This document shows, one piece after another, positions 1-64,000 of a stretch of 64,000 nucleotides of DNA. The notes under the pieces are model-generated. The model did not search any database and was not told the DNA's origin. It saw only the letters and a list, made by a program, of their open reading frames with translations. Both the position numbers and the translations under genes were made by a program. The number at the start of each line of letters is the position of its first letter. The stretch's first letter is position 1. Origin of the DNA: Candidatus Bathyarchaeia archaeon (GTDB lineage: Archaea > Thermoproteota > Bathyarchaeia > 40CM-2-53-6); assembly GCA_035935655.1 (NCBI GenBank), contig DASYWW010000012.1:79618-143617 (forward strand), in the 5' to 3' direction.

Positions 1-592
1 TTACGCCAACTAGAAACGAGTAACAGTCTATGAAGACGAGTCTCCTCCTCCCTTCTATCTCATATTCTCTCGGGTTAAGTCCCATCAGTTTCATGGACTC
101 TCTGATGCTATCGGGAAAGTCGTCTAGGGTTGCGTAGACGACATTCTTCCCTTTCTTCAAGGCCTCGGCGACAAGTTGGATCAGAAGGGTTGTCTTTCCC
201 GCGGCTGGATCCCCCATGACCAGCACTACCGATGATGAAGGATAGCCATCCGGCAAGAGCGAGTCGATCATTCCCACTCCTGTCAAATCCCTGTTCTGGG
301 ATGCGGGCGCTTCCTCGAAGGATCCTGCTGACACGAGTCTTTGCGAGATCTCTTTTTGTAGCTCTTGATCCCTATCCTTGCTGAAGGATATGACTCGCAC
401 CTCTTGAAGCAAGCCTAGCTCGACAAGATCTGTGACATCGCGCTCAATTTCCTTTGGACTACGTCGGATCTTGTGGGCGATTCCCTCGACCGTATCAGTT
501 GCGTCGGGGTTGTCGTGGAAGTACATTAGAAGCTCAGCTTTGGTTTCAGACCCGATCAGCTTCTCGAGGAGATCGCTCCGAAGAGGGGGCAT
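1..592 (-). CDS. Winged-helix/KaiC-type ATPase, C-terminal part outside window
   Basis: Partial gene reading off the left edge; 197 codons are visible from an ATG at 592. Residues 1-95 look like a helical winged-helix region (IAHKIRRSPKEIERDVTDLV, about 38-57), followed by a RecA/KaiC fold with Walker A GDPAAGKTT at about 127-135 and the segment FIDCYSFLVG near the visible end. It is probably a DNA-binding or signalling ATPase of the KaiC family. The segments DDFPD and IDCYS also occur in the membrane-anchored KaiC protein at 56660-58714, so the two belong to one subfamily. Substrate and target are unknown. Confidence 0.8.
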   Translation of the reverse strand, partial: MPPLRSDLLEKLIGSETKAELLMYFHDNPDATDTVEGIAHKIRRSPKEIERDVTDLVELGLLQEVRVISFSKDRDQELQKEISQRLVSAGSFEEAPASQNRDLTGVGMIDSLLPDGYPSSSVVLVMGDPAAGKTTLLIQLVAEALKKGKNVVYATLDDFPDSIRESMKLMGLNPREYEIEGRRRLVFIDCYSFLVGV

Positions 593-658
593 TTGTTCGT
601 CGTGTCCGTTCTGACAAAAACAAGAAGAGCGTTGTAGAGATGACTGCTAATCTTTGGT

Positions 659-1399
659 TTATCGTATCTTGTCGGGAGGGATCGGGGTTGGCGCTAGGGA
701 AAAACCGTCTCTTGTTATGTAGTAGTCGTATCCTTCTAGTCTGTGCTCAGTCCCTCTCATTTTGGGAATGTAGACTCTTCTGCGGACTCTCGAGTTGTCG
801 AAGCTTGCGTCCAGTATTACGAGCCCATCGCCCAGAAATTCCTCGAAGTTGGTTCCTAGTTGTTGCTTTCCCCAAGGAACTTCGCTTATCATGAGCGTTG
901 TGCAGTTCGCGGCCTCTAGGAATTTAACCATGATGTGAAGGAAGCTGCGGGCTTCAGCGTTGCTCTCGAACGCTGTCATGAGCGCTGAGAGTGAATCGAA
1001 TACGAGCCTCTTTGCGTTGGTGCTGTGCAATGCCTCTAGAACTGTTTCGAGAGCTGTACTGACGCCAGCTTTCATGGTAGATTGGAGGGAGACGAGGCGT
1101 AGCTTGTTTTCCGATTCGAGTCGGCTGAGGTCCCATCCGAATCGCAAGCCGTTTCGTTTGAGTTTTTCACTGCTTTCTATGACAGATGCGTAGACACCGT
1201 TTTCGCCGCATCTGGTGGCACCATGGTACAGGAATTGCAGTCCGAGAGTCGTCTTACCGGTTCCCGGTTGGCCGGCAACGATAATGCAGTCGCCTCGTCG
1301 AAGACCTCCTTCTATTATCTTGTCCAGACTGGGGACTCCCGTAGGGACTCGGTCGTCTGATTCCTGGATACTTGGGGCGATTGCCCTTCTGACTTCCAT
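659..1399 (-). CDS. KaiC-like RecA-superfamily ATPase
   Basis: A single-domain KaiC-type ATPase of 246 residues. Walker A is GQPGTGKTT (about 43-51) and a Walker B-like strand RLVFDSLSALM follows in the middle of the protein. I chose the ATG at 1399 because it overlaps the TAA of the upstream helix-turn-helix gene (TAATG) and has GGAGGAG five bases upstream; an upstream GTG at 1420 is possible. The coupling with a small HTH gene suggests a two-gene regulatory module: ATPase sensor plus DNA-binding partner. Such archaeal KaiC homologues are usually of unknown function; circadian roles should not be assumed. Confidence 0.85.
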   Translation of the reverse strand: MEVRRAIAPSIQESDDRVPTGVPSLDKIIEGGLRRGDCIIVAGQPGTGKTTLGLQFLYHGATRCGENGVYASVIESSEKLKRNGLRFGWDLSRLESENKLRLVSLQSTMKAGVSTALETVLEALHSTNAKRLVFDSLSALMTAFESNAEARSFLHIMVKFLEAANCTTLMISEVPWGKQQLGTNFEEFLGDGLVILDASFDNSRVRRRVYIPKMRGTEHRLEGYDYYITRDGFSLAPTPIPPDKIR

Positions 1400-1662
1400 T
1401 ATTGCTCCTCCAGCGACCATAGTTTGACAGGTCCGACCTGCCGAAAGGCGACCTTCTTTTTCGCGCGGAGTACGTGTAAGTATTTCGAGGCGGTGGATCT
1501 GTTCACTCTAAGATCCTTTGCGATCTCGCTGATCGAACTGTTTGGTTTGTCGCCTAGTGAGCTAATTATTCGCTCCTCGATGACTTCGAGTAACGTATTA
1601 TTTGGGGAACCGTTAATGTTCAGCAATGACTTCCGGGTGGAATCAGCACTAGTGTTAATCAT
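1399..1662 (-). CDS. Small winged-helix transcriptional regulator
   Basis: An 87-residue protein made almost entirely of a winged-helix fold: ISEIAKDLRVNRSTASKYLH is a clear helix-turn-helix (about 43-62), followed by basic wing residues and VGPVKLWSL as the wing strand. It is the first gene of a two-gene unit with the KaiC-like ATPase, whose start overlaps its stop by one base. It likely binds DNA near its own promoter or works with the ATPase; the target is unknown. Confidence 0.75.
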   Translation of the reverse strand: MINTSADSTRKSLLNINGSPNNTLLEVIEERIISSLGDKPNSSISEIAKDLRVNRSTASKYLHVLRAKKKVAFRQVGPVKLWSLEEQ

Positions 1663-1739
1663 AAGTCGGGTGTTACCCTTGGAGCAACGTCAAAGTCACC
1701 CGAAGCGGCTAAAAGCAAGCTTTGCTGGGGATGCACCGA

Positions 1740-2570
1740 ATGGACCAGCTTACCATTGTAAAGCTTGGAGGGTCCGCAATCACGGACAAGGCCCGAGAGT
1801 GCACTCCGAATATTCCTGTGATTCAGCACATCGCTGACCAGCTTAGAGACTACGATCTTCCCCTAGTTCTCATCCATGGCGGTGGTTCTTACGCTCATCC
1901 TTTCGTTACAAGATCTGGGCTAGGGAAAGGTCTCCACAAGAGATCCCAGCTTCGTTCTATTTCAGAGACGGAGTTCTACTTGGACCAGCTCACGAGGATG
2001 GTTTCTGCGTCTCTGCTGTTGAGAAACCAGGTTCCTGTTCCCTTTCACCCGATGGGTTTCGTGACCTTTGACAAAGGGAAGGTGAAAAGAATCATGTTAG
2101 ATCCAATGAGAAACGCGTTACGCGCCAGGCTCATCCCATTGCTACACGGGGACCTGGTGTTCGACGAGTCGCAAGGGATTGGCGTTCTATCCGGGGACCG
2201 ACTTGCTTCGCTACTTGGAGCCCGAATGGGAGCCTCTCGAGTTTTGCTAGGGTGCGATGTCGATGGGGTATACTCAAAAAACCCTAGGACTTTCTCGGGC
2301 GCTACGATTATCTCTGAAGTTACCTCGGGCAACTTCCGGTTGGTATTGAATGCGTCGCGAACTTCTTCTGGTGATGCCACTGGGGGCATGAGAGAGAAGG
2401 TTGTACAAGCTCTCAGGCTCGCCAAGAGCGGCTGCGAATGTTACATTTTCAACCTGAAAGAAAAAAACGCCCTCAGAATGCTCCTCGAACGAGATGGCGT
2501 CATCGGGACCAGATTCGCGCCGTGGGCGAGCGCTAGAAAGTCCTCGAGACAATCGCGTCGGAAAGTGTAG
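1740..2570 (+). CDS. ipk: Isopentenyl phosphate kinase
   Basis: Amino-acid kinase family enzyme that phosphorylates isopentenyl phosphate to isopentenyl diphosphate in the archaeal mevalonate pathway. The N-terminus TIVKLGGSAITDK holds the phosphate-binding lysine/glycine loop, and LIHGGGSYAHP carries the histidine region typical of IPK. GDVVFDES-like and LLGCDVDGVYSKNP segments are the usual nucleotide-binding signatures. ATG 1740 is preferred (GGGGAT nine bases upstream), but TTG 1722 and ATG 1731 are in frame. It converges with GGPP synthase, the 3' ends overlapping by 38 bp, which fits a shared isoprenoid role. Confidence 0.9.
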   Translation: MDQLTIVKLGGSAITDKARECTPNIPVIQHIADQLRDYDLPLVLIHGGGSYAHPFVTRSGLGKGLHKRSQLRSISETEFYLDQLTRMVSASLLLRNQVPVPFHPMGFVTFDKGKVKRIMLDPMRNALRARLIPLLHGDLVFDESQGIGVLSGDRLASLLGARMGASRVLLGCDVDGVYSKNPRTFSGATIISEVTSGNFRLVLNASRTSSGDATGGMREKVVQALRLAKSGCECYIFNLKEKNALRMLLERDGVIGTRFAPWASARKSSRQSRRKV

Positions 2571-3543
2571 CCAAACCATCTCTGTAGACAGATTCTCTAA
2601 GTATCGAAAGTTGGCCCTTGGCCTCTTGGAGGTATTTCGCCGCGATTTCTCTGCAGTCTTTCTCTGCCGGGGTCTCCATGACTAGGTGTCTCGCCCTCTT
2701 GACCATCGCTTGCGACACTTTCTCGGAGCTTAGGATTGTGAGAATCTCTGACCTTTTGGTTCGGGGCAGGTATCTTAGAGCCATCAATATCGCCGCGTTT
2801 CCTAATTTGTGTTCAATGATATCTTTGCCAATCTGCTTGCCTGTTTCTTGCCCGCAAATGTCAAGCACATCATCCATTATCTGAAATGCCAGCCCGGCTT
2901 TCCATCCAAATTCGCCTAGAGACTGCACAATCGGGGAGTTAGCGTGTGCTGAATGTGCTCCTATTTGGGAGGCGGCTTTGAAAAGGGCCGCAGTCTTCTT
3001 TCCTATCATGTCAATGTAAAGGTCGAAACTTGGCTCGCGAAAGCGCTGGGTCTTGAGGTAAGGATCTGTTCTGCCAGCTTGCTCCAACAAGAGGTCGAGT
3101 CTCTCGCCTTCAATGATGTCTTTCATCGCCTGAACCGCAACAACCCTTGTCTTGCTTGGAGGGATGCATTTCTCAATGAGGTCGTCTAAGGCTTCGCGGT
3201 AAAGCATGGCGACTAGTAGGGCGACGGAGTCTCCGAATTGGACCCTTACGGTTGGCTTTCCTCTTCTCACCTCGCCCCGGTCAATGAGATCGTCCATAAC
3301 AAGCGAGTAGTTGTGAATCATCTCGACCAACGCCGCGGGGTTCAGTCCATCCTTAACTCTGCCACCACAGGCTGCGCACGCAAGAAGAACGAGGGTCGCT
3401 CGCATCCTCTTGCCACCGGTTCTGAAATGGTAGGTCACAGGAGATTGAAACTTAGGAGAAGACGCGTCGGCCAGCGCTTTGCAAATGATAGGATCTACCT
3501 TGCGACCCATCTTGACTATTCTGGTCAGCGGGTCTGGAGTCAT
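2533..3543 (-). CDS. idsA: Geranylgeranyl diphosphate synthase (polyprenyl synthetase)
   Basis: Trans-prenyltransferase, 336 residues, making the C20 (or longer) chain for ether lipids. The first aspartate-rich motif is DDLID, preceded by the substrate-binding GGKRMRATLV segment; the second aspartate-rich motif is DDVLD in FQIMDDVLDICG. All metal-binding aspartates are present. The ATG at 3543 is 43 bp downstream of the L15e stop, so the two may be co-transcribed. Product chain length cannot be fixed from the sequence. Confidence 0.92.
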   Translation of the reverse strand: MTPDPLTRIVKMGRKVDPIICKALADASSPKFQSPVTYHFRTGGKRMRATLVLLACAACGGRVKDGLNPAALVEMIHNYSLVMDDLIDRGEVRRGKPTVRVQFGDSVALLVAMLYREALDDLIEKCIPPSKTRVVAVQAMKDIIEGERLDLLLEQAGRTDPYLKTQRFREPSFDLYIDMIGKKTAALFKAASQIGAHSAHANSPIVQSLGEFGWKAGLAFQIMDDVLDICGQETGKQIGKDIIEHKLGNAAILMALRYLPRTKRSEILTILSSEKVSQAMVKRARHLVMETPAEKDCREIAAKYLQEAKGQLSILRESVYRDGLATLSDAIVSRTF

Positions 3544-3586
3544 CTGCTAACCTTTCTTCGATACGACCCAGTTGAGGGCGGGCTGT

Positions 3587-4081
3587 TTATCGGGTTTCGC
3601 TGATGTTCTCGACCGCTGCGATTGGCAGTGATGGCGCTCGGTGGTTTTTCTCCTTAAACCATTCCACGAGTGCAGGATGACTCTTGTCAGCAAGGATCAC
3701 TTCGTACCAGTGGTGTATGCCGTCGGAGTAGAGGTAGTATGAGTCGAGGATTGAGAGGTTGACGTATTTTCTGTTAGCGCGTTTTTCTGCTATCCTTTGG
3801 AGGGAGAGGCTTCTGGTGAATTTGGTTACGCCCAAGGCTTTCTGTCGGCGTCCTGATACTGGGCGTGGTTTTTTGGCGCCTCCCCGTCTCACGCGGACTC
3901 TGACGAGGACTATTCCTTGCTTTGCCTTGTAACCTAAACGGCGGGCTCGATCTAGCCTTGTAGGGTAGGGAATCCGTTTGACGACTGGTTCCTTTCTCCA
4001 GCTGACAACGGAGTGTCTTAGCCATTCTTTCAGTTCAGGCGTTTTTTCTCTCCATTGGTCTGCGAGGTGGGAATACGACAA
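3587..4081 (-). CDS. rpl15e: 50S ribosomal protein L15e
   Basis: Basic 164-residue ribosomal protein of the archaeal/eukaryal L15e family. Diagnostic segments are YPTRLDRARRLGYKAKQG, VRVRVRRGGAKKPRP and LSILDSYYLYSDGIHHWYEV. The start is a TTG at 4081, giving LSYSHLADQW. The N-terminus lacks the longer MSxYKYI-type leader seen in some archaea, so the protein is at the short end of the family range. The promoter should lie in the 125-bp gap shared with the divergent malic enzyme gene. Confidence 0.93.
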   Translation of the reverse strand: MSYSHLADQWREKTPELKEWLRHSVVSWRKEPVVKRIPYPTRLDRARRLGYKAKQGIVLVRVRVRRGGAKKPRPVSGRRQKALGVTKFTRSLSLQRIAEKRANRKYVNLSILDSYYLYSDGIHHWYEVILADKSHPALVEWFKEKNHRAPSLPIAAVENISETR

Positions 4082-4206
4082 GTGCGTTTCGCTGACGCAT
4101 CGGCCGGCGAATCCCTGATAAGGATTACTGGCGCCTTTCTGCTTTCAACAGCGTTAAATCAGGCTAGGCGACGAACCGGCTTTTCCTAAGAAGTGACTGA
4201 TCGGGA

Positions 4207-5580
4207 TTGGCTCAAGAGACAGCGTTGCTGAAACGGGCTTACGCTCCCGCAAAGCTTGCAATGAAGTATCATCCCTTCTATCAGGGGAAAATTGAGATTG
4301 TGTCAAAGGTTCCAGTTGACTCCTATGATGACTTCGCGATCTGGTATACTCCTGGAGTCGCGGATCCCTGCAAGGAGATCCAGAAAAACCCCGAGAAGGT
4401 CTATGATTATACTAACAAGTGGAATAGCATCGCGATAGTCACAGACGGCACTAGAGTCCTTGGTCTTGGAGATATTGGGCCGGAGGCTGGTCTTCCAGTG
4501 ATGGAAGGGAAGAGCTTGCTGTTCAAGTACCTGGGAGGAGTCGATGCTTATCCGATCTGTCTAGGAACAAAGAAACCCGATGAGATTGAGAACGCTGTCA
4601 GGTGGTTACAACCGTCGTTTGGCGGTGTCAACCTCGAAGACATCTCACAACCAAAATGTTTCGACATCCTCGACGCTCTAAGACTGGACCTTAGGATTCC
4701 CGTGTGGCACGACGATCAGCAGGGAACGGGAACTGTTGTCTGCGCCGGTCTTATCAACGCGCTAAAGGTTGTTGGCAAGAAAGTCGGAAACGCACGAATT
4801 TGCATGCTTGGGGCAGGAGCAGCGAACATCGCAGTCGCGCGCATCATAATGGAAGCTGGAGTATCGCCTGGGAACATAGTCATGGTTGACAGGGAAGGAA
4901 TCCTCAACCGCCAGCGCACAGAGCTAGAGCAGGAATACCACGCGAAATGGGAGATTTCATTGAAGACAAACTCGGAAGGCCTCACAGGCGGCCTCAAGGA
5001 AGCGCTGAAAGGAACCGATGTCTTGATTGCAATGTCCACGCCAGGACCAGGCGTTGTTCCGAAGGGACTGATCTCCACGATGGCAGATGACGCAATTATC
5101 TTCGCGTGTGCGAACCCTATTCCTGAGGTTTGGCCTTGGGAGGCGAAGCAGGCGGGCGCAAGTATAGTTGCGACAGGCCGATCAGACTTTCCCAACCAGG
5201 TCAACAACTCTCTTGGGTTTCCAGGGATCTTCAGGGGAACTCTAGACGTTAGGGCTAAGGCGATTAGCGACGAGATGTGCATCGCCGCAGCCAACGAGCT
5301 GGCAAAGATTGCGGAGGAGAAGGGTATTGATGAGGAGAGGATTCTTCCGAGTATGAGTGACTGGGACGTGTTCCCGCGAGAAGCGGCCGCGGTCGGAGCC
5401 GAGGGGGTCAGGCAGGGCCTAGCGAGAGTAAAGGCAACTCGGATGGAACTCTACGAGAAGGCGAAGATGGTCATTAGCCATGCTCGACAGTCAACGGAGC
5501 TCCTCATGAAGAAGGGACTCATCAAGCCTCTCCCTCACAATTCAGCAAGGAGTAGACCCAGACGGAAAGTCGCAAGATAG
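4207..5580 (+). CDS. Malate oxidoreductase (malic enzyme)
   Basis: Decarboxylates malate to pyruvate with reduction of NAD(P). The 457-residue protein has [30 protein letters not shown] (active-site lysine region), [11 protein letters not shown] and [11 protein letters not shown] (metal-binding aspartates), then the Rossmann loop [14 protein letters not shown] at about 200. Start is TTG 4207; no other in-frame start lies just upstream. The 3' end overlaps the start region of fno, so NAD(P)H generation and F420-dependent NADP chemistry are linked by position. Confidence 0.92.
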
Positions 5581-6248
5581 CCGTTCTCGGCGGGGCGGGC
5601 GAAGAGGGGTTTGGTCTCGCCCTCCGATGGGCGATGGCCGGACACCAAGTAATCATTGGTTCCAGAAGCCCGGATAGAGCGGCGGAGGCTGCGAAGACTA
5701 TGGCTCAGACAGCTGGACGTCCGGTTCGGGTATCAGGATTGACAAATGAAAACGCCGTCCAACAGGCAGACGTAGTAGTGTTAACGGTGCCTTTCACGGC
5801 GTTACTCGACACTTTAAAGACCGTTAAGCCCAACCTGAAGCCCGGCCAAGTTCTGGTGAACGTGTCGGTGCCCCTTGAAACAGCGATCGGGGGCCGCGCT
5901 ACAAGAACAGTTGGTGTCTGGGCCGGGTCTGCTGGAGAACTCGCGGCCTCAGTTGCACCAAAGACGGTGAGTGTTGTGACGGCGTTCAACAACGTGAGCG
6001 CTGAACTCCTCAAAGATCCCTCCAAAAAGGTCGAGTGCGACGTTCTTGTGTGCTCTAACGATGATAATGCGAAGAAGATTGTTCTTGAGCTTGTGCAGAG
6101 TATTGCGGGGGCGCGTGGGTTTGATGCTGGCTCGCTTGAAAACTCGCGAACTGTTGAACAGATAACTGCGCTCCTGGTCTCATTGAATATCCGGTACAAG
6201 GTAAAGAGCGCCGGTCTCAGAATCACAGGCATCTCTCAAGCTTCATGA
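5562..6248 (+). CDS. fno: F420-dependent NADP oxidoreductase (non-canonical start)
   Basis: Transfers hydride between coenzyme F420 and NADP. The N-terminal Rossmann motif [19 protein letters not shown] followed by IIGSRSPDRA is typical of the family and is complete in this frame. An in-frame TAG at 5553 and the Rossmann strand leave no ATG, GTG or TTG start; the first ATG (5634) would delete the NADP loop. The best candidate is ACG 5562 with AAGGAG nine bases upstream (giving [12 protein letters not shown]); ATA 5577, overlapping the malic enzyme TAG, is the other option. CofE at 44790 supports F420 use. Confidence 0.85.
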   Translation, partial: TESRKIAVLGGAGEEGFGLALRWAMAGHQVIIGSRSPDRAAEAAKTMAQTAGRPVRVSGLTNENAVQQADVVVLTVPFTALLDTLKTVKPNLKPGQVLVNVSVPLETAIGGRATRTVGVWAGSAGELAASVAPKTVSVVTAFNNVSAELLKDPSKKVECDVLVCSNDDNAKKIVLELVQSIAGARGFDAGSLENSRTVEQITALLVSLNIRYKVKSAGLRITGISQAS

Positions 6249-6261
6249 TTCGTGGTCCAGT

Positions 6262-7458
6262 GTGCAGGTCGGGATCGTCGGCAAGCCCAACGCGGGAAAA
6301 AGCACGTTCTTCAGCGCCGCAACACTAACAATGGTTCCGATAGCAAACTATCCATTCACCACAATCAAGCCCAACCATGGAATATCCTATCTTCGAACAA
6401 AGTGCGTCCATCGAGAGCTTGGAGTCGAAGATAATCCCCGCAACTCACGATGTATTGATGGAGAACGTTTCATACCGATAGACATCATCGATCTTCCAGG
6501 ACTTGTGCCTGGCGCGTCAGAGGGAAGAGGGCTTGGAAACCAGTTTCTCGACGAGGTGAGGAAGGCAGACGCCTTGATCCATGTGGTTGATGCGTCGGGA
6601 TCAACTGATTCCGAGGGCAAACTCACTCAACCTGGCGCCCACAGTCCTGTTGACGATGTTGTTTTTCTGGAAACTGAGCTGAAGATGTGGATGCTACGGA
6701 TCGTGGGGAAAGACTGGGAGAAGACGGCGAGAAAGGCCGAGATGGCTGGAGAGGATCCAGGGTCTTTGGTCTCTGAGCGTCTCAGCGGCCTCGGAGTCTC
6801 TAAGGGTCAGGCTGAGATCGGGATCAAGAAAGCAGGCCTCAAGGGAAAACCGAGCGGCTGGACCAGGGAAGACCTGTTGAAGCTTGTTGAGATTATCCGG
6901 AAGGAAGCGAAGCCGTTGCTGCTCGCCGCCAACAAGATTGATCTCCCGACCTCGATTGGAAATGTTAGTAGGCTAAAGCAGACAGGCGAACTGACAATAC
7001 CAGTTTCTGCGGAGGCAGAACTTGCACTGCGAAGGGCTGCGGAAAAACGGTTGATAGAATACAAACCTGGGGACCCGGATTTTCGACTCGTTGGAACCGT
7101 TAGCCCTGAGCAGAAGGCTGCGCTTGAAACGATTCGGGAAAAAGTCCTGGAACCGATAGGGTCCACAGGCGTTCAGGCGTCCATCAACTCGGCGTTTCAG
7201 AATCTTCTGAAAATGATTGTGGTATATCCGGTTGAGAATCCTGAGAAGTTCAGTGATCACGCAGGGAATGTTCTGCCAGACGCCTATCTGGTTCCGAACG
7301 GGACAACTCTCCAGGAACTGGCTCTAAAGATCCACACGGAAATAGGCGAACATATGTTGTACGGCATCAATGCACGGAACGGTATGCGTCTCTCCGACAA
7401 CTACGTACTCAAAGCGCAAGACATCGTGAGCATAGTCAGCGCGGCGAAAAGAGCATAG
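6262..7458 (+). CDS. Obg/YchF-type GTP-binding protein with TGS domain
   Basis: A 398-residue P-loop GTPase. G1 is GKPNAGKST (about 6-14), G3 is DLPGLVPGASEGRGLG, G4 is NKID in LLAANKIDLP, so it keeps a guanine-specific NKxD unlike bacterial YchF. A helical insert follows G3, and residues from about 315 form a TGS domain ending in KAQDIVSIVSAAKRA. Family members act on ribosomes or translation. Start is GTG 6262, 13 bp after the fno stop, so it is probably the last gene of the malic enzyme-fno unit. Confidence 0.85.
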   Translation: MQVGIVGKPNAGKSTFFSAATLTMVPIANYPFTTIKPNHGISYLRTKCVHRELGVEDNPRNSRCIDGERFIPIDIIDLPGLVPGASEGRGLGNQFLDEVRKADALIHVVDASGSTDSEGKLTQPGAHSPVDDVVFLETELKMWMLRIVGKDWEKTARKAEMAGEDPGSLVSERLSGLGVSKGQAEIGIKKAGLKGKPSGWTREDLLKLVEIIRKEAKPLLLAANKIDLPTSIGNVSRLKQTGELTIPVSAEAELALRRAAEKRLIEYKPGDPDFRLVGTVSPEQKAALETIREKVLEPIGSTGVQASINSAFQNLLKMIVVYPVENPEKFSDHAGNVLPDAYLVPNGTTLQELALKIHTEIGEHMLYGINARNGMRLSDNYVLKAQDIVSIVSAAKRA

Positions 7459-7526
7459 GTCGAAAAAACTCGCGAGGGCTTCCAAACGAGTTTAGTTTTG
7501 GGGTCCTGTCTAGACCGGCGGCCCGC

Positions 7527-7636
7527 GCGTCGCGAGAAGTGCTCGCTAGTACCCCCCTTTTCGTCGAGACGAGTTGCTGTCTGGCGAGGATATTGGGCGA
7601 GACAGGCTGATCAGGGCGTAGTCTGGGCTTGGATGG
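7527..7636. repeat. Copy 1 of a duplicated intergenic element
   Basis: First copy of an imperfect direct repeat. The left part (7527-7557) matches 24 of 31 bases of copy 2 and the right part (7576-7636) matches 46 of 61 bases without gaps; the two parts flank a central segment (TCGTCGAGACGA) able to form a small stem. The last 11 bases, GGCTTGGATGG, are identical in both copies. No convincing reading frame spans it. It may be a structured RNA or a decayed element; function unknown. Confidence 0.6.
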
Positions 7637-7768
7637 AAATCTGTTTGCTAGAGTTATCCAGCTGATTCCCGAATGATTCTCAGGCGAAATCTAGGGGATG
7701 CGCTAGATTCGATATCAGGCTTGATAATGGGCGATTTCTCGCGTCGAACTTCTCTATTAACCACGCTT

Positions 7769-7884
7769 GCGTCCCGAGATTCGATCGCTAAGACCCCCCA
7801 CCGGGGGGTCTCTCGGAAAATTTGCTGTCTGGCAAACATTCTGGGCGAGTCTTGCGATTCAGGGCACAGTCCAGGCTTGGATGG
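7769..7884. repeat. Copy 2 of a duplicated intergenic element
   Basis: Second copy of the element, displaced about 242-248 bp from copy 1. Where copy 1 has a weak stem, this copy has a perfect 8-bp hairpin, GACCCCCC-ACC-GGGGGGTC (7792-7810). Thus the flanks are conserved while the central stem differs in sequence and strength. The rest of 7459-8005 holds no gene I can support; ORFs of 96 and 131 codons in it lack any recognisable feature. Confidence 0.6.
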
Positions 7885-8005
7885 CGTGGCGTTTGGTCGG
7901 GTCAGCACGAAGGCCATCCTAGGCATTGTAGCGGAAGGCTTCCAGATCCGAGAACAATGCTGAAAGTGAGCAATTTGGGTCAATAGTCTTCCAGGAACTA
8001 GTCGT

Positions 8006-8560
8006 CTAGGATTTCGGTTTGGCGTCCTGCTTCGCAGGAGGTTTAGCACCGGGTTTTGTCTCCGGCTTTGCAGGAGGCTTTGCTTCCGGTTTGACAGGCG
8101 TTTTGGTTTCCGCTGGGGTTGGCTTTGATTCCTTAGCAGGCGCGCCTTTGGGCGCTTCAGCTTTCTTTTCCGGAGCTGCTGGCTTCGGGGCTTCGGCCTT
8201 CTTTTCAGCTGCCGGAGCCTTGGCGGCTGCGGGGGCAGGCTTCTCTTCCTCTGCTCCCTTCTTCCTCGAGACTCTTTGATCCTTAGGAAGATTTCTGTTT
8301 TTTATGTAAGCTGGAACCATCTTGTCGGCAAGTTTCGAGTCGCCATAGATCTCTACCTCGCAGACAGCCGATGACCCTCCTGTCCTTGTGTGGACGCTTC
8401 TAACGTACACCTTGTCCTGCTGAGTCTTGAAGTGATCAGAGGCAATCTTTCGAATAGCCAAACGGTCCGGGGTCCCGGAACCCTCATGGTGAACGAGCAG
8501 CTTCGCGTCTTTTCGGCCTAGAAGCGGGTTAGCATGTTCAGATAGTATCTCGACGCTCAA
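8006..8560 (-). CDS. rps24e: 30S ribosomal protein S24e with long Ala/Lys/Pro tail
   Basis: Residues 1-100 are the S24e fold: EILSEHANPLLGRKDAKLLV, VYVRSVHTRTGGSSAVCEVE and EIYGD are recognisable. From about residue 102 onward the protein is an 80-residue low-complexity tail of KPEAKPPAKPETK-type repeats, not part of the normal family. The TTG start overlaps the S6e stop (TTGA), indicating translational coupling. The tail is probably disordered and RNA- or ribosome-binding; this is inference. Confidence 0.9.
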   Translation of the reverse strand: MSVEILSEHANPLLGRKDAKLLVHHEGSGTPDRLAIRKIASDHFKTQQDKVYVRSVHTRTGGSSAVCEVEIYGDSKLADKMVPAYIKNRNLPKDQRVSRKKGAEEEKPAPAAAKAPAAEKKAEAPKPAAPEKKAEAPKGAPAKESKPTPAETKTPVKPEAKPPAKPETKPGAKPPAKQDAKPKS

Positions 8561-8934
8561 CTCTTAGCCTCCACAGGCTTCGGAGTCGCGTCCCCCACAA
8601 CTACGCTGTTGACCTGGAGAGTATCTTCGCCAACTACGCGTCCTCGAACAAGCTTCCTTCTTCTTTCGCCGCTGTCGTTTGGATGGAAGCCTACACCACC
8701 GGAAAGAATTGCTCTCTTTTTTGCTCCTCCCTGAATATCAAATCGCATCGGAATTCCGTCCTTGTCAGTGCCACCTGTGATCTTGAGTTTCATGTTTCCG
8801 ATCCCGAGAAGTTTCCCATCAACCTCGTCTCCGATCGCTTTTCCGACAAGCGCCTGAGCCTTCGCTCCCTCGATGGTTACAGGTTTCGAGGTCTTGCTCA
8901 CAGGATCTGATACGATGAGCTGGAACTTAGCCAT
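8557..8934 (-). CDS. rps6e: 30S ribosomal protein S6e
   Basis: A 125-residue S6e: FQLIVSDPVSKTS at the N-terminus, ALVGKAIGDEVDG, LKITGGTDKDGIPMR and the RRRKLVRGRVVGEDT basic segment are all family hallmarks. ATG start at 8934. It is the first gene of a two-gene unit with S24e; a TATA-like element lies 43-52 bp upstream. Confidence 0.95.
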   Translation of the reverse strand: MAKFQLIVSDPVSKTSKPVTIEGAKAQALVGKAIGDEVDGKLLGIGNMKLKITGGTDKDGIPMRFDIQGGAKKRAILSGGVGFHPNDSGERRRKLVRGRVVGEDTLQVNSVVVGDATPKPVEAKS

Positions 8935-8976
8935 GTTACGTTATTGAACTCCGTTGGGAGCCGGTTCCCTTAGGCC

Positions 8977-8986
8977 GTTAATAAAC
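8977..8986 (-). promoter_or_regulatory. TATA-like element for rps6e-rps24e
   Basis: On the minus strand GTTTATTAAC lies 43-52 bases before the rps6e ATG, in the 62-bp gap after aIF5B. The spacing fits an archaeal TATA box with a leader of roughly 20 bases. Motif match only. Confidence 0.4.
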
Positions 8987-8996
8987 GTCGTTCGAA

Positions 8997-10775
8997 TCAT
9001 GATACCACTCCCAAGGCATTTTTCGCAGAAATTCCAGCTAGCTCGTCAAGGAGTGCAAGCTCTCCAGGGGAGAGGTACTCTCTGAACTTTGTAGAGAGGG
9101 TTCTTGAATGCTTGACGGGAACATCGACATAGAGAACATCTCCTTCGAAAATATGCCTACCAACTATGGGCTTGTCTATGGAAACAGCGACTTGCTTTCC
9201 CGCTCCAACTTCTGGCACATCTTTGCCTTGGTCTTGGACCCTTAGGACTACCCCGATACGCTTTCCGCTACTGTTGATCACCGGATACTTCGGTTTGATA
9301 ATTCCCTCGAGCACTTCCACGCCAACTATGGCGGGGTCGTTTCTGCGGAAGACGAATCCTTTGAGAATCTTCATCTTGCCAGGGCGTATCAGCAACTCCA
9401 TCTCGGCCTTAACGCCCGCGCTCCTCTTGGCCTCGACCCATCTTGAGTATTCTTCCAAAACATGATAGATTATGTCCCCTCTGAAGACCGGTATTCCCGA
9501 TTCTCTGATCTCTTCCTCCGCGTCAGGCAACAGCTTGACGTTGAATCCAAGGATCGCCGCCAAGTATGGATCTTTTGCTCGAACCACCTCCGCCTCAACC
9601 ACGTCCCGCCTAGATATTTCGCCAACATCTGCCAGACGAACAGGCACTTTGGAAACTGACAGAGAGGTCGTGAGCGCTTCTAGTGAGCCGAGTGCATCGG
9701 CCTTCACGATCACACCGGTTCGATCAGTACTAACTTTCACGGACTCTATCTCTGCAAGCACCCTCTTCTCTAGGTCCGCTCGCTTGGACGGGTCGGCTAC
9801 GCCGTAGATTGGAGATCCAGCGATTGCTTCATCTAGACCTTGGGCGGCTATCTTGATTCCCGCGGCCGCGTCAACATGCTCGACACGACTGAATTTGTCT
9901 CTAGGATCACGGATTTCGTCGAGGGGTTTGGGAAGGAGAAGAGCACGCACTCGGGTTCGTACGATCCCGTTCCGACCCGCAAGAACTATTTCGTCATCTA
10001 CCTTGATCGTCCCATCAAAGATCATCGCGTCGATAGTAACTCCGAGTCCAGGCTCCTCCTTCACCTCGAGAACGGTTCCTTCTGCTGGACCCGCGCCGGT
10101 TGTCAGTTCTCCCTTCATGTAGATCTGGGTAAGTCCAACTAGCATCGCCATCAGTTCCGGCAGCCCTTCTCCCGTCTTGGCGCTTGAGGGTACGAGGGCT
10201 ATGGTTTTGGAGAAGTCTTTGATTCTGTCAAATCGATCTGCGCGGAACCCGTATCGAGAAAGAGTTCCCATCATCGTGTAAATCCGATTATCAAGGTCCG
10301 TCAAGACCTCGGGTCTTTGTTGTTCTGTGTTAGCGAGGAATGAGCCAGCAGGAGATGACTTCCATCCTGGTATCGCGTCGATTTTATTGCAGCAGACCAG
10401 GAATGGGGTTCTGCGAGCCTTGAGAATGTTCAGTGATTCCACTGTCTGGGGCTCGACCCCTTTGGTTAGATCGATGACCAGGACGGCAACGTCGGCAGCA
10501 GATCCTCCCCGCTTACGGAGGTTGCTGAATGTCTCGTGACCCGGGGTATCGATAAACAGGATTCCGGGAACCTCAATCTTGAGATTGAATCTAGTGAGAA
10601 GGGGACCGCAGATCTTGCTTATCGTCTGAGCAGGAATTAGGCTTGCGCCGATCCACTGAGTGATCTGGCCCGGTTCCCGGGCGGCTACCGAGGTGCCTCT
10701 GATCTTATCGAGGAGCGTGGTCTTCCCATGGTCTACATGTCCGAGAACAACTGCGATGGGTGAACGAATTGCCAT
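8997..10775 (-). CDS. infB: Translation initiation factor aIF5B
   Basis: GTPase promoting subunit joining, 592 residues as in other archaea. G1 is GHVDHGKTT (about 12-20), switch I region EPGQITQWIGAS, G3 DTPGHETF, G4 CNKID. The beta-barrel domain II, the alpha/beta domain III and a C-terminal barrel ending in LSTKFREYLSPGELALLDEL follow. It is downstream of ndk with an 80-bp gap that contains GGTTTAATAC on the minus strand about 45 bases before the start, so it may have its own promoter. Confidence 0.95.
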   Translation of the reverse strand: MAIRSPIAVVLGHVDHGKTTLLDKIRGTSVAAREPGQITQWIGASLIPAQTISKICGPLLTRFNLKIEVPGILFIDTPGHETFSNLRKRGGSAADVAVLVIDLTKGVEPQTVESLNILKARRTPFLVCCNKIDAIPGWKSSPAGSFLANTEQQRPEVLTDLDNRIYTMMGTLSRYGFRADRFDRIKDFSKTIALVPSSAKTGEGLPELMAMLVGLTQIYMKGELTTGAGPAEGTVLEVKEEPGLGVTIDAMIFDGTIKVDDEIVLAGRNGIVRTRVRALLLPKPLDEIRDPRDKFSRVEHVDAAAGIKIAAQGLDEAIAGSPIYGVADPSKRADLEKRVLAEIESVKVSTDRTGVIVKADALGSLEALTTSLSVSKVPVRLADVGEISRRDVVEAEVVRAKDPYLAAILGFNVKLLPDAEEEIRESGIPVFRGDIIYHVLEEYSRWVEAKRSAGVKAEMELLIRPGKMKILKGFVFRRNDPAIVGVEVLEGIIKPKYPVINSSGKRIGVVLRVQDQGKDVPEVGAGKQVAVSIDKPIVGRHIFEGDVLYVDVPVKHSRTLSTKFREYLSPGELALLDELAGISAKNALGVVS

Positions 10776-10855
10776 ATCTGGGAAGGCTCCATTTTGCCCT
10801 CCAGTTTTCCTGCCTCGGTATTAAACCATGATTTCTTCGAGAGAGGTCTTTCCAG

Positions 10856-11314
10856 TCATATTCCGTCATGGAAGAATATTGATGATTCTTTCTTCGCATT
10901 TTCGAGACTATCAGACGCGTGAATGACGTTGGCCGTGATGGAGAGAGATAGATCTCCTCTGATGGTTCCTGGTTCCGCCTTCTCAGGGTCAGTTGCGCCT
11001 ATCACTTTGCGAAGAACATTAACCGCGTTAGACCCTTCAAGAATCATTAACACTACTGGTCCAGAAGTAACGTGGTCCACGAGTTCCTGAAAGAAGGCTT
11101 TTCCCTTGTGAACCGCGTAGAGGGTCTCTGCCTCTTTTTTGGAGATGCTATGGAGACGCATCTGTTTGATGACGAATCCCTTCCTCTCTAGCCTTGACAG
11201 AACTTCGCCTGCGACCCTTGATTGTAGGGCTTCAGGTTTGAGGAACGCGAAGGTTTTGTTGTTGGAGTGGTTGCTCAGCGTCCTTTCTCTCTCTTCCCGT
11301 AGTAAGCAGTCCAC
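10856..11314 (-). CDS. ndk: Nucleoside diphosphate kinase
   Basis: Phosphorylates NDPs using ATP through a phospho-histidine. The catalytic histidine sits in NVIHASDSLENA, and FAFLKPEALQ near the N-terminus is the usual first strand. The only canonical start is GTG 11314, which would place 12 codons inside the L24e gene; a CTG at 11278 overlapping the L24e stop (CTGA) or ACG 11281 would give a normal-length 140-residue enzyme. Follows the L7Ae-S28e-L24e genes, a common archaeal arrangement. Confidence 0.9.
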   Translation of the reverse strand: MDCLLREERERTLSNHSNNKTFAFLKPEALQSRVAGEVLSRLERKGFVIKQMRLHSISKKEAETLYAVHKGKAFFQELVDHVTSGPVVLMILEGSNAVNVLRKVIGATDPEKAEPGTIRGDLSLSITANVIHASDSLENAKKESSIFFHDGI

Positions 11315-11469
11315 TTCAGCTTACGAGAATCTCTCTTGAAGGACAAAGTGCTGACTCTACAACGACGGGAGCAAAAGTAGAGTATTGTGCCGTCGTTCTT
11401 CACATGCATTATGCCCGTGGAGTTGGGAAAGTTCTTCCCACAGAAACTGCACTTGAACGTCTTCGGCGT
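11275..11469 (-). CDS. rpl24e: 50S ribosomal protein L24e (ACG start)
   Basis: A 64-residue zinc-binding ribosomal protein. The zinc cysteines are CSFCGKNF (residues 7-10) and FCSRRC (33-37); GIMHVKNDGTILYF and KLKWTAYYGK are typical of the family. After an in-frame TAA at 11473-11475 there is no ATG, GTG or TTG before the first CxxC. Reading ACG at 11469 as the initiator gives MPKTFKCSFCG, which is how L24e normally begins, with AGGTAGGG eight bases upstream. Too short for routine gene calling. Confidence 0.9.
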   Translation of the reverse strand, partial: TPKTFKCSFCGKNFPNSTGIMHVKNDGTILYFCSRRCRVSTLSFKRDSRKLKWTAYYGKREKGR

Positions 11470-11479
11470 CGCTTACGCC

Positions 11480-11704
11480 CTACCTGATCTTTTTCGCTTC
11501 TCTCTCAGTTTCTCGGAGCATGAGAACGTCGTTAAGCCGGATAGGTCCCTTGCAATTCCTTGTGATAATTCGTCCCTTATCGCGGCCCTCTAAAACTCTG
11601 ACTCGAACCTGAATAACTTCTCCCGTAACCCCTGTCCGGCCGATGACTTGGGTTACTTCGGCCGGGATGAGTGGCTCGTCAGATCTGTCTTTTGACTTGC
11701 TCAC
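11480..11704 (-). CDS. rps28e: 30S ribosomal protein S28e
   Basis: A 74-residue S28e with the OB-fold core [32 protein letters not shown] and the C-terminal signature [18 protein letters not shown]. The GTG start overlaps the L7Ae stop (GTGA), so translation is coupled in the L7Ae-S28e-L24e-ndk unit. Confidence 0.95.
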
Positions 11705-12090
11705 TTGCCTGCGCCGGTCTTCTTGATATTCTCAACTATCTTGAGGATGTCCTTGAGAGATTGGGCACCATCACCTGGCTCTACTACGGAGATCGCAGCA
11801 GACCCGACGTCTAGCCCAGCGGATTTACCTAGCTCTAGCTTGCTGGGAACGTAGAGGTATGCGATCTTCCTCTCTTCGCACAAGATGGGTAGATGAGCAA
11901 CTACTTGCGGGGGCTCAACATCCTCTGCGATAACGACTAGTTTGGCGATTCCTCGCTCGATTGCTTTTGTCGATTCGTTTGTGCCTTTCCGGAGTTTTCC
12001 GGTGTCCTTCGCTACCTGAAGAAGTTGATAGGCCTTGTCAACGGCTTCCTTGGGAACTTGGAATCGTACGTAAACAGATTTTTGTGCCAT
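11701..12090 (-). CDS. rpl7ae: 50S ribosomal protein L7Ae
   Basis: K-turn RNA-binding protein of the ribosome, box C/D and H/ACA RNPs and archaeal RNase P. The 129-residue chain has [37 protein letters not shown] and [18 protein letters not shown], the standard RNA-binding and core segments. ATG start. CATAAAAGCC on the minus strand 41-50 bases upstream (12131-12140) is a plausible TATA box for the whole unit. Confidence 0.95.
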
Positions 12091-12169
12091 CCAGACTCAC
12101 TCTCATCGGCCAGCAGCCTGGGCGGTGTCCGGCTTTTATGAACGTTTCTCCAGCGATGAAAAAACAACA

Positions 12170-12179
12170 CTAAATATGG
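12170..12179 (+). promoter_or_regulatory. TATA-like element for rps27ae
   Basis: CTAAATATGG lies 26-35 bases before the ATG of rps27ae. If it is the TATA box, transcription would begin within a few bases of the start codon, giving a nearly leaderless mRNA. Motif and spacing only. Confidence 0.4.
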
Positions 12180-12204
12180 CGCGGGGGTCTGATGCACCGA
12201 AGAT

Positions 12205-12432
12205 ATGTCGCAAGCACCGGCACAGCCGAAGTCACAGGGACCTGCACCAGCAGCAAAGCCGAAGCAGAAGAAACTGCGGATGCGGAGCGAGCTGTACGAG
12301 ATTTCCGGCTCAACTACCAAGTTGAAGAATAGGAAGTGTCCACGGTGCGGTTCGGTCATGGCGTCCCACAAGCAGCCGACCCAGAGATGGGTTTGCGGGG
12401 CTTGCAGCTTCACAGATTATGGGGCGAAGTGA
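12205..12432 (+). CDS. rps27ae: 30S ribosomal protein S27ae
   Basis: A 75-residue zinc-ribbon ribosomal protein. CPRCG (about 47-51) and CGACSF (about 66-71) form the zinc site, flanked by KNRK and FTDYG. The first 30 residues are an Ala/Pro/Gln/Lys-rich extension absent from many homologues, comparable to the low-complexity tail of S24e in this window. In eukaryotes this protein is fused to ubiquitin; here it stands alone. Confidence 0.92.
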   Translation: MSQAPAQPKSQGPAPAAKPKQKKLRMRSELYEISGSTTKLKNRKCPRCGSVMASHKQPTQRWVCGACSFTDYGAK

Positions 12433-12490
12433 GCCTCACTAGTTCTCCTTGGCTCGACGCCACGGTTAGAACTCACGTGTTCGGCGGTTT

Positions 12491-12676
12491 CTATCGAACT
12501 CTGATCGCGAACTTTCCAGGAACCTTGATCTGCATCAGGTGGGCAACCTCAGAGTTCGCTGGTTCGAGGATAACGACGAAGCCAGTCCAGTCATCACTGA
12601 AGTTTGTTGACTTGCAGTTAGGGCAGACAGGCCCCGCGCTGATCATACGGCAATTCTTGCAAGCTTTGTCTGTCAA
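12491..12676 (-). CDS. spt4: Transcription elongation factor Spt4
   Basis: A 61-residue zinc protein partnering Spt5 on RNA polymerase. Cysteines are in CKNCR and CPNCKS, followed by FSDDWTGFVVILEP, the typical Spt4 beta strand. The start is the TTG overlapping the rpoE stop (TTGA); a longer reading from 12733 would run inside rpoE. RpoE-Spt4 adjacency is usual in archaea. Confidence 0.92.
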   Translation of the reverse strand: MTDKACKNCRMISAGPVCPNCKSTNFSDDWTGFVVILEPANSEVAHLMQIKVPGKFAIRVR

Positions 12677-13251
12677 GCTGCTGCCTTCCGCTCTATCTTC
12701 GGAGGTTTCCCTTTGAGATCCTCTTCTATCCATTCTATTCTGCCTAGAAATGGTTGGCGTAATGTGATCCCAATTTTTCCTCCTGAGCCCCCTCGGGGGA
12801 AACTAACGGCGATTATTCGTCCTCTGACCATGTTTCCTTTTCCTAGGTTTCTATGACTCTCGCGTCCTCCGAGTACGCCGTGCTTTTCATCGTATGTAAT
12901 GAAGTCGTCCATGATCTGGGATACGTGTAGGAGAGCGTCTTCAGGACCTATTCTAACAAATGCTCCGAAGTCGGTGACCTCTACGATCTCTCCTTCAACG
13001 ACCTCGTGGAGCTCTGGGAAGAAGGTGAGCAGTTTGAAGACGGCTTTGTGATGTGTTGAGCCGTCGCCAGGAAGAATTTTCCCTGTTGTCTCAACATCAA
13101 CATCCGTGACCAGGATGACGTAGCCGAGTTCTTCGTCCACATAATTCTCGTACTTGAGCTTGACCTGTTCGCGGGCGACTTCATCGATTGGTTGTCCGAA
13201 CTTCTGTGGCGGAATACGGACTACATCTTCGACGGTCACTATGCGGAACAT
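12673..13251 (-). CDS. rpoE: DNA-directed RNA polymerase subunit E (Rpb7 homologue)
   Basis: Stalk subunit of archaeal RNA polymerase. FRIVTVEDVVRIPPQKFG opens the N-terminal domain and an S1 RNA-binding domain follows (VVEGEIVEVTDFGAFVRIGP to KIGITLRQP). I take ATG 13251 (MFRIVTVEDVV), two codons inside a GTG at 13257. The C-terminus ends in a short basic tail and overlaps spt4 by four bases. Confidence 0.93.
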   Translation of the reverse strand: MFRIVTVEDVVRIPPQKFGQPIDEVAREQVKLKYENYVDEELGYVILVTDVDVETTGKILPGDGSTHHKAVFKLLTFFPELHEVVEGEIVEVTDFGAFVRIGPEDALLHVSQIMDDFITYDEKHGVLGGRESHRNLGKGNMVRGRIIAVSFPRGGSGGKIGITLRQPFLGRIEWIEEDLKGKPPKIERKAAA

Positions 13252-13316
13252 ATTCACGGAGCACGGCTGAACGCGTTATTTTAGGGCTCCGCTGGGCGCT
13301 AGTCCCGCAGCTGGGC

Positions 13317-13913
13317 TTAGGCCTTGGTTCTGATGTACCAGAGAGCAAGCTTCCTGAACGCCATGGCTCGATGGGAGCAGTTGTCCTTGAATTCGCTTCC
13401 GCCTTGGGCGAACGTCTTCCTAGCGCCATTCGGAACGAATATTGGGTCAAATCCAAAACCTTTCGTTCCGGCAGGCTTGCGCGATATCGTTCCATGAACT
13501 TTTCCTGAGAACTGTTGACTGGAATCCCTGGGAGATGCCAGAGCCAGGGCTGTCTGAAAGTACGCGTCGCGACGATTCTGTCGACGCATCAACTGTAACA
13601 GTCCCTCAACCCCAATCGTTGCGTGGACGTATGATGAGAAGGGACCCGGGAACCCGTCCAATGCTCTAACGAAAAGACCCGAGTCTTCGACCACGACCGT
13701 CCGGTTGTGTTCTCTTGAAGCTTCTTCTGCGGCAAACTTGGCTATCTCATGGAGGCTGGTGCTCTGGATTTCGGTTTTCGGAGAATCGAGCATTCGGATC
13801 TTTATTCCGAATGGATCAAGTGTTCTGAGGGCTTCATGGTATTTGTGAGCGTTCTGTGTTATGAACCATAATGTTCGCCTATCGGATGGCGAAGTATCTG
13901 CCTCTCCTTGCAA
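13317..13913 (-). CDS. rdgB: XTP/dITP diphosphatase (RdgB/HAM1 family)
   Basis: House-cleaning enzyme hydrolysing non-canonical purine NTPs. LWFITQNAHKYHEA is the N-terminal binding loop, VVVEDSGLFVRALDGFPGPFS carries the catalytic acidic pair, and GTKGFGFDPIFVP is the C-terminal signature. TTG start at 13913, 35 bp inside the 3' end of bud32, so the three genes kae1-bud32-rdgB form one unit. Confidence 0.92.
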   Translation of the reverse strand: MQGEADTSPSDRRTLWFITQNAHKYHEALRTLDPFGIKIRMLDSPKTEIQSTSLHEIAKFAAEEASREHNRTVVVEDSGLFVRALDGFPGPFSSYVHATIGVEGLLQLMRRQNRRDAYFQTALALASPRDSSQQFSGKVHGTISRKPAGTKGFGFDPIFVPNGARKTFAQGGSEFKDNCSHRAMAFRKLALWYIRTKA

Positions 13914-14535
13914 TTTCTGCGGCTTTACGAAGACTCGATTCTGCTATCTTATCTCCTGCACTCTCGCGATATCCCTTCGCGACTCGTTTGAACGAATCAG
14001 TAGCGTCGAGAGCATGAGTAGCTATCAGCGATCTTTGGAGCAGGTGGAGGTCTGTTCCGCGATCCTCCGTCTCTGACGATTTCGTGGCCATTCCGAAATC
14101 TATGATGAACGGTTTTCCGTCATCCGGCACGATAATGTTTGATGTCGTCACGTCACCGTGCACTATTCCGGCTGAATGAAGAAACCCGACCTGGCGGCCA
14201 AGTTCTTCAAGGAGCGGAAGACGGCGCGAGTCAGGCATTGAATCGATAGCGTCCCGCGCGACTGATCCATCAATAAACGTCATGATGATCGAAAACCTTT
14301 CGAGGTCGAGTCCGAGGATGCTCGGGGTTCTCGCTCCGGCGGTCTTAGCATCACGTATTGCAGCTGTCTCTTTGACCGTTCTCTCCTTTCTGATCTTGGC
14401 GTCAAGCTGTTCGTGGCGATAGGCCTTCCGAACTCGTCTCTTGACAACCGCTTTCCATGGAGGCAACTCTGACAGAAAGAGATCGGCTTCTGCCCCTCTG
14501 TGTAGAGGATGGAGCTCTAAGGTCGAGGAATCCAT
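13879..14535 (-). CDS. bud32: KEOPS kinase subunit Bud32
   Basis: Small atypical kinase/ATPase of the KEOPS complex that makes tRNA t6A. GAEADLFLSELPPWKAVVKR contains the glycine-poor loop and the lysine; HGDVTTSNIIV is the catalytic loop and IDFGMA the metal-binding DFG. Length (218 residues) is normal. ATG start, overlapping kae1 by 19 bp. Kae1 and Bud32 are separate genes here, not fused. Confidence 0.94.
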   Translation of the reverse strand: MDSSTLELHPLHRGAEADLFLSELPPWKAVVKRRVRKAYRHEQLDAKIRKERTVKETAAIRDAKTAGARTPSILGLDLERFSIIMTFIDGSVARDAIDSMPDSRRLPLLEELGRQVGFLHSAGIVHGDVTTSNIIVPDDGKPFIIDFGMATKSSETEDRGTDLHLLQRSLIATHALDATDSFKRVAKGYRESAGDKIAESSLRKAAEIARRGRYFAIR

Positions 14536-15506
14536 GGTACATCAATCTCGTCTAGGCGCCATCGCGGATTGACAAAGCTTTCCGGGACAGGAACGCGGAT
14601 CCCACATTCAAACGCGAGTCTGCCTGAGCAAGCGATCTGGGCACCACAATCTCCAGAGTATTGGATCGGAACTGGATGAAACGTCGCCCCGTGATCCTCT
14701 GCGACGGATTGGATCATTCCTCGAAGGCGCTGGTTCGCAGCGACACCTCCAGCAAGTAGAACCTCCTCCTTCCTCGTCTGGACCAGGCTCCGCTCAACTG
14801 CCTCAGCCAGCATGGCGAATGAGACTTCCTGGATTGAGAAGCAGATGTCTGCCAAGGACTGCCCCTCGTTGAGAAGTCGGATGGCGGCTGTAAGCAGTCC
14901 GGAATAAGCAACGTCGTTTCCCTTCACAGTGTACGGCAGAGGAAGTAGCGTACGACCTTCTTTGGCTTTTGACTCAACGGCGACCCCTCCGGGAGACGGG
15001 AGCTTCGCCTCGCGTGCAAACATGTCGAGAATATTTCCTAGAGTAATGTCTTCAGTCTCGCCGTATATCCGCCATCGTTTGTTCAGATGAACAGCGATTG
15101 CAGTATGTCCGCCCGAGACTAGGACTGCCAATGGATCGCGTGAATGTCCGGCTGCCATTGCGAGGTCTAGGTGTGCGACGCCGTGGTGAACGGGGACGAG
15201 TGGCTTGTTCATGTAAAGAGCCAGAGCTCTGGAGATCGTTGCTCCAATCCTGAGGCATGGTCCGAGCCCTGGCCCTGCTGAATAGCAAATCGCATCTGGG
15301 CTGGCTCGGTCTCCTACTCCTTGAAGGGCTTGCTGTATTACACTGCTTGAGACTTCGTTGTGATGTTCGGCCGCTTTCCTCGGATGGATACCTATCCCTG
15401 TTGGCGGGCGATAGGTTGAGTTCACGTTGGTGATTATCTTACCGTGATCATCAGTGATGCTCGCCCCGAAAGTGTGTGCGGTCGATTCTATTCCTAAGAA
15501 CAGCAA
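14517..15506 (-). CDS. kae1: KEOPS catalytic subunit Kae1 (t6A synthase)
   Basis: Transfers threonylcarbamoyl to A37 of ANN-decoding tRNAs. FLGIESTAHTFGASI begins the ASKHA fold; metal-binding histidines are in HHGVAHLD; LVSGGHTAI and LLAGGVAANQRLRGM are family motifs. 329 residues, TTG start. It is divergently arranged with aIF2-gamma. Pcc1, a third KEOPS subunit, lies at 19795. Confidence 0.95.
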   Translation of the reverse strand: MLFLGIESTAHTFGASITDDHGKIITNVNSTYRPPTGIGIHPRKAAEHHNEVSSSVIQQALQGVGDRASPDAICYSAGPGLGPCLRIGATISRALALYMNKPLVPVHHGVAHLDLAMAAGHSRDPLAVLVSGGHTAIAVHLNKRWRIYGETEDITLGNILDMFAREAKLPSPGGVAVESKAKEGRTLLPLPYTVKGNDVAYSGLLTAAIRLLNEGQSLADICFSIQEVSFAMLAEAVERSLVQTRKEEVLLAGGVAANQRLRGMIQSVAEDHGATFHPVPIQYSGDCGAQIACSGRLAFECGIRVPVPESFVNPRWRLDEIDVPWIPRP

Positions 15507-15544
15507 TGGATTAGCGAGTCACCTTTGATTTCACTTGCCAAGGG

Positions 15545-15553
15545 TTAAATTTT
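15545..15553 (+). promoter_or_regulatory. TATA-like element for aIF2-gamma unit
   Basis: TTAAATTTT sits 45-53 bases before the proposed ATC start of aIF2-gamma, in the 91-bp gap to the divergent kae1. A start site 25-27 bases downstream would fall near 15575, leaving a leader of about 20 bases that contains GGAAGTG. Confidence 0.4.
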
Positions 15554-15597
15554 GCCTGTGGGGATATTAATGTCTCCAGCTAGGAAGTGTCTGTAAA

Positions 15598-16818
15598 ATC
15601 CAACCCGAAATCAACGTAGGTACGCTTGGCCATGTCGACAATGGAAAGAGCACCATTGTCCAAGCGCTTACAGGGGTTTGGACAGCCCGACACTCCGAAG
15701 AACTTCGTAGAGGTATTACGATCAGGATAGGATATGCTGACGCCTCGTTCTACGAATGCCCGTCATGCGAGCCACCATTCAACTACTCGACTAGCAAGAT
15801 CTGTCCGAACTGTAAGAGCGAGACGAAATTCCTACGATCGGTGAGTTTCGTCGATTGCCCGGGTCACCACAGCCTGATGGTCACAATGCTCTCCGGTGCT
15901 GCCATAATGGATGGATCAATGTTCGTTGTATCTGCGAACGTCAAGTGTCCACAAGCCCAGGACCGAGAGCACATGCTAGCCGCGCAGATGGTTGGCTTGC
16001 GCAAGATGGTCATGGTGCAGAACAAGATAGACGTGGTCGACCGGGCGAGGGCCAAGACAAACTATCAGGAGATTCTCGATTTTGCGAAGAATACGGTCGC
16101 TGAGGGAGCTCCGGTTATACCGGTTTCTGCTCAGCACAAATTGAACATGGATGTCTTGATCGCTGCGATACAAGAGAAGATTCCGACTCCCAAACGCGAC
16201 TCGTCAGTTGCCCCGAGAATGTCCATCCTCCGGTCGTTCGACGTCAACAAACCTGGAACCGAAGTGGACAATATTCTGGGAGGAGTTGTGGGAGGATCAG
16301 TTGTCCAGGGAATTTTCAAGAGAGGGGAAGAGATCGAGATCAAACCTGGAATAAAGGTGGGCGAGGCAAACCGTGTCACCTACGAAAAGCTCGTTGCGAA
16401 CGTGGAGAGTTTGCAGGCGGGTGACGGAGAGGTGAAACAGGCAACTCCTGGCGGACTGGTTGCCGTTGGGACGGATCTTGATCCTTCGATTACAAAATCT
16501 GATGGATTGGTCGGAAATGTGCTCGGAAGGTCTGGCACTCTTCCGGATATTTTGGAAAAGGTCAGCCTTGATGTTGATCTATTCGAGAGGGCTGTCGGGA
16601 CAGAACAATTGGTCCCGGTGCAGAAGATCAAGATGAACGAACCACTAGTCCTGAATGCGGGCACAGCTGTCACCTCGGGCTTGGTTGTGTCGGCGAGAGA
16701 AGACATTGCAGATGTAGCATTGAAGAAGCCTATCTGCGCTGACTCAGGCTCGAAAGTCGCCCTAAGCCGGAGGATTGGGGAGAGCTGGCGCTTGATCGGG
16801 TTCGGAACAATAAGGTAG
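15598..16818 (+). CDS. eif2g: Translation initiation factor aIF2 gamma (ATC start)
   Basis: GTPase subunit delivering initiator tRNA. QPEINVGTLGHVDNGKST is the family N-terminus with G1; a zinc ribbon ECPSCEPP...ICPNC follows, then DCPGHHSLMVTMLSGAA and QNKID. In G1 the usual His of GHVDHGK is Asn. No ATG/GTG/TTG lies in frame between the upstream TAA (15568) and this region; ATC 15598 gives exactly the usual MQPE-type start, with GGAAGTG eight bases upstream. A canonical GTG at 15841 would remove G1 and the zinc ribbon. 406 residues, normal length. Confidence 0.92.
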   Translation: MQPEINVGTLGHVDNGKSTIVQALTGVWTARHSEELRRGITIRIGYADASFYECPSCEPPFNYSTSKICPNCKSETKFLRSVSFVDCPGHHSLMVTMLSGAAIMDGSMFVVSANVKCPQAQDREHMLAAQMVGLRKMVMVQNKIDVVDRARAKTNYQEILDFAKNTVAEGAPVIPVSAQHKLNMDVLIAAIQEKIPTPKRDSSVAPRMSILRSFDVNKPGTEVDNILGGVVGGSVVQGIFKRGEEIEIKPGIKVGEANRVTYEKLVANVESLQAGDGEVKQATPGGLVAVGTDLDPSITKSDGLVGNVLGRSGTLPDILEKVSLDVDLFERAVGTEQLVPVQKIKMNEPLVLNAGTAVTSGLVVSAREDIADVALKKPICADSGSKVALSRRIGESWRLIGFGTIR

Positions 16819-16916
16819 GATTTCATCTGATCACGGCTCATAGAGAGCCAGAGGATTTGCGGGGCAAACCCTAATTTCCGCGGACGAGCTACTAAAGAAC
16901 CGGTTGAAGGCGAGAC

Positions 16917-17438
16917 GTGCGACATCGTTACTTCAGCGTTTTGGCGCCTGTTCCGGGATTAGCTATTTTCGCTATGGGCATCGCGGCTTTTTACTACTAC
17001 TACAACCGTTTTGCAGTTCTCGGTGACCCGTCAGGTTTTACGCCCTTTCTCTTGGATGTTTTTGGGATCGCGGGCGGGGCCATTCTGATAGTGACGGGAA
17101 CTCTTGTCCAGATCAAATGGTCCAAGCTTAGAGCTTCTGTTATCCTCCTTCGCGGACTCGTCCTGGCTTTTGGGTTGATCGTTCTGGGCTTTGTCTTCGT
17201 GATAATAGAATTGGCAACGGACACGCTAGTTTGTGTGAGATCTACATCAGCAGCTGGTTTCGGGGCAGTATTGGGTCCTGCTCAGACATGCTTGCAGTAT
17301 GGCTACGTCCATCAAAATCTCTGGTTAGGGGTCTTGGGTTCTGGCATGGTGTTCCTCGGAATCCTCGTTAGTGCTCTGGAGGAGAAGAGGCAGTTTCAAC
17401 CTCTCAACCCACGCCATTCCAGTCTTCGAGTCACTTGA
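16917..17438 (+). CDS. Four-helix membrane protein, unknown function
   Basis: A 173-residue protein with four predicted membrane helices (about 8-28, 45-67, 80-103, 135-155) and a two-cysteine loop between helices 3 and 4 (TLVCVRSTSA... AQTCLQYGY). No family recognised. GTG start at 16917, between aIF2-gamma and a PIN-domain gene on the same strand. Confidence 0.6.
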   Translation: MRHRYFSVLAPVPGLAIFAMGIAAFYYYYNRFAVLGDPSGFTPFLLDVFGIAGGAILIVTGTLVQIKWSKLRASVILLRGLVLAFGLIVLGFVFVIIELATDTLVCVRSTSAAGFGAVLGPAQTCLQYGYVHQNLWLGVLGSGMVFLGILVSALEEKRQFQPLNPRHSSLRVT

Positions 17439-17450
17439 GGCGCGGCGTTT

Positions 17451-17888
17451 GTGGTGAGAACCGGCCAACCTCTCACAGTTCTCTTAGATACCAGCTTTCT
17501 GATTGCGATGCTTGAGCAGAGAAGAGACATTGACGAAGAACTGCGAGACCTCATCAATGGTCCAGTAAAGATCGCTACTCTCGATATTGTCGAGCGGGAA
17601 CTCCAGCGGCTGGGAAGAACTAGGGCCTCTAAGATCGGCGCGTTGGCGAATGCTTCGATTGAACTGTTGAAGGCGAGAAAATATACGAAATTTGATTCAG
17701 GAATAGAGACCTCGGATACGGATGCTGCGATACTTTCTTTCTCGCTGGCCCGTAATGCGCCGTTAGCGGTCGCGACGGTTGATCGCAAATTGAGAGCTGC
17801 GCTGTCAGGGCTTGGTTTGCCAGTGGTTTATCCTATGCGTCGTCGCGGGTTGTTGATGTCGAAGAGTGTTCGTCCCAGTTCGACTTAA
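17451..17888 (+). CDS. PIN-domain RNase (Fcf1/Utp24-like)
   Basis: A 145-residue PIN domain. Acidic residues are at LLDTSFLI (N-terminal Asp), LDIVERELQRL (Glu) and ETSDTDAAIL plus ATVDRKLR (C-terminal Asps), the usual metal-binding quartet. A PIN gene next to aIF2-gamma is typical in archaea and is linked to rRNA processing rather than toxin-antitoxin function; no antitoxin gene is adjacent. GTG start at 17451. Confidence 0.8.
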   Translation: MVRTGQPLTVLLDTSFLIAMLEQRRDIDEELRDLINGPVKIATLDIVERELQRLGRTRASKIGALANASIELLKARKYTKFDSGIETSDTDAAILSFSLARNAPLAVATVDRKLRAALSGLGLPVVYPMRRRGLLMSKSVRPSST

Positions 17889-17922
17889 ATAACGCGCAAC
17901 CGGGGACCGCGGTGTAAGCAAC

Positions 17923-18369
17923 TTGGCAAGGCTCTACTCGGGGAAGAGAGGAAGTTCAGGATCGACGAGACCTGTGAGCAGGCGTCCCCCTGCATGGTTC
18001 AAGTACGAGCCTGAAGAGGTAGAGGCCCTTGTTCTGAAACTGTCCAAGGAGGGAAACGCGCCGAGCATTGTCGGCCAAATCCTCCGAGACAAATATGGCA
18101 TTCCCCTAGTCTCGCAAGTCGTTGGCCGGCGCCTTGAACATATTATCCCGGAGGAAGGCCGGACGAAGATTCCTGAAGACCTTGACAATCTTCTCAAAAA
18201 GGCGACGAGTGCGACGAGGCACCTTGAAAAGAATCGGAAAGATTACCCGAACAAGAGAGACCTTGCACTGATCGAGTCGAAGATCCATCGGCTTGTAAGC
18301 TATTACCGAAAGATTGGGCGAATTCCTAAGGATTGGACGTACAAGCCAGTTGCAGCCAGCCTCGACTAG
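17923..18369 (+). CDS. rps15: 30S ribosomal protein S15
   Basis: Archaeal-type S15 of 148 residues with the N-terminal extension (LARLYSGKRGSSGSTRP), PAWFKYEPEEVEALVLKLSK and the C-terminal NKRDLALIESKIHRLVSYYR. TTG start at 17923. Its 3' end overlaps the DHH phosphoesterase gene. Confidence 0.95.
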   Translation: MARLYSGKRGSSGSTRPVSRRPPAWFKYEPEEVEALVLKLSKEGNAPSIVGQILRDKYGIPLVSQVVGRRLEHIIPEEGRTKIPEDLDNLLKKATSATRHLEKNRKDYPNKRDLALIESKIHRLVSYYRKIGRIPKDWTYKPVAASLD

Positions 18370-19798
18370 TCTCAAAGATCGTCGACTGGAACTTCAGCAA
18401 GCTGCCGAAGAGATCGCGTCGATAATCAAGGACGCAGCATCGAAAGAATCAACGATTCTAACGGTCACGCACTTCGACGCGGATGGTCTGACTGCTGGCG
18501 CGATTGCTTTCGAGGCGGTAAGGCGTCTCAATACCGTCGTTCACTTGCGGATCGTGGAAAATCTCAGCGACAAGAGCCTCGAAGGGATCAGTTCCATCGA
18601 CTCTGACTTCATCATATTCACGGATATCGGCAGCGGATATCTCGACACGGTTTCGAGGATTCTCAAGAATCGAGAGATTGTTATTGCGGACCATCATCAG
18701 ATGCTAGGTGAGCCTCCGGCCAATCTCCATCACTTTAACACTCATCTTTTGGGTTTCAACGGCTCGGAAGAGATCAGTGGGGCGGGAACATCCTATCTTC
18801 TCGCAAAGGCACTGGACCAGAAGAACGTTGACCTCTCTCCCCTTGCTATTGTTGGATGTCTGGGCGACCAACAGGACAAGGGCCCGAAGAGATCTCTCAC
18901 AGGCCTCAACGCTGAGATTCTACACGAAGCCGTTCAAGCCAAACTGGTTGAGGTCACGCAAGATCTGGTCTTGTTCGGACGGCAAACTAGGCCGATTCAC
19001 AGGGCGATCGCGTCAACCACGACACCATTCTTCCCGGGCCTCAGCGGAGAGGAGGATCGTTGTCTGGCTCTTCTTGATTCGATCAACATTCCCACCAAGG
19101 TGGATGACCGGTGGCGGACGATCTCTGATCTCTCACTGGAGGAGAAGAGGCGACTTGTGGATAAGATCATTCAACATATGATCTCGTTGAAGCTGAGTGG
19201 GGAGGTGGCTCTTGAGCTGATAGGGTCAGTGTACACGCTAACCAGAGAAGAGCCTTCGACGCCTCTCCGCGACGGCAGGGAGTATTCGTCGCTGCTGAAT
19301 GCTTGCGGTCGTATGGGCAAACCGGGCCTTGGAGTAGCCTTGGGTCTCGGGGACCGTGGTGCATCGTTCGAGGAAGCCCAACAAGTCTATTCGGAATATC
19401 GGAAATTCCTGTCGAAGTACATGAACTGGATTACCCAGGACCCCAAGTCACTGGTTCAGAAGGAACACGTGGTGATCGTTAGGGGGGAGGGGGTGATTGA
19501 TGAGAACATGACTGGAGCCGTTTCTTCAATACTCTCCTCCTCGAATCTCTTCGGCGGCTCAAAGGTAACGTTGGTCGTCACGGCGACAAAGGAGGGTGAA
19601 TCGAAAGTCTCTACGCGTGGAACCGAACAGCTCATCGAGAAGGGATTGAACCTTGGCAAGATACTTCAGGACCTGTCACCCAAACACGGAGGATATGGGG
19701 GCGGCCATGCAATCGCGGCAGGCGCGACAGTACCGCGCCAGAACCTAGAATCATTCCTGACCCAGCTTGAAAAGACGATCGAGTCGTCAATCAAATGA
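18350..19798 (+). CDS. DHH-family single-strand nuclease, RecJ/GAN-like
   Basis: DHH/DHHA1 phosphoesterase, about 482 residues. THFDADGLTAG and ADHHQ are motifs I and III of the DHH domain; the C-terminal GGYGGGHAIAAGATVP is the DHHA1 GGGH motif. Archaeal homologues (GAN or RecJ1/2) act in replication and repair and bind GINS or FEN1-type partners. I prefer TTG 18350 inside the end of S15; TTG 18314 is also in frame. The gene overlaps pcc1 by four bases. Confidence 0.88.
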   Translation: MQPASTSLKDRRLELQQAAEEIASIIKDAASKESTILTVTHFDADGLTAGAIAFEAVRRLNTVVHLRIVENLSDKSLEGISSIDSDFIIFTDIGSGYLDTVSRILKNREIVIADHHQMLGEPPANLHHFNTHLLGFNGSEEISGAGTSYLLAKALDQKNVDLSPLAIVGCLGDQQDKGPKRSLTGLNAEILHEAVQAKLVEVTQDLVLFGRQTRPIHRAIASTTTPFFPGLSGEEDRCLALLDSINIPTKVDDRWRTISDLSLEEKRRLVDKIIQHMISLKLSGEVALELIGSVYTLTREEPSTPLRDGREYSSLLNACGRMGKPGLGVALGLGDRGASFEEAQQVYSEYRKFLSKYMNWITQDPKSLVQKEHVVIVRGEGVIDENMTGAVSSILSSSNLFGGSKVTLVVTATKEGESKVSTRGTEQLIEKGLNLGKILQDLSPKHGGYGGGHAIAAGATVPRQNLESFLTQLEKTIESSIK

Positions 19799-20037
19799 TA
19801 AGAGCAGATTTCAAGATCGCGACACCGAACAAGGCGACCTCTAGATCTCTCGTTGCATCGGTTCAACCTGATAATCTGAACATGAAAGGTCTCAACGTGA
19901 AAGGAAGAGCATTGGAGCGTAGTGCGTCGTTTACTCTCGAATTTGATGGAAAGATTGAAACATTCATATTCACCCTGGACGACCTCCTCCGCTGTCTCCA
20001 AGCAGCAAAGGAGACGCTAACAAAAGTATCAAGCTAG
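19795..20037 (+). CDS. pcc1: KEOPS subunit Pcc1
   Basis: An 80-residue Pcc1: SLVASVQPDNLN and the helix FTLDDLLRCLQAAKETL match the family, which dimerises and bridges KEOPS. ATG start overlapping the DHH stop (ATGA). Sits immediately before S3Ae, away from kae1-bud32 but within the same 6-kb neighbourhood. Confidence 0.88.
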   Translation: MIRADFKIATPNKATSRSLVASVQPDNLNMKGLNVKGRALERSASFTLEFDGKIETFIFTLDDLLRCLQAAKETLTKVSS

Positions 20038-20056
20038 AAAGTGGAAAAAGAGACTC

Positions 20057-20728
20057 GTGTCAAAGCCCACCAAGAAAGTCCGGGACAAGTGGAGGACGAA
20101 AGAGTGGTACTCGGTATACACGCCCTCCTACTTTGGAGAACAGAACGTGGCTGGAATACCCTGCGAGGATCCGAAGAAACTTATCGGGCGAGTCGTCGAA
20201 ACCACTCTCTATGATATTACTAATGACTTCTCTCACCAGTCGATCAAATTATACTTCCTAGTAACCTCCATCACGGGCGACCGGGCCGATACAATCCTCA
20301 AGAGCCACGAGTATTCTACCGATTATCTGAGAAGCCTTGTGAGGCGGGGAAGCACTCGCTGCGACGGCATCTTCACCGGTCGAACAATCGACAACTATCT
20401 TACACGAGTCTACATTGTGGGATTCAGCCACGGTCGAATAAACGGGTCGCAGGAACATGGGATACGCCAAGTCATGGGCAAGATCGTTGCCGAGAAAGCG
20501 TCGAAGCTTACGTACTCGCAGCTCTGCCACGAGATGGTTCTTGGAAAGATGGGATCCGACGTCTACAACGAAGCAAAGAAGGTCTGCCCCCTACGGCATA
20601 TCGGAGTTCGGAAGTCAAAACTACTCTCGATGCCACTGAACCTTGAGGGTGTGCAGCCAAAGGGAGGGGCCGCTCCTGAAGTCATCGCGCCTGAAATCGC
20701 CGTGCCTACTCCTGAGCCAGCAGCGTAG
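20057..20728 (+). CDS. rps3ae: 30S ribosomal protein S3Ae
   Basis: A 223-residue S3Ae (eS1) with KVRDKWRTKEWYSVYTPSYF, GRVVETTLYDITNDFSHQ, DYLRSLVRRGSTRCDG and CPLRHIGVRKSKLL. GTG start. The last 20 residues are Ala/Pro/Glu-rich, as seen for other ribosomal proteins in this window. Confidence 0.95.
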   Translation: MSKPTKKVRDKWRTKEWYSVYTPSYFGEQNVAGIPCEDPKKLIGRVVETTLYDITNDFSHQSIKLYFLVTSITGDRADTILKSHEYSTDYLRSLVRRGSTRCDGIFTGRTIDNYLTRVYIVGFSHGRINGSQEHGIRQVMGKIVAEKASKLTYSQLCHEMVLGKMGSDVYNEAKKVCPLRHIGVRKSKLLSMPLNLEGVQPKGGAAPEVIAPEIAVPTPEPAA

Positions 20729-20740
20729 CGCTGCCCGCTC

Positions 20741-22072
20741 TTGAACCTGCAATTCGGCAGCTCCGGAATCCGCGGCAAATATCCTGAAACAGTAAACTCG
20801 GCAGTCGCCTTTGAGCTGGGCAAACTCATCCCAAGGATATTGGGGGAAGAGTTGACGCTTGGGAACGATCCTCGATATTCTGGTCCTGTGCTGAAAGCAG
20901 CTTTTCTCTCGGCGGCTCTCGAGAACGGATCCAGAGTTCTAGATTATGGTTTGATTCCGACTCCAGCGCTTGCGTATGAGACGAAATCGCTGAATCGATC
21001 GGCTGGGGTTATGATTACTGCTAGTCATAATCCTCCGGAGTATAATGGGTTCAAGGTGTTCAACAAACTCGGGGAGGCTCTCGATGACGAGACGCGGTTG
21101 AGCTTGAAGAACGGAAAACAGCCTTTCTACAAGGGTAACCTGTCGAGTGTTGAGCCCGCTGAGCCGAGAGAGTACAAGGAATTGCTCCTTCAAGTGGCCT
21201 TCAAGAAAAAATGGAAAGTTGTACTGGATCTGGGAAACGGTGCTGCCTCAAACCTCGCTCATGCGATATACAGACAAATATTAGACAAGGTGACTGGAAT
21301 CAACTCGTTTCCTGACGGGGGTTTTCCGGGTCGGGGTTCCGAGCCGACAAGAAAGAGTGTAGCAACTCTTGGCACCATGGTCGTTGAGACTCACTTTGAC
21401 GCCGGAATCGCATTCGATGGCGATGCGGATAGAATGTACGTTGTTGACGAGAACGGTGTCTGCCCATTGCAAGATCGAATCCTCGCATCGTACATCGCCT
21501 TTCTAGCGAAAGGGTCCAAAGGTCCTCTCGTAATCCCACTTGATGCGTCGATGGTTGTCGACGAAATCGCCGAGAAACATGGGGCGAAGCTGGTTCGGGG
21601 GCCTGTGGGCGATGCTAAGCTCTTGCGTGAGATGAAACGGTTAGGCGCAAGCTTCGCGGGGGAGCCTTCTGGGGCGTGGATTCACGGAGACTACAACAAT
21701 ACTCCAGACGGACTCCTGTCAGGATTATTATTCCTGCAGGCCGCAGAGCGCCTTGGTCTTACCATCGCCGAAATGGTCAAGGATGTTCCAGAGTACTTTA
21801 TGATCAGAGAAGGAATGAGGTATTCAGGAAAACTCTCCAAAGGCATGATTTCTAAGCTCGGAACAGGTCTGAGGAAGATCCTTGGAAAGGACTCGTCTGT
21901 GGAGACGAAGTTTGGGCTGAGGGTGAGCACGGAGAATGCCTGGGTCCTGGTTCGCGATAGCGGCACAGAACCAGTGATACGCGTGACAGGAGAGTCGAAG
22001 GATAAGTCTGAAGCAACGAGGATTATGAGAGAAACCCTTCGATTGTTGAGACAGGTTCTGAAGGAACGATAG
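20741..22072 (+). CDS. glmM: Phosphoglucosamine/phosphohexose mutase
   Basis: Alpha-D-phosphohexomutase of 443 residues. GSSGIRGKYP is the N-terminal signature, MITASHNPPEYNG holds the phosphoserine, DGDADRMYVV binds the metal and RDSGTEPVIRVTGES binds substrate phosphate. With the adjacent sugar nucleotidyltransferase it likely makes UDP-GlcNAc; mannose or glucose substrates cannot be ruled out. TTG start, 12 bp after S3Ae. Confidence 0.9.
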   Translation: MNLQFGSSGIRGKYPETVNSAVAFELGKLIPRILGEELTLGNDPRYSGPVLKAAFLSAALENGSRVLDYGLIPTPALAYETKSLNRSAGVMITASHNPPEYNGFKVFNKLGEALDDETRLSLKNGKQPFYKGNLSSVEPAEPREYKELLLQVAFKKKWKVVLDLGNGAASNLAHAIYRQILDKVTGINSFPDGGFPGRGSEPTRKSVATLGTMVVETHFDAGIAFDGDADRMYVVDENGVCPLQDRILASYIAFLAKGSKGPLVIPLDASMVVDEIAEKHGAKLVRGPVGDAKLLREMKRLGASFAGEPSGAWIHGDYNNTPDGLLSGLLFLQAAERLGLTIAEMVKDVPEYFMIREGMRYSGKLSKGMISKLGTGLRKILGKDSSVETKFGLRVSTENAWVLVRDSGTEPVIRVTGESKDKSEATRIMRETLRLLRQVLKER

Positions 22073-22077
22073 AAGAA

Positions 22078-23313
22078 TTGAAAGCAGCGATTCTGGCGGC
22101 GGGCAAAGGAGAGCGACTCTGGCCGCTCTGCGAAAAAAATCCTAAGCACCTACTTCCCGTCGGCGGAGAACCTCTCCTGCAGAGAACCGTCAAGGCTCTC
22201 GTCCAAGCAGGAGTCAAGGACATTGTTATGGTTGTGCAGTTCGAGGCGGAAAAGATCAAGGGGTTCTTCAAGGATGGGCGTGAGTTTGGTTGCAAGATCA
22301 GTTACGTGAAACAGAAGAGACTCGGTGGGACCGCGGACGCTGTGAAGACTGTCGAGAGCCAGCTAAGTGACGAGGATCGTTTTCTCATCATATACGGCGA
22401 CAACTACTACAACGAGAAGGCTCTCGACAAATTCGTCAGCTCATCAAAATCTAGCGATCTACTAATGGGTGCCGCGGAGGTCAGAGACCCATCGCGTTTT
22501 GGGACATTGCAAGTCAAGAAGGGAAACATCGTTGCCATCCACGAGAAAGTGGCAGCTGGAAATGTCGGGGTGGTAAACGCAGGCATCTATGTTCTCGACG
22601 ATTCTATCTTTTCCGTGGTAAAGAAGACTCAGAAATCAAAACGTGGAGAGTTCGAGCTCACCGACTCACTAAGCATGTTGTTGGCCGAAGGAAGAAAGAT
22701 CCGAACTGTTCCTTTCGGCAGGGGAGAATGGGTCGGTATCACCTACCCATGGGACCTTCTCGAAGCGAACAGGTCGGCGCTAGATACTGATGAAGAACTT
22801 CACGACGGGGAGACAGAGCCGGGCGTGCACTTGAAGGGCACCGTCAGCATGGCAGGAGGATCACGAGTGAAATCAGGCTCGTACATCGAGGGTCCTGTGC
22901 ATATCGGCGAAGGCTCAATTGTGGGACCCAATGCGTACCTCCGTCCGGGCACAGCCCTTGGGAAAGGGGTGAAAGTCGGCGCTGGCTGCGAGGTCAAGAA
23001 TAGTATTGTCATGGACGAAGCTAAGATTCAACATCTCAGCTACGTGGGAGACAGCGTGCTTGGTAGGGCAACATCGCTAGGGGCGGGTACAATTACTGCC
23101 AATCTCAAGTTCAATGACTCCAACGTCAAGTCACGGGTGAAAGGTCGAATGGTAGACAGCGGACAACACAAGCTGGGCGCGATTTTCGGTGACGGGGTGA
23201 AGACAGGAATCAACGTGTCTATCTTCCCCGGGGTCAAGATTGGAGCTAACGCCTGGATTGGCCCGGGAGCGATTGTCAGAACCGATGTCGCATCGAGGGC
23301 GAGAGTACGATGA
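22078..23313 (+). CDS. glmU: Bifunctional GlmU-like uridylyltransferase/acetyltransferase
   Basis: N-terminal nucleotidyltransferase (AAILAAGKGERLWPL, NPKHLLPVGGEPL) joined to a C-terminal left-handed beta-helix with hexapeptide repeats (AYLRPGTALGKGVKVGAGCE, YVGDSVLGRATSLGAGTITA). This layout makes UDP-GlcNAc from glucosamine-1-phosphate in archaea. 411 residues, TTG start five bp after glmM. It probably feeds N-glycosylation. Confidence 0.9.
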   Translation: MKAAILAAGKGERLWPLCEKNPKHLLPVGGEPLLQRTVKALVQAGVKDIVMVVQFEAEKIKGFFKDGREFGCKISYVKQKRLGGTADAVKTVESQLSDEDRFLIIYGDNYYNEKALDKFVSSSKSSDLLMGAAEVRDPSRFGTLQVKKGNIVAIHEKVAAGNVGVVNAGIYVLDDSIFSVVKKTQKSKRGEFELTDSLSMLLAEGRKIRTVPFGRGEWVGITYPWDLLEANRSALDTDEELHDGETEPGVHLKGTVSMAGGSRVKSGSYIEGPVHIGEGSIVGPNAYLRPGTALGKGVKVGAGCEVKNSIVMDEAKIQHLSYVGDSVLGRATSLGAGTITANLKFNDSNVKSRVKGRMVDSGQHKLGAIFGDGVKTGINVSIFPGVKIGANAWIGPGAIVRTDVASRARVR

Positions 23314-23439
23314 CCCATCCATCCACCAGAGCGACGATTCAGCGCAATGGAGAGTCACTTAGTCAACGGTAGCTTGGAACCGAAGGTGAAGAGTGAGTTG
23401 GAAGAAAACGAAACCTACGTCGGCTGACATTAGAGCCCG

Positions 23440-23832
23440 ATGCAGTTGTCCCTTGGTATCGGACAACCAGCTGGAATCTATGCAACAAACAAGAGATTGT
23501 TCATTTTTCGAGAAGACATGGACCCTATATTCAACAAGATGGTTTCGGGTTCTGGAGGAAAGGACTTTGCCCCTTCAAATCTAAGGGCGGACCAGAATAG
23601 GGCAATAATCACGGAACTCTCATCTCGGCGTCCCCCTCAATTGGTCTTCAGAACTAACGAAGTTTTAGGTCTAGATCTGCAGAAGCCGCCCGGAGTCTTC
23701 AGGACAGGTTACCTGAAAATCAGCTCTACTTCTGTAGAGACAGTAAAGGTAGTGATTGGAAAGAAACCTGAATACGAGTACGTGAAATCGCTTCTTCAAT
23801 CATTCAACCCCCAAGTTATGAGAGAAGTTTGA
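23440..23832 (+). CDS. Bacterial-PH/GRAM-like domain protein
   Basis: A 130-residue protein of unknown function. GIYATNKRLFIF followed by a Gly/Ser-rich linker and FRTNEVLGLDLQKPP...YLKISS is the strand pattern of PH/GRAM-like folds. It has a paralogue at 34809-35238 with GIYVTNLRLIGV and IRKDQIATVEVTKP at the same positions. The start is fixed by a TAG six bases upstream. Converges with rtcA. Confidence 0.6.
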   Translation: MQLSLGIGQPAGIYATNKRLFIFREDMDPIFNKMVSGSGGKDFAPSNLRADQNRAIITELSSRRPPQLVFRTNEVLGLDLQKPPGVFRTGYLKISSTSVETVKVVIGKKPEYEYVKSLLQSFNPQVMREV

Positions 23833-23835
23833 CCC

Positions 23836-24894
23836 CTACTGGAGCATCGGCTCGACTCCTCTGACCCGTAGCCTGCCCGGCTGGTCGATTTCACCCACGA
23901 GGTCGAATCTTGCACCAGTCAACCATTCCGCCACTTTGACATTCGTCGAGGTGTGTTCTGTAACGCGTGAGATTGACACTTCGGATGTTCCCTCAGCCAG
24001 AATCAGGTATGGGACGATCATGTCTCCCATGTGTCGATCCAGGCAAGCTCCGGACTCGACTTCCTCAACCAGGATTTTTCCCGCGGTCGAGCCTACTTCT
24101 TCCGCAGGCCTTCCTCTTTCCCCGAGGGCGTCCGATCCCAGAATATTGCCGTTCTGCGTGTCCACGGATAACACTATTCCGCTCCCCGGTCCCAACTGTC
24201 TCTTGTCGTCAGTGACCTCAATGTCTATTGAGGGGGACGGCAACTTTGCTTCTTCGAGCCGTTTCTCGGCTGAGGTTGCCTGTCGCTCCGCCACATGCCT
24301 AGGCAGAGCTGTTGCGTGGCTGATACCAAGGATTTTTGATACGGACCCCCGCTTGTCGTTCGTCAGTGGTTGAAGCTTTGAGGGACCTTGTGTCGAGAAT
24401 CTAACTAAGCCTCCGCCCTTCGGATAATGTCCCCTTCTAACGATCTCCAAGTCCCCCAGATAGCCGGTTTTCCGGAGGATTGGCAAAGTGACGAGGCGTA
24501 GATAGTCGATAGGTGGACTCCACTTCACATCGGTTCCGCCTGTAATCTCTAGCCGGACGCTTCCGGGTGCGAACGCGAGGATAGGCATGAGCGTCTGAAG
24601 AACAAGAGTGACACTTCCCGCGGTGCCTACGTCAAATCGGAAGGTTCCAGCTCTCAGCTCTCCTGGTCGGAAGATAAACTCCGTAGAGCCAACTTCTAGC
24701 CCTTCCAAGACGCCGGAACAGAGCTCGGCTGCGGCTTTAACTCCGGTCATGTGTTGGGGTCTGATTCCTGGTTCAGCTCTACCTGCTCTGACGTTGATGA
24801 CATGGATCTCCTTTGATAGTACTGCTGCGAGAGCGACTGCGGTTCGGATAACCTGTCCTCCTCCTTCGCCGAAGCTCCCGTCTATCTCGATCAT
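23836..24894 (-). CDS. rtcA: RNA 3'-terminal phosphate cyclase
   Basis: Converts RNA 3'-phosphate to 2',3'-cyclic phosphate via adenylated histidine. EIDGSFGEGGGQVIRTA is the family N-terminus, RGHYPKGGG the central motif, and DRHMGDMIVPYL carries the catalytic histidine. 352 residues, ATG start. Such an enzyme could prepare or repair ends in an organism with extensive RNA splicing; that link is inference. Confidence 0.92.
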   Translation of the reverse strand: MIEIDGSFGEGGGQVIRTAVALAAVLSKEIHVINVRAGRAEPGIRPQHMTGVKAAAELCSGVLEGLEVGSTEFIFRPGELRAGTFRFDVGTAGSVTLVLQTLMPILAFAPGSVRLEITGGTDVKWSPPIDYLRLVTLPILRKTGYLGDLEIVRRGHYPKGGGLVRFSTQGPSKLQPLTNDKRGSVSKILGISHATALPRHVAERQATSAEKRLEEAKLPSPSIDIEVTDDKRQLGPGSGIVLSVDTQNGNILGSDALGERGRPAEEVGSTAGKILVEEVESGACLDRHMGDMIVPYLILAEGTSEVSISRVTEHTSTNVKVAEWLTGARFDLVGEIDQPGRLRVRGVEPMLQ

Positions 24895-24948
24895 CTTGCG
24901 CCCAGCGTTGAACGACTATTCTTTAAGGAGAACAGCTCTCGAAGAAGA

Positions 24949-25533
24949 GTGAAGCGACTAATGGAGAGACTGACTCTCACGACCAAAGAGCACGACGGAA
25001 CCTGGTTTGGTGTGTTATCTAACGAACGAAGTCAACTGCTCGCATCGTCATTTTCAAAGTCAAGGGAAAACCTGGAGCGACATCTTCTAGCTGAGGATAG
25101 AGGAACTACCCGTAGTGGCTTTCCGGCCCAGGCAGGGGATGCTCTTGACCAAATGATCAACCTATACGAAGGCAAGAAGACGACCAAGGCGGTCCGTCTC
25201 GACTGGAGAAGTGTATCGGAATTCCAGAAGAATGTTTGCCAACGCATGAAGGAAATTCCATGGGGACGAGTCACGAGCTACGGAATGATAGCAAAACGGA
25301 TCAGTTCCGGTCCAAGAGCAGTTGGAACAGCTGTCGCGAGAAATCCATGGCCGCTATTCATTCCATGCCACAGAGTAGTTCCGGCGAATCTAGAGATTGG
25401 CAACTACTCAATTGGAGGAGCACTTTCTGATTACGGGTGCGCAATCAAGCGAGACCTCCTAGAGCGCGAAGGTGTAACCATAGAAGGCGACAAGATTGCT
25501 CTAAACGCTCTCTGGGTTCCGACCGGAGCCTGA
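24949..25533 (+). CDS. ogt: Methylated-DNA-protein cysteine methyltransferase
   Basis: Suicide enzyme removing O6-alkylguanine. The acceptor cysteine is in IPCHRVV (about 141-147), preceded by the HTH-containing MKEIPWGRVTSYGMIAKRI and RAVGTAVARNP. 194 residues; GTG 24949 or ATG 24961. Divergent from rtcA and four bases ahead of nadM. Confidence 0.92.
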   Translation: MKRLMERLTLTTKEHDGTWFGVLSNERSQLLASSFSKSRENLERHLLAEDRGTTRSGFPAQAGDALDQMINLYEGKKTTKAVRLDWRSVSEFQKNVCQRMKEIPWGRVTSYGMIAKRISSGPRAVGTAVARNPWPLFIPCHRVVPANLEIGNYSIGGALSDYGCAIKRDLLEREGVTIEGDKIALNALWVPTGA

Positions 25534-25536
25534 ACC

Positions 25537-26061
25537 TTGACGACTGGCCTCTACATCGGCCGGTTCCAGCCATTCCACCTTGGCCATCTTGAGGCTGCGA
25601 AGCACATACTCAGCAAGGTCGACGAACTCGTCATAGTCGTAGGAAGTGCACACGATAGCCATACTCTAGAGAACCCGTTTACGGCGGGGGAACGTATCAC
25701 GATGATTCGGCTGGCTCTGAAGGAGGCGAAGATAGATGCCAACCGACACACGGTGTTGGCTCTTCCCGATGCCGAGTTCCACAAGGTATGGGTCTCTCAC
25801 CTTCTATCTCAAGCACCTAGCTTCGACATGGTTTTCACAAACGAGCCCCTGACAGGACGTCTTCTCAAAGAGGCGGGAATGCGTGTTGAGAAGATTCCCA
25901 TGTTCAACCGAGGCGCGTATACCGCAACTGAGGTTAGAAAGAGGATCATAGAGGGAAAGAACTGGGAAGAACTCTTACCAAGATCTGTTGCCAATTATGT
26001 GAAGGCGATCAAGGGAGACGAACGAATGAGAGAGATCGCCCTGACCGACAAAGCGAACTAG
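25537..26061 (+). CDS. nadM: Nicotinamide-nucleotide adenylyltransferase
   Basis: Archaeal-type NMNAT forming NAD from NMN and ATP. GLYIGRFQPFHLGHLEAAKH has the GRFxPxHxGH nucleotide-binding motif, and YTATEVRKRIIEG replaces the SxTxxR motif with ATEVRKR. TTG start just after ogt. 174 residues, normal size. Confidence 0.92.
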   Translation: MTTGLYIGRFQPFHLGHLEAAKHILSKVDELVIVVGSAHDSHTLENPFTAGERITMIRLALKEAKIDANRHTVLALPDAEFHKVWVSHLLSQAPSFDMVFTNEPLTGRLLKEAGMRVEKIPMFNRGAYTATEVRKRIIEGKNWEELLPRSVANYVKAIKGDERMREIALTDKAN

Positions 26062-26062
26062 A

Positions 26063-26326
26063 CTATTTGGCTGATACCGAGACGGGAGGCTGCGGTTCAA
26101 ACTCGAAGTCCAGCCCACACTTCGGGCAGATTATGCCTACGATTTCGCCTGTTCGAACGTCTCTCAAGCCCGTGGGAACACGAGTCTGTATGCCGCATCT
26201 CGGGCATTCAAAATCCACGAGCTTAGCCAACGCTTTCCTTTCAGCGAGAGTAAACAGATGAGATAGGCTTGAGGGGAAAGCGAAAGTGAACGACTCCTCT
26301 TCCAGAGCGAGGAAAGTTCTAGGCAA
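26063..26326 (-). CDS. Small zinc-ribbon protein
   Basis: An 87-residue reading frame whose conserved part is a four-cysteine ribbon: CPRCGIQTRVP and CPKCGLDFEF, 28 residues apart. Not assigned to a family. It follows the SAM hydroxide adenosyltransferase by five bases on the same strand. The true start may be internal because the first 35 residues are poorly featured. Confidence 0.55.
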   Translation of the reverse strand: MPRTFLALEEESFTFAFPSSLSHLFTLAERKALAKLVDFECPRCGIQTRVPTGLRDVRTGEIVGIICPKCGLDFEFEPQPPVSVSAK

Positions 26327-26331
26327 TCAGA

Positions 26332-27123
26332 CTAGAACTGAATCTCCAAATGGTCTAGCGGTTTCACGTCGAGCTTGTCCCTAGCACTTCCCTCTCTAAC
26401 CGCTATTTCCAAAAATCCCTGGCTTCCAAGCAACAATGCCGCGGCTCCAATGTCGAGCTCGTAGTAGGATCTCACGAATTGGGCTTGCAGTTTCCGGGTC
26501 CAAGATCGAGTTTCAAGAGTCTCTCCAACCTTCAGCGGTAATTTCCTGGTCATTTTTTCATCAACATTGGTGATGACGTTTCCAAACGCGTCCACATGCA
26601 AGACGTGACAGACGAGTAGGTCTCCCGAGAGCTTTGGCGGAACGAGATTGAGAGTTTCCAGCTTGGAGACTTTGGGTCCTGCCTCCCTGGGTCTCCGGCC
26701 AGAAGCTATCAGACCCGCGGTATAGGCGAAAATGTCTCTCCCGTGAAAAGTGCTTGAAATCCGCGTTCCCTGAAACTCCTTCTCTCGAATCTCATAGATT
26801 GCCTCGAGACCCAGTTTTTCGCTTGCCCGAGCCATTAGTCCGTTGTCGGGTCCGACGAAGGTTGCTTTTTCGCATTCGATGACAAGAGGTTTTCTCGCGC
26901 TTCCAACTCCGGGATCGACGACTGCCACGTGTATCGTGCCCGTGGGGAAGTAAGGAGCGGTTGTTTCTAGAATGAATGAGCCCATAGCAATGTTGTGTCG
27001 CTCGACCTCGTGAGAAATGTCCGTGACAACAACATTTGGGTAAATGTTGAGAATCGTACCCTTCATCTGTGCAACGTAGCCATCTCTTGCGCCGAAATCA
27101 GAGAGAAGGGTTACGATTTTCAT
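26332..27123 (-). CDS. SAM hydroxide adenosyltransferase (DUF62 family)
   Basis: Hydrolyses S-adenosylmethionine to adenosine and methionine using an activated water. VTLLSDFGARDGYVAQMKG holds the N-terminal Asp, VAVVDPGVGSARKPL the central loop, and FVGPDNGLM the third motif; the C-terminal barrel starts near LVPPKLSGD. 263 residues, ATG start. Confidence 0.88.
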   Translation of the reverse strand: MKIVTLLSDFGARDGYVAQMKGTILNIYPNVVVTDISHEVERHNIAMGSFILETTAPYFPTGTIHVAVVDPGVGSARKPLVIECEKATFVGPDNGLMARASEKLGLEAIYEIREKEFQGTRISSTFHGRDIFAYTAGLIASGRRPREAGPKVSKLETLNLVPPKLSGDLLVCHVLHVDAFGNVITNVDEKMTRKLPLKVGETLETRSWTRKLQAQFVRSYYELDIGAAALLLGSQGFLEIAVREGSARDKLDVKPLDHLEIQF

Positions 27124-27197
27124 TGGACCATCAATGCGTGGCGTTCTCTATGTTCCGAAACTAAATACGATAAAGAGTGCTTGATCAATTGTAACAC

Positions 27198-27650
27198 TTG
27201 CCAGGCGACAGACCGACAGCCGCCTTCATTCTCTCATTAGTCGGAGGCCTGATAATACTCGTTACGGGAGTACTTGTTGGTGTGATATTTCTCGTCGTCG
27301 GTACATACCTCGGTGGGCCCCCATTTCTATCCGTATTCTGGGGTTTACTGGGCATTCTGATCGGGATCCCCGTAATCATCGGTGCGGTCATGATGTATGT
27401 AAATCCCAAAAACCATGTCGCATGGGGCGTCGCAGTCATCGTATTTTCGCTGGCTAGCTACATCACAGCCTCTCTGGGAGGTTTCCTAATCGGTTTGCTG
27501 CTCGGACTTATCGGAGGAATCCTGGGAGCTATTTGGAACCCACCATCAATCTCCACTTCATTTCCAGTCACCAAAGCATGTCTGAATTGTGGAAGAGTCA
27601 TGAACGAAGACGCCAAGTATTGCAGCAATTGTGGGAAGCCTTTCGCTTGA
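27198..27650 (+). CDS. Membrane protein with C-terminal zinc ribbon
   Basis: A 150-residue protein with about four membrane helices (AAFILSLVGGLIILVTGVLV onward) and a cytosolic double-CxxC ribbon at the end, ACLNCGRVMNEDAKYCSNCG. Such zinc-ribbon membrane proteins are common in archaea and functionally unknown. TTG start. Its 3' half is overlapped on the other strand by the DUF998-like frame. Confidence 0.65.
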   Translation: MPGDRPTAAFILSLVGGLIILVTGVLVGVIFLVVGTYLGGPPFLSVFWGLLGILIGIPVIIGAVMMYVNPKNHVAWGVAVIVFSLASYITASLGGFLIGLLLGLIGGILGAIWNPPSISTSFPVTKACLNCGRVMNEDAKYCSNCGKPFA

Positions 27651-28274
27651 AACCCACAGAGAGGTAGCGAAATATTCCGTAATCGCAGCAATTGGAAGCC
27701 TATCACTATCATCCATGCGAAGAGCAATCCAAAGAGGACTCTCTGAAACAACCCTGTATACGGGGACAAGGAGAATGCTTCGATTGCCAAGTAGACATAG
27801 ACCAATGGAATTGAAACACTTGCAACGCCTAAAGACCATCGCGACATCTTGATCCAAGATGGAACGGTCCTACTAGATCTCCCGAAGACTAAGGGCGCAG
27901 TCGCGAACGTTACGAAGGAAATCAGAGCATCAAGACTATGGGCAAGCTGGACGACAGACACACCGCCGGCCGGGCAACCTGGGTCACATGGAAGAAAGGC
28001 CACCAGTGACGTTCCTGTCCCATATACTCCGACGAGCATCATGGTCGACCGGAAGAGTCCATTGTGAATAGTTAGCCCAATGGCGAAAATAATTGTGAGA
28101 GTGCCAAGGACGCCGAAATTCACAGCCTGAATGCCCATGTTCGGCGCATTTATTGCTCCGAGCTCGCTGATCGTCTGAGTCAGAGGGTCATATCCGATCC
28201 GTCGATAACCAAGATTCGATCACGATAATTGCGAAGAGAATTGGCCCTACTACTCCTGCCATTCCGGACATCAT
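27458..28274 (-). pseudogene. DUF998-like membrane protein, frameshifted
   Basis: The first frame begins MMSGMAGVVGPILFAIIVIE at 28274 and ends at TGA after LSTDRI near 28187; one base out of step, GYDPLTQTISELGAINAPN continues with the usual DUF998 helices to LLFAWMIVIGFQLL. Removing one base at about 28190 restores a single protein. The second frame then runs on antisense across the neighbouring zinc-ribbon gene to 27458, so the natural C-terminus is unclear. Either a sequence error or a real inactivation. Confidence 0.65.
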
Positions 28275-28392
28275 AACTAGAAGTGATCGAAGACTAGGGT
28301 TCACGGTGATCGCAGAGGAAAAATCCAGATGCCATAAAACCTTCCTTATCGAAAATAGTTCTTGCTGGCTTCGACAACCTAGGGGTTCATCG

Positions 28393-28416
28393 TGCTTAAG
28401 CATTATCTTAATTAAG
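28393..28416. promoter_or_regulatory. Paired palindromes at the arsR start
   Basis: Two perfect 10-bp palindromes, TGCTTAAGCA (28393-28402) and CTTAATTAAG (28407-28416), lie next to each other and end at the GTG of the ArsR-family gene. The AT-rich second one could also serve as the TATA region. Position and symmetry suggest an operator for the adjacent dimeric regulator. Confidence 0.45.
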
Positions 28417-28793
28417 TGGCGCCTTTACCTCTGAGAAGGTCGGCTTTGCAAGAAATCGAGAGACAACAACTATTCAACGCCCTCGCCGACCCCACACGGC
28501 GCAACATCGTAGAGCTTCTCGCAACCCAAGGCCAGATGAATGCCACAGATATTTGCGAGAATTTCGACATTAGCCATCCAGCCATCTCCCAGCATCTGAA
28601 AATCCTACGCGAAGCAGACTTGGTACGCCTTCAAAAGGACGCCCAACGACATCTCTACAGCCTTAACATAGACGCCATTCACAAACTCGATGACTGGGTC
28701 AAACAGATGACTCGCTATTGGGATGAAACCTACGATAGGCTGGACCAGATTCTGGAGGCAGAGAAGAAAAAAACGCTCAGGAATAGGAGGTGA
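28416..28793 (+). CDS. ArsR-family winged-helix repressor
   Basis: A 125-residue ArsR-type regulator: LFNALADPTRRNIVELLA is the classic first helices and DISHPAISQHLKILREADLV the DNA-recognition helix. No metal-binding cysteines are seen, so it probably senses something other than metal. It is followed four bases later by an AHSA1/SRPBCC gene, a very common pairing. GTG start. Confidence 0.88.
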   Translation: MAPLPLRRSALQEIERQQLFNALADPTRRNIVELLATQGQMNATDICENFDISHPAISQHLKILREADLVRLQKDAQRHLYSLNIDAIHKLDDWVKQMTRYWDETYDRLDQILEAEKKKTLRNRR

Positions 28794-28797
28794 TTGA

Positions 28798-29307
28798 ATG
28801 ACAAAGAATAGCACCAAAATAGTGGCAGAGCCCGGAAAGCAGGAAGTCATCATCACGCGAGAATTTGACGCACCAAGAGAGCTAGTGTTCAAGGCCCACG
28901 TGGACCCCAGGCTGTACGTTCAATGGCTTGGACCCCGAGAGGTAACGATGCGGCTGGACAAGTTTGAACCCAAGACTGGCGGAATGTGGCGATATGTCAG
29001 TAAGGACCCGAGCGGAACTGAATTTTGGTTCCGCGGCGTCAATCACGAAGTGACCGCTCCTGAGCGAATCATCAGCACGTTCGAGTACGAAGGGCTACCA
29101 GAGAAGGGACACGTAGTGCTGCAAACGACAAAGTTCGAGTCGCTACCAAGCGGAAGGAGCAGAATAACCGCGCAAGCGCTTTTCCAGTCGCTCGCAGACC
29201 GGGACGGAATGCTGCAGAGCGGAATGGAAAGAGGAGTCAACGACTCCATGGAACGTCTCGAGGAACTCTTGAAAACCCAGAAGCAACTAGCGTCACCATC
29301 GGCTTAA
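28798..29307 (+). CDS. AHSA1-type SRPBCC-domain protein
   Basis: A 169-residue START/SRPBCC-fold protein related to Aha1 C-terminal domains: [30 protein letters not shown], and RLEELLK at the end. These bind small hydrophobic ligands; the ligand is unknown. Co-transcribed with the upstream ArsR regulator. A second SRPBCC protein is at 51825. Confidence 0.82.
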
Positions 29308-29443
29308 TGAAGAAACCCCGCCCAACCTTGAGCCCGGAGAGGACAAACACCGAAAAATCCTCTCCCACTTTTCTCCTCGGCGCTCTTCACTTCTAACTTT
29401 TTCAGGTTACGAAAAGCCCGGGGCTTTGGAACGAGAGACAACG

Positions 29444-29818
29444 TCACGAAGCTGGTGAGAGAGGATGCCCATCTCTCCATTGATTCCTGAAAGCGGTGAG
29501 CTTTCGGCGGCGAATTACGACTAAAGCGATCGCAATTACGGAGAGCGCTAGAGCCAACTCTATTAGCAAAAGAACATTTCTCGACGAAGTGGCAATAAAC
29601 GCCAGTATCGAAGTTACGAGGATCAAGCCCACGCTGATTACTCGATACGATTTGTCCCATCGCCAGTAGTACTGATGTATGGTCCGAAGATGGACGAGAA
29701 ACTCTCCCTGAAGAACGTCCCCAGTACCCGACCCTCTCCTAGACTCAAAACGAGGGGCGTCTGTCGATATCCACTGGCCGCAAATCGGGCATTTCTTGGC
29801 TGCGGTCGAAGTCCCCAC
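29444..29818 (-). CDS. Zinc-finger protein with two membrane helices
   Basis: A 124-residue protein. CPICGQWISTD with later HLRTIH forms a C2H2-like zinc site, followed by two hydrophobic segments (VISVGLILVTSILAFIA and VLLLIELALALSVIAIALVV) and a basic tail. No family recognised; the cytosolic zinc finger plus hairpin anchor suggests a membrane-tethered adaptor. Confidence 0.6.
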   Translation of the reverse strand: MGTSTAAKKCPICGQWISTDAPRFESRRGSGTGDVLQGEFLVHLRTIHQYYWRWDKSYRVISVGLILVTSILAFIATSSRNVLLLIELALALSVIAIALVVIRRRKLTAFRNQWRDGHPLSPAS

Positions 29819-29911
29819 AGTTTAACCCCGGCAGTCCATCACAAGTCCGCCCGATAAGACTTAAAAGAATCACGGCTTCGTTTCGCGAAATACTACCAGT
29901 AGGGTTACTTC

Positions 29912-31081
29912 GTGAGTGAGACCCAGAAACTTCTGATGCTGCCGGGTCCCACCAACATCCCGCCTCGAGTGATGAGGGCGATGCTGGAGCCCCTTATCGG
30001 TCATAGGGGTCCAGAGTTCAAGGAACTCTTCAACAAGCTTCTGGTCAAGACCAAGAAAGTCTTCGAGACGAAGGGTGACATGTTCATTCTTACATCCTCT
30101 GGCACAGGCGCTACTGAGGCCGCTCTTCAGAACATTACAGATGACGGCGACAAGATAATTGTCAACGTAAACGGGTTTTTCAGCGAGAGACTTGGCGAGG
30201 CCATCAAGGCGTATGGGGGAAAGCCGATCGTCTTAGGCTCAGAGTGGGGCAAAGCTCCCCGAGTCGAAGACTTCGAGAAGATTGCGAAGGCGAACCCTGA
30301 CGCCAAGGCGCTTGCAGTCGTCTACAATGAAACTTCTACCGGGGTGACTGTTCGGGCGCTAGAACAGCTTGGAGAGATGTGCGCCGACCACGGTATGCTC
30401 ATGATAGTGGACGCGATATCAATTCTTGGCGGTGATAAGTTGCCGGTGGACGATTGGAATGTCGACATTTGTGTGACGGCGAGCCAGAAGTGTTTGATGA
30501 CCCCGCCGGGGTTGGCGTTTATTTCAGTCAGCGATAAGGCGTGGTCGAAGATAAAGTCGAAGAAGATTAATCGGTCTTACTATCTCGATCTCTTGATGTA
30601 CAAGAAATATCTTGAGGACGGGTACACTCCTTTCACTCCGGCCGTCACCCTTCTTTACGCCTTAAACGAGGCTTGCGACATGATACTCGAAGAAGGGCTA
30701 CCCGCTCGCTACGAACGACACAAAATCTGCGCGGAAGCGGTCTACGATGGAATGGAAGCGATGGGACTTGGATTGTACGCGGAAAAGGAATCGCGATCCC
30801 ATACAGTTGTAGGGGTGAACAGTCCTCCAGGAATGGATGAGGGAAAAGTGAGGGAACTCATAAGAACAAAGTATGGAATAGACTTCGGCGGAAGCCTCGG
30901 AAAAGCGAAAGGAAAAATGTTCAGAGTCGGAGTCATGGGCAACGTCGGATCCTCCGACATCATGACCACAGTTGCCGCTATAGGATCCGCAACGTCAGAG
31001 TTAGGTTTCAAGGCCAAGGTTGATGAAGGGTTAGAAGCAGCCAGAGAAACCCTATCAAGACTACCCGGAAAGGTGAACTGA
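29912..31081 (+). CDS. Class V aminotransferase (alanine/serine-glyoxylate type)
   Basis: PLP enzyme of 389 residues. LMLPGPTNIPPRVMRAM and LIGHRGPEF open the family; ILTSSGTGATEAAL is the cofactor-binding turn, VDAISILGGDKLPVDDW the Asp region, and TASQKCLMTPPGLAF carries the PLP lysine. Archaeal members transaminate alanine or serine with glyoxylate or hydroxypyruvate. GTG start. Confidence 0.88.
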   Translation: MSETQKLLMLPGPTNIPPRVMRAMLEPLIGHRGPEFKELFNKLLVKTKKVFETKGDMFILTSSGTGATEAALQNITDDGDKIIVNVNGFFSERLGEAIKAYGGKPIVLGSEWGKAPRVEDFEKIAKANPDAKALAVVYNETSTGVTVRALEQLGEMCADHGMLMIVDAISILGGDKLPVDDWNVDICVTASQKCLMTPPGLAFISVSDKAWSKIKSKKINRSYYLDLLMYKKYLEDGYTPFTPAVTLLYALNEACDMILEEGLPARYERHKICAEAVYDGMEAMGLGLYAEKESRSHTVVGVNSPPGMDEGKVRELIRTKYGIDFGGSLGKAKGKMFRVGVMGNVGSSDIMTTVAAIGSATSELGFKAKVDEGLEAARETLSRLPGKVN

Positions 31082-31086
31082 GAAAC

Positions 31087-31971
31087 ATGGCAGTCAAACC
31101 AGGAGACTTCCTTCTAGTCAACTACACCCTGAAAGTCAAAGAGAGCGGGGAAACAGTCGACACAACCCTCGACTCCGTCGCGAAAGACGCTCACATCCAC
31201 AGAGAAGATTCGACTTTCGGTCCAAAATTCATCATCCTCGGAGAAGGATGGCTGCCAAAAGGTTTGGAAGAGTCCCTTGTCGGGCTAGACCCTGGGACAA
31301 ACAAGACAGTTGAGCTTACCCCTGAGAAGGGTTTCGGCAATCGCGATCCCCAAAAAATGCGGCTGGTTCCACTGCGACGGTTTCGAGACAAGGAATACCC
31401 GACTCCCGGTCAACAAGTCGAGTTCGATGGAAGACCCGCCGTAGTCCGGGCCGTTGGCGCTGGACGAGTCCAAGTAGATTACAATCACCCGCTTGCAGGC
31501 CGCACCTTGGTATATGACGTATCAATCGACAAGGTCCTGGAAAATGAGAACGAGAAGATACTCAATCTAATCGCTCTGAGAATCCCCGAGGTTCCGAAGG
31601 AAAAGTTCGCCTTGAAAAAGCATCAGAGCGACCTCACAATCGAAGTACCCGAGGAGGCCTTCTATCTCAGCGGTCTACAAGTAGCCAAGAAAGCTGTCAC
31701 ATCAGACCTGCAAAAATTCTTCCCTGACATCGATGCTGTCGCGTTCCAAGAAATCTTCAAGAGGTCCGAACCAAAACCAGAACTGCCCACCACTACTACA
31801 AAGAAACCAGCCGAGATAGCCTCAGAGACTGAGGAGGAAGCGGAAGCAACACTGGAGCCGGTCGCCAAGAGACCGAAATCTCCCGCAAAGAAGAAAGAAG
31901 CAGCGCCAAGGAAGGCTTCCACGAGTACTTCTCGCAAGCGCGCCAAGATGGGATCCGAAAACCAAAGATAA
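31087..31971 (+). CDS. FKBP-type peptidyl-prolyl isomerase with basic tail
   Basis: SlyD-like FKBP of about 160 residues (GDFLLVNYTLKV, ILGEGWLPKGLEESLVGLDP, ELTPEKGFGNRDP, FDGRPAVVRAVGAGRVQVDY, NHPLAGRTLVYDV) with the chaperone insert-in-flap domain. A helical segment follows and the last 60 residues are a Lys/Ala/Ser/Pro/Glu-rich tail. Likely a cytosolic folding factor. ATG start, five bases after the aminotransferase. Confidence 0.88.
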   Translation: MAVKPGDFLLVNYTLKVKESGETVDTTLDSVAKDAHIHREDSTFGPKFIILGEGWLPKGLEESLVGLDPGTNKTVELTPEKGFGNRDPQKMRLVPLRRFRDKEYPTPGQQVEFDGRPAVVRAVGAGRVQVDYNHPLAGRTLVYDVSIDKVLENENEKILNLIALRIPEVPKEKFALKKHQSDLTIEVPEEAFYLSGLQVAKKAVTSDLQKFFPDIDAVAFQEIFKRSEPKPELPTTTTKKPAEIASETEEEAEATLEPVAKRPKSPAKKKEAAPRKASTSTSRKRAKMGSENQR

Positions 31972-32142
31972 GAAAAATTAGATCGAGAATCTCACCAGTC
32001 GGTATCGACGACTAGGTTTGAGTTATCAAAAGACAGTTTGGCTATTCTGTAGGCCAAACCAATCAGTGAGAGACTCTTAGACCTCGACAGGGATAAACCT
32101 ACCTCTTTCTGGTGGGCTGAGTAGAGCAAGGCAAGATTGGAA

Positions 32143-32340
32143 ATGGCTAACAAATCTATCGTAGCCATAGCCATCGTGGGCGGAGTTCTGATAATTTGTG
32201 CATTGTTTCTCTTTGCCACTTTCTTCTCAGGTGGGGGTAACCAAGGTCAATACTGGAACTGGGGTTGGACGCTTCTAATTCCAGGTTCGGCATTGTGTAT
32301 TCTCGCCGCTGTTCTCTATCGGTCGTATGGCGGCGACTGA
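32143..32340 (+). CDS. Small two-helix membrane protein
   Basis: A 65-residue protein with two hydrophobic segments (IVAIAIVGGVLIICALFLFA and WTLLIPGSALCILAAVLY) around a Gly/Asn-rich turn. ATG 32143 preferred; TTG 32137 is two codons upstream. No family recognised. Confidence 0.5.
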   Translation: MANKSIVAIAIVGGVLIICALFLFATFFSGGGNQGQYWNWGWTLLIPGSALCILAAVLYRSYGGD

Positions 32341-32388
32341 GAACGCGTGTTTCGGTCGCCTCGGGTTACAACTGGACAAGAGGGTCGC

Positions 32389-33363
32389 TCAACAATCGGA
32401 AGTTGGCACTTCTTCAGTTTGTCTTGGTTGGTGGAAGGATTCTTCGTGGTGACCGACGAAGTAGTTGATCAGTGTCCGCAAGAATGAATCGAGTGATTGA
32501 TAGTTTACGACGAACATGTTCAGATGGCTCAATCGGTGCAGTCCAGCTGGCTCTGGAAGATCGAAGTCTATCTGCAAGTAGCGGTTCAGTGGAAAGCTGT
32601 AGATTAGGTAGGGTACGACCTGAGACTTGGCATTCGCGGCCGCTTCTATCTTGGAATCCGTGGGATCAAATTCGACAAGGTGAAGGTTAGCCGCGGCCAC
32701 GACTATCGGTATGTGCACGCTATTAGCGGCTAGGACTGAGTAGAGAGCATCTTCTTTGATGAGATCTTGATCATAACGGCGGCTTTCGGCGATTACTGAT
32801 TTGACCGAGAACGCGGCCTCCCTGCGCGCGTCGTACACCGCGTCCCTTCCTTGTCGTCCGAATTCAATCGTTGTAGGATCAGTCGCGTCATCCCTCAATT
32901 CCCGTCCTATCGTGCAGACGGAAACATCTGGACCAGGCCACTTGGAAAACTGAATCTCGCCATAGTCAGAGACAACAAACGGTTTTGAACCTAATCGGCT
33001 TACCTGGTTGAATCGCACGACGCTCTTGGCCATCTCAGGGAGGAAAAACCAGTCTTCCGAGGATCGTTGCTTGGCCTGGGTATGAAGCACCAACTCATAA
33101 TCCGTTTCTCGATGGTGACGTCTAGCCAGTACGTCTACCGAGCTCTCGTAAACGTAGGTCTGAGGCCCCAGTGCGTAGCCAAGTGTGATCGGATACTCCT
33201 CCTCGATATGGAACCCTGCGTGCTTGATCACTGATGCAGAGTATCTATGCAGGAAATAACCATGGGCCCCCACCACCTTGTTAACTAGATTCTTCTTCTC
33301 AGTTTGAGGTTGGCCAGCGGAACTTGTAACCTTGATTGTCTCGGTGCCGAAACCTTGGTTCAA
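32389..33363 (-). CDS. Unknown protein, possible PD-(D/E)xK nuclease fold
   Basis: A 324-residue protein I cannot assign. Residues around 73-100 read ESSVDVLARRHHRETD followed by YELVLHTQAKQ: an Asp, then a strand ending in QxK, as in Mrr-type PD-(D/E)xK nucleases. C-terminal segments VVAAANLHLVEFDP and LIYSFPLNRYLQIDFDLP look like ordinary alpha/beta strands. ATG start; next to the AlkZ-like gene on the same strand, which would fit a DNA-processing role. Confidence 0.4.
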   Translation of the reverse strand: MNQGFGTETIKVTSSAGQPQTEKKNLVNKVVGAHGYFLHRYSASVIKHAGFHIEEEYPITLGYALGPQTYVYESSVDVLARRHHRETDYELVLHTQAKQRSSEDWFFLPEMAKSVVRFNQVSRLGSKPFVVSDYGEIQFSKWPGPDVSVCTIGRELRDDATDPTTIEFGRQGRDAVYDARREAAFSVKSVIAESRRYDQDLIKEDALYSVLAANSVHIPIVVAAANLHLVEFDPTDSKIEAAANAKSQVVPYLIYSFPLNRYLQIDFDLPEPAGLHRLSHLNMFVVNYQSLDSFLRTLINYFVGHHEESFHQPRQTEEVPTSDC

Positions 33364-33445
33364 GTCAAGCCATCTTGCTGCACGATGAATGAGAACTTAG
33401 ACGTTGCCATAGATCCAATAGCCGAATGTCTTGCAACTTTTGACC

Positions 33446-34696
33446 CTAATGAAGAGACATCCTCCAAGCCTTCGGGACGCGAGCACTATAGACGACTTCC
33501 TTTGCCCCAAGAAATTCTGCCAAACGCTCTATTGTCCCCTTGATCATCGACGCGACCTCCTTATCGCTGGGTGACCCCGGCTCCGCGTGTACTGAATTGA
33601 TGAGGAGTTTCTCCTTCTGTCTGTCCAGGCGAGGGTCGACTCTGCCGATCAGCTTGTCCCCCCAAAGAATGGGGAGCACGTAGTATCCGAATTTTCTTTT
33701 CTCTTCTGGGAAGAACATGTCGAGGGCGTATTTGAAATCGAATATTCTACTCGTCCAGCCTCTGACAGTGAGAAGATTGTCGAAAGGAGGCAACAACGAC
33801 ACGCGCGGTTGCCAGGCGTCGCTTTGCAACGATTCGAGTAACCCGATGTCCAGATCGTGAACATATCGCTCGTCGTTTCCGCCAAGACCTACGACATGAA
33901 CCTGATGAATCATAGATTCCCCTTGTAGGTGTTCCAGCGTCTTCTTCAGATTCTCATAACGACCGCGCGGGAAATAGTAGTTGATTTCTCGAGGAGACGC
34001 TGTCCCGAGGGCCCGAATAGCCTTCTGCGCCGCTACGCGCTCGACCTCTTCTTCTTCCAGATCCTCCTTCTCCACCCACTCTGGGAGGAACATCTCGGAT
34101 AGGGTCCATATGTTCCGGTTGGCTTGATGGCCCGTGATCATGACCTCTCCGCTCATTTCCATGTGGAAGAGCATCCGGGAGACCTCGCTTCCAGTAGACC
34201 AGCCGTCCACGCTTTTGGTTCGAACGTACTCTTTGAACTGGGTCTGCTGTAGAGGTCCGCTCTTGAGCTGGTTGAGTATTGACTCACGCAACTTCTTGTG
34301 CTCGGCAATGTATTTTCTCGTTCTCGGCTTCCGTTGTCCCCAGGACTTGCCGATTGATTCTGGGTATCGTTTCATCATCGAGTAGTAGAGTGGGTAGTCT
34401 TCGGTAAGCACAATCGAAGCGGCGAAGTTGACCCAGTGTAGGAACAGTCTCTTTTCGTCCCAGAGTAATCTTTCTAGGTCAGAGATAGGAAAATCGCCAA
34501 CCCTATTCCAAAAGGACAAAACATGCGACGGCGCGACCACCGCTATCGGGTCCCACTGAACAAAGGTCAAATCGCGCACCACTGACAGAATATGTTCCCG
34601 CGTTGCCTTCGCGGGCAGCTTTCCCGCGAGATGCTGCTTCGTGACCGCGAGACGCCTTGCGACTTGTCCAGGAATCGATATGGTCGCCTTGCTCAA
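33446..34696 (-). CDS. AlkZ/YcaQ-family winged-helix DNA glycosylase-like protein
   Basis: HTH_42 family protein of 416 residues. FVQWDPIAVVAPSHVLSFWNRV contains the Q-x-D element and the Arg-rich helix found at the active site of AlkZ/AlkX interstrand-crosslink glycosylases. Winged-helix repeats follow, and LLPPFDNLLTVRGWTSRIFDF with GRVDPRLDRQ are the family C-terminal signatures. Activity on crosslinks is inferred from the family. Confidence 0.82.
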   Translation of the reverse strand: MSKATISIPGQVARRLAVTKQHLAGKLPAKATREHILSVVRDLTFVQWDPIAVVAPSHVLSFWNRVGDFPISDLERLLWDEKRLFLHWVNFAASIVLTEDYPLYYSMMKRYPESIGKSWGQRKPRTRKYIAEHKKLRESILNQLKSGPLQQTQFKEYVRTKSVDGWSTGSEVSRMLFHMEMSGEVMITGHQANRNIWTLSEMFLPEWVEKEDLEEEEVERVAAQKAIRALGTASPREINYYFPRGRYENLKKTLEHLQGESMIHQVHVVGLGGNDERYVHDLDIGLLESLQSDAWQPRVSLLPPFDNLLTVRGWTSRIFDFKYALDMFFPEEKRKFGYYVLPILWGDKLIGRVDPRLDRQKEKLLINSVHAEPGSPSDKEVASMIKGTIERLAEFLGAKEVVYSARVPKAWRMSLH

Positions 34697-34808
34697 CGGT
34701 CCGATGACCAGTCGTGGGTATCCTGGGTATGTGTTGATAATGTTTCTAGATTAGCGACATGGTTTTAGAGGTAATCTTAACCCGATGACGGATTGTCGAG
34801 AAACACTA

Positions 34809-35238
34809 TGGAGCAGAATGAAGAGTACCTCGGTGGACTTTCAAGCCCTTACTTGAAGAAGGGAATTCTAACAGGCTACGGTATCTATGTGACCAACTTG
34901 AGATTGATCGGGGTGAAAAACAAAAGGCAGGAGTTGGCTGGCTCGTAGGCGCAGCCGCTGGAGGCGCCCAAGGTGCACGCGCTATCTCTGAAAAATTGTC
35001 TGTCGAGGAAAATACAAAGACGATTTCAGAATTGCTCGACAACAAAGACTTCGAAATCAGAAAGGATCAGATTGCAACGGTTGAAGTGACCAAGCCTCGT
35101 TTCGCCTTTGGACATCTCGAGATAAAAACGAAAACAGGTGACTCTACAAGTGTCAAGATTGGAGAGAAGTTCGTATACGAACAGGTCAGAGCTCTAATAG
35201 TAATTTTCTACCCTGAGGCGGTAAAGGGGGCTAAATGA
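34809..35238 (+). pseudogene. Second PH/GRAM-like protein, frameshifted at an A-run
   Basis: ATG 34809 opens a frame with GILTGYGIYVTNLRLIGV that hits TAG at about 34947; one base back, the frame AGVGWLVGAAAGGAQGAR continues to 35238 with IRKDQIATVEVTKP and GEKFVYEQVRALIVIFYPE. Together they match the paralogue at 23440. The break lies in GTGAAAAACAAAAGG, where adding one A restores the gene. It may be an indel error, a phase-variable tract, or a -1 slippage site. The interrupted middle is a Gly/Ala-rich hydrophobic segment. Confidence 0.6.
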
Positions 35239-35367
35239 CTCTTCTCGTCTCAAAGTAGGTCGGAGACTTACAGCCGGTACAAACCGCTCGCACTTGGATG
35301 GCCGAGAGGGAGTCTCTAGTTACATGAGGATTGAATATGCAGCTCTCAAGCGAGAAATGGAACGAAC

Positions 35368-36117
35368 CTGAATGCCAAGGTAATTGCCATACTAGTAGGC
35401 GTAATCGCAGTAGGGGCAATCGCATTCTTCTCAACCGGATCACCTAGCACCCAACAAACCCCTACCTCCTCTTGCACTACCGAAAGCTCGAGTCTTCTGG
35501 CCGGAAGCTTCACAGCAAGCCAGAGCACGCCATATACCTACACGGTCACTGTCCGCAACTTACAAACTCAGACAGTGAGGCTCGTGTCTTACACACTTGG
35601 GACACAGTCGCCTACAATCGACCTAACAATCGCGGCAGAACAAAACGGAACGTTCACAACAGTCCAAGATCCTTACTCCGAAACCTGGATTCCAGTAAGG
35701 ACATCATGCGGAAACCAGATAATGACCACTAGTCTATACACAGAAAACATCGCCCCCACCTCTGTCGGATTCGAAGATTCCACGCACGTAGCCGTCGACC
35801 TTCAGAACAATGGCACCGGAACCGTCAAACTAACAGCTTACACGATCACGGACTCAAGCGGGAACGAATACTCCCTCGCAAACTGGAGCGGTCCGTCGAT
35901 AGCACCGAACGGCGCTGCGACATCAACATTCAGCATCGCCTCGAGTTGTTCACAATGCATTCTCCATGGCGTCGGATTCACCTTCACAAGCGGACAACAG
36001 TACACAATACAAGTCATGACAGGACTCGGCAACATCTTCAAGTTCACAGTAACCCTAGGTTCGGGTCACCACTACTCAATTGTCATTCAAATTGGATTCG
36101 GGAGCACAGCTCACTAG
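35368..36117 (+). CDS. Secreted or membrane-anchored beta-sandwich protein
   Basis: About 249 residues: an N-terminal hydrophobic anchor (KVIAILVGVIAVGAIAFFS) followed by Thr/Ser-rich extracellular sequence with two conserved Cys pairs (SSCTTESS, SCGNQ, SSCSQC). No ATG/GTG/TTG precedes the anchor in frame after TGA 35334; CTG 35368 or ACG 35362 are candidate starts. The last 80 residues (LANWSGPSIAPNG, GFTFTSGQQYTIQV, GNIFKFTV) match the protein at 50765, defining a small family. Function unknown. Confidence 0.65.
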   Translation: MNAKVIAILVGVIAVGAIAFFSTGSPSTQQTPTSSCTTESSSLLAGSFTASQSTPYTYTVTVRNLQTQTVRLVSYTLGTQSPTIDLTIAAEQNGTFTTVQDPYSETWIPVRTSCGNQIMTTSLYTENIAPTSVGFEDSTHVAVDLQNNGTGTVKLTAYTITDSSGNEYSLANWSGPSIAPNGAATSTFSIASSCSQCILHGVGFTFTSGQQYTIQVMTGLGNIFKFTVTLGSGHHYSIVIQIGFGSTAH

Positions 36118-36128
36118 GTCAGAACTAG

Positions 36129-37649
36129 CTACTTGTGCGCGAAGTAGACCGTCAGCGGCTCTTCTTTGGAGTCAATTCTTCCGAAGCCAAATCTGACCAT
36201 CTGAATGATACTTCCTACAACCTCGCCAAGCAGGTTCGTCTCGCCAAACCCGGTGGTTCTTGTAGCGTCTGGCATAACGACCTCGGTCGGGATGTGCTGT
36301 TCGTCCGGAACCCATTGTATCAGAGGCGCCTTGATCTCTCGAGCCTTAGCATACTCCTGGCTGTGAAAAATCGCCTTGACCAGGTCTGGTTTTGTCGAAT
36401 GTATCTCTACATTGAAGAGCTCCATAAGCCGTACGACCTTTGTCCTCCCGATCACCGGGAGATCCGATCCAGATAACCAGATGCGCGCAGTTCCCTGGTT
36501 AGGGACGACTTTCAACGTACGGTTTCCAAGATCGGGAAGTTCCGGGTGAAGAGGAAGATGAGCCTCGAACGCGTGTGGTAAGTGCTCCACGTCCATGGGA
36601 ACAGGATTCGGAATGAAATTGTACCTGTGAGCCAGCTTGTCTATTTCCTTGCGATTAGTCGCGTTGATATTGTCCCAGCTCAATGTCGCATCTACCGGAC
36701 TGGCGCCCATCTCATGGACGATCTTCTTTAGAGCCTCAGGAGAATATCCTCTTCTTCTTAGCGATGCGATGGTAGGGAGTCGAGGATCGTCGAAGCCCTC
36801 GACCAATCCTTCCTCCAGCTCTTTCACCATCTCTGACTTACTGAGCTTCACGTCTACCATCCTTAGCCGACCGTATTCGAGCGCTTCTGGGTATGACCAG
36901 CCCATGTGCTTGTAGAGGAACGTCTGTCGGACAGTGTTGGTCAAGTGCTCCTTTCCCCGAATAATATGGGTAACACCCATCAGATGATCGTCAACCGCGG
37001 CGGAGAAGTTGTAGAGCGGCCATACCCGATACTTCGACCCAAGTCTAGGATGAGGATATTTCTCAGGATCTATTATTCGGAAGGCCGGCCAATCTCGAAC
37101 CGCGGGATTCGGGTGAGTCGTCTCCGTCTTCACGCGAACGACAGCTTCTCCTTCCTTCAGTGCTCCATTGAGCATTTTGTGCCAAAGTTCAAGATTTTCA
37201 GCCGGACTTCTCGATCTATGTGGACAGGCCCTGCCTGATTCGATTATGGCCTTGAACTGGTCCTGTTCGCACGTGCAGACAAACGCGACTCCTTGTCCAA
37301 GCGCTTTCTCTGCGTACTCGTAGTAGATTGGGACCCTGTCACTCATGATGTATTCCTCGTCATATTGGCAGCCCAGCCACTTCACGTCCTTCTCGATCTG
37401 CCCGTAATACTCGAGAACGGATTTCTTCAGCCGAGGGTCCGTGTCTTCGAAGCGAAGGATGAATTTGCCCTTGTACATTCTAGCATAATCATGGGAGAGA
37501 AACACAGCGCGGAGAGATCCAATGTGGAGCACGAAGTCAGGGTTTGGAGCGAAACGGGTCACGATCTTGGAGTACTTCTCTGCATTCGGAAGAGGAGCCA
37601 GAGTCTTGGCATCGGCCGGTCGAGCGGTCGATCCTTTGTGAGATGACAT
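36129..37649 (-). CDS. gltX: Glutamyl-tRNA synthetase, archaeal type, short N-terminus
   Basis: Class I synthetase, 506 residues. The catalytic core starts almost at once: VTRFAPNPDFVLHIGSLRA, so the usual N-terminal domain of about 80-100 residues is missing, and a TGA directly precedes the ATG. The HIGH motif reads HIGS. VKLSKSEM is the KMSKS equivalent; CTCEQDQF and CPH are zinc-site-like. The C-terminal beta barrels are complete. It probably charges tRNA-Glu and, as in most archaea, tRNA-Gln. Confidence 0.92.
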   Translation of the reverse strand: MSSHKGSTARPADAKTLAPLPNAEKYSKIVTRFAPNPDFVLHIGSLRAVFLSHDYARMYKGKFILRFEDTDPRLKKSVLEYYGQIEKDVKWLGCQYDEEYIMSDRVPIYYEYAEKALGQGVAFVCTCEQDQFKAIIESGRACPHRSRSPAENLELWHKMLNGALKEGEAVVRVKTETTHPNPAVRDWPAFRIIDPEKYPHPRLGSKYRVWPLYNFSAAVDDHLMGVTHIIRGKEHLTNTVRQTFLYKHMGWSYPEALEYGRLRMVDVKLSKSEMVKELEEGLVEGFDDPRLPTIASLRRRGYSPEALKKIVHEMGASPVDATLSWDNINATNRKEIDKLAHRYNFIPNPVPMDVEHLPHAFEAHLPLHPELPDLGNRTLKVVPNQGTARIWLSGSDLPVIGRTKVVRLMELFNVEIHSTKPDLVKAIFHSQEYAKAREIKAPLIQWVPDEQHIPTEVVMPDATRTTGFGETNLLGEVVGSIIQMVRFGFGRIDSKEEPLTVYFAHK

Positions 37650-37688
37650 TCAGGTTTCTTGTTCTCGCGAACTCAGACTGATGTGTGG

Positions 37689-38669
37689 TTAGAAAAGGTG
37701 CTTGTCGATTATCTCCGCAGGCCCACCGGGGTCCGAGACCAAGAGATTGTCTGTGATCTTGCTGATGTTTCTTCGGACTGACTGGGCTGCGTCTCGTGTT
37801 GTATTGACAAAGACTGATGGGCCCGTATCGAGGGAGAACCAGACCGGAACGTCTTCTTCTGAACGGAGCCTTCGTACTTCTCTGATGATTTCGATCGAGA
37901 GTGGACTGAAAAGAACCAGTCCCCCCTTCCCCGTCATCGTAACTGCGTGCAAGTTGAGAGTATCCTCCTCGGCCAGCCGACCAATGGCTTCGGCGTCCTT
38001 TCGTGAGATAGCTCGTTTCATCCGTGGAAGAATGCTTCGAAGGTAAGCTAAGCGGGGTTTGAAGAAGGGAGACTTGACAACGTTGGCATGAGCTCTATCG
38101 GTCTTGATATCCGATTCTATCGGGACAATGATTGATCTCATTCTGATTGAACTGGCAGATGCAAGCACCTCCGCGTACGACCGACCGTTTCTGTTCGCGT
38201 ACCAGATGGAGAATGCTCCGGCCAAGCTCCGTGACGCAGAGCCAGCGCCAAGCCTAACGACTTCGGACAGCTCGGGGGTCTTGATGTCGAACTCCAGCGC
38301 GCGGGCGGTTGCAAGCCCTAGTGCCGCGAAGCCGGACGCCGAGAAGCCCAGTCCCTTGCCCTGGACATCTGGATTCCTGGATTCGATTCTTGCCTTCAGA
38401 TCATCTTGACGAGACAAGTGTCGAAGATGGTTGAGGACCGTCAATACTCTGTCCTGTTCCCTCCTAGAGGGCGACTTGCCATTAATCCTGATCCGATCTT
38501 CCCCGTAGTCTCGGTTGAACGACACTGTCGTAATCGTTGGAAGAGCTTTCATGCAGACGGATATGCTGTCGTGAAATGGCAGGCGCAGTTTCTCATTTCG
38601 GAGACCGTGGTATTTCACGAGCCCTTGAATCGCGTAGGCTCGAGCAGAAGCCTTCAATGCCTTATCCAA
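37689..38669 (-). CDS. Mevalonate (di)phosphate decarboxylase-family protein
   Basis: GHMP-fold protein of 326 residues. AYAIQGLVKYHGLRN, LPFHDSISV, and GKGLGFSASGFAALGLA (phosphate-binding loop) identify the decarboxylase family; LDTGPSVFV is the C-terminal motif. In archaea the substrate is mevalonate 5-phosphate or 5-diphosphate. Given an isopentenyl phosphate kinase in this window, the phosphomevalonate route is attractive, but this is inference. Overlaps egsA by eight bases. Confidence 0.85.
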   Translation of the reverse strand: MDKALKASARAYAIQGLVKYHGLRNEKLRLPFHDSISVCMKALPTITTVSFNRDYGEDRIRINGKSPSRREQDRVLTVLNHLRHLSRQDDLKARIESRNPDVQGKGLGFSASGFAALGLATARALEFDIKTPELSEVVRLGAGSASRSLAGAFSIWYANRNGRSYAEVLASASSIRMRSIIVPIESDIKTDRAHANVVKSPFFKPRLAYLRSILPRMKRAISRKDAEAIGRLAEEDTLNLHAVTMTGKGGLVLFSPLSIEIIREVRRLRSEEDVPVWFSLDTGPSVFVNTTRDAAQSVRRNISKITDNLLVSDPGGPAEIIDKHLF

Positions 38670-39735
38670 TTACGCCTGTCATTCGAGCGACTTTCGCCGC
38701 CGCAGCTTCAGCAACTCCCGTCTCGCCTAGGATCGTGTATCTTTCGGGACGCAGACTGTGAGCCATGGTCAGTGCCTTTACCACTTGTTCGGGAGAGACG
38801 TTAAGCTCCTCAGCGGTTGAGGGCGCGCCTATCTCTTTCAGGAAAGTTCGGATTGCTTCCCAGTTGGACCCTTGAAGGTAAGCGCAAAGTATTGCGCCAA
38901 CACCGGTTCTCTCTCCGTGTAAACTTGTGTCAGCGGCGACCAGGTCGAGGGCATGACTGAATAGGTGTTCTGACCCGCTGCAGGGTCGGGAGCTTCCTGC
39001 TATGCTCATTGCCACGCCGCAGCTTATGAGTGCCTCGACTACCGTTTTGACGCCTTCGATGTTTCGCTTGACTATGTCCTTCGGGTTCTTGGTGACGAGT
39101 TCAGCACTCATCAACGCGAGCTCAGCGGCATAGTCGCCGTAGTACTCGTTCTTCAGCTTGTGAGCGAGCTGCCAATCCTTGACAGCTGTGAACTTGGCAA
39201 CGATGTCAGCACAGCCTGCCGCCAACAGATTGTACGGCGAATCAGCAATTACATCGATATCGGTGAGGATAGCGACCGGTGCTTGAGCCCTCACAGAGTA
39301 AGGCCTGGCGCCGCCCTTGATCGAGGCATACGGGCTTGCGATCCCATCGTGACTCGCAGCTGTCGGGACGCTCATGAAAGGAACCTTCGATTTCGCCGAT
39401 GCGAGTTTTGCAAGATCGATATCCTTCCCTCCACCCACGCCGAGCGCTAGCGAGGCCTTAGCTTTCTTGATCGATTCTACAACATGGTTTGCGATTTGTT
39501 CTGTTGATTCTTTGACGATGATATGGTCGACCTTCATTCCTGCTTTAGCGACAGATTTCGCAACGGGCTCGCCTGCGAGAGGATAGGTTACGGGACCTGA
39601 AACTACGAGTGCTGTGCCGCTGAAACCGAGTCGGGTGCAAACCTCTCCAACTCGGCCGAGAACATTCTTGCCCACGATGACCTCTCGTGGAAGCTGCATG
39701 TAATGAAGGGACTCATCGACTTCCATTGTGCTCAC
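38662..39735 (-). CDS. egsA: sn-Glycerol-1-phosphate dehydrogenase
   Basis: Sets the archaeal lipid stereochemistry by reducing DHAP to G1P. ALGVGGGKDIDLAKLAS is the NAD(P) loop, FMSVPTAASHDGIASPYAS the substrate region; metal ligands include the Asp of AGCADIVAKF and the His of SEHLFSHALD. 357 residues; start GTG or ATG near 39735, overlapping DUF2070 by four bases. Confidence 0.94.
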   Translation of the reverse strand: MSTMEVDESLHYMQLPREVIVGKNVLGRVGEVCTRLGFSGTALVVSGPVTYPLAGEPVAKSVAKAGMKVDHIIVKESTEQIANHVVESIKKAKASLALGVGGGKDIDLAKLASAKSKVPFMSVPTAASHDGIASPYASIKGGARPYSVRAQAPVAILTDIDVIADSPYNLLAAGCADIVAKFTAVKDWQLAHKLKNEYYGDYAAELALMSAELVTKNPKDIVKRNIEGVKTVVEALISCGVAMSIAGSSRPCSGSEHLFSHALDLVAADTSLHGERTGVGAILCAYLQGSNWEAIRTFLKEIGAPSTAEELNVSPEQVVKALTMAHSLRPERYTILGETGVAEAAAAKVARMTGVIG

Positions 39736-41561
39736 GGGAAGAATAGAATAATCAGAGCTGCAACAAAGGTCAATGCTTCAAGCCTGAAGAACTGACGCCC
39801 AATTTGTCTTGCAATACGGCCGATGAAGCCTGTGATGGTCTGGAACGTTTCCGACCCGAGCACTCTCACTTCGATAGAGAAGTTGGAGAAGCCTGCTGTC
39901 GACTCGTCCATCGCCTCGATCGCACGCTGAACCGTTTCTCTCACCTTTTGAGTAAACAGCCCAATGTCTACATGAGCACCGACAGGGTAGTATCCGAGAG
40001 AAGATCTTACGAGCCCAGTCACGAGATGCGTGTCAGTAGTCATTACCTCACCGTCGGATACTCCAACCGTTTCGAGATCTTCCAGGATCCTTTCCCTAAC
40101 CCCAGTTTGCATGTTATTCCCGTCGATGGTTAGATAAGCGACAATCTGGTTCCCATTCCGCACGACGATGGAGGAGAGCCCGCCGGGACCAATCCCATCT
40201 TCAAGACCAAACTCTGCTAGAGGGTCTGATGCGGACCCCGTTTTGAAAGGTGATCTTCGGGCGAGAGCTAGCTGGTCCAGCACTTTGACTGACGCCTCAA
40301 TGAGCTTTCTCGCCTGTTCTGGGGTTATTGAGGTTTGATTTGTAAGACTGTTGTGCGCGTCCGCGATAATAGCCGTCAAACCACGCGCCTGGGCTTCCCG
40401 CTCAATCTCGACCGCGACCTCGGACGGCAGGTCCTCCATGTCGACAGGCGCGAGTGTCAACGTTAGAAAGGCGACATCTCCAAAGACTTGACCGGATGCC
40501 TTAGCTTCGTCTACATTGAATCTGACCATAGCGGTGGAGTCGAGGAATGGAGTTGCACCAGGATACGCCTCGATCGCTTTCTCTGCGACCCGCTGCACAT
40601 CTGCTTGGGATACGATGTTCAACTGATGATTTGAGACCCCATGTGGCACCTGGGCGATTCCCCCCTTGGATCCTTCAATAGACGCCTTTAGCCGAGAGGG
40701 GAGTCCTCCACTACCCATGTCACGATAAGGTCCCGGATGAAAATTAGACACCACAACACAACCAACATTCCCTTTCGGGCCTGAGAAGCCGAGAATCGAT
40801 CCCTCGATCGTTCCTTGTGTCCCTAACGCTCCAAGTCGCATTTCCAGAGGCTCAGGGTCCGAGTTTAACCAGTGTTGGAGGAATGCTCGGAAGAGCGTCA
40901 TTGGAGAATCCCGAACTTCCGGTGTGCCGGAGCGCTCAACATTTCGTATGATCCTTGACACTCCGCCGGCTGAAAGAATCATACCCACCGCAAAGGCAGT
41001 AACTCCACGAATGACCAGGCCAGGAGCATTTGAAAGACCAATGCTCGATCCAAAGAAGGAAATGGAACCGACCGCGAGGATCGGTGGAAGAGCGGAGGCC
41101 AAGATTTTCCTCCAAGACTGCAACGACGAGATCGAGGCTACTGTAAGAAACCGTATGGGTAAAGAGAATGCTAACACTATGAAGAATCCGTAAGCCCAGA
41201 GCGTCGGGTTAGAAACGAACATTCCGAAAATCGCAAAGAACGGCAGAGCCACTACGAGCAGGAACCAGGATAGAACTTCCATTCCCATGAGCCTCCGAAA
41301 GTTCAGAACCTTGTCTCCGCGAAGAATCGCTCCTGAGTTCAACGCCTCCCCGAGAAGACTCGGGCTCACGACCCCACTCAATGGAAAGAGCAATGTCGCT
41401 TGGAGACTTGTTCCCCCCAAGGGAAGGGCAAGAACCGATGCGAGAATTGCAATGGTTAGCAAGACGGAAATGACCTGCAGCGTTGATGGAAAACCTACCC
41501 TTCGAATGAAATTGAATGCTCCAACCGTACCACCTACGCTAGTGGTAGTCTTTTGGGTCAC
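39732..41561 (-). CDS. DUF2070 membrane protein
   Basis: A 609-residue archaeal DUF2070 protein: about seven N-terminal membrane helices, then a soluble domain with CVVVSNFHPGPYRDMGSGGLPSRL-type His/Asp residues, TAIIADAHNSLTN and VMTTDTHLVTGL. The His/Asp pattern suggests a metal-dependent activity, but the family is uncharacterised. Its location between G1P dehydrogenase and GGGP synthase points to membrane-lipid or surface biology. GTG start. Confidence 0.8.
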   Translation of the reverse strand: MTQKTTTSVGGTVGAFNFIRRVGFPSTLQVISVLLTIAILASVLALPLGGTSLQATLLFPLSGVVSPSLLGEALNSGAILRGDKVLNFRRLMGMEVLSWFLLVVALPFFAIFGMFVSNPTLWAYGFFIVLAFSLPIRFLTVASISSLQSWRKILASALPPILAVGSISFFGSSIGLSNAPGLVIRGVTAFAVGMILSAGGVSRIIRNVERSGTPEVRDSPMTLFRAFLQHWLNSDPEPLEMRLGALGTQGTIEGSILGFSGPKGNVGCVVVSNFHPGPYRDMGSGGLPSRLKASIEGSKGGIAQVPHGVSNHQLNIVSQADVQRVAEKAIEAYPGATPFLDSTAMVRFNVDEAKASGQVFGDVAFLTLTLAPVDMEDLPSEVAVEIEREAQARGLTAIIADAHNSLTNQTSITPEQARKLIEASVKVLDQLALARRSPFKTGSASDPLAEFGLEDGIGPGGLSSIVVRNGNQIVAYLTIDGNNMQTGVRERILEDLETVGVSDGEVMTTDTHLVTGLVRSSLGYYPVGAHVDIGLFTQKVRETVQRAIEAMDESTAGFSNFSIEVRVLGSETFQTITGFIGRIARQIGRQFFRLEALTFVAALIILFFP

Positions 41562-41571
41562 GAGGGACTCA

Positions 41572-42312
41572 CTAGGCGCGTCTCATGGCGGACACAATAT
41601 TCTTGACCGGGCCAGGTCCCTGTTGCTCCAGGAGGGTTCCCGTGACTATTGCTGAGGCTCCCGCCCTTGCTAACGCACGAGCTTGGTCTGGGGTTCGGAT
41701 ACCTCCTCCAACTATTACCGGGATATTCAGGTCGGAGGAGACCTTACGGACCATATTCGCCTCCACCGGGTGTTCTGCTCCGCTCCCTGCTTCGAGATAG
41801 ACAAAACGCATCCCGAGGTACTGGGCAGCCAGAGCATAGGCAGCTGCCAATTCCGGCCTAGAATACGGGATTCTGTCAGCTCTTCCAACGGCGCTCACGG
41901 CGGTCGTTGAATCTCCCACCACCAAGTATCCCAAAGGAATCGGTTCAAGCTTGAACCGCTTGACCGAGGGAGCACCTTTCGTTTGAGCTCGAATAAGGTA
42001 TCGAGGCGTAGCAGAATTGAGCAAAGACATGAAGAATATCGCATCAGCAAAGCGACTCACCCCAGAAGGACCGTTCGGAAAAAGAATGACCGGTAGATCC
42101 GTTAGCTCCTTGATCTTTTTCACAGTCTCGTCGAGTTGATCAACGGATCTGACGGTGGATCCTCCGACCATTATCGCTGCGGTTCCCCAGGCCTGAAGAT
42201 CTTCCAATGACTTTGAAAGACGTCCCGTGAACTTTTCCGGATCGATGAGCGATAGGTGAATGCAGCCCTGTTCTTTGATCGCAGAGAGTAGAGAGGACTC
42301 TACTGGCCCCAG
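41572..42312 (-). CDS. Geranylgeranylglyceryl phosphate synthase (non-canonical start)
   Basis: Forms the first ether bond of archaeal lipids. IHLSLIDPEKFTG is the N-terminal G1P-binding strand, VILFPNGPSGVSRFADA, YLEAGSGAEHPV and VGGGIRTPDQA the later phosphate-binding loops of the TIM barrel. The TTG at 42207 would remove LIDPEK, so the start must lie upstream, after the GGR TAG at 42327. Only ACG 42321 and CTG 42312 are sensible; CTG has GGAG nine bases upstream and gives 246 residues, the normal length. Confidence 0.9.
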   Translation of the reverse strand: MGPVESSLLSAIKEQGCIHLSLIDPEKFTGRLSKSLEDLQAWGTAAIMVGGSTVRSVDQLDETVKKIKELTDLPVILFPNGPSGVSRFADAIFFMSLLNSATPRYLIRAQTKGAPSVKRFKLEPIPLGYLVVGDSTTAVSAVGRADRIPYSRPELAAAYALAAQYLGMRFVYLEAGSGAEHPVEANMVRKVSSDLNIPVIVGGGIRTPDQARALARAGASAIVTGTLLEQQGPGPVKNIVSAMRRA

Positions 42313-42324
42313 TTGTCCCGTCTC

Positions 42325-43488
42325 CTACCCGGTCAGTAGTTGATACGCAACTTTCATTGCAAGAAGCGGGTGACGCGCCATCAATCCTACTGCTTTCGTA
42401 GGGCTGAAACCGTTCGCCATCTCAACCAGATCTTGTCCTTCCAATAGTCCCGTTATGATATTTAGTTCATTATCTGAGAATCTCTCGAATGAGTCGAGCG
42501 CCTTGAGGCTGTTGGAGATGCGTTCGCCCCACAGTTTGTCGAATCTTTCCCTGTAGCGTTGCAGATATTGTGCTGACACGTTTCCCTTAAGAGCAGAAGT
42601 CGCTGCCTCTTCGCCCGCAATCTTTCCAGCTACCAGACCAGTGTGGATGCCCGCTCCCGTCAGGGGTATGACTTGGCTTGCAGCGTCGCCGCAGAGCATC
42701 ATGTTGTCGCCGACGTAACTCTCGACTTCTCCTCCGACTGGGACAGGGGCGGCAAGGGTCCGCTCAATCTTGGCAGACGCAAAGGCTCGCGGGTGTTTCT
42801 CGATGAACTTGTCCAGAAGCAATTTCGCTCCAGCTCCCTTCACGCCGATTCCGACATTTGCCTCGCCATGTCCCTTTGGAAACACCCAGATGTACCCAGC
42901 CGGCGCCTTCTCATGCCCAACGTAAATCTCGAGCTTTGACTCGTCCTTCACCACACAGTCAATCATCGAGTATTGAAGAGCGGTAATTGCCTGGTAGTTC
43001 CTTCTCGGGAAAAACCGTCTTGCAAGAATCGACCCAGTACCGTCGCATCCTATCACAATCTTCGCTCTGACCGAGTCGGACTGACCGTCTTTCTTGGTCT
43101 GAATCTCGACCATGCCGTCCTTTCGCTCGACATTCTCCACTGTCGTCTCGAATCTGGCTTCAGCGCCCGTTTTCTCGGCCCGGTCCGCAAGGACCCCAAG
43201 AAAAGCAGGCTTGTCGAGAATGTAGCCTTCCCCTCCCACATTGACTTTCTTTTCCTCGTCGGGGGCATACAGGACCGCGCCGGATATGTAGTTGGAAACA
43301 AACTCGCTCGAAGGCTTCAGTTCTGCGTCGACAAGAGCATCGGCGAGCACTCCTTCGGCGCAGACTTTCTTGCCGGGAGAACCTTCTCGCTCAATGAATA
43401 CTGTTCGCGCGTGAGACTCAGCTGCTTTCCACGCGGCCATCACTCCTGCAGGACCGGCTCCGATAATGGCTACATCATAGGTTTCCAA
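42325..43488 (-). CDS. Geranylgeranyl reductase (digeranylgeranylglycerophospholipid reductase)
   Basis: FAD enzyme saturating the isoprenoid chains. AIIGAGPAGVMAAWKAAE is the FAD Rossmann loop, VCAEGV the conserved Cys region, IGCDGTGSILAR and GDAASQVIPLTGAGIHTGL the second and third FAD motifs. 387 residues, ATG start. First catalytic gene of the minus-strand lipid cluster. Confidence 0.9.
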   Translation of the reverse strand: METYDVAIIGAGPAGVMAAWKAAESHARTVFIEREGSPGKKVCAEGVLADALVDAELKPSSEFVSNYISGAVLYAPDEEKKVNVGGEGYILDKPAFLGVLADRAEKTGAEARFETTVENVERKDGMVEIQTKKDGQSDSVRAKIVIGCDGTGSILARRFFPRRNYQAITALQYSMIDCVVKDESKLEIYVGHEKAPAGYIWVFPKGHGEANVGIGVKGAGAKLLLDKFIEKHPRAFASAKIERTLAAPVPVGGEVESYVGDNMMLCGDAASQVIPLTGAGIHTGLVAGKIAGEEAATSALKGNVSAQYLQRYRERFDKLWGERISNSLKALDSFERFSDNELNIITGLLEGQDLVEMANGFSPTKAVGLMARHPLLAMKVAYQLLTG

Positions 43489-43514
43489 AGGCCAAATTTT
43501 CCTAGAACAATGAG

Positions 43515-44213
43515 TCAGGTCTTGTCTATGGTTGGGTCTATCGGCTGCTGGGCAGCAAGGCCAGCCTCGATTTCTATACGTTTCCTTGATGGACTAGCCA
43601 AAGGCGTCTTCACATCCATCTCGACATGCTTCGCCGTCTGATTTCGCCTTTCCGTCTCCACATCCACCCGGTGAAGGAACCACAGCGAGTACATAGACAG
43701 CCCGAAAGCCGTCGTGACGATCTTTGTCGCGAAAACCAGGTTGAGTGGACTCTTGAGGTCGAAAATGCTTGCCAACTGGTCAGGATTGCAGGGGCGCGAT
43801 GGGCAAATAGTGAGCACTTCCAGAGCGAGCCAGACCATGAAGTTGTAGAAAATCTCGTAGAATGAGGCGAACGCAACTAGCGCGGTTACGAGGAACAGCA
43901 TGTTTCGGGCCCTCGCGGAAAGCTTGAGAAAATGTTCCTTGTTCGATTCGAGGCCTGCAGCCCAATATACGAAACTGAAGTAGGCAAACCAAGTTATCGG
44001 TTTGGCATATAATGGAAAAATCGCGGGGTCGGGCCACTCAGCACTGACGAACTGTATCCCAATTACGGGATTCGTTGTGGCCTGCAGCCCGTAGTAGACG
44101 ATGAAAGCCATAGCGGTAAGGCCGGATGACCATGATATGATCGACCAGGGTCGTCTTTCGATGAAGGATCGAATCTCAGCAAGACTAAGGCCGCTGGGCT
44201 TCCCTTCGGTCAT
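43515..44213 (-). CDS. Four-helix membrane protein, unknown
   Basis: A 232-residue protein with about four membrane helices (SIISWSSGLTAMAFIVYYGL, WFAYFSFVYWAAGL, MLFLVTALVAFASFYEIF, VTTAFGLSMYSLWFL) and a charged C-terminal tail of 50 residues. CPSRPCNPDQ lies in an external loop. Not recognised; positioned 26 bp upstream of geranylgeranyl reductase, so it may belong to the lipid unit. Confidence 0.6.
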   Translation of the reverse strand: MTEGKPSGLSLAEIRSFIERRPWSIISWSSGLTAMAFIVYYGLQATTNPVIGIQFVSAEWPDPAIFPLYAKPITWFAYFSFVYWAAGLESNKEHFLKLSARARNMLFLVTALVAFASFYEIFYNFMVWLALEVLTICPSRPCNPDQLASIFDLKSPLNLVFATKIVTTAFGLSMYSLWFLHRVDVETERRNQTAKHVEMDVKTPLASPSRKRIEIEAGLAAQQPIDPTIDKT

Positions 44214-44322
44214 AGGAAACTGGTTCCCAATGGAGAGACTGGAGCCTTATGGCTTTCGTAGATTCAAGAAATGGGGGATTTGGGAGAAAGCGTGTCTCTC
44301 CCCTAATCCTATTTGGGCGTCC

Positions 44323-44562
44323 TTATTGGACGACTTCGCCTGAAGCAAAGCGGTTCGAAACCCGTGTGATCTTTATCTTGATGTGATCTCCGGGTTTGGT
44401 GTTTGGTACGAAGACAACAAGACCTTCGACGCGTGCGATTCCTTCACCGCGGCGACTGATCTCCTTGATGTCGACATCGTATTCTTTGCCTTCTTCAACC
44501 GGTTTAGGTCCGAATCTGTTCGCACCGCCACCACCGCCATAGCCTCTCCTCTCATAACCCAT
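44323..44562 (-). CDS. TRAM-domain RNA-binding protein
   Basis: A 79-residue protein: a Gly/Arg-rich head (YERRGYGGGGGANRFGP) and a single TRAM domain (VEEGKEYDVDIKEISRRGEG, VFVPNTKPGDHIKIKI). Stand-alone archaeal TRAM proteins act as RNA chaperones resembling cold-shock proteins. I choose ATG 44562 because GGAGGTG lies nine bases before it; the GTG at 44574 is part of that Shine-Dalgarno. Confidence 0.85.
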   Translation of the reverse strand: MGYERRGYGGGGGANRFGPKPVEEGKEYDVDIKEISRRGEGIARVEGLVVFVPNTKPGDHIKIKITRVSNRFASGEVVQ

Positions 44563-44789
44563 AGCATCTTCCACCTCCGTTCATCGTTTCTTCCGTTCGT
44601 TCGGTTGCTACGGGAGAAAGCAGCAGTCGTCGTTTCGTAACGGCCGCCGGACGATCTCCGGCCAGTCAACCTGACAACAAGAAAAGCGGACACTTGAGAA
44701 TATAAACATGCTTTCGTTGATGGGCGAGAGGAAACGTAATTCCCTCCTAAAACCTAGTTTGAAAAGCACCTTTCACAATCCGGCTCGCC

Positions 44790-45563
44790 ATGCCTGGAGC
44801 CGTTCAGATACTTCCTGTAAGCGGCCTTCCTCTAATCAAACCGGGAGACGACTTGCCACAGATGATAGTTGAAACCATCCGCAAGCTCGGATGGGGAATA
44901 CGGGAAAAAGACGTACTTGTCATAGGTCAGAAGGCCGTTTCCAAGGCCGAGGGCAGACTTGTCAACCTTGGAGATGTCCGCCCGTCGAAGACAGCCTCGG
45001 CCATTGCTCGGAAAACAGGACGAAAACCCGAGTTTGTCCAGATAGTTCTCAATGACTCCAAGCGAGTTGTTAGAGCTGACAAAATGGCTCTGATAGTGAC
45101 AACAAAACACGGTTGGACCTGCCTGAACGCTGGTGTTGACAAATCGAACGTGAAAGGCGACCAGAACTACGCTCTACTCCCAACAAACCCGGACGCTTCT
45201 GCGAGAAAAATCAGAAACAGAATAAGACGACTTACAGGCAAAGATGTTGGCGTAATAATAACCGATACCCACAGTCGACCATTCAGACTGGGACAGGTCG
45301 AGGAAACGATTGGAATTGCGGGCCTCAAGCCTCACGCAGACTATAGAGGTCAGAGAGATCTGTTCGGGTATCAGCTAAAATTCAAGAATGTAGCCCTTGC
45401 AGACGAAGTGGCCGGCGCAGCTGAACTTGTCATGGGTCAGGGAAGAGAGGCTATTCCGGCAGCCATTGTTCGGGGATTGAAGAGAGTCCGATTCCAAGAC
45501 CGGGCAAAGAGTTCTGATCTGACCGGACCCGCTGGAGAAGATCTGTTCAAGGGAACATTGTGA
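44790..45563 (+). CDS. cofE: F420-0:gamma-glutamyl ligase
   Basis: Adds gamma-linked glutamates to coenzyme F420. QILPVSGLPLIKPGDDLPQM, DVLVIGQKAVSKAEGRLVNL, CLNAGVDKSNVKG and ITDTHSRPFRLGQVEETIGI are the CofE core. 257 residues, ATG start. It supports use of F420 by Fno at 5562. The 3' end overlaps the nucleotidyltransferase gene by four bases. Confidence 0.93.
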   Translation: MPGAVQILPVSGLPLIKPGDDLPQMIVETIRKLGWGIREKDVLVIGQKAVSKAEGRLVNLGDVRPSKTASAIARKTGRKPEFVQIVLNDSKRVVRADKMALIVTTKHGWTCLNAGVDKSNVKGDQNYALLPTNPDASARKIRNRIRRLTGKDVGVIITDTHSRPFRLGQVEETIGIAGLKPHADYRGQRDLFGYQLKFKNVALADEVAGAAELVMGQGREAIPAAIVRGLKRVRFQDRAKSSDLTGPAGEDLFKGTL

Positions 45564-46291
45564 AAAGACGAGGCTCAAGTGCAAAACCGAGCAGAACATC
45601 CGAGAGGATCCTAGTCACCTATCCAGCGTCTCAATGGACTATGCTAGAGTCCCTCAGAGACCGCGCCGTCAAGGTCATCAACGCTCTCACCGGATGGAGC
45701 CAAACTGCTCTGACTCACGGAAGCGTCGCCAGGGGAGACGTGGATGATAAGAGCGATGTGGACGTATTGATTCCATCCAGTGTCAACACACAACTCGTAG
45801 AGGCCACCCTAGAAAACGCTGGCTTTACGATATTCTCGAGGGAGATCGCACAGGCAACCCCATCTCACTCCCCTAAGGCGCATATCCAATTAGACGTTGA
45901 ACAGACGACCTCGGTCACTGTTCCGTTGACACCGTTTCGTTCACTAGAGCTGGAGTTCTACGCGTTCGGAGGAAAGGTCACATTCCCCGAGCTGAAGAAC
46001 AGCATTAGGAGCCCAGGTTGCACCAAGAAGCTGATCCTTATCGAACCGACAACCGAAGGACATTTCGAGTCTCCGATTGTTGGTAGAGAAAACGAGGTCG
46101 CGAGACTATTGGGAGTCAGTGTTGCAATCGTCATGGAGCGAGTAAGAGTTTTGATGCGTAGGGATACGATCGGACGAACAGGAATGTACCTTAGGATTCC
46201 CGTCCGGGATGGAGAATCCTTCGATGAGGTCCTTCAGACGCGCGTGGACTCGGATCCCGCTTTGCGAAGAACGCTTAGAGATAGAAGCTGA
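45560..46291 (+). CDS. Minimal nucleotidyltransferase-domain protein
   Basis: A 243-residue protein with the pol-beta nucleotidyltransferase signature TALTHGSVARGDVDDKSDVDVL (about 50-71), where two Asps bind metal. The C-terminal half has an HTH-like segment (ENEVARLLGVSVAIVMERVRVL). Conserved in archaea next to cofE-like or protease genes, function unknown. GTG start coupled to cofE. Confidence 0.75.
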   Translation: MKRRGSSAKPSRTSERILVTYPASQWTMLESLRDRAVKVINALTGWSQTALTHGSVARGDVDDKSDVDVLIPSSVNTQLVEATLENAGFTIFSREIAQATPSHSPKAHIQLDVEQTTSVTVPLTPFRSLELEFYAFGGKVTFPELKNSIRSPGCTKKLILIEPTTEGHFESPIVGRENEVARLLGVSVAIVMERVRVLMRRDTIGRTGMYLRIPVRDGESFDEVLQTRVDSDPALRRTLRDRS

Positions 46292-46352
46292 AAAGGTAAT
46301 ATGAAACCCGTTTGAGTCGAGCCTAATTCCCGGACACTGAGACGAGAGCTTC

Positions 46353-47510
46353 TTGAGTCTACTTGACCCGTACATTCCGTTGCTGTTCTACCTCGCCGTT
46401 TGGGTCGTCATTTACGCTCTGGCAGTGCTCTTGAAAGCCGACAAACACGGGATCATAGCCAAGCCCTACTATCTCATGTTGAAAACGGTAGCTTTCAACA
46501 GCTGGCTCGAGAGGATAGGGAGCCGATTTCGGAGGGGGTGGCTGGCATTCTTCGACATTGGCGCAGCCATGGGCGTCGGTCTCCTCGTATTCGTCGTCTA
46601 CAGTTTCGTCAACAATGCTGTAGGATTGTTCAGACACAGCTCGAGCGCTGGACCTACTCTTCTAATAATTCCACTCCCTGGCCTAACCATCGGCTGGGAT
46701 ATTTTTCCATACATCCTGCTCGCGATAGCAGTGCTTCTGATTCCGCACGAAATGGCGCACGGAATAGCCAGTGTGCTTGACAAAGTTCCCATAAAATCCT
46801 CAGGCGTCTTCATGGCCATCTTCCTGCCAGGCGGGTTCGTCGAAATCGACGAAGAGAATCTCGCCAAACGAAAAGCCAGAACGAAGCTGAGGGTCTTTGC
46901 GGCCGGATCATTCACGAACGTTGCCACTTGGGCACTTGTATTGCTGCTATTGGTCGCTCTGTATCAACCCGCACCAACAGGTGTCCTCGTTTCCGGCTTT
47001 ACAAGTGGAAGCCCAGCACAGACACAAGGGGTGCCCCAGTGGTCAGTTATCACTCAGGTAAACAATAGTGCAACGCCTGATGTTCAACACTTGGGTATGT
47101 TCCTCGCTAGGCTTACGCCAGGTGCGAATGTTACCGTTCATCTAAACAACCCCGATCGAACATTTAGTGTGACGACGGGAAAATCGGACACAAACTCCAG
47201 TAGAGCGATACTTGGGATCATGACTGCGAACTTTATCCCACTAAGGTACCAGTTTCTACCCATCCAATCATCTTATCAGCTTCTTACGGCGTTCGGCTGG
47301 TTGCAACTGATCCTGCTCGGAGTTGCCCTCGTCAACATGCTGCCTCTCTTTCCGTTTGACGGTGACCGTTACCTGGACACTCTCTTGGGGGTTCTAGGTT
47401 TGAAGAACACCAAGAACGTGCGCACAGTCGCTAGCGTTATCTCCCTCGCTCTGTTGAGCTCCAACATAATTCTCTCCTACATCCTGTTCGGTACGATATT
47501 TCCGAGATAG
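46353..47510 (+). CDS. M50-family site-2 protease with PDZ domain
   Basis: Intramembrane metalloprotease of 385 residues. HEMAH (132-136) within a membrane helix binds zinc; the second motif is FPFDGDRYLDTLL, with the third zinc Asp. A PDZ domain lies between (VSGFTSGSPAQTQGVP to VHLNNPDRTF). Probably releases membrane-bound regulators. TTG start. Confidence 0.88.
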   Translation: MSLLDPYIPLLFYLAVWVVIYALAVLLKADKHGIIAKPYYLMLKTVAFNSWLERIGSRFRRGWLAFFDIGAAMGVGLLVFVVYSFVNNAVGLFRHSSSAGPTLLIIPLPGLTIGWDIFPYILLAIAVLLIPHEMAHGIASVLDKVPIKSSGVFMAIFLPGGFVEIDEENLAKRKARTKLRVFAAGSFTNVATWALVLLLLVALYQPAPTGVLVSGFTSGSPAQTQGVPQWSVITQVNNSATPDVQHLGMFLARLTPGANVTVHLNNPDRTFSVTTGKSDTNSSRAILGIMTANFIPLRYQFLPIQSSYQLLTAFGWLQLILLGVALVNMLPLFPFDGDRYLDTLLGVLGLKNTKNVRTVASVISLALLSSNIILSYILFGTIFPR

Positions 47511-47514
47511 ACCG

Positions 47515-48462
47515 ATGGATCTAAGAACCTGCACATCATGTAGGCGCAACCCAGCATATTTTCGAAGGGAGTACGAAGGGACGATTCTATGTAAGAGCTG
47601 CTTTAGAGAGTCACTGGAAAGAAAGGTTCGTCGAAGTATCAGTCACTGGGGCATGTTCAGTCCCGATGATCATGTTGCGGTGGCAGTATCCGGGGGAAAG
47701 GACAGCTTAACCCTCCTCATGATACTTCACAAGCTCGCGAAGCGTTTCCCACGAACCCGTATCACTGCGCTTACTGTGGATGAGGGCATAGCGGGTTACA
47801 GGGAAGAGGCTGTTGACCTTGCGACCAAGTACTGCAAGGATCTGGGGGTCGAACATGAGATCGTTTCGTTTGAAGAGCTGTTCGGATACGGCTTGGACGA
47901 CTTTCTAAAGAAGAAGGAGGAGAGGATGACCGCTTGTTCCTATTGCGGCGTTTTTCGGAGAAAGGCCATTAATCTAGCCGCAAAGAAAATAGGAGCGAAC
48001 AAAATTGCGACCGGCCACAATCTTGATGATATTGTGCAGACTTACTTGTTGAACTTGTTCCAGGGCGATGCTGAGCGTTTCGTTAGGTTCAGTCCTGTTC
48101 TCAAGGATCCGCGCGGATTCTTCCTAACCCGCGTTAAACCGTTGTGTGATATTCCGGAGAGGGAGGTTGTGATGTATGGATATGCTGAGGACCTTCAGTT
48201 TCAAACCGCTTCCTGTCCCTACATGACCGAGGCTTTGAGGAATGAACTTCGGAGTGTTCTTAACAAACTGGAACTCGCTCATCCTGGGGTAACTTTCGCC
48301 GCTTATCGGGCAATGCTCCGGCTTCGAACCCTCGCTGAACCAAACCTTGCGCCTTCACAGCTACAACCTTGCAAGTCTTGTGGAGAGCCTACGCCTTTCG
48401 AGATTTGCGAGGCGTGCAAGATGCAGGGCATAAGCTCAGTCATTCCCGAAATTCGAGCCTAG
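47515..48462 (+). CDS. tRNA 2-thiolation protein (TtuA/NcsA family)
   Basis: PP-loop ATPase that thiolates tRNA uridine. VAVSGGKDSLTLLMIL is the PP-loop; zinc fingers are CTSCRRNP...LCKSCF at the N-terminus and CKSCGEP...ICEACK at the C-terminus; catalytic cysteines are in ACSYCGVFRRKA and ASCPY. GHNLDDIVQT is a family motif. 315 residues, ATG start four bases after the protease gene. Confidence 0.92.
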   Translation: MDLRTCTSCRRNPAYFRREYEGTILCKSCFRESLERKVRRSISHWGMFSPDDHVAVAVSGGKDSLTLLMILHKLAKRFPRTRITALTVDEGIAGYREEAVDLATKYCKDLGVEHEIVSFEELFGYGLDDFLKKKEERMTACSYCGVFRRKAINLAAKKIGANKIATGHNLDDIVQTYLLNLFQGDAERFVRFSPVLKDPRGFFLTRVKPLCDIPEREVVMYGYAEDLQFQTASCPYMTEALRNELRSVLNKLELAHPGVTFAAYRAMLRLRTLAEPNLAPSQLQPCKSCGEPTPFEICEACKMQGISSVIPEIRA

Positions 48463-49043
48463 AGTGAGATTCCTAGAATTGGAAGAAGCTCGGTCAAGAC
48501 TCGGTAGGTAAAACCCCAGACGATCTTTCCTTCGACGACAAAGGCTTCTACATTCCAAGGTCCGTTTCTGATGGTTATTTCGCTCATTTTCTTCTTGGAA
48601 GGTAGCTCTCTTAGGTTCGCCCAAAAGGAGCCGGCGATTTCCTGGCCGAGATTAACCCTAGGTTTGACTCTCATACCGTAGACCCAAGGTTGAACACTCA
48701 GTTCCATACGTCGCATCGGATGACCCACGGAGAGTCTGCCGAGCTCTTCGCCGAGTTCTTCTGGGTTGATCCCGACCTCTTCTTCGACCTCTCGAAGAAT
48801 GGCCGCACGAGGCGTTTCGATGCTTTGTTTGACTCGACCGCCCGGAAGTCCAATCTGTCCCGACCATGGGTCGCCTTCCCGTTCCGCCCTCTGTACTAAT
48901 AGTGTCTGTAGCCCTCTTTCAGGCTCCTCCCAGAGAAGAATTGCAACGACCGCCTGTACATGGTCGCTGTTACTCGATTGAGGAATTGACCCTAGTTGGT
49001 TCTTGAGATTGAGGAAGGTTGAGCTCAGTTCTAGCTTGGGCAA
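48459..49043 (-). CDS. NUDIX hydrolase, CoA pyrophosphatase-like
   Basis: The NUDIX box GRVKQSIETPRAAILREV followed by EEEVGI (about 67-90) is intact, and LLVQRAEREGDPWSGQIGLPG resembles NudL-type CoA diphosphatases. 194 residues, ATG start, converging with the thiolation gene (4-bp overlap). Substrate assignment is by resemblance. Confidence 0.85.
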   Translation of the reverse strand: MPKLELSSTFLNLKNQLGSIPQSSNSDHVQAVVAILLWEEPERGLQTLLVQRAEREGDPWSGQIGLPGGRVKQSIETPRAAILREVEEEVGINPEELGEELGRLSVGHPMRRMELSVQPWVYGMRVKPRVNLGQEIAGSFWANLRELPSKKKMSEITIRNGPWNVEAFVVEGKIVWGFTYRVLTELLPILGISL

Positions 49044-49116
49044 GAGCCTAACACGCTATCGCTACTTCATTCACTTGAGATAACACGAGCCCAACATGGG
49101 TTGTTTTCCGCGGAGG

Positions 49117-49554
49117 CTAGAAGGCGATCGGTCGTTCTTCTCGCGGTTTGCCACCGGCCTCTTCAGCGATGATCTGGTATTTTGCCTTGACGAGTTCCAT
49201 GAAAGGGCCCAGATCCTTTGAGGATTGAAAGGCGAAGCCCGCCCAGGTTCGTTTTCTGATTTCGTCTCGCAAGCGCCAATCGATCGACTGGTTCTCCGTG
49301 AGACGGACCCTCGACTTGAAGTCTGTATGGAATGTTGCGTTCATCTCTCCTCCTCTTAGGTGGAGATGGAATAGCTGACGGCCCTCGTAGAAGAATGCTG
49401 GAACGGATTCGTTGCTTTGTTTCTCGTATAGAACTTTCATCGACACCCCTTTCAGTTGGCGCATGCGTGTTCGAAGTGCCTGAAATAGAGACCATGTCTG
49501 TGGATAGACGCGATCCGCTATCGTGGAAAGATCGAGAGTTTCCTTCCGAGGCAA
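49117..49554 (-). CDS. Uncharacterised 145-residue protein
   Basis: No family recognised with confidence. VPAFFYEGRQLFHLHLRGGEMNAT-type strands and RLRDEIRKRTWAGFAFQSSKDLGPFMELVKAKY give an alpha/beta pattern resembling DUF3788-like or YdhG-like small proteins. Codon use is like its neighbours. Confidence 0.5.
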   Translation of the reverse strand: MPRKETLDLSTIADRVYPQTWSLFQALRTRMRQLKGVSMKVLYEKQSNESVPAFFYEGRQLFHLHLRGGEMNATFHTDFKSRVRLTENQSIDWRLRDEIRKRTWAGFAFQSSKDLGPFMELVKAKYQIIAEEAGGKPREERPIAF

Positions 49555-49672
49555 GCTTGGAAATGCTTGTTCTTCTTATTCTACTAAAAAAGGTTAGACG
49601 GAGAATGAAAGTCTGCAGAATCAATGGCTGGGACTGAGACTCGCAGACGATAGTTCTGATTCCCAGCTCCGG

Positions 49673-49810
49673 TCAGGCTTCTCCTCTCGCCAGGAACTCT
49701 CTATGCCTCTTCTTCCGTTTCGCGATCCTGCGTTTCAAGTAGAGAGTATAGCCTCCAACGATAAGGCAGACATCACCCAGTACAAAGGCCAAATCACTCA
49801 GAAGGATCAT
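49673..49810 (-). CDS. Small single-helix membrane protein
   Basis: A 45-codon frame starting at ATG 49810: a hydrophobic helix LLSDLAFVLGDVCLIVGGYT then the very basic LKRRIAKRKKRHR. The composition is that of a real tail-positive membrane microprotein and it fills an otherwise empty 400-bp gap (49555-49954). No homologue recognised. Confidence 0.4.
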   Translation of the reverse strand: MILLSDLAFVLGDVCLIVGGYTLYLKRRIAKRKKRHREFLARGEA

Positions 49811-49954
49811 GGCGCGTCGATGGAATGATCCTAGATCATGAGAGCTCTGTAACAGTGGATACCTAATCCGAGTGACTGTTTCAAGCTGACCCGGAACGTC
49901 TCGTGGAAACCTAGATTCGTGAATTACCTGCTAAGATCCGGGAAGTGCGAGTGC

Positions 49955-50599
49955 TCATGTTTTCGAGGGCTTAAGTTCTCTTGTCTGATTATCTAGGTCG
50001 AAAGATCCTGTTTTGATCTCTCCGTCTCGTCGGTATGTGGCTACGATAATCCCTGTTGTCGAGGTCTTGCTCTCAAGAAGCTTGAAGGAGGCCGGTATCG
50101 CGCTATTGCCAAAGAGTCGCTTTCCATGTCCTATGGTGACGGGGAATATTTTCAGACGGAACTCGTCGACGAGGTCGTGCTTGAGTAGGGTATGGATGAG
50201 ATCAGAACTACCGTGAACTTGCAGTTCAGGGCCATCCTGTTTCTTGAGTTTCTTGATCTCTTCGGGGATCTTACCCTTGACGAGGGTGGAGTTGTTCCAT
50301 TCAAGTTTCTTGAGCGTTGTGGAGACGACGTATTTTCTGGCTTTGTTTAGCTTGTCCGCGAACAGATCGTTTTTTGCCTTTGGCCAGTAGGCCGCGAATA
50401 TCTTGTAGGTCTTTCGGCCCAGCAGGAGATCGTATGGGTTTCCCATCTGCTGGGTCATTACCTTTTCCATGACTCCATCCCAGTAGCCGGCAGACCATCC
50501 TCCATGTCTGAAATTGCCGCTCGTATCCTCGTCGGGTCCGCCTGGGGCCTGCATGACCCCATCAAGAGTCACAAATGATAACACAACTATTTTTCTGAT
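49955..50599 (-). CDS. Dihydrofolate reductase/RibD C-terminal-like protein (ATC start)
   Basis: Member of the YyaP/YwjB-like DHFR-fold family: VLSFVTLDGVMQAPGG, DLLLGRKTYKIFAAYWP, LQVHGSSDLIHTLLKHDLVD and FPVTIGHGKRLFG. The first beta strand (RKIVVLSFVTLDG) begins upstream of the GTG at 50584; ATC 50599 gives the usual MRKIVV start with GAGGGAT five bases upstream, and a TAA sits six bases before it. Natural substrate unknown. Confidence 0.82.
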   Translation of the reverse strand: MRKIVVLSFVTLDGVMQAPGGPDEDTSGNFRHGGWSAGYWDGVMEKVMTQQMGNPYDLLLGRKTYKIFAAYWPKAKNDLFADKLNKARKYVVSTTLKKLEWNNSTLVKGKIPEEIKKLKKQDGPELQVHGSSDLIHTLLKHDLVDEFRLKIFPVTIGHGKRLFGNSAIPASFKLLESKTSTTGIIVATYRRDGEIKTGSFDLDNQTRELKPSKT

Positions 50600-50764
50600 A
50601 GTTTATCCCTCAAATCTTCTCGTTAAGGGTTCTTAACCGCCTCATCATCAATTTTCTTCATTCCGTAAATAGCTTTCATCTCAGGTTGTGAGATGGTCTG
50701 GTCAGGGAAACGTGGCCAAGTAACCCTTCACAACCGGGTGAACATGGGCCTGGAAAAATGCTCC

Positions 50765-51217
50765 TCAACCAGTTATTGTGAACGTAAATATGTTGTTCCG
50801 TGTGGTCGTTAGAGCTATCGTGTAAGTATTCCCGGATTGGAACGTGAACGCATTTCCATCTATTATGATGTTGATTTGCACGACTTGGTTCGTATTGATA
50901 GTTGGTCCCGCCCAGTTCGTCTTTGCGTATTGATTAACACCTGTATCTCGTACACTGTACGAGTCGAACCCTACACTTGCTGCCCCAGAGTTCCGGATGT
51001 TCAAGGTCAGATTCGTGGGCGAGTTGACCTGTGAGGTCTCAACATTCAATGCTTCTAGCCCTGGGCAAGGAGTAACAACGCACCCGGGTGCATTATAGTG
51101 ATAGCATCCCCCGCACAAGGGTGACGGACTACCTGTCGTCTCCCAGTAGATCGTTCCTCCTAGAATCAGCCCTGCAAGAATAACGACAATGGATACGTTC
51201 CGAGTCCTATGATACAA
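50765..51217 (-). CDS. Secreted or anchored beta-sandwich protein, paralogue of 35368
   Basis: 150 residues: N-terminal anchor VSIVVILAGLILGGTIYW, a Cys cluster (LCGGCYHYNAPGCVVTPC), then a beta-rich domain whose KTNWAGPTINTNQVVQI and FTFQSGNTYTIAL segments match the C-terminal domain of the protein at 35368-36117. Probably extracellular. ATG start. Confidence 0.6.
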   Translation of the reverse strand: MYHRTRNVSIVVILAGLILGGTIYWETTGSPSPLCGGCYHYNAPGCVVTPCPGLEALNVETSQVNSPTNLTLNIRNSGAASVGFDSYSVRDTGVNQYAKTNWAGPTINTNQVVQINIIIDGNAFTFQSGNTYTIALTTTRNNIFTFTITG

Positions 51218-51285
51218 TTAGGCTTCTTGGAAATGATGGGGCAGCCTGGGACAATAGCCGAATTGAACCGACGCGCAATAGACGA

Positions 51286-51353
51286 GGTTACTTTTTCGCA
51301 ACTATTTTTTCTCGTAACTTTTCTCTTCTGCTAACTATTTTTTTCTGCTAACC
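51286..51353 (-). repeat. Short A-rich tandem repeat
   Basis: On the minus strand about four imperfect units of 16-17 bases occur head to tail: GTTAGCAGAAAAAAATA, GTTAGCAGAAGAGAAAA, GTTACGAGAAAAAATA, then GTTGCGAAAAAGTAACC. On the plus strand this gives several T-tracts, which could act as an archaeal terminator or an AT-rich promoter block upstream of the minus-strand secreted-protein gene. No gene lies in 51218-51452. Confidence 0.5.
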
Positions 51354-51452
51354 AAATCATGACCCCCCCAGGAGGGGCGACCGAGCCTCACGGCGCATGA
51401 ATGGACCGTCCGGACAGGACCCCAAGACTAGGCTTACTTGAGCGACACGCGC

Positions 51453-51713
51453 TCAACCGGCCTCTGGTTGTCTCTTCCTCCACAACAACGTCTTCTTCGC
51501 GTCCAGCACATACAAGACCCTGTGAAACGGGATCTGAGTCTCCCCATCTTGCAACAGGAACGAACCCTTTCCCAGCCTGGCAATCTCCGAGACCTTGATG
51601 ACCATCTGATCATCCACCGCTCCACGGTGAACATACGCTAGCTCGAACCCTGAAGGATCACTTCCACCCCGCATGACCCTTGAAAGTATCGCCTTCAAAG
51701 GATGTTCCCGCAT
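51453..51713 (-). CDS. DUF504/UPF0248 protein
   Basis: An 86-residue archaeal DUF504 protein: LSRVMRGGSDP, LAYVHRGAVDDQMVIKVSEI and IPFHRVLYVLDAKKTLLW are the family signatures. It is described as RNA-repair associated because of fusion and neighbourhood data for the family; direct function is not known. Confidence 0.8.
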   Translation of the reverse strand: MREHPLKAILSRVMRGGSDPSGFELAYVHRGAVDDQMVIKVSEIARLGKGSFLLQDGETQIPFHRVLYVLDAKKTLLWRKRQPEAG

Positions 51714-51824
51714 GAGTAGACAAGCGAATCGGTTGGAAGATGGGTTTTTCGCTCATCTCGACAACAAGGCTAAATCGTCCCTATAGCGCGAGACCCATGC
51801 TTTCGAAAGAACAAGTGAGCACCC

Positions 51825-52355
51825 GTGGATCAGAAGATACTTCGAAAAGAAGCGATCACGTCGAACCCGATCACAGACGTCTGGACACTGTGGACGACAA
51901 ACGATGGAATCACTAGCTTTCTCGCTCCGAAAGCAAACATCAAACTCGAAGACAATGGACCCTACGAGATATTCTTCGACCCCGAAGCACCACTAGGCTT
52001 CAGAGGAACAGAAGGCTGCAAGGTACTAGGACTCGACCGGACCAAGTTACTATCCGTCGAGTGGAAGGCACCACCACAATTTCCCAACGTCCGAAGACAA
52101 AAGACACACGTCGACATCTATTTTGAAAGAGTTCTAGCACTAACCAAGGTGCGCGTAGTACATTCCGGCTGGCAATGGGGAGAAGAATGGGACGAAGCAT
52201 ACGAGTTCTTTGACCACGCATGGGACCTCGACCTCGCCAGAATGCAACAGAGACTCGCCTCCGGTCCAATCGACTGGAAGAAGCCCTACGTTCCAACCTG
52301 GCTCGGGCACCGCCAACAGACAATCCGCGACCACGTCCCAATAGAAACCCACTAA
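51825..52355 (+). CDS. SRPBCC-domain protein
   Basis: A 176-residue AHSA1-like START-fold protein: LRKEAITSNPITDVWTLWTT, LAPKANIKLEDNGPYEIFF and VRVVHSGWQWGEEWDEAYEF. Ligand unknown. GTG start. Related in fold, not closely in sequence, to the protein at 28798. Confidence 0.75.
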   Translation: MDQKILRKEAITSNPITDVWTLWTTNDGITSFLAPKANIKLEDNGPYEIFFDPEAPLGFRGTEGCKVLGLDRTKLLSVEWKAPPQFPNVRRQKTHVDIYFERVLALTKVRVVHSGWQWGEEWDEAYEFFDHAWDLDLARMQQRLASGPIDWKKPYVPTWLGHRQQTIRDHVPIETH

Positions 52356-52438
52356 CAAATACTGCGGCATTCGGCATGGTTATTGTCAAGCGCTAGCTTT
52401 ATAGCAAAACAGCATCGGGTCGAACGACTGACGCGATT

Positions 52439-53056
52439 ATGAGCGATATCTACATGCCTGGAGCGACAACAGTCGGACTCGTATGCAAAGAAGGAGCCAT
52501 ACTAGGCTCCGAGAGAAGATACGCCTACGGAACGTTCGTCATGAGCAAACAGGCCAAGAAAGTCTTCAAAATAACAGAGAACATCGGAATCGGCTGCGCT
52601 GGAATAATAGGAGACATGCAAGTCCTATCCCGCGAAGCCCTCGCATACATGAACATCTTCGAGTACGAGCGAGGACGAGCGGGAACAGTAAAGAACGCCG
52701 CCAAACTGATGGCCAACCTCCTATCCGCCAGACGCATGTTCCCCTATCTCGCCCAGACCATAATCGCAGGCGTGGACAACGGCTCACCCAGCCTCTACGT
52801 CATGGACCCAATCGGCTCTGTACTCGAAGACAAATTCGCGGCAGTAGGCACAGGCGCCGAAGTCGCGATGGGAGTCCTAGAATCCGAATACAGAGACGAC
52901 CTGTCAGTAGAAGAAGCCCGCCCGCTTATCCTACGAGCCATAAGATCCGCTCTAGCTCGAGACATCTCAAGCGGAGATGGCGTGGATCTACTCGTCATCA
53001 CTCAAGGTGGGATAAGAGAAGAATCCCACACTTTGGCCAAGTCAAAATCCGATTAG
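52439..53056 (+). CDS. psmB: 20S proteasome beta subunit, probably non-catalytic
   Basis: Beta-type proteasome subunit of 205 residues with an eight-residue leader. Aligned by the conserved ERR (17-19) and Lys33 in KQAKKVFKI, position 1 is the Ala of GATTVGLV where catalytic subunits have Thr (G-TTTVG). LVITQGGI is the usual C-terminal strand. It would therefore be a structural partner for a catalytic beta encoded elsewhere, as in other TACK archaea with two beta genes. If processing occurs one residue later, Thr would be at the new N-terminus. Confidence 0.9.
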   Translation: MSDIYMPGATTVGLVCKEGAILGSERRYAYGTFVMSKQAKKVFKITENIGIGCAGIIGDMQVLSREALAYMNIFEYERGRAGTVKNAAKLMANLLSARRMFPYLAQTIIAGVDNGSPSLYVMDPIGSVLEDKFAAVGTGAEVAMGVLESEYRDDLSVEEARPLILRAIRSALARDISSGDGVDLLVITQGGIREESHTLAKSKSD

Positions 53057-53109
53057 CGAGAACGCTGTTATAATACCACGAAAGTCCAGCGGAGCACAAG
53101 CTGACGAGA

Positions 53110-53739
53110 ATGCTAACAAAGAAAGACCTGAACACGCTCCAAAAGGACCTCTCCCGATTCGACCGCGCAAGAGAGAAAATCCTCGACCTCTCAAGAGCAG
53201 CCACGCGAATGGCATCATCTTCAATACTCAATATTCACAGGGGAGAAGTGAAAACTGCCGACGCGACCCTACAACAGGCCGAGAAAACTCTGCAGGAGAT
53301 TGAGAACCTGTCCGTTGATGCTCCCGAGCTTCGGAGCTCCAACGGAGTCATAGTCGCTTTCCAGGAATACGTAGAAGCGATCACTTTGCGAAAGGTCGCT
53401 CGGGGCGAAGGAATAGTGTCGATCGCCGAATCCGGTGCCGACCATCGAAGCTATGTGCTCGGTCTGCTGGACGCAGTCGGAGAATTTCGAAGAATGGCAC
53501 TGAACTCTCTCCGAAGGGGCGATGTTGGAAAAGCGGAAAAGCTTCTGGATGCGATGGAGGGAGTATACGATGACCTCCAGACTCTAGAACACACTTCGAT
53601 CGTGCCAACGTTCAGAGTGAAAATGGATGCAGCTAGACGGATCATTGAGACCACGAGAGGAGACGTGGTCACTGAGGTTAGACGATTCTCGCTCGAACAG
53701 GCGCTAGATCGCCTCGGAAAGAAGATTGCAGAGCACTAA
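53110..53739 (+). CDS. Translin-family protein
   Basis: An all-helical 209-residue protein of the translin/TRAX superfamily: LSRFDRAREKILDLSRAATR, VIVAFQEYVEAITLRKVARG and VLGLLDAVGEFRRMALNSLR match the family's E-rich helices. Eukaryotic translin-TRAX forms an RNA nuclease octamer; archaeal homologues bind nucleic acid. ATG start, 53 bp after psmB. Confidence 0.8.
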   Translation: MLTKKDLNTLQKDLSRFDRAREKILDLSRAATRMASSSILNIHRGEVKTADATLQQAEKTLQEIENLSVDAPELRSSNGVIVAFQEYVEAITLRKVARGEGIVSIAESGADHRSYVLGLLDAVGEFRRMALNSLRRGDVGKAEKLLDAMEGVYDDLQTLEHTSIVPTFRVKMDAARRIIETTRGDVVTEVRRFSLEQALDRLGKKIAEH

Positions 53740-53778
53740 TCCGACACGCGCCGTTAGTTGAAAGGACGACCCTGAAAA

Positions 53779-54450
53779 ATGAAACCCTCCCACCTTCTAG
53801 CCCTCTACAGATTGTCCGAGATGGGAGCTGTCGGCAAAGAAGTAGTCTGCAGCACATCAGATGTTGCGAAAGGAATCGGAAGCTCACAGCAAACAGCCTC
53901 CCGCCATCTCATCGAGATGGAGAAACTCGGCTTGATCGAAAGGACCCGAGATGGACGCGATCAGAAGCTAAGGATAACGGGAGAAGGATATCGTCAGTTG
54001 TCGGACATGTACCTCAACCTGAAACGAGTCTTTGACGCACCCAAGAAAGACCTAGTCATTACTGGAATTGTATTCACCGGTCTCTCCGAGGGATCATACT
54101 ACATGAGCCTTGATGGGTACCGGAGACAGTTCATATCCAAACTCGGATTCGACCCTTTTCCTGGCACTCTCAACCTGAGGGTCAGCAAGGAGGACCTCAA
54201 CGACCGCAAGGTCCTAGACACTTACCCGTTCGTTTACATTGAGGGATTCGCCAACGAAAAGCGAACCTACGGTCCAGCAAAATGCTTCAGAGCGATCGTT
54301 AATGACAAGATAAAGAGCGCTATCGTCCTCCCCATTCGAGCCCACTACGGCGAAGACGTCGTCGAACTAATCTCGCCAGTCTCATTGAGGAAGGAGTTCA
54401 AACTCGTCGATGGAGACAAGGTGCATGTCCGAGTACCGATCAGTCCCTAA
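53779..54450 (+). CDS. ribK: Winged-helix/CTP-dependent riboflavin kinase
   Basis: Archaeal RibK making FMN with CTP. Residues 1-85 are a winged-helix (SDVAKGIGSSQQTASRHLIE), the rest is the kinase: GIVFTGLSEGSYYMSLDGYR, FDPFPGTLNLRV and KCFRAIVNDKIKSAIVLP. The HTH fusion is usual in archaea and suggests self-regulation. ATG start. Converges with ribL by four bases. Confidence 0.92.
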   Translation: MKPSHLLALYRLSEMGAVGKEVVCSTSDVAKGIGSSQQTASRHLIEMEKLGLIERTRDGRDQKLRITGEGYRQLSDMYLNLKRVFDAPKKDLVITGIVFTGLSEGSYYMSLDGYRRQFISKLGFDPFPGTLNLRVSKEDLNDRKVLDTYPFVYIEGFANEKRTYGPAKCFRAIVNDKIKSAIVLPIRAHYGEDVVELISPVSLRKEFKLVDGDKVHVRVPISP

Positions 54451-54896
54451 GATGCTGACAGCGCTCTTGCGACTCTACTCTTGAGCTTCGAGCTACTATT
54501 GAAGCCGACAGGACCAAACCTTCCTATTCGGACAACCCGGAGCGGCAACTTTTCTCTCCTGACAATCCGTGTCACGGCAATTCTTATCGCATTTTGATCA
54601 TACCCGACACAAACGATGTCAGGTTTGACCTCTTTGAGGACGCCTAGGAGATCAATTTCTTCTCTTCCGAGAATTGCTCGATCAACCACTCGGAGAGCCG
54701 CAACAAGCTCCCGCCTCTGATCCTCAGGGACAACCGGACCCTTTCCCTTCCTTTGAAGCACAGTCTTGTCGCGGGCGACTACGACTACAAGCTTGGAGCC
54801 GGGACCTCCTTTTTTCCTAGACTCCTCAAGAAATCTGAGATGCCCTATATGTAGCAGATCGAAGACACCTGTAGCTAGCACGGTCTTTCTTGGCAA
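54447..54896 (-). CDS. ribL: FAD synthetase RibL
   Basis: Nucleotidyltransferase adenylating FMN to FAD in archaea. VLATGVFDLLHIGHLRFLEE has the HxGH motif; VARDKTVLQRKGKGPVVPEDQR and DIVCVGYDQNAIR are family motifs. 149 residues, ATG start. With ribK opposite, both last steps of FAD synthesis are encoded here. Confidence 0.92.
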   Translation of the reverse strand: MPRKTVLATGVFDLLHIGHLRFLEESRKKGGPGSKLVVVVARDKTVLQRKGKGPVVPEDQRRELVAALRVVDRAILGREEIDLLGVLKEVKPDIVCVGYDQNAIRIAVTRIVRREKLPLRVVRIGRFGPVGFNSSSKLKSRVARALSAS

Positions 54897-54948
54897 GACC
54901 AGAACGGAAAATAGGTGTTGATTGAGGGAATATGAACGCTTGCTGGGG

Positions 54949-55524
54949 CTAGAGGGTCAGCCCGCGTTTAGGGTCTCCTTTGGGCTCGTACTTCAGCATC
55001 AACGCCTGCTTCGATGAAGGTTCCTCGGCTTCCCCTCGCTTCGAGGTGATCGTGACAGGAGTGTACCCACTTATGATGGCGTAGACGAACGAGTCATCTC
55101 CCCTCTCCGCGCAATGCACCTGGAGCTTGTAGAGTGCTTCATGATGAGTGAAGACCATCTTCGTAGTCTCAGAGTTCGTAATGATTACTCGACCACCGCA
55201 GCTAGGACAGGCGATAGTCTCGTGCCTAGCTATCTTGAGCCCACAATCCGGACACCAGACATCTTCGTCCTTTCTAGCAATGAATATCGACTGCCAAACC
55301 CCAATATGCTTCCTTGGACTGCACGCGTTCCACTCAGAAGTTGTCAGTCGAGTGGCCCGGAAGGCCCAAGCAGCCTCCTCCTTCCACCGTGTCAAGTGCT
55401 CAGCTCTGTCTTCACATGTCTTGTGGAAGAACCGTCGTTGGCCTTCCTGGCTGAACGCTGCTGAGACAAGCTCGTCCCTGTGAATGGGCTTGCCACAGCC
55501 TGCACAGTTCTCCATGAGTCTCAA
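54949..55524 (-). CDS. Multi-cysteine zinc protein, unknown
   Basis: A 191-residue protein with two zinc ribbons: CAGCGKPIHRDE at the N-terminus and CPDCGLKIARHETIACPSCGGR near residue 92. FHKTCEDRAEHL may complete the first site. I recognise no family; possibly an RNA- or nucleotide-binding adaptor. ATG start. Confidence 0.55.
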   Translation of the reverse strand: MRLMENCAGCGKPIHRDELVSAAFSQEGQRRFFHKTCEDRAEHLTRWKEEAAWAFRATRLTTSEWNACSPRKHIGVWQSIFIARKDEDVWCPDCGLKIARHETIACPSCGGRVIITNSETTKMVFTHHEALYKLQVHCAERGDDSFVYAIISGYTPVTITSKRGEAEEPSSKQALMLKYEPKGDPKRGLTL

Positions 55525-55582
55525 CGATAATTGCCCCGCCGGACGATATCAGGGCAGTGTTACCGAGATAGATTCGATCTTG

Positions 55583-55840
55583 CTAAAACTCGGCCAGCTG
55601 GAGAAATTTCAGGGCGTCGAGAAGTCCTTCAGCATAGGCGATGCAGGCGAGAGCAGTCACCGGTTTCCGTTTACCCAGATAGTGATCGGCGTCTCGAGCA
55701 TAATCGAGAACAAGTCCCAAGACGTAATTCGTCTGAGACAATTCGATAGGAGTTCGACGTCTCTTAACCTTCAACGCTTTGAGAGATTTCGATGTGGCCT
55801 CCAGATACCTAGCTGCCCTCTCACCCGCCCGCTCCCTCAT
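55583..55840 (-). CDS. DUF357 helical protein
   Basis: An 85-residue all-helical DUF357 protein; YARDADHYLGKRKPVTALAC followed by IAYAEGLLDAL is the family signature. Its ATG overlaps the dph5 stop (ATGA), an association seen in many archaea. Function unknown. Confidence 0.8.
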   Translation of the reverse strand: MRERAGERAARYLEATSKSLKALKVKRRRTPIELSQTNYVLGLVLDYARDADHYLGKRKPVTALACIAYAEGLLDALKFLQLAEF

Positions 55841-56613
55841 TTCACAATCTCCAGATCCGCATCATTCGCCCCACAGAAGACCTTCAGGAATTCTATCTCC
55901 ATAAAATGGAGCTTTCCGGGAATGACGAGGGAATGCGGGATTCTCCCAAAGTCTTCACCTCCCAGCTTTCCAAGCCTCCTAGCAAGCGCGAACTGGTCTT
56001 TCGATCCTATCCTTGCAACCCCCACACCCAGCCAATTTTCAAAGAAGGTGTCGGCAGCAACCAGCTTTGAGGCTGCCTCCCCCACTTTAAGCTGGTTGGA
56101 TTGTTCTGGTCTAACATCGAGGAGGACAAGTGAGTGAAGTCCTCTTTTCCTGTTATCCCTGATCGCTTCGATTATGGAGCTCGGCACGCCAGATGCTTGA
56201 GGCATTGTAACGGTCCGGCCGAATTTGTACCCTTGAAGGCCTGTAGCCCCACAAACCGCGGAGGTTATCGATGGCCCGTGTATGATTCTTGAGGATATTC
56301 CCCTCTTCGCCAGCTCGAGCCTGATGGAAACGTGGGTTGTAGCAACCATCGGATCACCCGGGACAAGAAAAGCTACGTTTCCCTTCCGCGCCGCTTCAAC
56401 AATCTGTCTACCGTTTTCATCTTCAATTTGAACCCGATTCAACACTAGAATCTTCTTTCTCAGAAGAACCTCAAGCTTGCTCAGGTCCAATGCAGGCATG
56501 GTGTTAGTGTAGAACTCGGCAAAGATACTGCCAGCATCCCGGGCTTCTTCCAATCCTTCTATGGTCAAGCCTCTCTCATCATTCAGACCTAGCCCGATGA
56601 ACGAAACGCCCAT
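55837..56613 (-). CDS. dph5: Diphthine synthase
   Basis: SAM methyltransferase building diphthamide on EF2. VSFIGLGLNDERGLTIEGLE is the N-terminus, VAFLVPGDPMVATTHVSIRL the SAM loop, HGPSITSAVCGATGLQGYKF a family motif. 258 residues, ATG start. Coupled to DUF357. Confidence 0.93.
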   Translation of the reverse strand: MGVSFIGLGLNDERGLTIEGLEEARDAGSIFAEFYTNTMPALDLSKLEVLLRKKILVLNRVQIEDENGRQIVEAARKGNVAFLVPGDPMVATTHVSIRLELAKRGISSRIIHGPSITSAVCGATGLQGYKFGRTVTMPQASGVPSSIIEAIRDNRKRGLHSLVLLDVRPEQSNQLKVGEAASKLVAADTFFENWLGVGVARIGSKDQFALARRLGKLGGEDFGRIPHSLVIPGKLHFMEIEFLKVFCGANDADLEIVK

Positions 56614-56659
56614 GGCGAAGAGAGCAAGCCCTTAATGCTAAAAAGGCAGTTTCTAGAGC

Positions 56660-58714
56660 TCAGCGCTGTCTCGTACCGGTCCTCTTCGGCAAGACGTCAG
56701 AGCTCTTTCCCTCATCGTTGCTTTCATCTGCCTGCTTCCCTGCGGGCTTATCGCTAGTCTTTACGCGGGGACCCGGTCTTGTGAGTGGAGAACTGGGTAG
56801 TTTCAGGTGTTGCAGCTTTCTTCCGAAGATTCTGAACCGCGAGACTCGGAAGACCAGTCCTCGTCCTCTCTCGATCTCGAACGAGACTGTTTCGGATGCG
56901 ATTCGTCTCCTCTCCATCTTCAGCACGGTGAGGAACCTCGTACCCTTCCTCCCAGTCCTCACCAGAGTAAGCTCGATAACCCCGTCCACAATGCTCTTGA
57001 TCTTGGCAATCGCGTCTTCAGGTATCGCACCTTTCGATGCGGTCAGTATGAACAAGCCACCTGTCTTCTTCACCTTCGCCCCCACGGTCTGTAGGAAGTT
57101 GATCGCATGCTTAGCCTCAACCCCGTTAAAGATGGGAGTGAGCGAATCTAGTATCAGAGTCACGGGCGCATTCTTACCCTTCGTTATGAAAGAGGTCACC
57201 TGAATATTGAGCTCAGTTAGGTCCGACGGATCACGAAGAGCACCCTCACCTTGTCCCGCGAGACCTGAATAGCAATCGATGATCTTCAACCGGCCTTTGC
57301 GCAAGTGGGAAATAATATCCCATCCAAACTCTCCCATTCGACCCTGAACGTCCTCAGGAAACGCATCATACGACAGCAACGCGCATAATCTTCCCGCCTC
57401 AAGCTCGTCATGAAGCATCTCGTAAGACAGGACGGTCTTTCCGCTGCCTGGGTCACCGAGGAGCAAAAGGCTCGATCCGCGAGGAATTGGGCCTCCAGTC
57501 ATCTCCTCAAGATGCTCAAACCCCTCGAGCGACGTGTCATACCTCTTCAGCACAACAATCCCTGCGAGCAACGCGACAAGCCCCCCAGCCACCCAAGGAA
57601 CATAGTTTAGCGGAGACGTCACGGTAACAATATCCACCCTGACGGAGGTCGCGTAGCTAGGCCCTGTATTCCCGAAACCATCATCAAGACTATTCGCGTT
57701 AATCACAACAGTCCACGTCCCACCAGGATCAAAACCGGATATCGAATAACCAGTTGGAGCATAGAAGCCTAGACGATTGGCATCGTAGACCGTCGTAAGA
57801 TTGGTTGCGGTCACTCCGGAGGGATTCTTGACCGATACCACGTACTGACCGTTGGTCACAAACGCTCCATTAGATCCGGAGTACCTGATTCGGAAGTAAG
57901 GGTAGAGCGCATCTCCGGCGGAAAAACTCGTCGACGGTACGCCCTTCGAATTGTAGGTGAGCATTGCGTCCACAAACAAGCTGCTTTTCGCCAAGGTAAC
58001 AATCACAGGAAGGCTGATTCCAGAGTTTCCGGTCGCATCCTTCGCCGTAACAATGATCGTCCACAGGCCAAGAGGATCGTTCATCAAGACCTGGTAGCTT
58101 GTCGAGTAAACTCCGCTAGTGGAACTAATCTGAGGCACAACAAGCTGACCGTTCGAAGGAGTGTCCACCATCACCGTCGCACCGCTAATAGCCCCGAGCG
58201 AGTTGGAAACGGTCGCACTAATCGTAACTATCTGTCCTCTCTGAACAATGGCGCCTGAAATTGGCTGGGAAATGACTATGCTCATCTGCGACGTGACCGT
58301 AAACTGTCCATTTGCAACCGGTCCAGTATTTGTCGGACCTGTCTGGTTCACAAGAACATTGTAGACCCCGCCCACATCCGTCTTGACTGTCCCGTTCAGA
58401 GCCGTCCAAGAACTCGCTGGATATTGAATAGAAACACTTCCCCCGCCAGCATTGTCTGTCGATAGAACCTGAGTGTTGACGGCTACCCCAGTCCCGTTCG
58501 GCTTCTGAACGCGAAAAGCCAAAGTGTATGCGGAATTGCGGGTGCCTCCCGCCTCGCTTACCGTCAACGTAACAGTACCTCCTAACCCGATTGGGTTTGA
58601 TGGATTGATGCCTAGAGAATAATTCGGATTTCCGGGTGGTGGAGCTTGGACTTGAGCGAGCAGAGATAGCACTGCAAGTGTGAGCAAGAGTAGCAGCGTT
58701 GCGTGGAATCTCAA
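56660..58714 (-). CDS. Membrane receptor-like protein: Ig-like ectodomain fused to KaiC ATPase
   Basis: A 684-residue multidomain protein. Residues 1-24 are a signal peptide or anchor; 28-365 are beta-rich Ig-like/macroglobulin-like repeats (GGTVTLTVSEAGG, GQIVTISATVSNSLG, GTWTVVINANS); 371-389 are a membrane helix; 400-630 are a KaiC-type ATPase with Walker A GDPGSGKT (420-427), LSYDAFPEDVQGRM, IIDCYSGLAG and Walker B VTLILDSL; the last 50 residues are charged and disordered. The ectodomain would face outside and the ATPase the cytoplasm. The ATPase shares DxFPxxxxxxM and IDCYS segments with the wHTH-KaiC protein at 1-592. Ligand and output are unknown. Confidence 0.85.
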   Translation of the reverse strand: MRFHATLLLLLTLAVLSLLAQVQAPPPGNPNYSLGINPSNPIGLGGTVTLTVSEAGGTRNSAYTLAFRVQKPNGTGVAVNTQVLSTDNAGGGSVSIQYPASSWTALNGTVKTDVGGVYNVLVNQTGPTNTGPVANGQFTVTSQMSIVISQPISGAIVQRGQIVTISATVSNSLGAISGATVMVDTPSNGQLVVPQISSTSGVYSTSYQVLMNDPLGLWTIIVTAKDATGNSGISLPVIVTLAKSSLFVDAMLTYNSKGVPSTSFSAGDALYPYFRIRYSGSNGAFVTNGQYVVSVKNPSGVTATNLTTVYDANRLGFYAPTGYSISGFDPGGTWTVVINANSLDDGFGNTGPSYATSVRVDIVTVTSPLNYVPWVAGGLVALLAGIVVLKRYDTSLEGFEHLEEMTGGPIPRGSSLLLLGDPGSGKTVLSYEMLHDELEAGRLCALLSYDAFPEDVQGRMGEFGWDIISHLRKGRLKIIDCYSGLAGQGEGALRDPSDLTELNIQVTSFITKGKNAPVTLILDSLTPIFNGVEAKHAINFLQTVGAKVKKTGGLFILTASKGAIPEDAIAKIKSIVDGVIELTLVRTGRKGTRFLTVLKMERRRIASETVSFEIERGRGLVFRVSRFRIFGRKLQHLKLPSSPLTRPGPRVKTSDKPAGKQADESNDEGKSSDVLPKRTGTRQR

Positions 58715-59020
58715 TGGAATCGCTTCTCAGCTATATGCAGCATCATCCACGGAGCGGCTACCGATGGTGTCGGGGAAGCATTGTGTTACCAAAACGGAAC
58801 GAGGATAGGGACACGAACTGTGCTTAGGCGTGGTTGGCAGATAGAAAGTGAGATATCGCTCGTTTGAGAGACGCGCTAAAGATGATCCTACCCGCATGCC
58901 AGGCCGTTCAACGCAAACTGAGCGTGTTCAGCATCAGCCCAATTTCTTTGCTTGATTTTCTCTCAGAAACGGTAACCCTTATTAGAAATTCGGCCGGGAC
59001 CGAGCCTTCGGCGGGTTCGT
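58715..59020. other. Intergenic stretch upstream of tRNA-Lys
   Basis: No convincing gene. An 81-codon TTG frame (58864-59109) runs into the tRNA and is not credible. CTTATTAGAAATT around 58977-58989, 32-44 bases before the tRNA, is the best TATA-like element for it. Confidence 0.4.
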
Positions 59021-59172
59021 GGGCCCGTAAACCGGACAGGTACGCTGGTCTAGTCGGGCAGCTCAGCCAGGTAGAGCAGCAGACTCTGGGGCTGAAGCTC
59101 TTAACCTGAAGGACGAGTCCCTACGACTCGTTCGGGGAATGGTCGAGGGTTCAAATCCCTCCGGGCCCGCCA
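59021..59172 (+). tRNA. tRNA-Lys(CTT) with three introns and encoded CCA
   Basis: Acceptor stem GGGCCCG/CGGGCCC, D arm GCTC-AGCCAGGTA-GAGC, anticodon loop CTCTTAA, T arm GAGGG-TTCAAAT-CCCTC and encoded CCA (59170-59172) are all present. Introns: 59030-59060 (31 nt, position 9/10), 59083-59096 (14 nt, 30/31), 59110-59139 (30 nt, about 43/44). Exons total 77 nt. The first two have full BHB motifs: CCCG/CGGG helix with bulges TAA and CAG, and CAGC/GCTG helix with bulges AGA and AAG, each cut after the second bulge base. The third has a 9-bp hairpin with a weaker outer part. One anticodon-stem pair (G27-A43) is a mismatch. Confidence 0.88.
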
Positions 59173-59230
59173 TGGCACGATTCAAATCCTCGCCCGACTT
59201 TGCCTACGATGAGAACGCGCATTCATTCCA

Positions 59231-59866
59231 GTGGGCCGCCTCCGAACAATTATAGCCTGCGGAGGCACGTTCGTTAGTGTGCAAACGACGAACGCCCATC
59301 TCTCAACTGACGTAGTCAGGGAATTCGTGATCGCTGGCCATGGAAACCTTGAGAAGGTAAAGAGAATGCTTGAGGAAAATCCAGGGCTACTTAACGTAGC
59401 GTACCCTTGGAGCGAGAGTGATCATGAGACCGCGATTCAAGGGGCAGCGCAAGTTGGCAGCGTGCCGGTCGCGAACTATTTGTTGGAAAACGGAGTACCC
59501 CTTGAAATCTGCACTGCCGCGATGCTCGGACGAAGAGATGAGGTGGAAAAGAGAATTAGAGAGAATTCTGACAACGTCAACTCGACCGGAGCACACAGCA
59601 TTCCTCTCTTACCTCATGCCGCCTGGAGCGGCGACCTCGAACTTGTCCAGTACCTCTTCAAGAATGGTGCCAGAAGTGGATCGTCATTGGCACTTCATAA
59701 CGCGGTCTCGAGAGGCCACTATGACTTGGTTGTCTGGCTGGTCGAGAACGCAATCCCTGATGTCGGTGCAAAGAACTTTCAGGGAAAGTCGCCGCTATCG
59801 GTTGCTGTCGAAAGCAAGCGGGAATCAATTGCTCAATTCTTGCGAGAGCACGGGGCCAAGGAATAG
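59231..59866 (+). CDS. Ankyrin-repeat protein
   Basis: About 200 residues made of ankyrin repeats: GHGNLEKVKRMLEENPGLLN, TAIQGAAQVGSVPVANYLLE, LLPHAAWSGDLELVQYLFKN, LHNAVSRGHYDLVVWLVENA and SPLSVAVESKRESIAQFLRE. No other domain. GTG 59231 or GTG 59279 are possible starts. Likely a protein-interaction scaffold; partner unknown. Confidence 0.82.
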   Translation: MGRLRTIIACGGTFVSVQTTNAHLSTDVVREFVIAGHGNLEKVKRMLEENPGLLNVAYPWSESDHETAIQGAAQVGSVPVANYLLENGVPLEICTAAMLGRRDEVEKRIRENSDNVNSTGAHSIPLLPHAAWSGDLELVQYLFKNGARSGSSLALHNAVSRGHYDLVVWLVENAIPDVGAKNFQGKSPLSVAVESKRESIAQFLREHGAKE

Positions 59867-59931
59867 CCGGAGAGAGTCCGGAAAGTGGTGCTGGGCATCT
59901 TTCACCGGCAGCAATCGAAGAGGTACTACAA

Positions 59932-60075
59932 TTGAAACCCGGTATACTGGAAGAGAAGGGTCCACGACGACCTTCATGCTCCAAACACGGACCGTACGAA
60001 GGCCCGTACTGCCCAGAATGTTATGAGCGTGCAATAAGCGGCGAAGGCAACAACAAGACCAAGACAACGAGCTAA
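59932..60075 (+). CDS. Small zinc-binding protein, 47 residues
   Basis: TTG 59932 opens a 47-residue frame with GAGGT eight bases upstream. SCSKHGPYEGPYCPECYERA holds C-x2-H and C-x2-C, a compact zinc knuckle, followed by a Lys/Thr/Asn-rich tail. Too short for standard gene calling; the ribosome-binding site and zinc pattern support it. Function unknown. Confidence 0.5.
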   Translation: MKPGILEEKGPRRPSCSKHGPYEGPYCPECYERAISGEGNNKTKTTS

Positions 60076-60188
60076 AATAATCCCATTCCCGACCCTCTTC
60101 CAGTGCAAGTGATCTCAGTCTTGTCTTATCGGCTTCATGAAACATCGACCCATTCTAGACGTTCGCAACACGACATAGTGAGATTGCA

Positions 60189-60698
60189 TTGAAGTCAATC
60201 ACCCAGAACAAAACGCCAAGAGCGCCTCCAGATTACTCGAAGGATTTTGAGACCCTCGAGAAGATGGAATGGGCGTTTTCGAAAGGAGACATCGATTACT
60301 TCAAGACCGTCCTATACAGAAGCCCAAGCCTTCTCCTCCGGATACACACCGTCTGCATGCTAGCAGATATGAAGGACGAAAGGGCTGTTCCCATGCTATG
60401 CGAGACATTGAAAGCGGATCCAAGCCCCCTAGTGAGGCATGAGGCCGCATTTTCCCTTGGTCAGCTAGAGTTCAAGTCTTCAGTCCCGGCTCTCCTCGAA
60501 GCCATGGCAGACGATGAGAGCGTCCTGGTAAGACATGAATCAGCGGTCGCGCTCGGGTCAATCGGAGATGAAACAGCTCGCTCCGGCCTGATCGACAGAC
60601 TTCAAGACCGGGATGAGGACGTAAGATTGTCAGCTGAGGTTGCGCTAGCGGATCTTGATTTTCTGAAGCGTCTTAGGGCACGAACCAGCAGAGGATAA
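60189..60698 (+). CDS. HEAT-repeat protein with two His-Glu motifs, DOHH-like
   Basis: A 169-residue protein of HEAT repeats. LVRHEAAFSLGQLE (HE at 84-85) and LVRHESAVALGSIG (HE at 116-117) place two His-Glu pairs 32 residues apart, as in one half of the diiron site of deoxyhypusine hydroxylase; that enzyme has four such pairs. It could be a half-size homologue working as a dimer or simply a HEAT sca ffold. TTG start, just upstream of trm5. Confidence 0.7.
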   Translation: MKSITQNKTPRAPPDYSKDFETLEKMEWAFSKGDIDYFKTVLYRSPSLLLRIHTVCMLADMKDERAVPMLCETLKADPSPLVRHEAAFSLGQLEFKSSVPALLEAMADDESVLVRHESAVALGSIGDETARSGLIDRLQDRDEDVRLSAEVALADLDFLKRLRARTSRG

Positions 60699-60714
60699 GC
60701 GCCGAGTATCTTCG

Positions 60715-61818
60715 TTGAGCCGAAGTGAAACTGAGTCGGCCATTGAGCAAGAGAGCTTTTCTCTCCAGATTCCCAAGAAAAAAGGTCAAACTGCAATACA
60801 ACTGCTGACAACGCTGAGCCTACTCAACAGAAGACTCGCGCCTCAGACCGTCGACAATATTCTTCACATCCCGCTCTCTCGAAAGCCACTCGCGGAAGAT
60901 CAGAGAAGACTTCAGAGAGAGTTGGGCGAACTAGCCCTGTCACACGAGAGATTTCCATCAAGAACCCAGGGTGCGATTTCGCTGGACGAAGCGCTGTCTC
61001 AGACTCTTCCGTCGAACATCGCCTCCGTGGTATCGAAATCATTCGATATAATCGGCGACATAGCGATCATTGAACTCTCTGCTAAGTCCAAGCCCTTCGA
61101 GAGAATAATCGCTGATGCATTGATGAAAGTGCACAAGAACATCAAAGCGGTCTACTCAAAGGATGGCCCCATCAGCGACATCCAACGACTGAGGCCCCTC
61201 CATCATATCCTTGGAACTAATCGGACCGAGACGATACACAAGGAGCTAGGTTGCCGCTTCAAGATCGACATATCGAAGGCGTTCTTCTCCCCGCGTCTCT
61301 CCACCGAGCATAGCAGAGTGGCTGAACAAGTCCGACCAGGCGAGTGCGTCGTAGACATGTTCGCGGGAGTGGGGCCGTTCTCGATCCTAATTGCAAAACG
61401 TTTGAAGGATATTCGAGTCCATGCGATCGACGCGAATCCTGATGCCGTGAAGCTCGCAAATGAAAACGTGAGGCTAAACAAGGTCCAGGGTAGGATAACG
61501 GTGTGGGCCGGCGACGCTCGAGTCATCGTGAAGAATAATCTCTCCGGCGCCGCTACTCGAGTAATAATGAATCACCCGTCGCATGCGAGAGAGTTTCTAG
61601 AAGAGGCGTGCCAAGCGCTGAGACGTGAGGGAGGAATCGTGCACTACTATACCTTCGCAGATGGTCCCAATAGTGAATCAAAAGCTAGCAAAGAATTCGT
61701 TGACGGCATCCGCGACTTCGGTTGGAAGATCGAGAGGATCGTTGAGACTCGCAAAGTCCGAGGTGTTGCCCCTGTGAAGTGGCAGGTGGCTGTAGACGCA
61801 AGGCTTGAGCTGGCCTAG
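60715..61818 (+). CDS. trm5: tRNA (guanine37-N1)-methyltransferase Trm5
   Basis: Class I SAM methyltransferase for m1G37 or wyosine. SFDIIGDIAIIEL, HKELGCRFKIDISKAFFSPR, VVDMFAGVGPFSILIA (motif I), AIDANPDAVKLANENVRLN and MNHPSHAREFL (the NPP-like motif) are family marks. 367 residues, TTG start. Its 3' end overlaps DUF371 by four bases. Confidence 0.92.
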   Translation: MSRSETESAIEQESFSLQIPKKKGQTAIQLLTTLSLLNRRLAPQTVDNILHIPLSRKPLAEDQRRLQRELGELALSHERFPSRTQGAISLDEALSQTLPSNIASVVSKSFDIIGDIAIIELSAKSKPFERIIADALMKVHKNIKAVYSKDGPISDIQRLRPLHHILGTNRTETIHKELGCRFKIDISKAFFSPRLSTEHSRVAEQVRPGECVVDMFAGVGPFSILIAKRLKDIRVHAIDANPDAVKLANENVRLNKVQGRITVWAGDARVIVKNNLSGAATRVIMNHPSHAREFLEEACQALRREGGIVHYYTFADGPNSESKASKEFVDGIRDFGWKIERIVETRKVRGVAPVKWQVAVDARLELA

Positions 61819-62234
61819 GGCTCTGTCATCAGGTCAACAAGAATCCTCTGGTTGGGGTTTTGAAGCAACCGCAACATCGATCTTGGTATATCAGCCGCAG
61901 ACTGATTCGCACATATCATTAGGGTCCTATCTGACACGTAACTACTCCTTCTGACCACGATATCGGATGGATGGGAAAACGTCAAACCAGGTGCTCCGCG
62001 TCCATTGACAATGAATGAGTGTGAATCCATAGTCAGGGTTAAGCGGACCCTGCAGTCTTGGTTTACTAGAGCGTCCTTCATAGCCTCAGGCAGATCTCCA
62101 AGACTTGCCGAAGATCCGACAGCAACAACGCAATCTCCACGTCTCGTTAATCGAGACTCTGTTGTCAACTCCAGAGTTGTTGGATGAGTTGAAGAAACGG
62201 CCGGATGACCGCGTGCGTGAAATGTAAAGTGCAC
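61815..62234 (-). CDS. DUF371 protein
   Basis: A 139-residue archaeal DUF371 protein: FHARGHPAVSSTHPTTLELT, RGDCVVAVGSSASLGDLP and KSAADIPRSMLRLL-like segments identify it. Small beta-rich fold of unknown function. ATG start; converges with trm5. Confidence 0.8.
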   Translation of the reverse strand: MHFTFHARGHPAVSSTHPTTLELTTESRLTRRGDCVVAVGSSASLGDLPEAMKDALVNQDCRVRLTLTMDSHSFIVNGRGAPGLTFSHPSDIVVRRSSYVSDRTLMICANQSAADIPRSMLRLLQNPNQRILVDLMTEP

Positions 62235-62312
62235 AGTAACCCTTTCTTATGTGAATGAATGAATCTAATATGCTCGTCGACAAATGTTAGTCTGGAGTGA
62301 TGAGAAGCATAG

Positions 62313-62993
62313 ATGGATTTTGAAATTGAGAGAGAGCGATTGGTCCAAGCTCTCATCGCCGAGGGACTCTTGAAGACGCCTCAAGTCATTGAGGCCATGA
62401 GGAAAGTTCCGCGGGAACTCTTCGTGACTCCCCATCTTCGTCAGTATGCGTACGTCGACACTCCGCTGCCTACGGATTATGGTCAGACGATAAGTGCGCC
62501 ACTCGGCTAACCTGCCGGGCGTTACATGGCTGCCATAATGGACGAGGCCCTGGAGGTTCGACCCGGGATGAGGGTTCTAGAGGTAGGAGCGGGAAGCGGA
62601 TACCATGCAGCCACAATCGCGGAGATCGTTGGAAGGGAGGGACATGTGTTCGCAATCGAATATCTTGACAAACTGGTTGCCGTTGCGCGTGCGAACTTGG
62701 AGCGGGCCGGATATGCCGCGAAGATCACGCTCGTCCAGGCCGATGGATCCATGGGCTATCCTGACGGAGCGCCATACCATAGAATCCTCGTAACCGCCGC
62801 GGCCCCAAGAGTCCCACCTCCGCTGCTGGAGCAATTGATTGCAGAGGGAATACTAGTCATACCGATCGGTGGAAGGATGTTTCCACAGGAACTAGTCAGA
62901 GTCAGGAAGAAAGAGAACAACAGCCTCGTCCGTGAGTCCTTGGGAGGAGTCGCGTTCGTCCCGCTCGTCGGCAAGTACGGGTTTAGTGACTAG
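62313..62993 (+). CDS. pcm: Protein-L-isoaspartate O-methyltransferase with a 21-nt BHB intron
   Basis: Repairs isoaspartate using SAM. Reading straight through, an in-frame TAA (62508-62510) cuts the gene after QTISAPLG. The same frame resumes with MAAIMDEALEVRPGMRVLEVGAGSGY (SAM motif I GAGSGY). Joining 62313-62502 to 62524-62993 gives QTISAPHMAAIMDEAL, exactly the conserved PCMT motif, and a 219-residue enzyme. The removed 21 nt form a canonical BHB with their flanks, so this looks like an intron and not a mutation. ATG start; overlaps fen1 by four bases. Confidence 0.88.
62503..62523 (+). other. Archaeal BHB intron in pcm mRNA
   Basis: Outer helix GTG (62494-62496) with CAT (62525-62527); 4-bp helix CGCC (62497-62500) with GGCG (62518-62521); 5' bulge ACT (62501-62503), 3' bulge TTA (62522-62524); inner helix CGGC/GCCG with loop TAACCT. 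Cutting after base 2 of each bulge removes 21 nt containing the TAA. This is the same geometry as tRNA introns 1 and 2 at 59030 and 59083. Confidence 0.85.
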
Positions 62994-64000
62994 CTACCGA
63001 AGAATGACTCAAGTGTCTGTCTTCCAGTTTGATTAGCCATCGCCACCTTAGCTCTCTCCACCGCAGTTCTGACTCTTTCTTCGTTGAAGTCTCTTTCTCC
63101 ACAAAGGAATCGCACAAGGCCTTCGACATCAGGCTCGCGCCATTTCAGAGCATACTCCGAAGTAACCGCGGGCTTTAGGAAGATCTCGCGGATCCTGTCC
63201 AACTCTCGCGGGGCGACAACCTCTTTGTTTGCCTCTGCGACCTTCTCGATCATTCCATACCCCTTGATCAATTTCAGAGCTGTTTTTGGCCCGATTCCCC
63301 TGAAGCCGTCAGGGTTGAAATCTGTCCCAATGAGAATTCCCAAGTCTACAAGTTGTTCTCGTGAGAGTTGCAAAGCTTGCAAAGTCGATCCGAGCTCAAC
63401 AACTTCCGGTTCAACTTGAACGTAGGCCTCCCTCATGGGCAGCTTTCTCTTTCCACTAATCGCGAGATTCCGAACGAGTCGCTGAGCTCCGAAGAGAAGA
63501 GAATCGTAATCTTGACTCACCGCGGCCCAAACATCTCCGCGCGTAGCCATGTGAGCAGCCTGAGCTTCACCCTCAGACGGAGCTTGCACGATCGGAATGC
63601 CTAGAAACTGGAGAAGCTTGTGAGCGTCATCGATCATCAGGTCTTTGAGGCTAGAGGTCGCCTGGGCGTACCGCTTTGCCTCCTCAAACTTCCCAGTTGA
63701 TAGCGCAGATTCGTATCTGGTCTTGGCTTCGACCTTGACAACGTGCCTCCTCTTGATCTCAGCGTCTTTGAGGCTCGGAGGCTTACCGTCGAAGACATAG
63801 ACGAGTCTGATTCCTCGTTCTGCTAAGTTGGTCGTTCTATAGAGAAGCCCACTGAGGTGACTCGTAACTCGACTTTGGCGATCCATTAGAGGCTCGCCAG
63901 TAGGCCCGCGAATTATCGCGAGAAACTGATAGAGCGCATTGTATGCATCGACGGCAAAGGTCTTTCCTGAAAACTCGTCGAGAGATGCTTTTGCCCGAGT
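62990..64000 (-). CDS. fen1: Flap endonuclease FEN1, 5' end outside window
   Basis: Structure-specific nuclease of replication and repair; the frame is open to the window edge, so the first residues are missing. VDAYNALYQFLAIIRG, VYVFDGKPPSLK, QAPSEGEAQAAHM and AVSQDYDSLLFG carry the active-site acids; LIGTDFNPDGFRGIGPKTAL is the H3TH motif. The C-terminus RQTLESFFG is a PCNA-binding PIP box. Confidence 0.95.
   Translation of the reverse strand, partial: TRAKASLDEFSGKTFAVDAYNALYQFLAIIRGPTGEPLMDRQSRVTSHLSGLLYRTTNLAERGIRLVYVFDGKPPSLKDAEIKRRHVVKVEAKTRYESALSTGKFEEAKRYAQATSSLKDLMIDDAHKLLQFLGIPIVQAPSEGEAQAAHMATRGDVWAAVSQDYDSLLFGAQRLVRNLAISGKRKLPMREAYVQVEPEVVELGSTLQALQLSREQLVDLGILIGTDFNPDGFRGIGPKTALKLIKGYGMIEKVAEANKEVVAPRELDRIREIFLKPAVTSEYALKWREPDVEGLVRFLCGERDFNEERVRTAVERAKVAMANQTGRQTLESFFGS

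What the first reader, a model, noticed from the sequence alone, without database searches (positions are those of the whole stretch)
59021..59172. tRNA-Lys(CTT) split by three introns at non-canonical positions
Only removal of 31, 14 and 30 nt gives a 77-nt cloverleaf with CCA. Introns 1 and 2 sit in textbook BHB motifs and are cut at identical bulge positions; none is at the usual 37/38 site. The 14-nt intron has just a 2-bp inner stem with a 3-nt loop, near the lower limit. This implies a broad-specificity (heterotetrameric-type) splicing endonuclease, consistent with the pcm intron nearby.
Basis: partly seen in the sequence, partly recalled or inferred. Interest (0 to 1): 0.85.

Follow-up and report, generated by a model that had tools for sequence, protein, structure and literature searches.

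The report
Lysine tRNA gene interrupted by three introns
A soil Bathyarchaeia genome encodes its lysine tRNA in four pieces separated by three tiny introns at unusual positions; relatives confirm that the pieces are real and were interrupted step by step, in a genome where most tRNA genes are broken up, which extends a known archaeal pattern to a little-studied group.

Summary
Window 59021-59172 (+) is a tRNA-Lys(CTT) gene in which 31, 14 and 30 nt must be removed to give a 77-nt cloverleaf ending in CCA. In 17 genomes of the same family all 77 exon positions are identical, while the introns vary in sequence and length (p about 1e-6). Introns 1 (position 9/10) and 2 (30/31) are strict BHB introns. 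Orthologues next to dphB show a graded series of no, one, two and three introns. This is not a singular gene: about 20 decoded tRNA genes carry about 36 introns, and at least five others appear to have three. Three-intron tRNAs, non-canonical positions and this splicing machinery are already known in Archaea; what is new is the lineage, the intron density and the intermediates. Expression and splicing are inferred, not shown.

The parts
59021..59172 (+). tRNA-Lys(CTT) gene with encoded CCA and three introns
58979..58988 (+). TATA-like box TTATTAGAAA about 35-40 nt upstream (inferred promoter), present in most of the family-f1 orthologues with small variations
   Evidence: upstream sequences; promoter function inferred
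59010..59015 (+). leader motif GGCGGG, whose CGGG can pair with acceptor CCCG (59024-59027); seen in nearly all Bathyarchaeal orthologues with the 9/10 intron (variant GGTGGG in L029) and not in those without it
   Evidence: function unknown
59021..59029 (+). exon 1 (positions 1-9)
59030..59060 (+). intron 1, 31 nt, position 9/10, strict BHB (H CCCG 59024-59027 / CGGG 59055-59058; h GGG/CTC)
   Evidence: the last intron base 59060 varies A/G/T among relatives
59061..59082 (+). exon 2 (positions 10-30)
59083..59096 (+). intron 2, 14 nt, position 30/31, strict BHB (H CAGC/GCTG, h AGAG/CTCT, 2-bp inner stem)
   Evidence: helix kept across Bathyarchaeia through pair changes
59097..59110 (+). exon 3 (positions 31-44), anticodon CTT
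59111..59140 (+). intron 3, 30 nt, position 44/45 (45/46 and 46/47 give the same product); relaxed motif, CCTG/CGGG helix plus 8-bp intron stem, 3' site displaced by 2 nt
59141..59172 (+). exon 4 (positions 45-76) with T-arm, acceptor and CCA
55837..56613 (-). dphB-type methylase (diphthine synthase), the syntenic anchor used to find orthologues

Best explanation
This is the tRNA-Lys(CTT) gene of a soil Bathyarchaeia, and the only one found in its assembly. Its precursor contains three short protein-spliced (bulge-helix-bulge) introns at positions 9/10, 30/31 and 44/45. A heterotetrameric (alpha-beta)2 splicing endonuclease with the crenarchaeal-specific loop cuts the introns, and RtcB joins the exons into a 77-nt tRNA. 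The introns accumulated stepwise: 30/31 is widespread in Bathyarchaeia, 9/10 is shared with sister families, and 44/45 was gained in this family (a similar 44/45 intron arose separately in other Bathyarchaeia). Gene structure and conservation are shown; transcription, enzyme assembly, cleavage and ligation are inferred.
For: (a) Mature product: ARAGORN calls tRNA-Lys(ctt) only on the spliced forms, not with intron 1 or 3 kept. (b) Conservation: 0 of 77 exon columns vary in 17 family-f1 genes; among nine equal-length genes 18 of 75 intron columns vary, Fisher p = 9e-7. (c) BHBs at the demanded junctions: 0.0021 and 0.0017 of shuffles. (d) The same BHB registers with paired changes in orthologues: intron 2 helix CAGC/GCTG, CGGT/GCCG, CGGC/GTTG, CGGC/GCTG. 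(e) Natural gene versions with fewer introns: f5 has only 30/31, and f3 has 9/10+30/31 with CCC(G/A)(A/T)AGGTC uninterrupted; on a dphB tree the three-intron set is one group with 99% support. (f) EndA alpha and beta and RtcB. (g) EndA alpha lies on the same 244-kb contig as the window. (h) No second tRNA-Lys(CTT). (i) A BHB intron conserved in the genus in nearby pcm.
Against: No RNA data. BHB conformations of introns 1 and 2 are 9 and 6 kcal/mol above the minimum free energy of the full precursor, because they compete with the acceptor and D stems, so splicing probably needs folding during transcription or help from the enzyme. Intron 3 fails the strict 3'-site rule. The genome is a draft (96% complete, 65 contigs), so another tRNA-Lys(CTT) could be missing from it.
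Confidence: 0.93

Rival explanations
1. Same gene, but intron 3 is 28 nt (59111-59138), cut by the strict BHB rule, giving a 79-nt tRNA with a 7-nt variable loop.
For: CCTG/CGGG helix with 3-nt bulges AAG and GAA puts the cuts at 59110 and 59138. ARAGORN also accepts the 79-nt form. That BHB fold is within 0.6 kcal/mol of the minimum.
Against: 59139 (A/G) and 59140 (T/C) vary among relatives while all 77 other exon positions are invariant. Uninterrupted sister genes read CC.(G/A)(A/T)AGGTC with a 5-nt variable loop, matching the 30-nt product.
Confidence: 0.15
2. Same gene, but intron 3 is 59110-59139 (position 43/44), giving CCTGA|TGGTC.
For: Also 77 nt; ARAGORN accepts it.
Against: It would put the variable base 59140 (T/C) at position 44, which is A in the uninterrupted dphB-linked orthologues of the sister families.
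Confidence: 0.06
3. The locus is a decaying tRNA pseudogene and another gene supplies tRNA-Lys(CUU).
For: Standard finders do not recognise it; the assembly is incomplete.
Against: All 77 exon positions are invariant across three genera while the introns drift; no second gene was found.
Confidence: 0.02

Closest known systems
Three-intron tRNA genes of Thermoproteales (Pyrobaculum, Thermofilum), e.g. P. islandicum tRNA-Pro(UGG) with introns at 25/26, 37/38 and 56/57 (PMC4090602, PMC8450103)
   Same: Up to three short BHB or relaxed introns in one tRNA, including non-canonical sites, in archaea with (alpha-beta)2 endonuclease
   Different: Different lineage (soil Bathyarchaeia), isoacceptor and positions (9/10, 30/31, 44/45), with none at 37/38
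Split (trans-spliced) tRNA-Lys(CUU) of Nanoarchaeum equitans and Staphylothermus, joined at 30/31 (PMC3218864)
   Same: Same isoacceptor, interrupted at the same position 30/31
   Different: There the halves are separate genes; here it is one contiguous gene with cis introns
Multi-intron tRNAs of Ca. Caldiarchaeum (Aigarchaeota; PMC3293823) and Thaumarchaeota (PMC8450103)
   Same: TACK archaea with introns in the D-, anticodon and variable arms
   Different: Lower density there (13 of 45 genes in Caldiarchaeum)
Crenarchaeal (alpha-beta)2 splicing endonuclease with CSL (A. pernix 3p1z/3ajv, P. aerophilum 2zyz; PMC12397907)
   Same: Alpha subunit aligns over nearly full length with the catalytic residues and the K-P-K/R loop motif; beta degenerate
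   Different: Activity and quaternary structure untested; beta diverged (best PDB hits E 7e-16 to 2e-11)

Membership tests
Archaeal BHB-intron (multi-intron) tRNA gene | Standard cloverleaf only after intron removal | tested here: met
   77-nt tRNA-Lys(ctt); not recognised with intron 1 or 3 kept
Archaeal BHB-intron (multi-intron) tRNA gene | BHB or relaxed BHB at every exon-intron junction | tested here: inconclusive
   strict for introns 1 and 2; intron 3 has a strict 5' half only
Archaeal BHB-intron (multi-intron) tRNA gene | Exons conserved, introns free to vary | tested here: met
   0/77 against 18/75 variable columns, p 9e-7
Archaeal BHB-intron (multi-intron) tRNA gene | Spliced RNA product and excised intron | not testable with these tools
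   no transcriptome held
(alpha-beta)2 splicing endonuclease with CSL | Two EndA paralogues in the genome | tested here: met
   C12:155508-155765 and C62:301306-301545
(alpha-beta)2 splicing endonuclease with CSL | Catalytic Tyr-His-Lys in alpha, lost in beta | tested here: met
   alignments: alpha keeps YEHGPGIDH...RK; beta has FGKG and no His
(alpha-beta)2 splicing endonuclease with CSL | Crenarchaeal-specific loop with Lys-Pro/Val-Lys/Arg | tested here: met
   KPK aligned with A. pernix K44-P45-R46 (motif from PMC12397907)
(alpha-beta)2 splicing endonuclease with CSL | Heterotetramer with relaxed-BHB activity | not testable with these tools
   needs protein work
Split (trans-spliced) tRNA | Halves encoded at separate loci | tested here: not met
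   all four exons in order within 152 bp here, and contiguous in all 17 family genes

The most novel reading that the evidence does not exclude
This family of mesophilic soil Bathyarchaeia has the densest tRNA interruption known in Archaea (about 1.8 introns per decoded gene against the published 71 in 46 genes for Pyrobaculum calidifontis, with about six three-intron genes). It preserves the intermediate steps by which tRNA-Lys(CTT) went from zero to three introns, so tRNA intron gain can be studied outside hyperthermophiles.
Probability: 0.45. Interest if true: 0.62.

Novelty: new member of a known kind. Interest (0 to 1): 0.45.

Why it matters
Standard finders miss this gene, and most tRNA genes in this genome are disturbed in the same way, so Bathyarchaeal genomes may be scored as lacking tRNAs that they have. 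The orthologues give a rare natural series (0, 1, 2, 3 introns at one syntenic locus), which makes questions about gain, loss and reuse of intron sites testable. The match of dense non-canonical introns with a CSL-bearing two-subunit endonuclease in a soil lineage supports the published idea that enzyme and introns co-evolve, and separates it from hyperthermophily.

Tried and rejected
BHB motifs as evidence on their own: rejected, since about 4 strict BHBs occur per shuffled sequence of this length; one unrelated strict BHB in the gene (59066-59095) would destroy the D-arm. My first BHB scan used the wrong strand geometry and was discarded. Rfam at E up to 1 over 58900-59300 gave only chance matches and partial T-arm hits, no tRNA call. 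My intron-aware decoder found introns 1 and 2 unaided, but neither version placed intron 3, because its 3' site is irregular; that intron rests on comparison. The second version mis-solved this gene outright, so it was decoded by hand. FEN1 (62990-63886) looked truncated; it simply runs past the window end with an open frame. Lone tRNA 3' ends (L100, L203, L204, L212, L222) were considered as split-tRNA halves; one (L212) repeats the 3' half of tRNA-Val(GAC) about 5.6 kb away, which fits a partial copy or integration scar better.

Full report
What is there. The gene lies at 59021-59172 on the + strand. Removing 59030-59060, 59083-59096 and 59111-59140 leaves GGGCCCGTA GCTCAGCCAGGTAGAGCAGCAG GCTCTTAACCTGAA GGTCGAGGGTTCAAATCCCTCCGGGCCCGCCA (77 nt). 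ARAGORN calls this tRNA-Lys(ctt), fails if intron 1 or 3 is kept, and miscalls tRNA-Gln(ctg) if intron 2 is kept. The untouched gene is invisible to ARAGORN and to Rfam at gathering score.

Is it more than chance? BHB motifs are common by chance (about 4 strict ones per shuffle), so the useful test is whether they sit where the cloverleaf needs them. With exons kept and introns shuffled, a strict BHB at the demanded junction appears in 0.21% (intron 1) and 0.17% (intron 2) of trials, and the half-motif of intron 3 in 0.04%. An unsupervised search for the best cloverleaf picked introns 1 and 2 exactly, but not intron 3.

Orthologues. The gene sits 2.4 kb from dphB, and that neighbourhood recurs across Bathyarchaeia. 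The relatives are Candidatus Bathyarchaeota MAGs; the close ones come mostly from soil (from the record titles). In 17 genes of the same family (three genera, the window's own included) all three introns are present, all 77 exon columns are identical, and the introns vary in length (27-31, 13-23, 30-32 nt) and sequence; among nine genes of equal length 18 of 75 intron columns vary (p = 9e-7). The variation fixes the junctions: 59060 varies (A/G/T), so intron 1 is at 9/10 and not 8/9; both ends of intron 2 vary; 59139 and 59140 vary, which places them in intron 3.

Intron 3. The strict rule on the CCTG/CGGG helix would remove 28 nt. The invariance of all other exon bases, and uninterrupted sister genes reading CC.(G/A)(A/T)AGGTC, favour 30 nt and a 5-nt variable loop. 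Other Bathyarchaeia with a 44/45 intron have CGGG-AA|G, the strict register; the window's family has CGGG-GAAT|G, two bases longer. The 3' site is therefore relaxed, and its exact position needs RNA data.

History. Orthologues show no intron, 30/31 only, 9/10+30/31, 9/10+30/31+44/45, and a second three-intron set, 30/31+37/38+44/45. On a dphB tree the window's set is one group with 99% SH-aLRT, and each of 9/10, 37/38 and 44/45 needs three changes. The tree is a quick one of a single gene, with 15 of 50 inner branches poorly supported, so the order of events is a sketch; the intronless genes were assigned by eye.

Machinery. The genome has two EndA paralogues. Alpha matches A. pernix 3p1z_B (E 1.7e-41), with the Tyr/His/Lys residues and KPK aligned with K44-P45-R46 of the crenarchaeal-specific loop. 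Beta matches EndA but lacks Tyr and His. This is the composition of an (alpha-beta)2 enzyme. RtcB is present, interrupted in frame by what looks like an intein. No other tRNA-Lys(CTT) was found.

How it probably works (inference). The three BHB regions use mature positions 1-13, 21-35 and 39-44, so they can form side by side, but they exclude the acceptor and D stems. In the full precursor, forcing BHB1 or BHB2 costs about 9 or 6 kcal/mol, while BHB3 is nearly free (0.6). In some relatives the 5' part alone folds with the intron-1 helix, bulge and intron stem in its minimum (for example L041, L054, L064). I therefore expect intron 1 to be cut before the acceptor stem closes, or the enzyme to trap the BHB form.

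Genome context. A decoder with a threshold that 0 of 190 shuffled controls reached (best 34.1 against the cut of 36) solved 19 other tRNA genes with 33 introns; with this gene that is 20 genes and 36 introns, about 1.8 per gene. Five others appear to have three: Asn(GTT), Phe(GAA), Trp(CCA), Ala(GGC), Leu(TAA). Some of these are tentative: several introns have weak BHB scores and the Leu solution has an unusually short variable arm. The published maximum is 71 introns in 46 genes (PMC8450103). About half of the tRNA-like 3' ends remain undecoded.

Novelty. Multi-intron tRNAs with up to three introns, non-canonical sites including 30/31 and 45/46, relaxed motifs and CSL-bearing endonucleases are all published. 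tRNA-Lys(CUU) is itself split at 30/31 in Nanoarchaeum and Staphylothermus. I found no paper on Bathyarchaeal tRNA introns in the open-access library; GtRNAdb and subscription papers were not searched. I file it as a new member of a known kind.

Noticed in passing
GGCG-TT|A) holding an in-frame TAA; its removal restores ISAPHMAAIM. It is conserved in the genus with lengths that break frame in some relatives (20 nt in L243), so it is most likely spliced at the mRNA level.
   Followed up: yes
window 59010-59015 and orthologue leaders: A GGCGGG leader motif that can pair with acceptor CCCG occurs in nearly all Bathyarchaeal orthologues with the 9/10 intron (variant GGTGGG in L029) and not in those without it; it competes with both the BHB and the acceptor stem. 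Related lineages only, so few independent cases.
   Followed up: partly
G000 tRNA set (L094-L230): Most tRNA genes of this genome are interrupted; about 20 decoded genes carry about 36 introns, and five besides Lys appear to have three.
   Followed up: partly
G000 C11:125223-128030 (L240, L241): RtcB is interrupted in frame by roughly 490 residues inside one 1006-aa open frame, probably an intein in the tRNA ligase itself.
   Followed up: no
G000 C39:137268-137338 (L212) against C39:142872-142938: A lone tRNA-Val(GAC) 3' half about 5.6 kb from the complete gene, same strand: partial copy or integration scar; similar lone 3' ends in L100, L203, L204, L222.
   Followed up: partly
G000 contig C19 (5.2 kb, L093): Carries a bacterial-type tRNA-Ile(GAT)/tRNA-Ala(TGC) pair as in rRNA spacers; probably contamination of the MAG.
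   Followed up: no
L165 (labelled Hadesarchaea): tRNA-Lys(CTT) with introns at 9/10 and 37/38, the 9/10 BHB in the same register as in the window; separate gain at the same site, or transfer.
   Followed up: no
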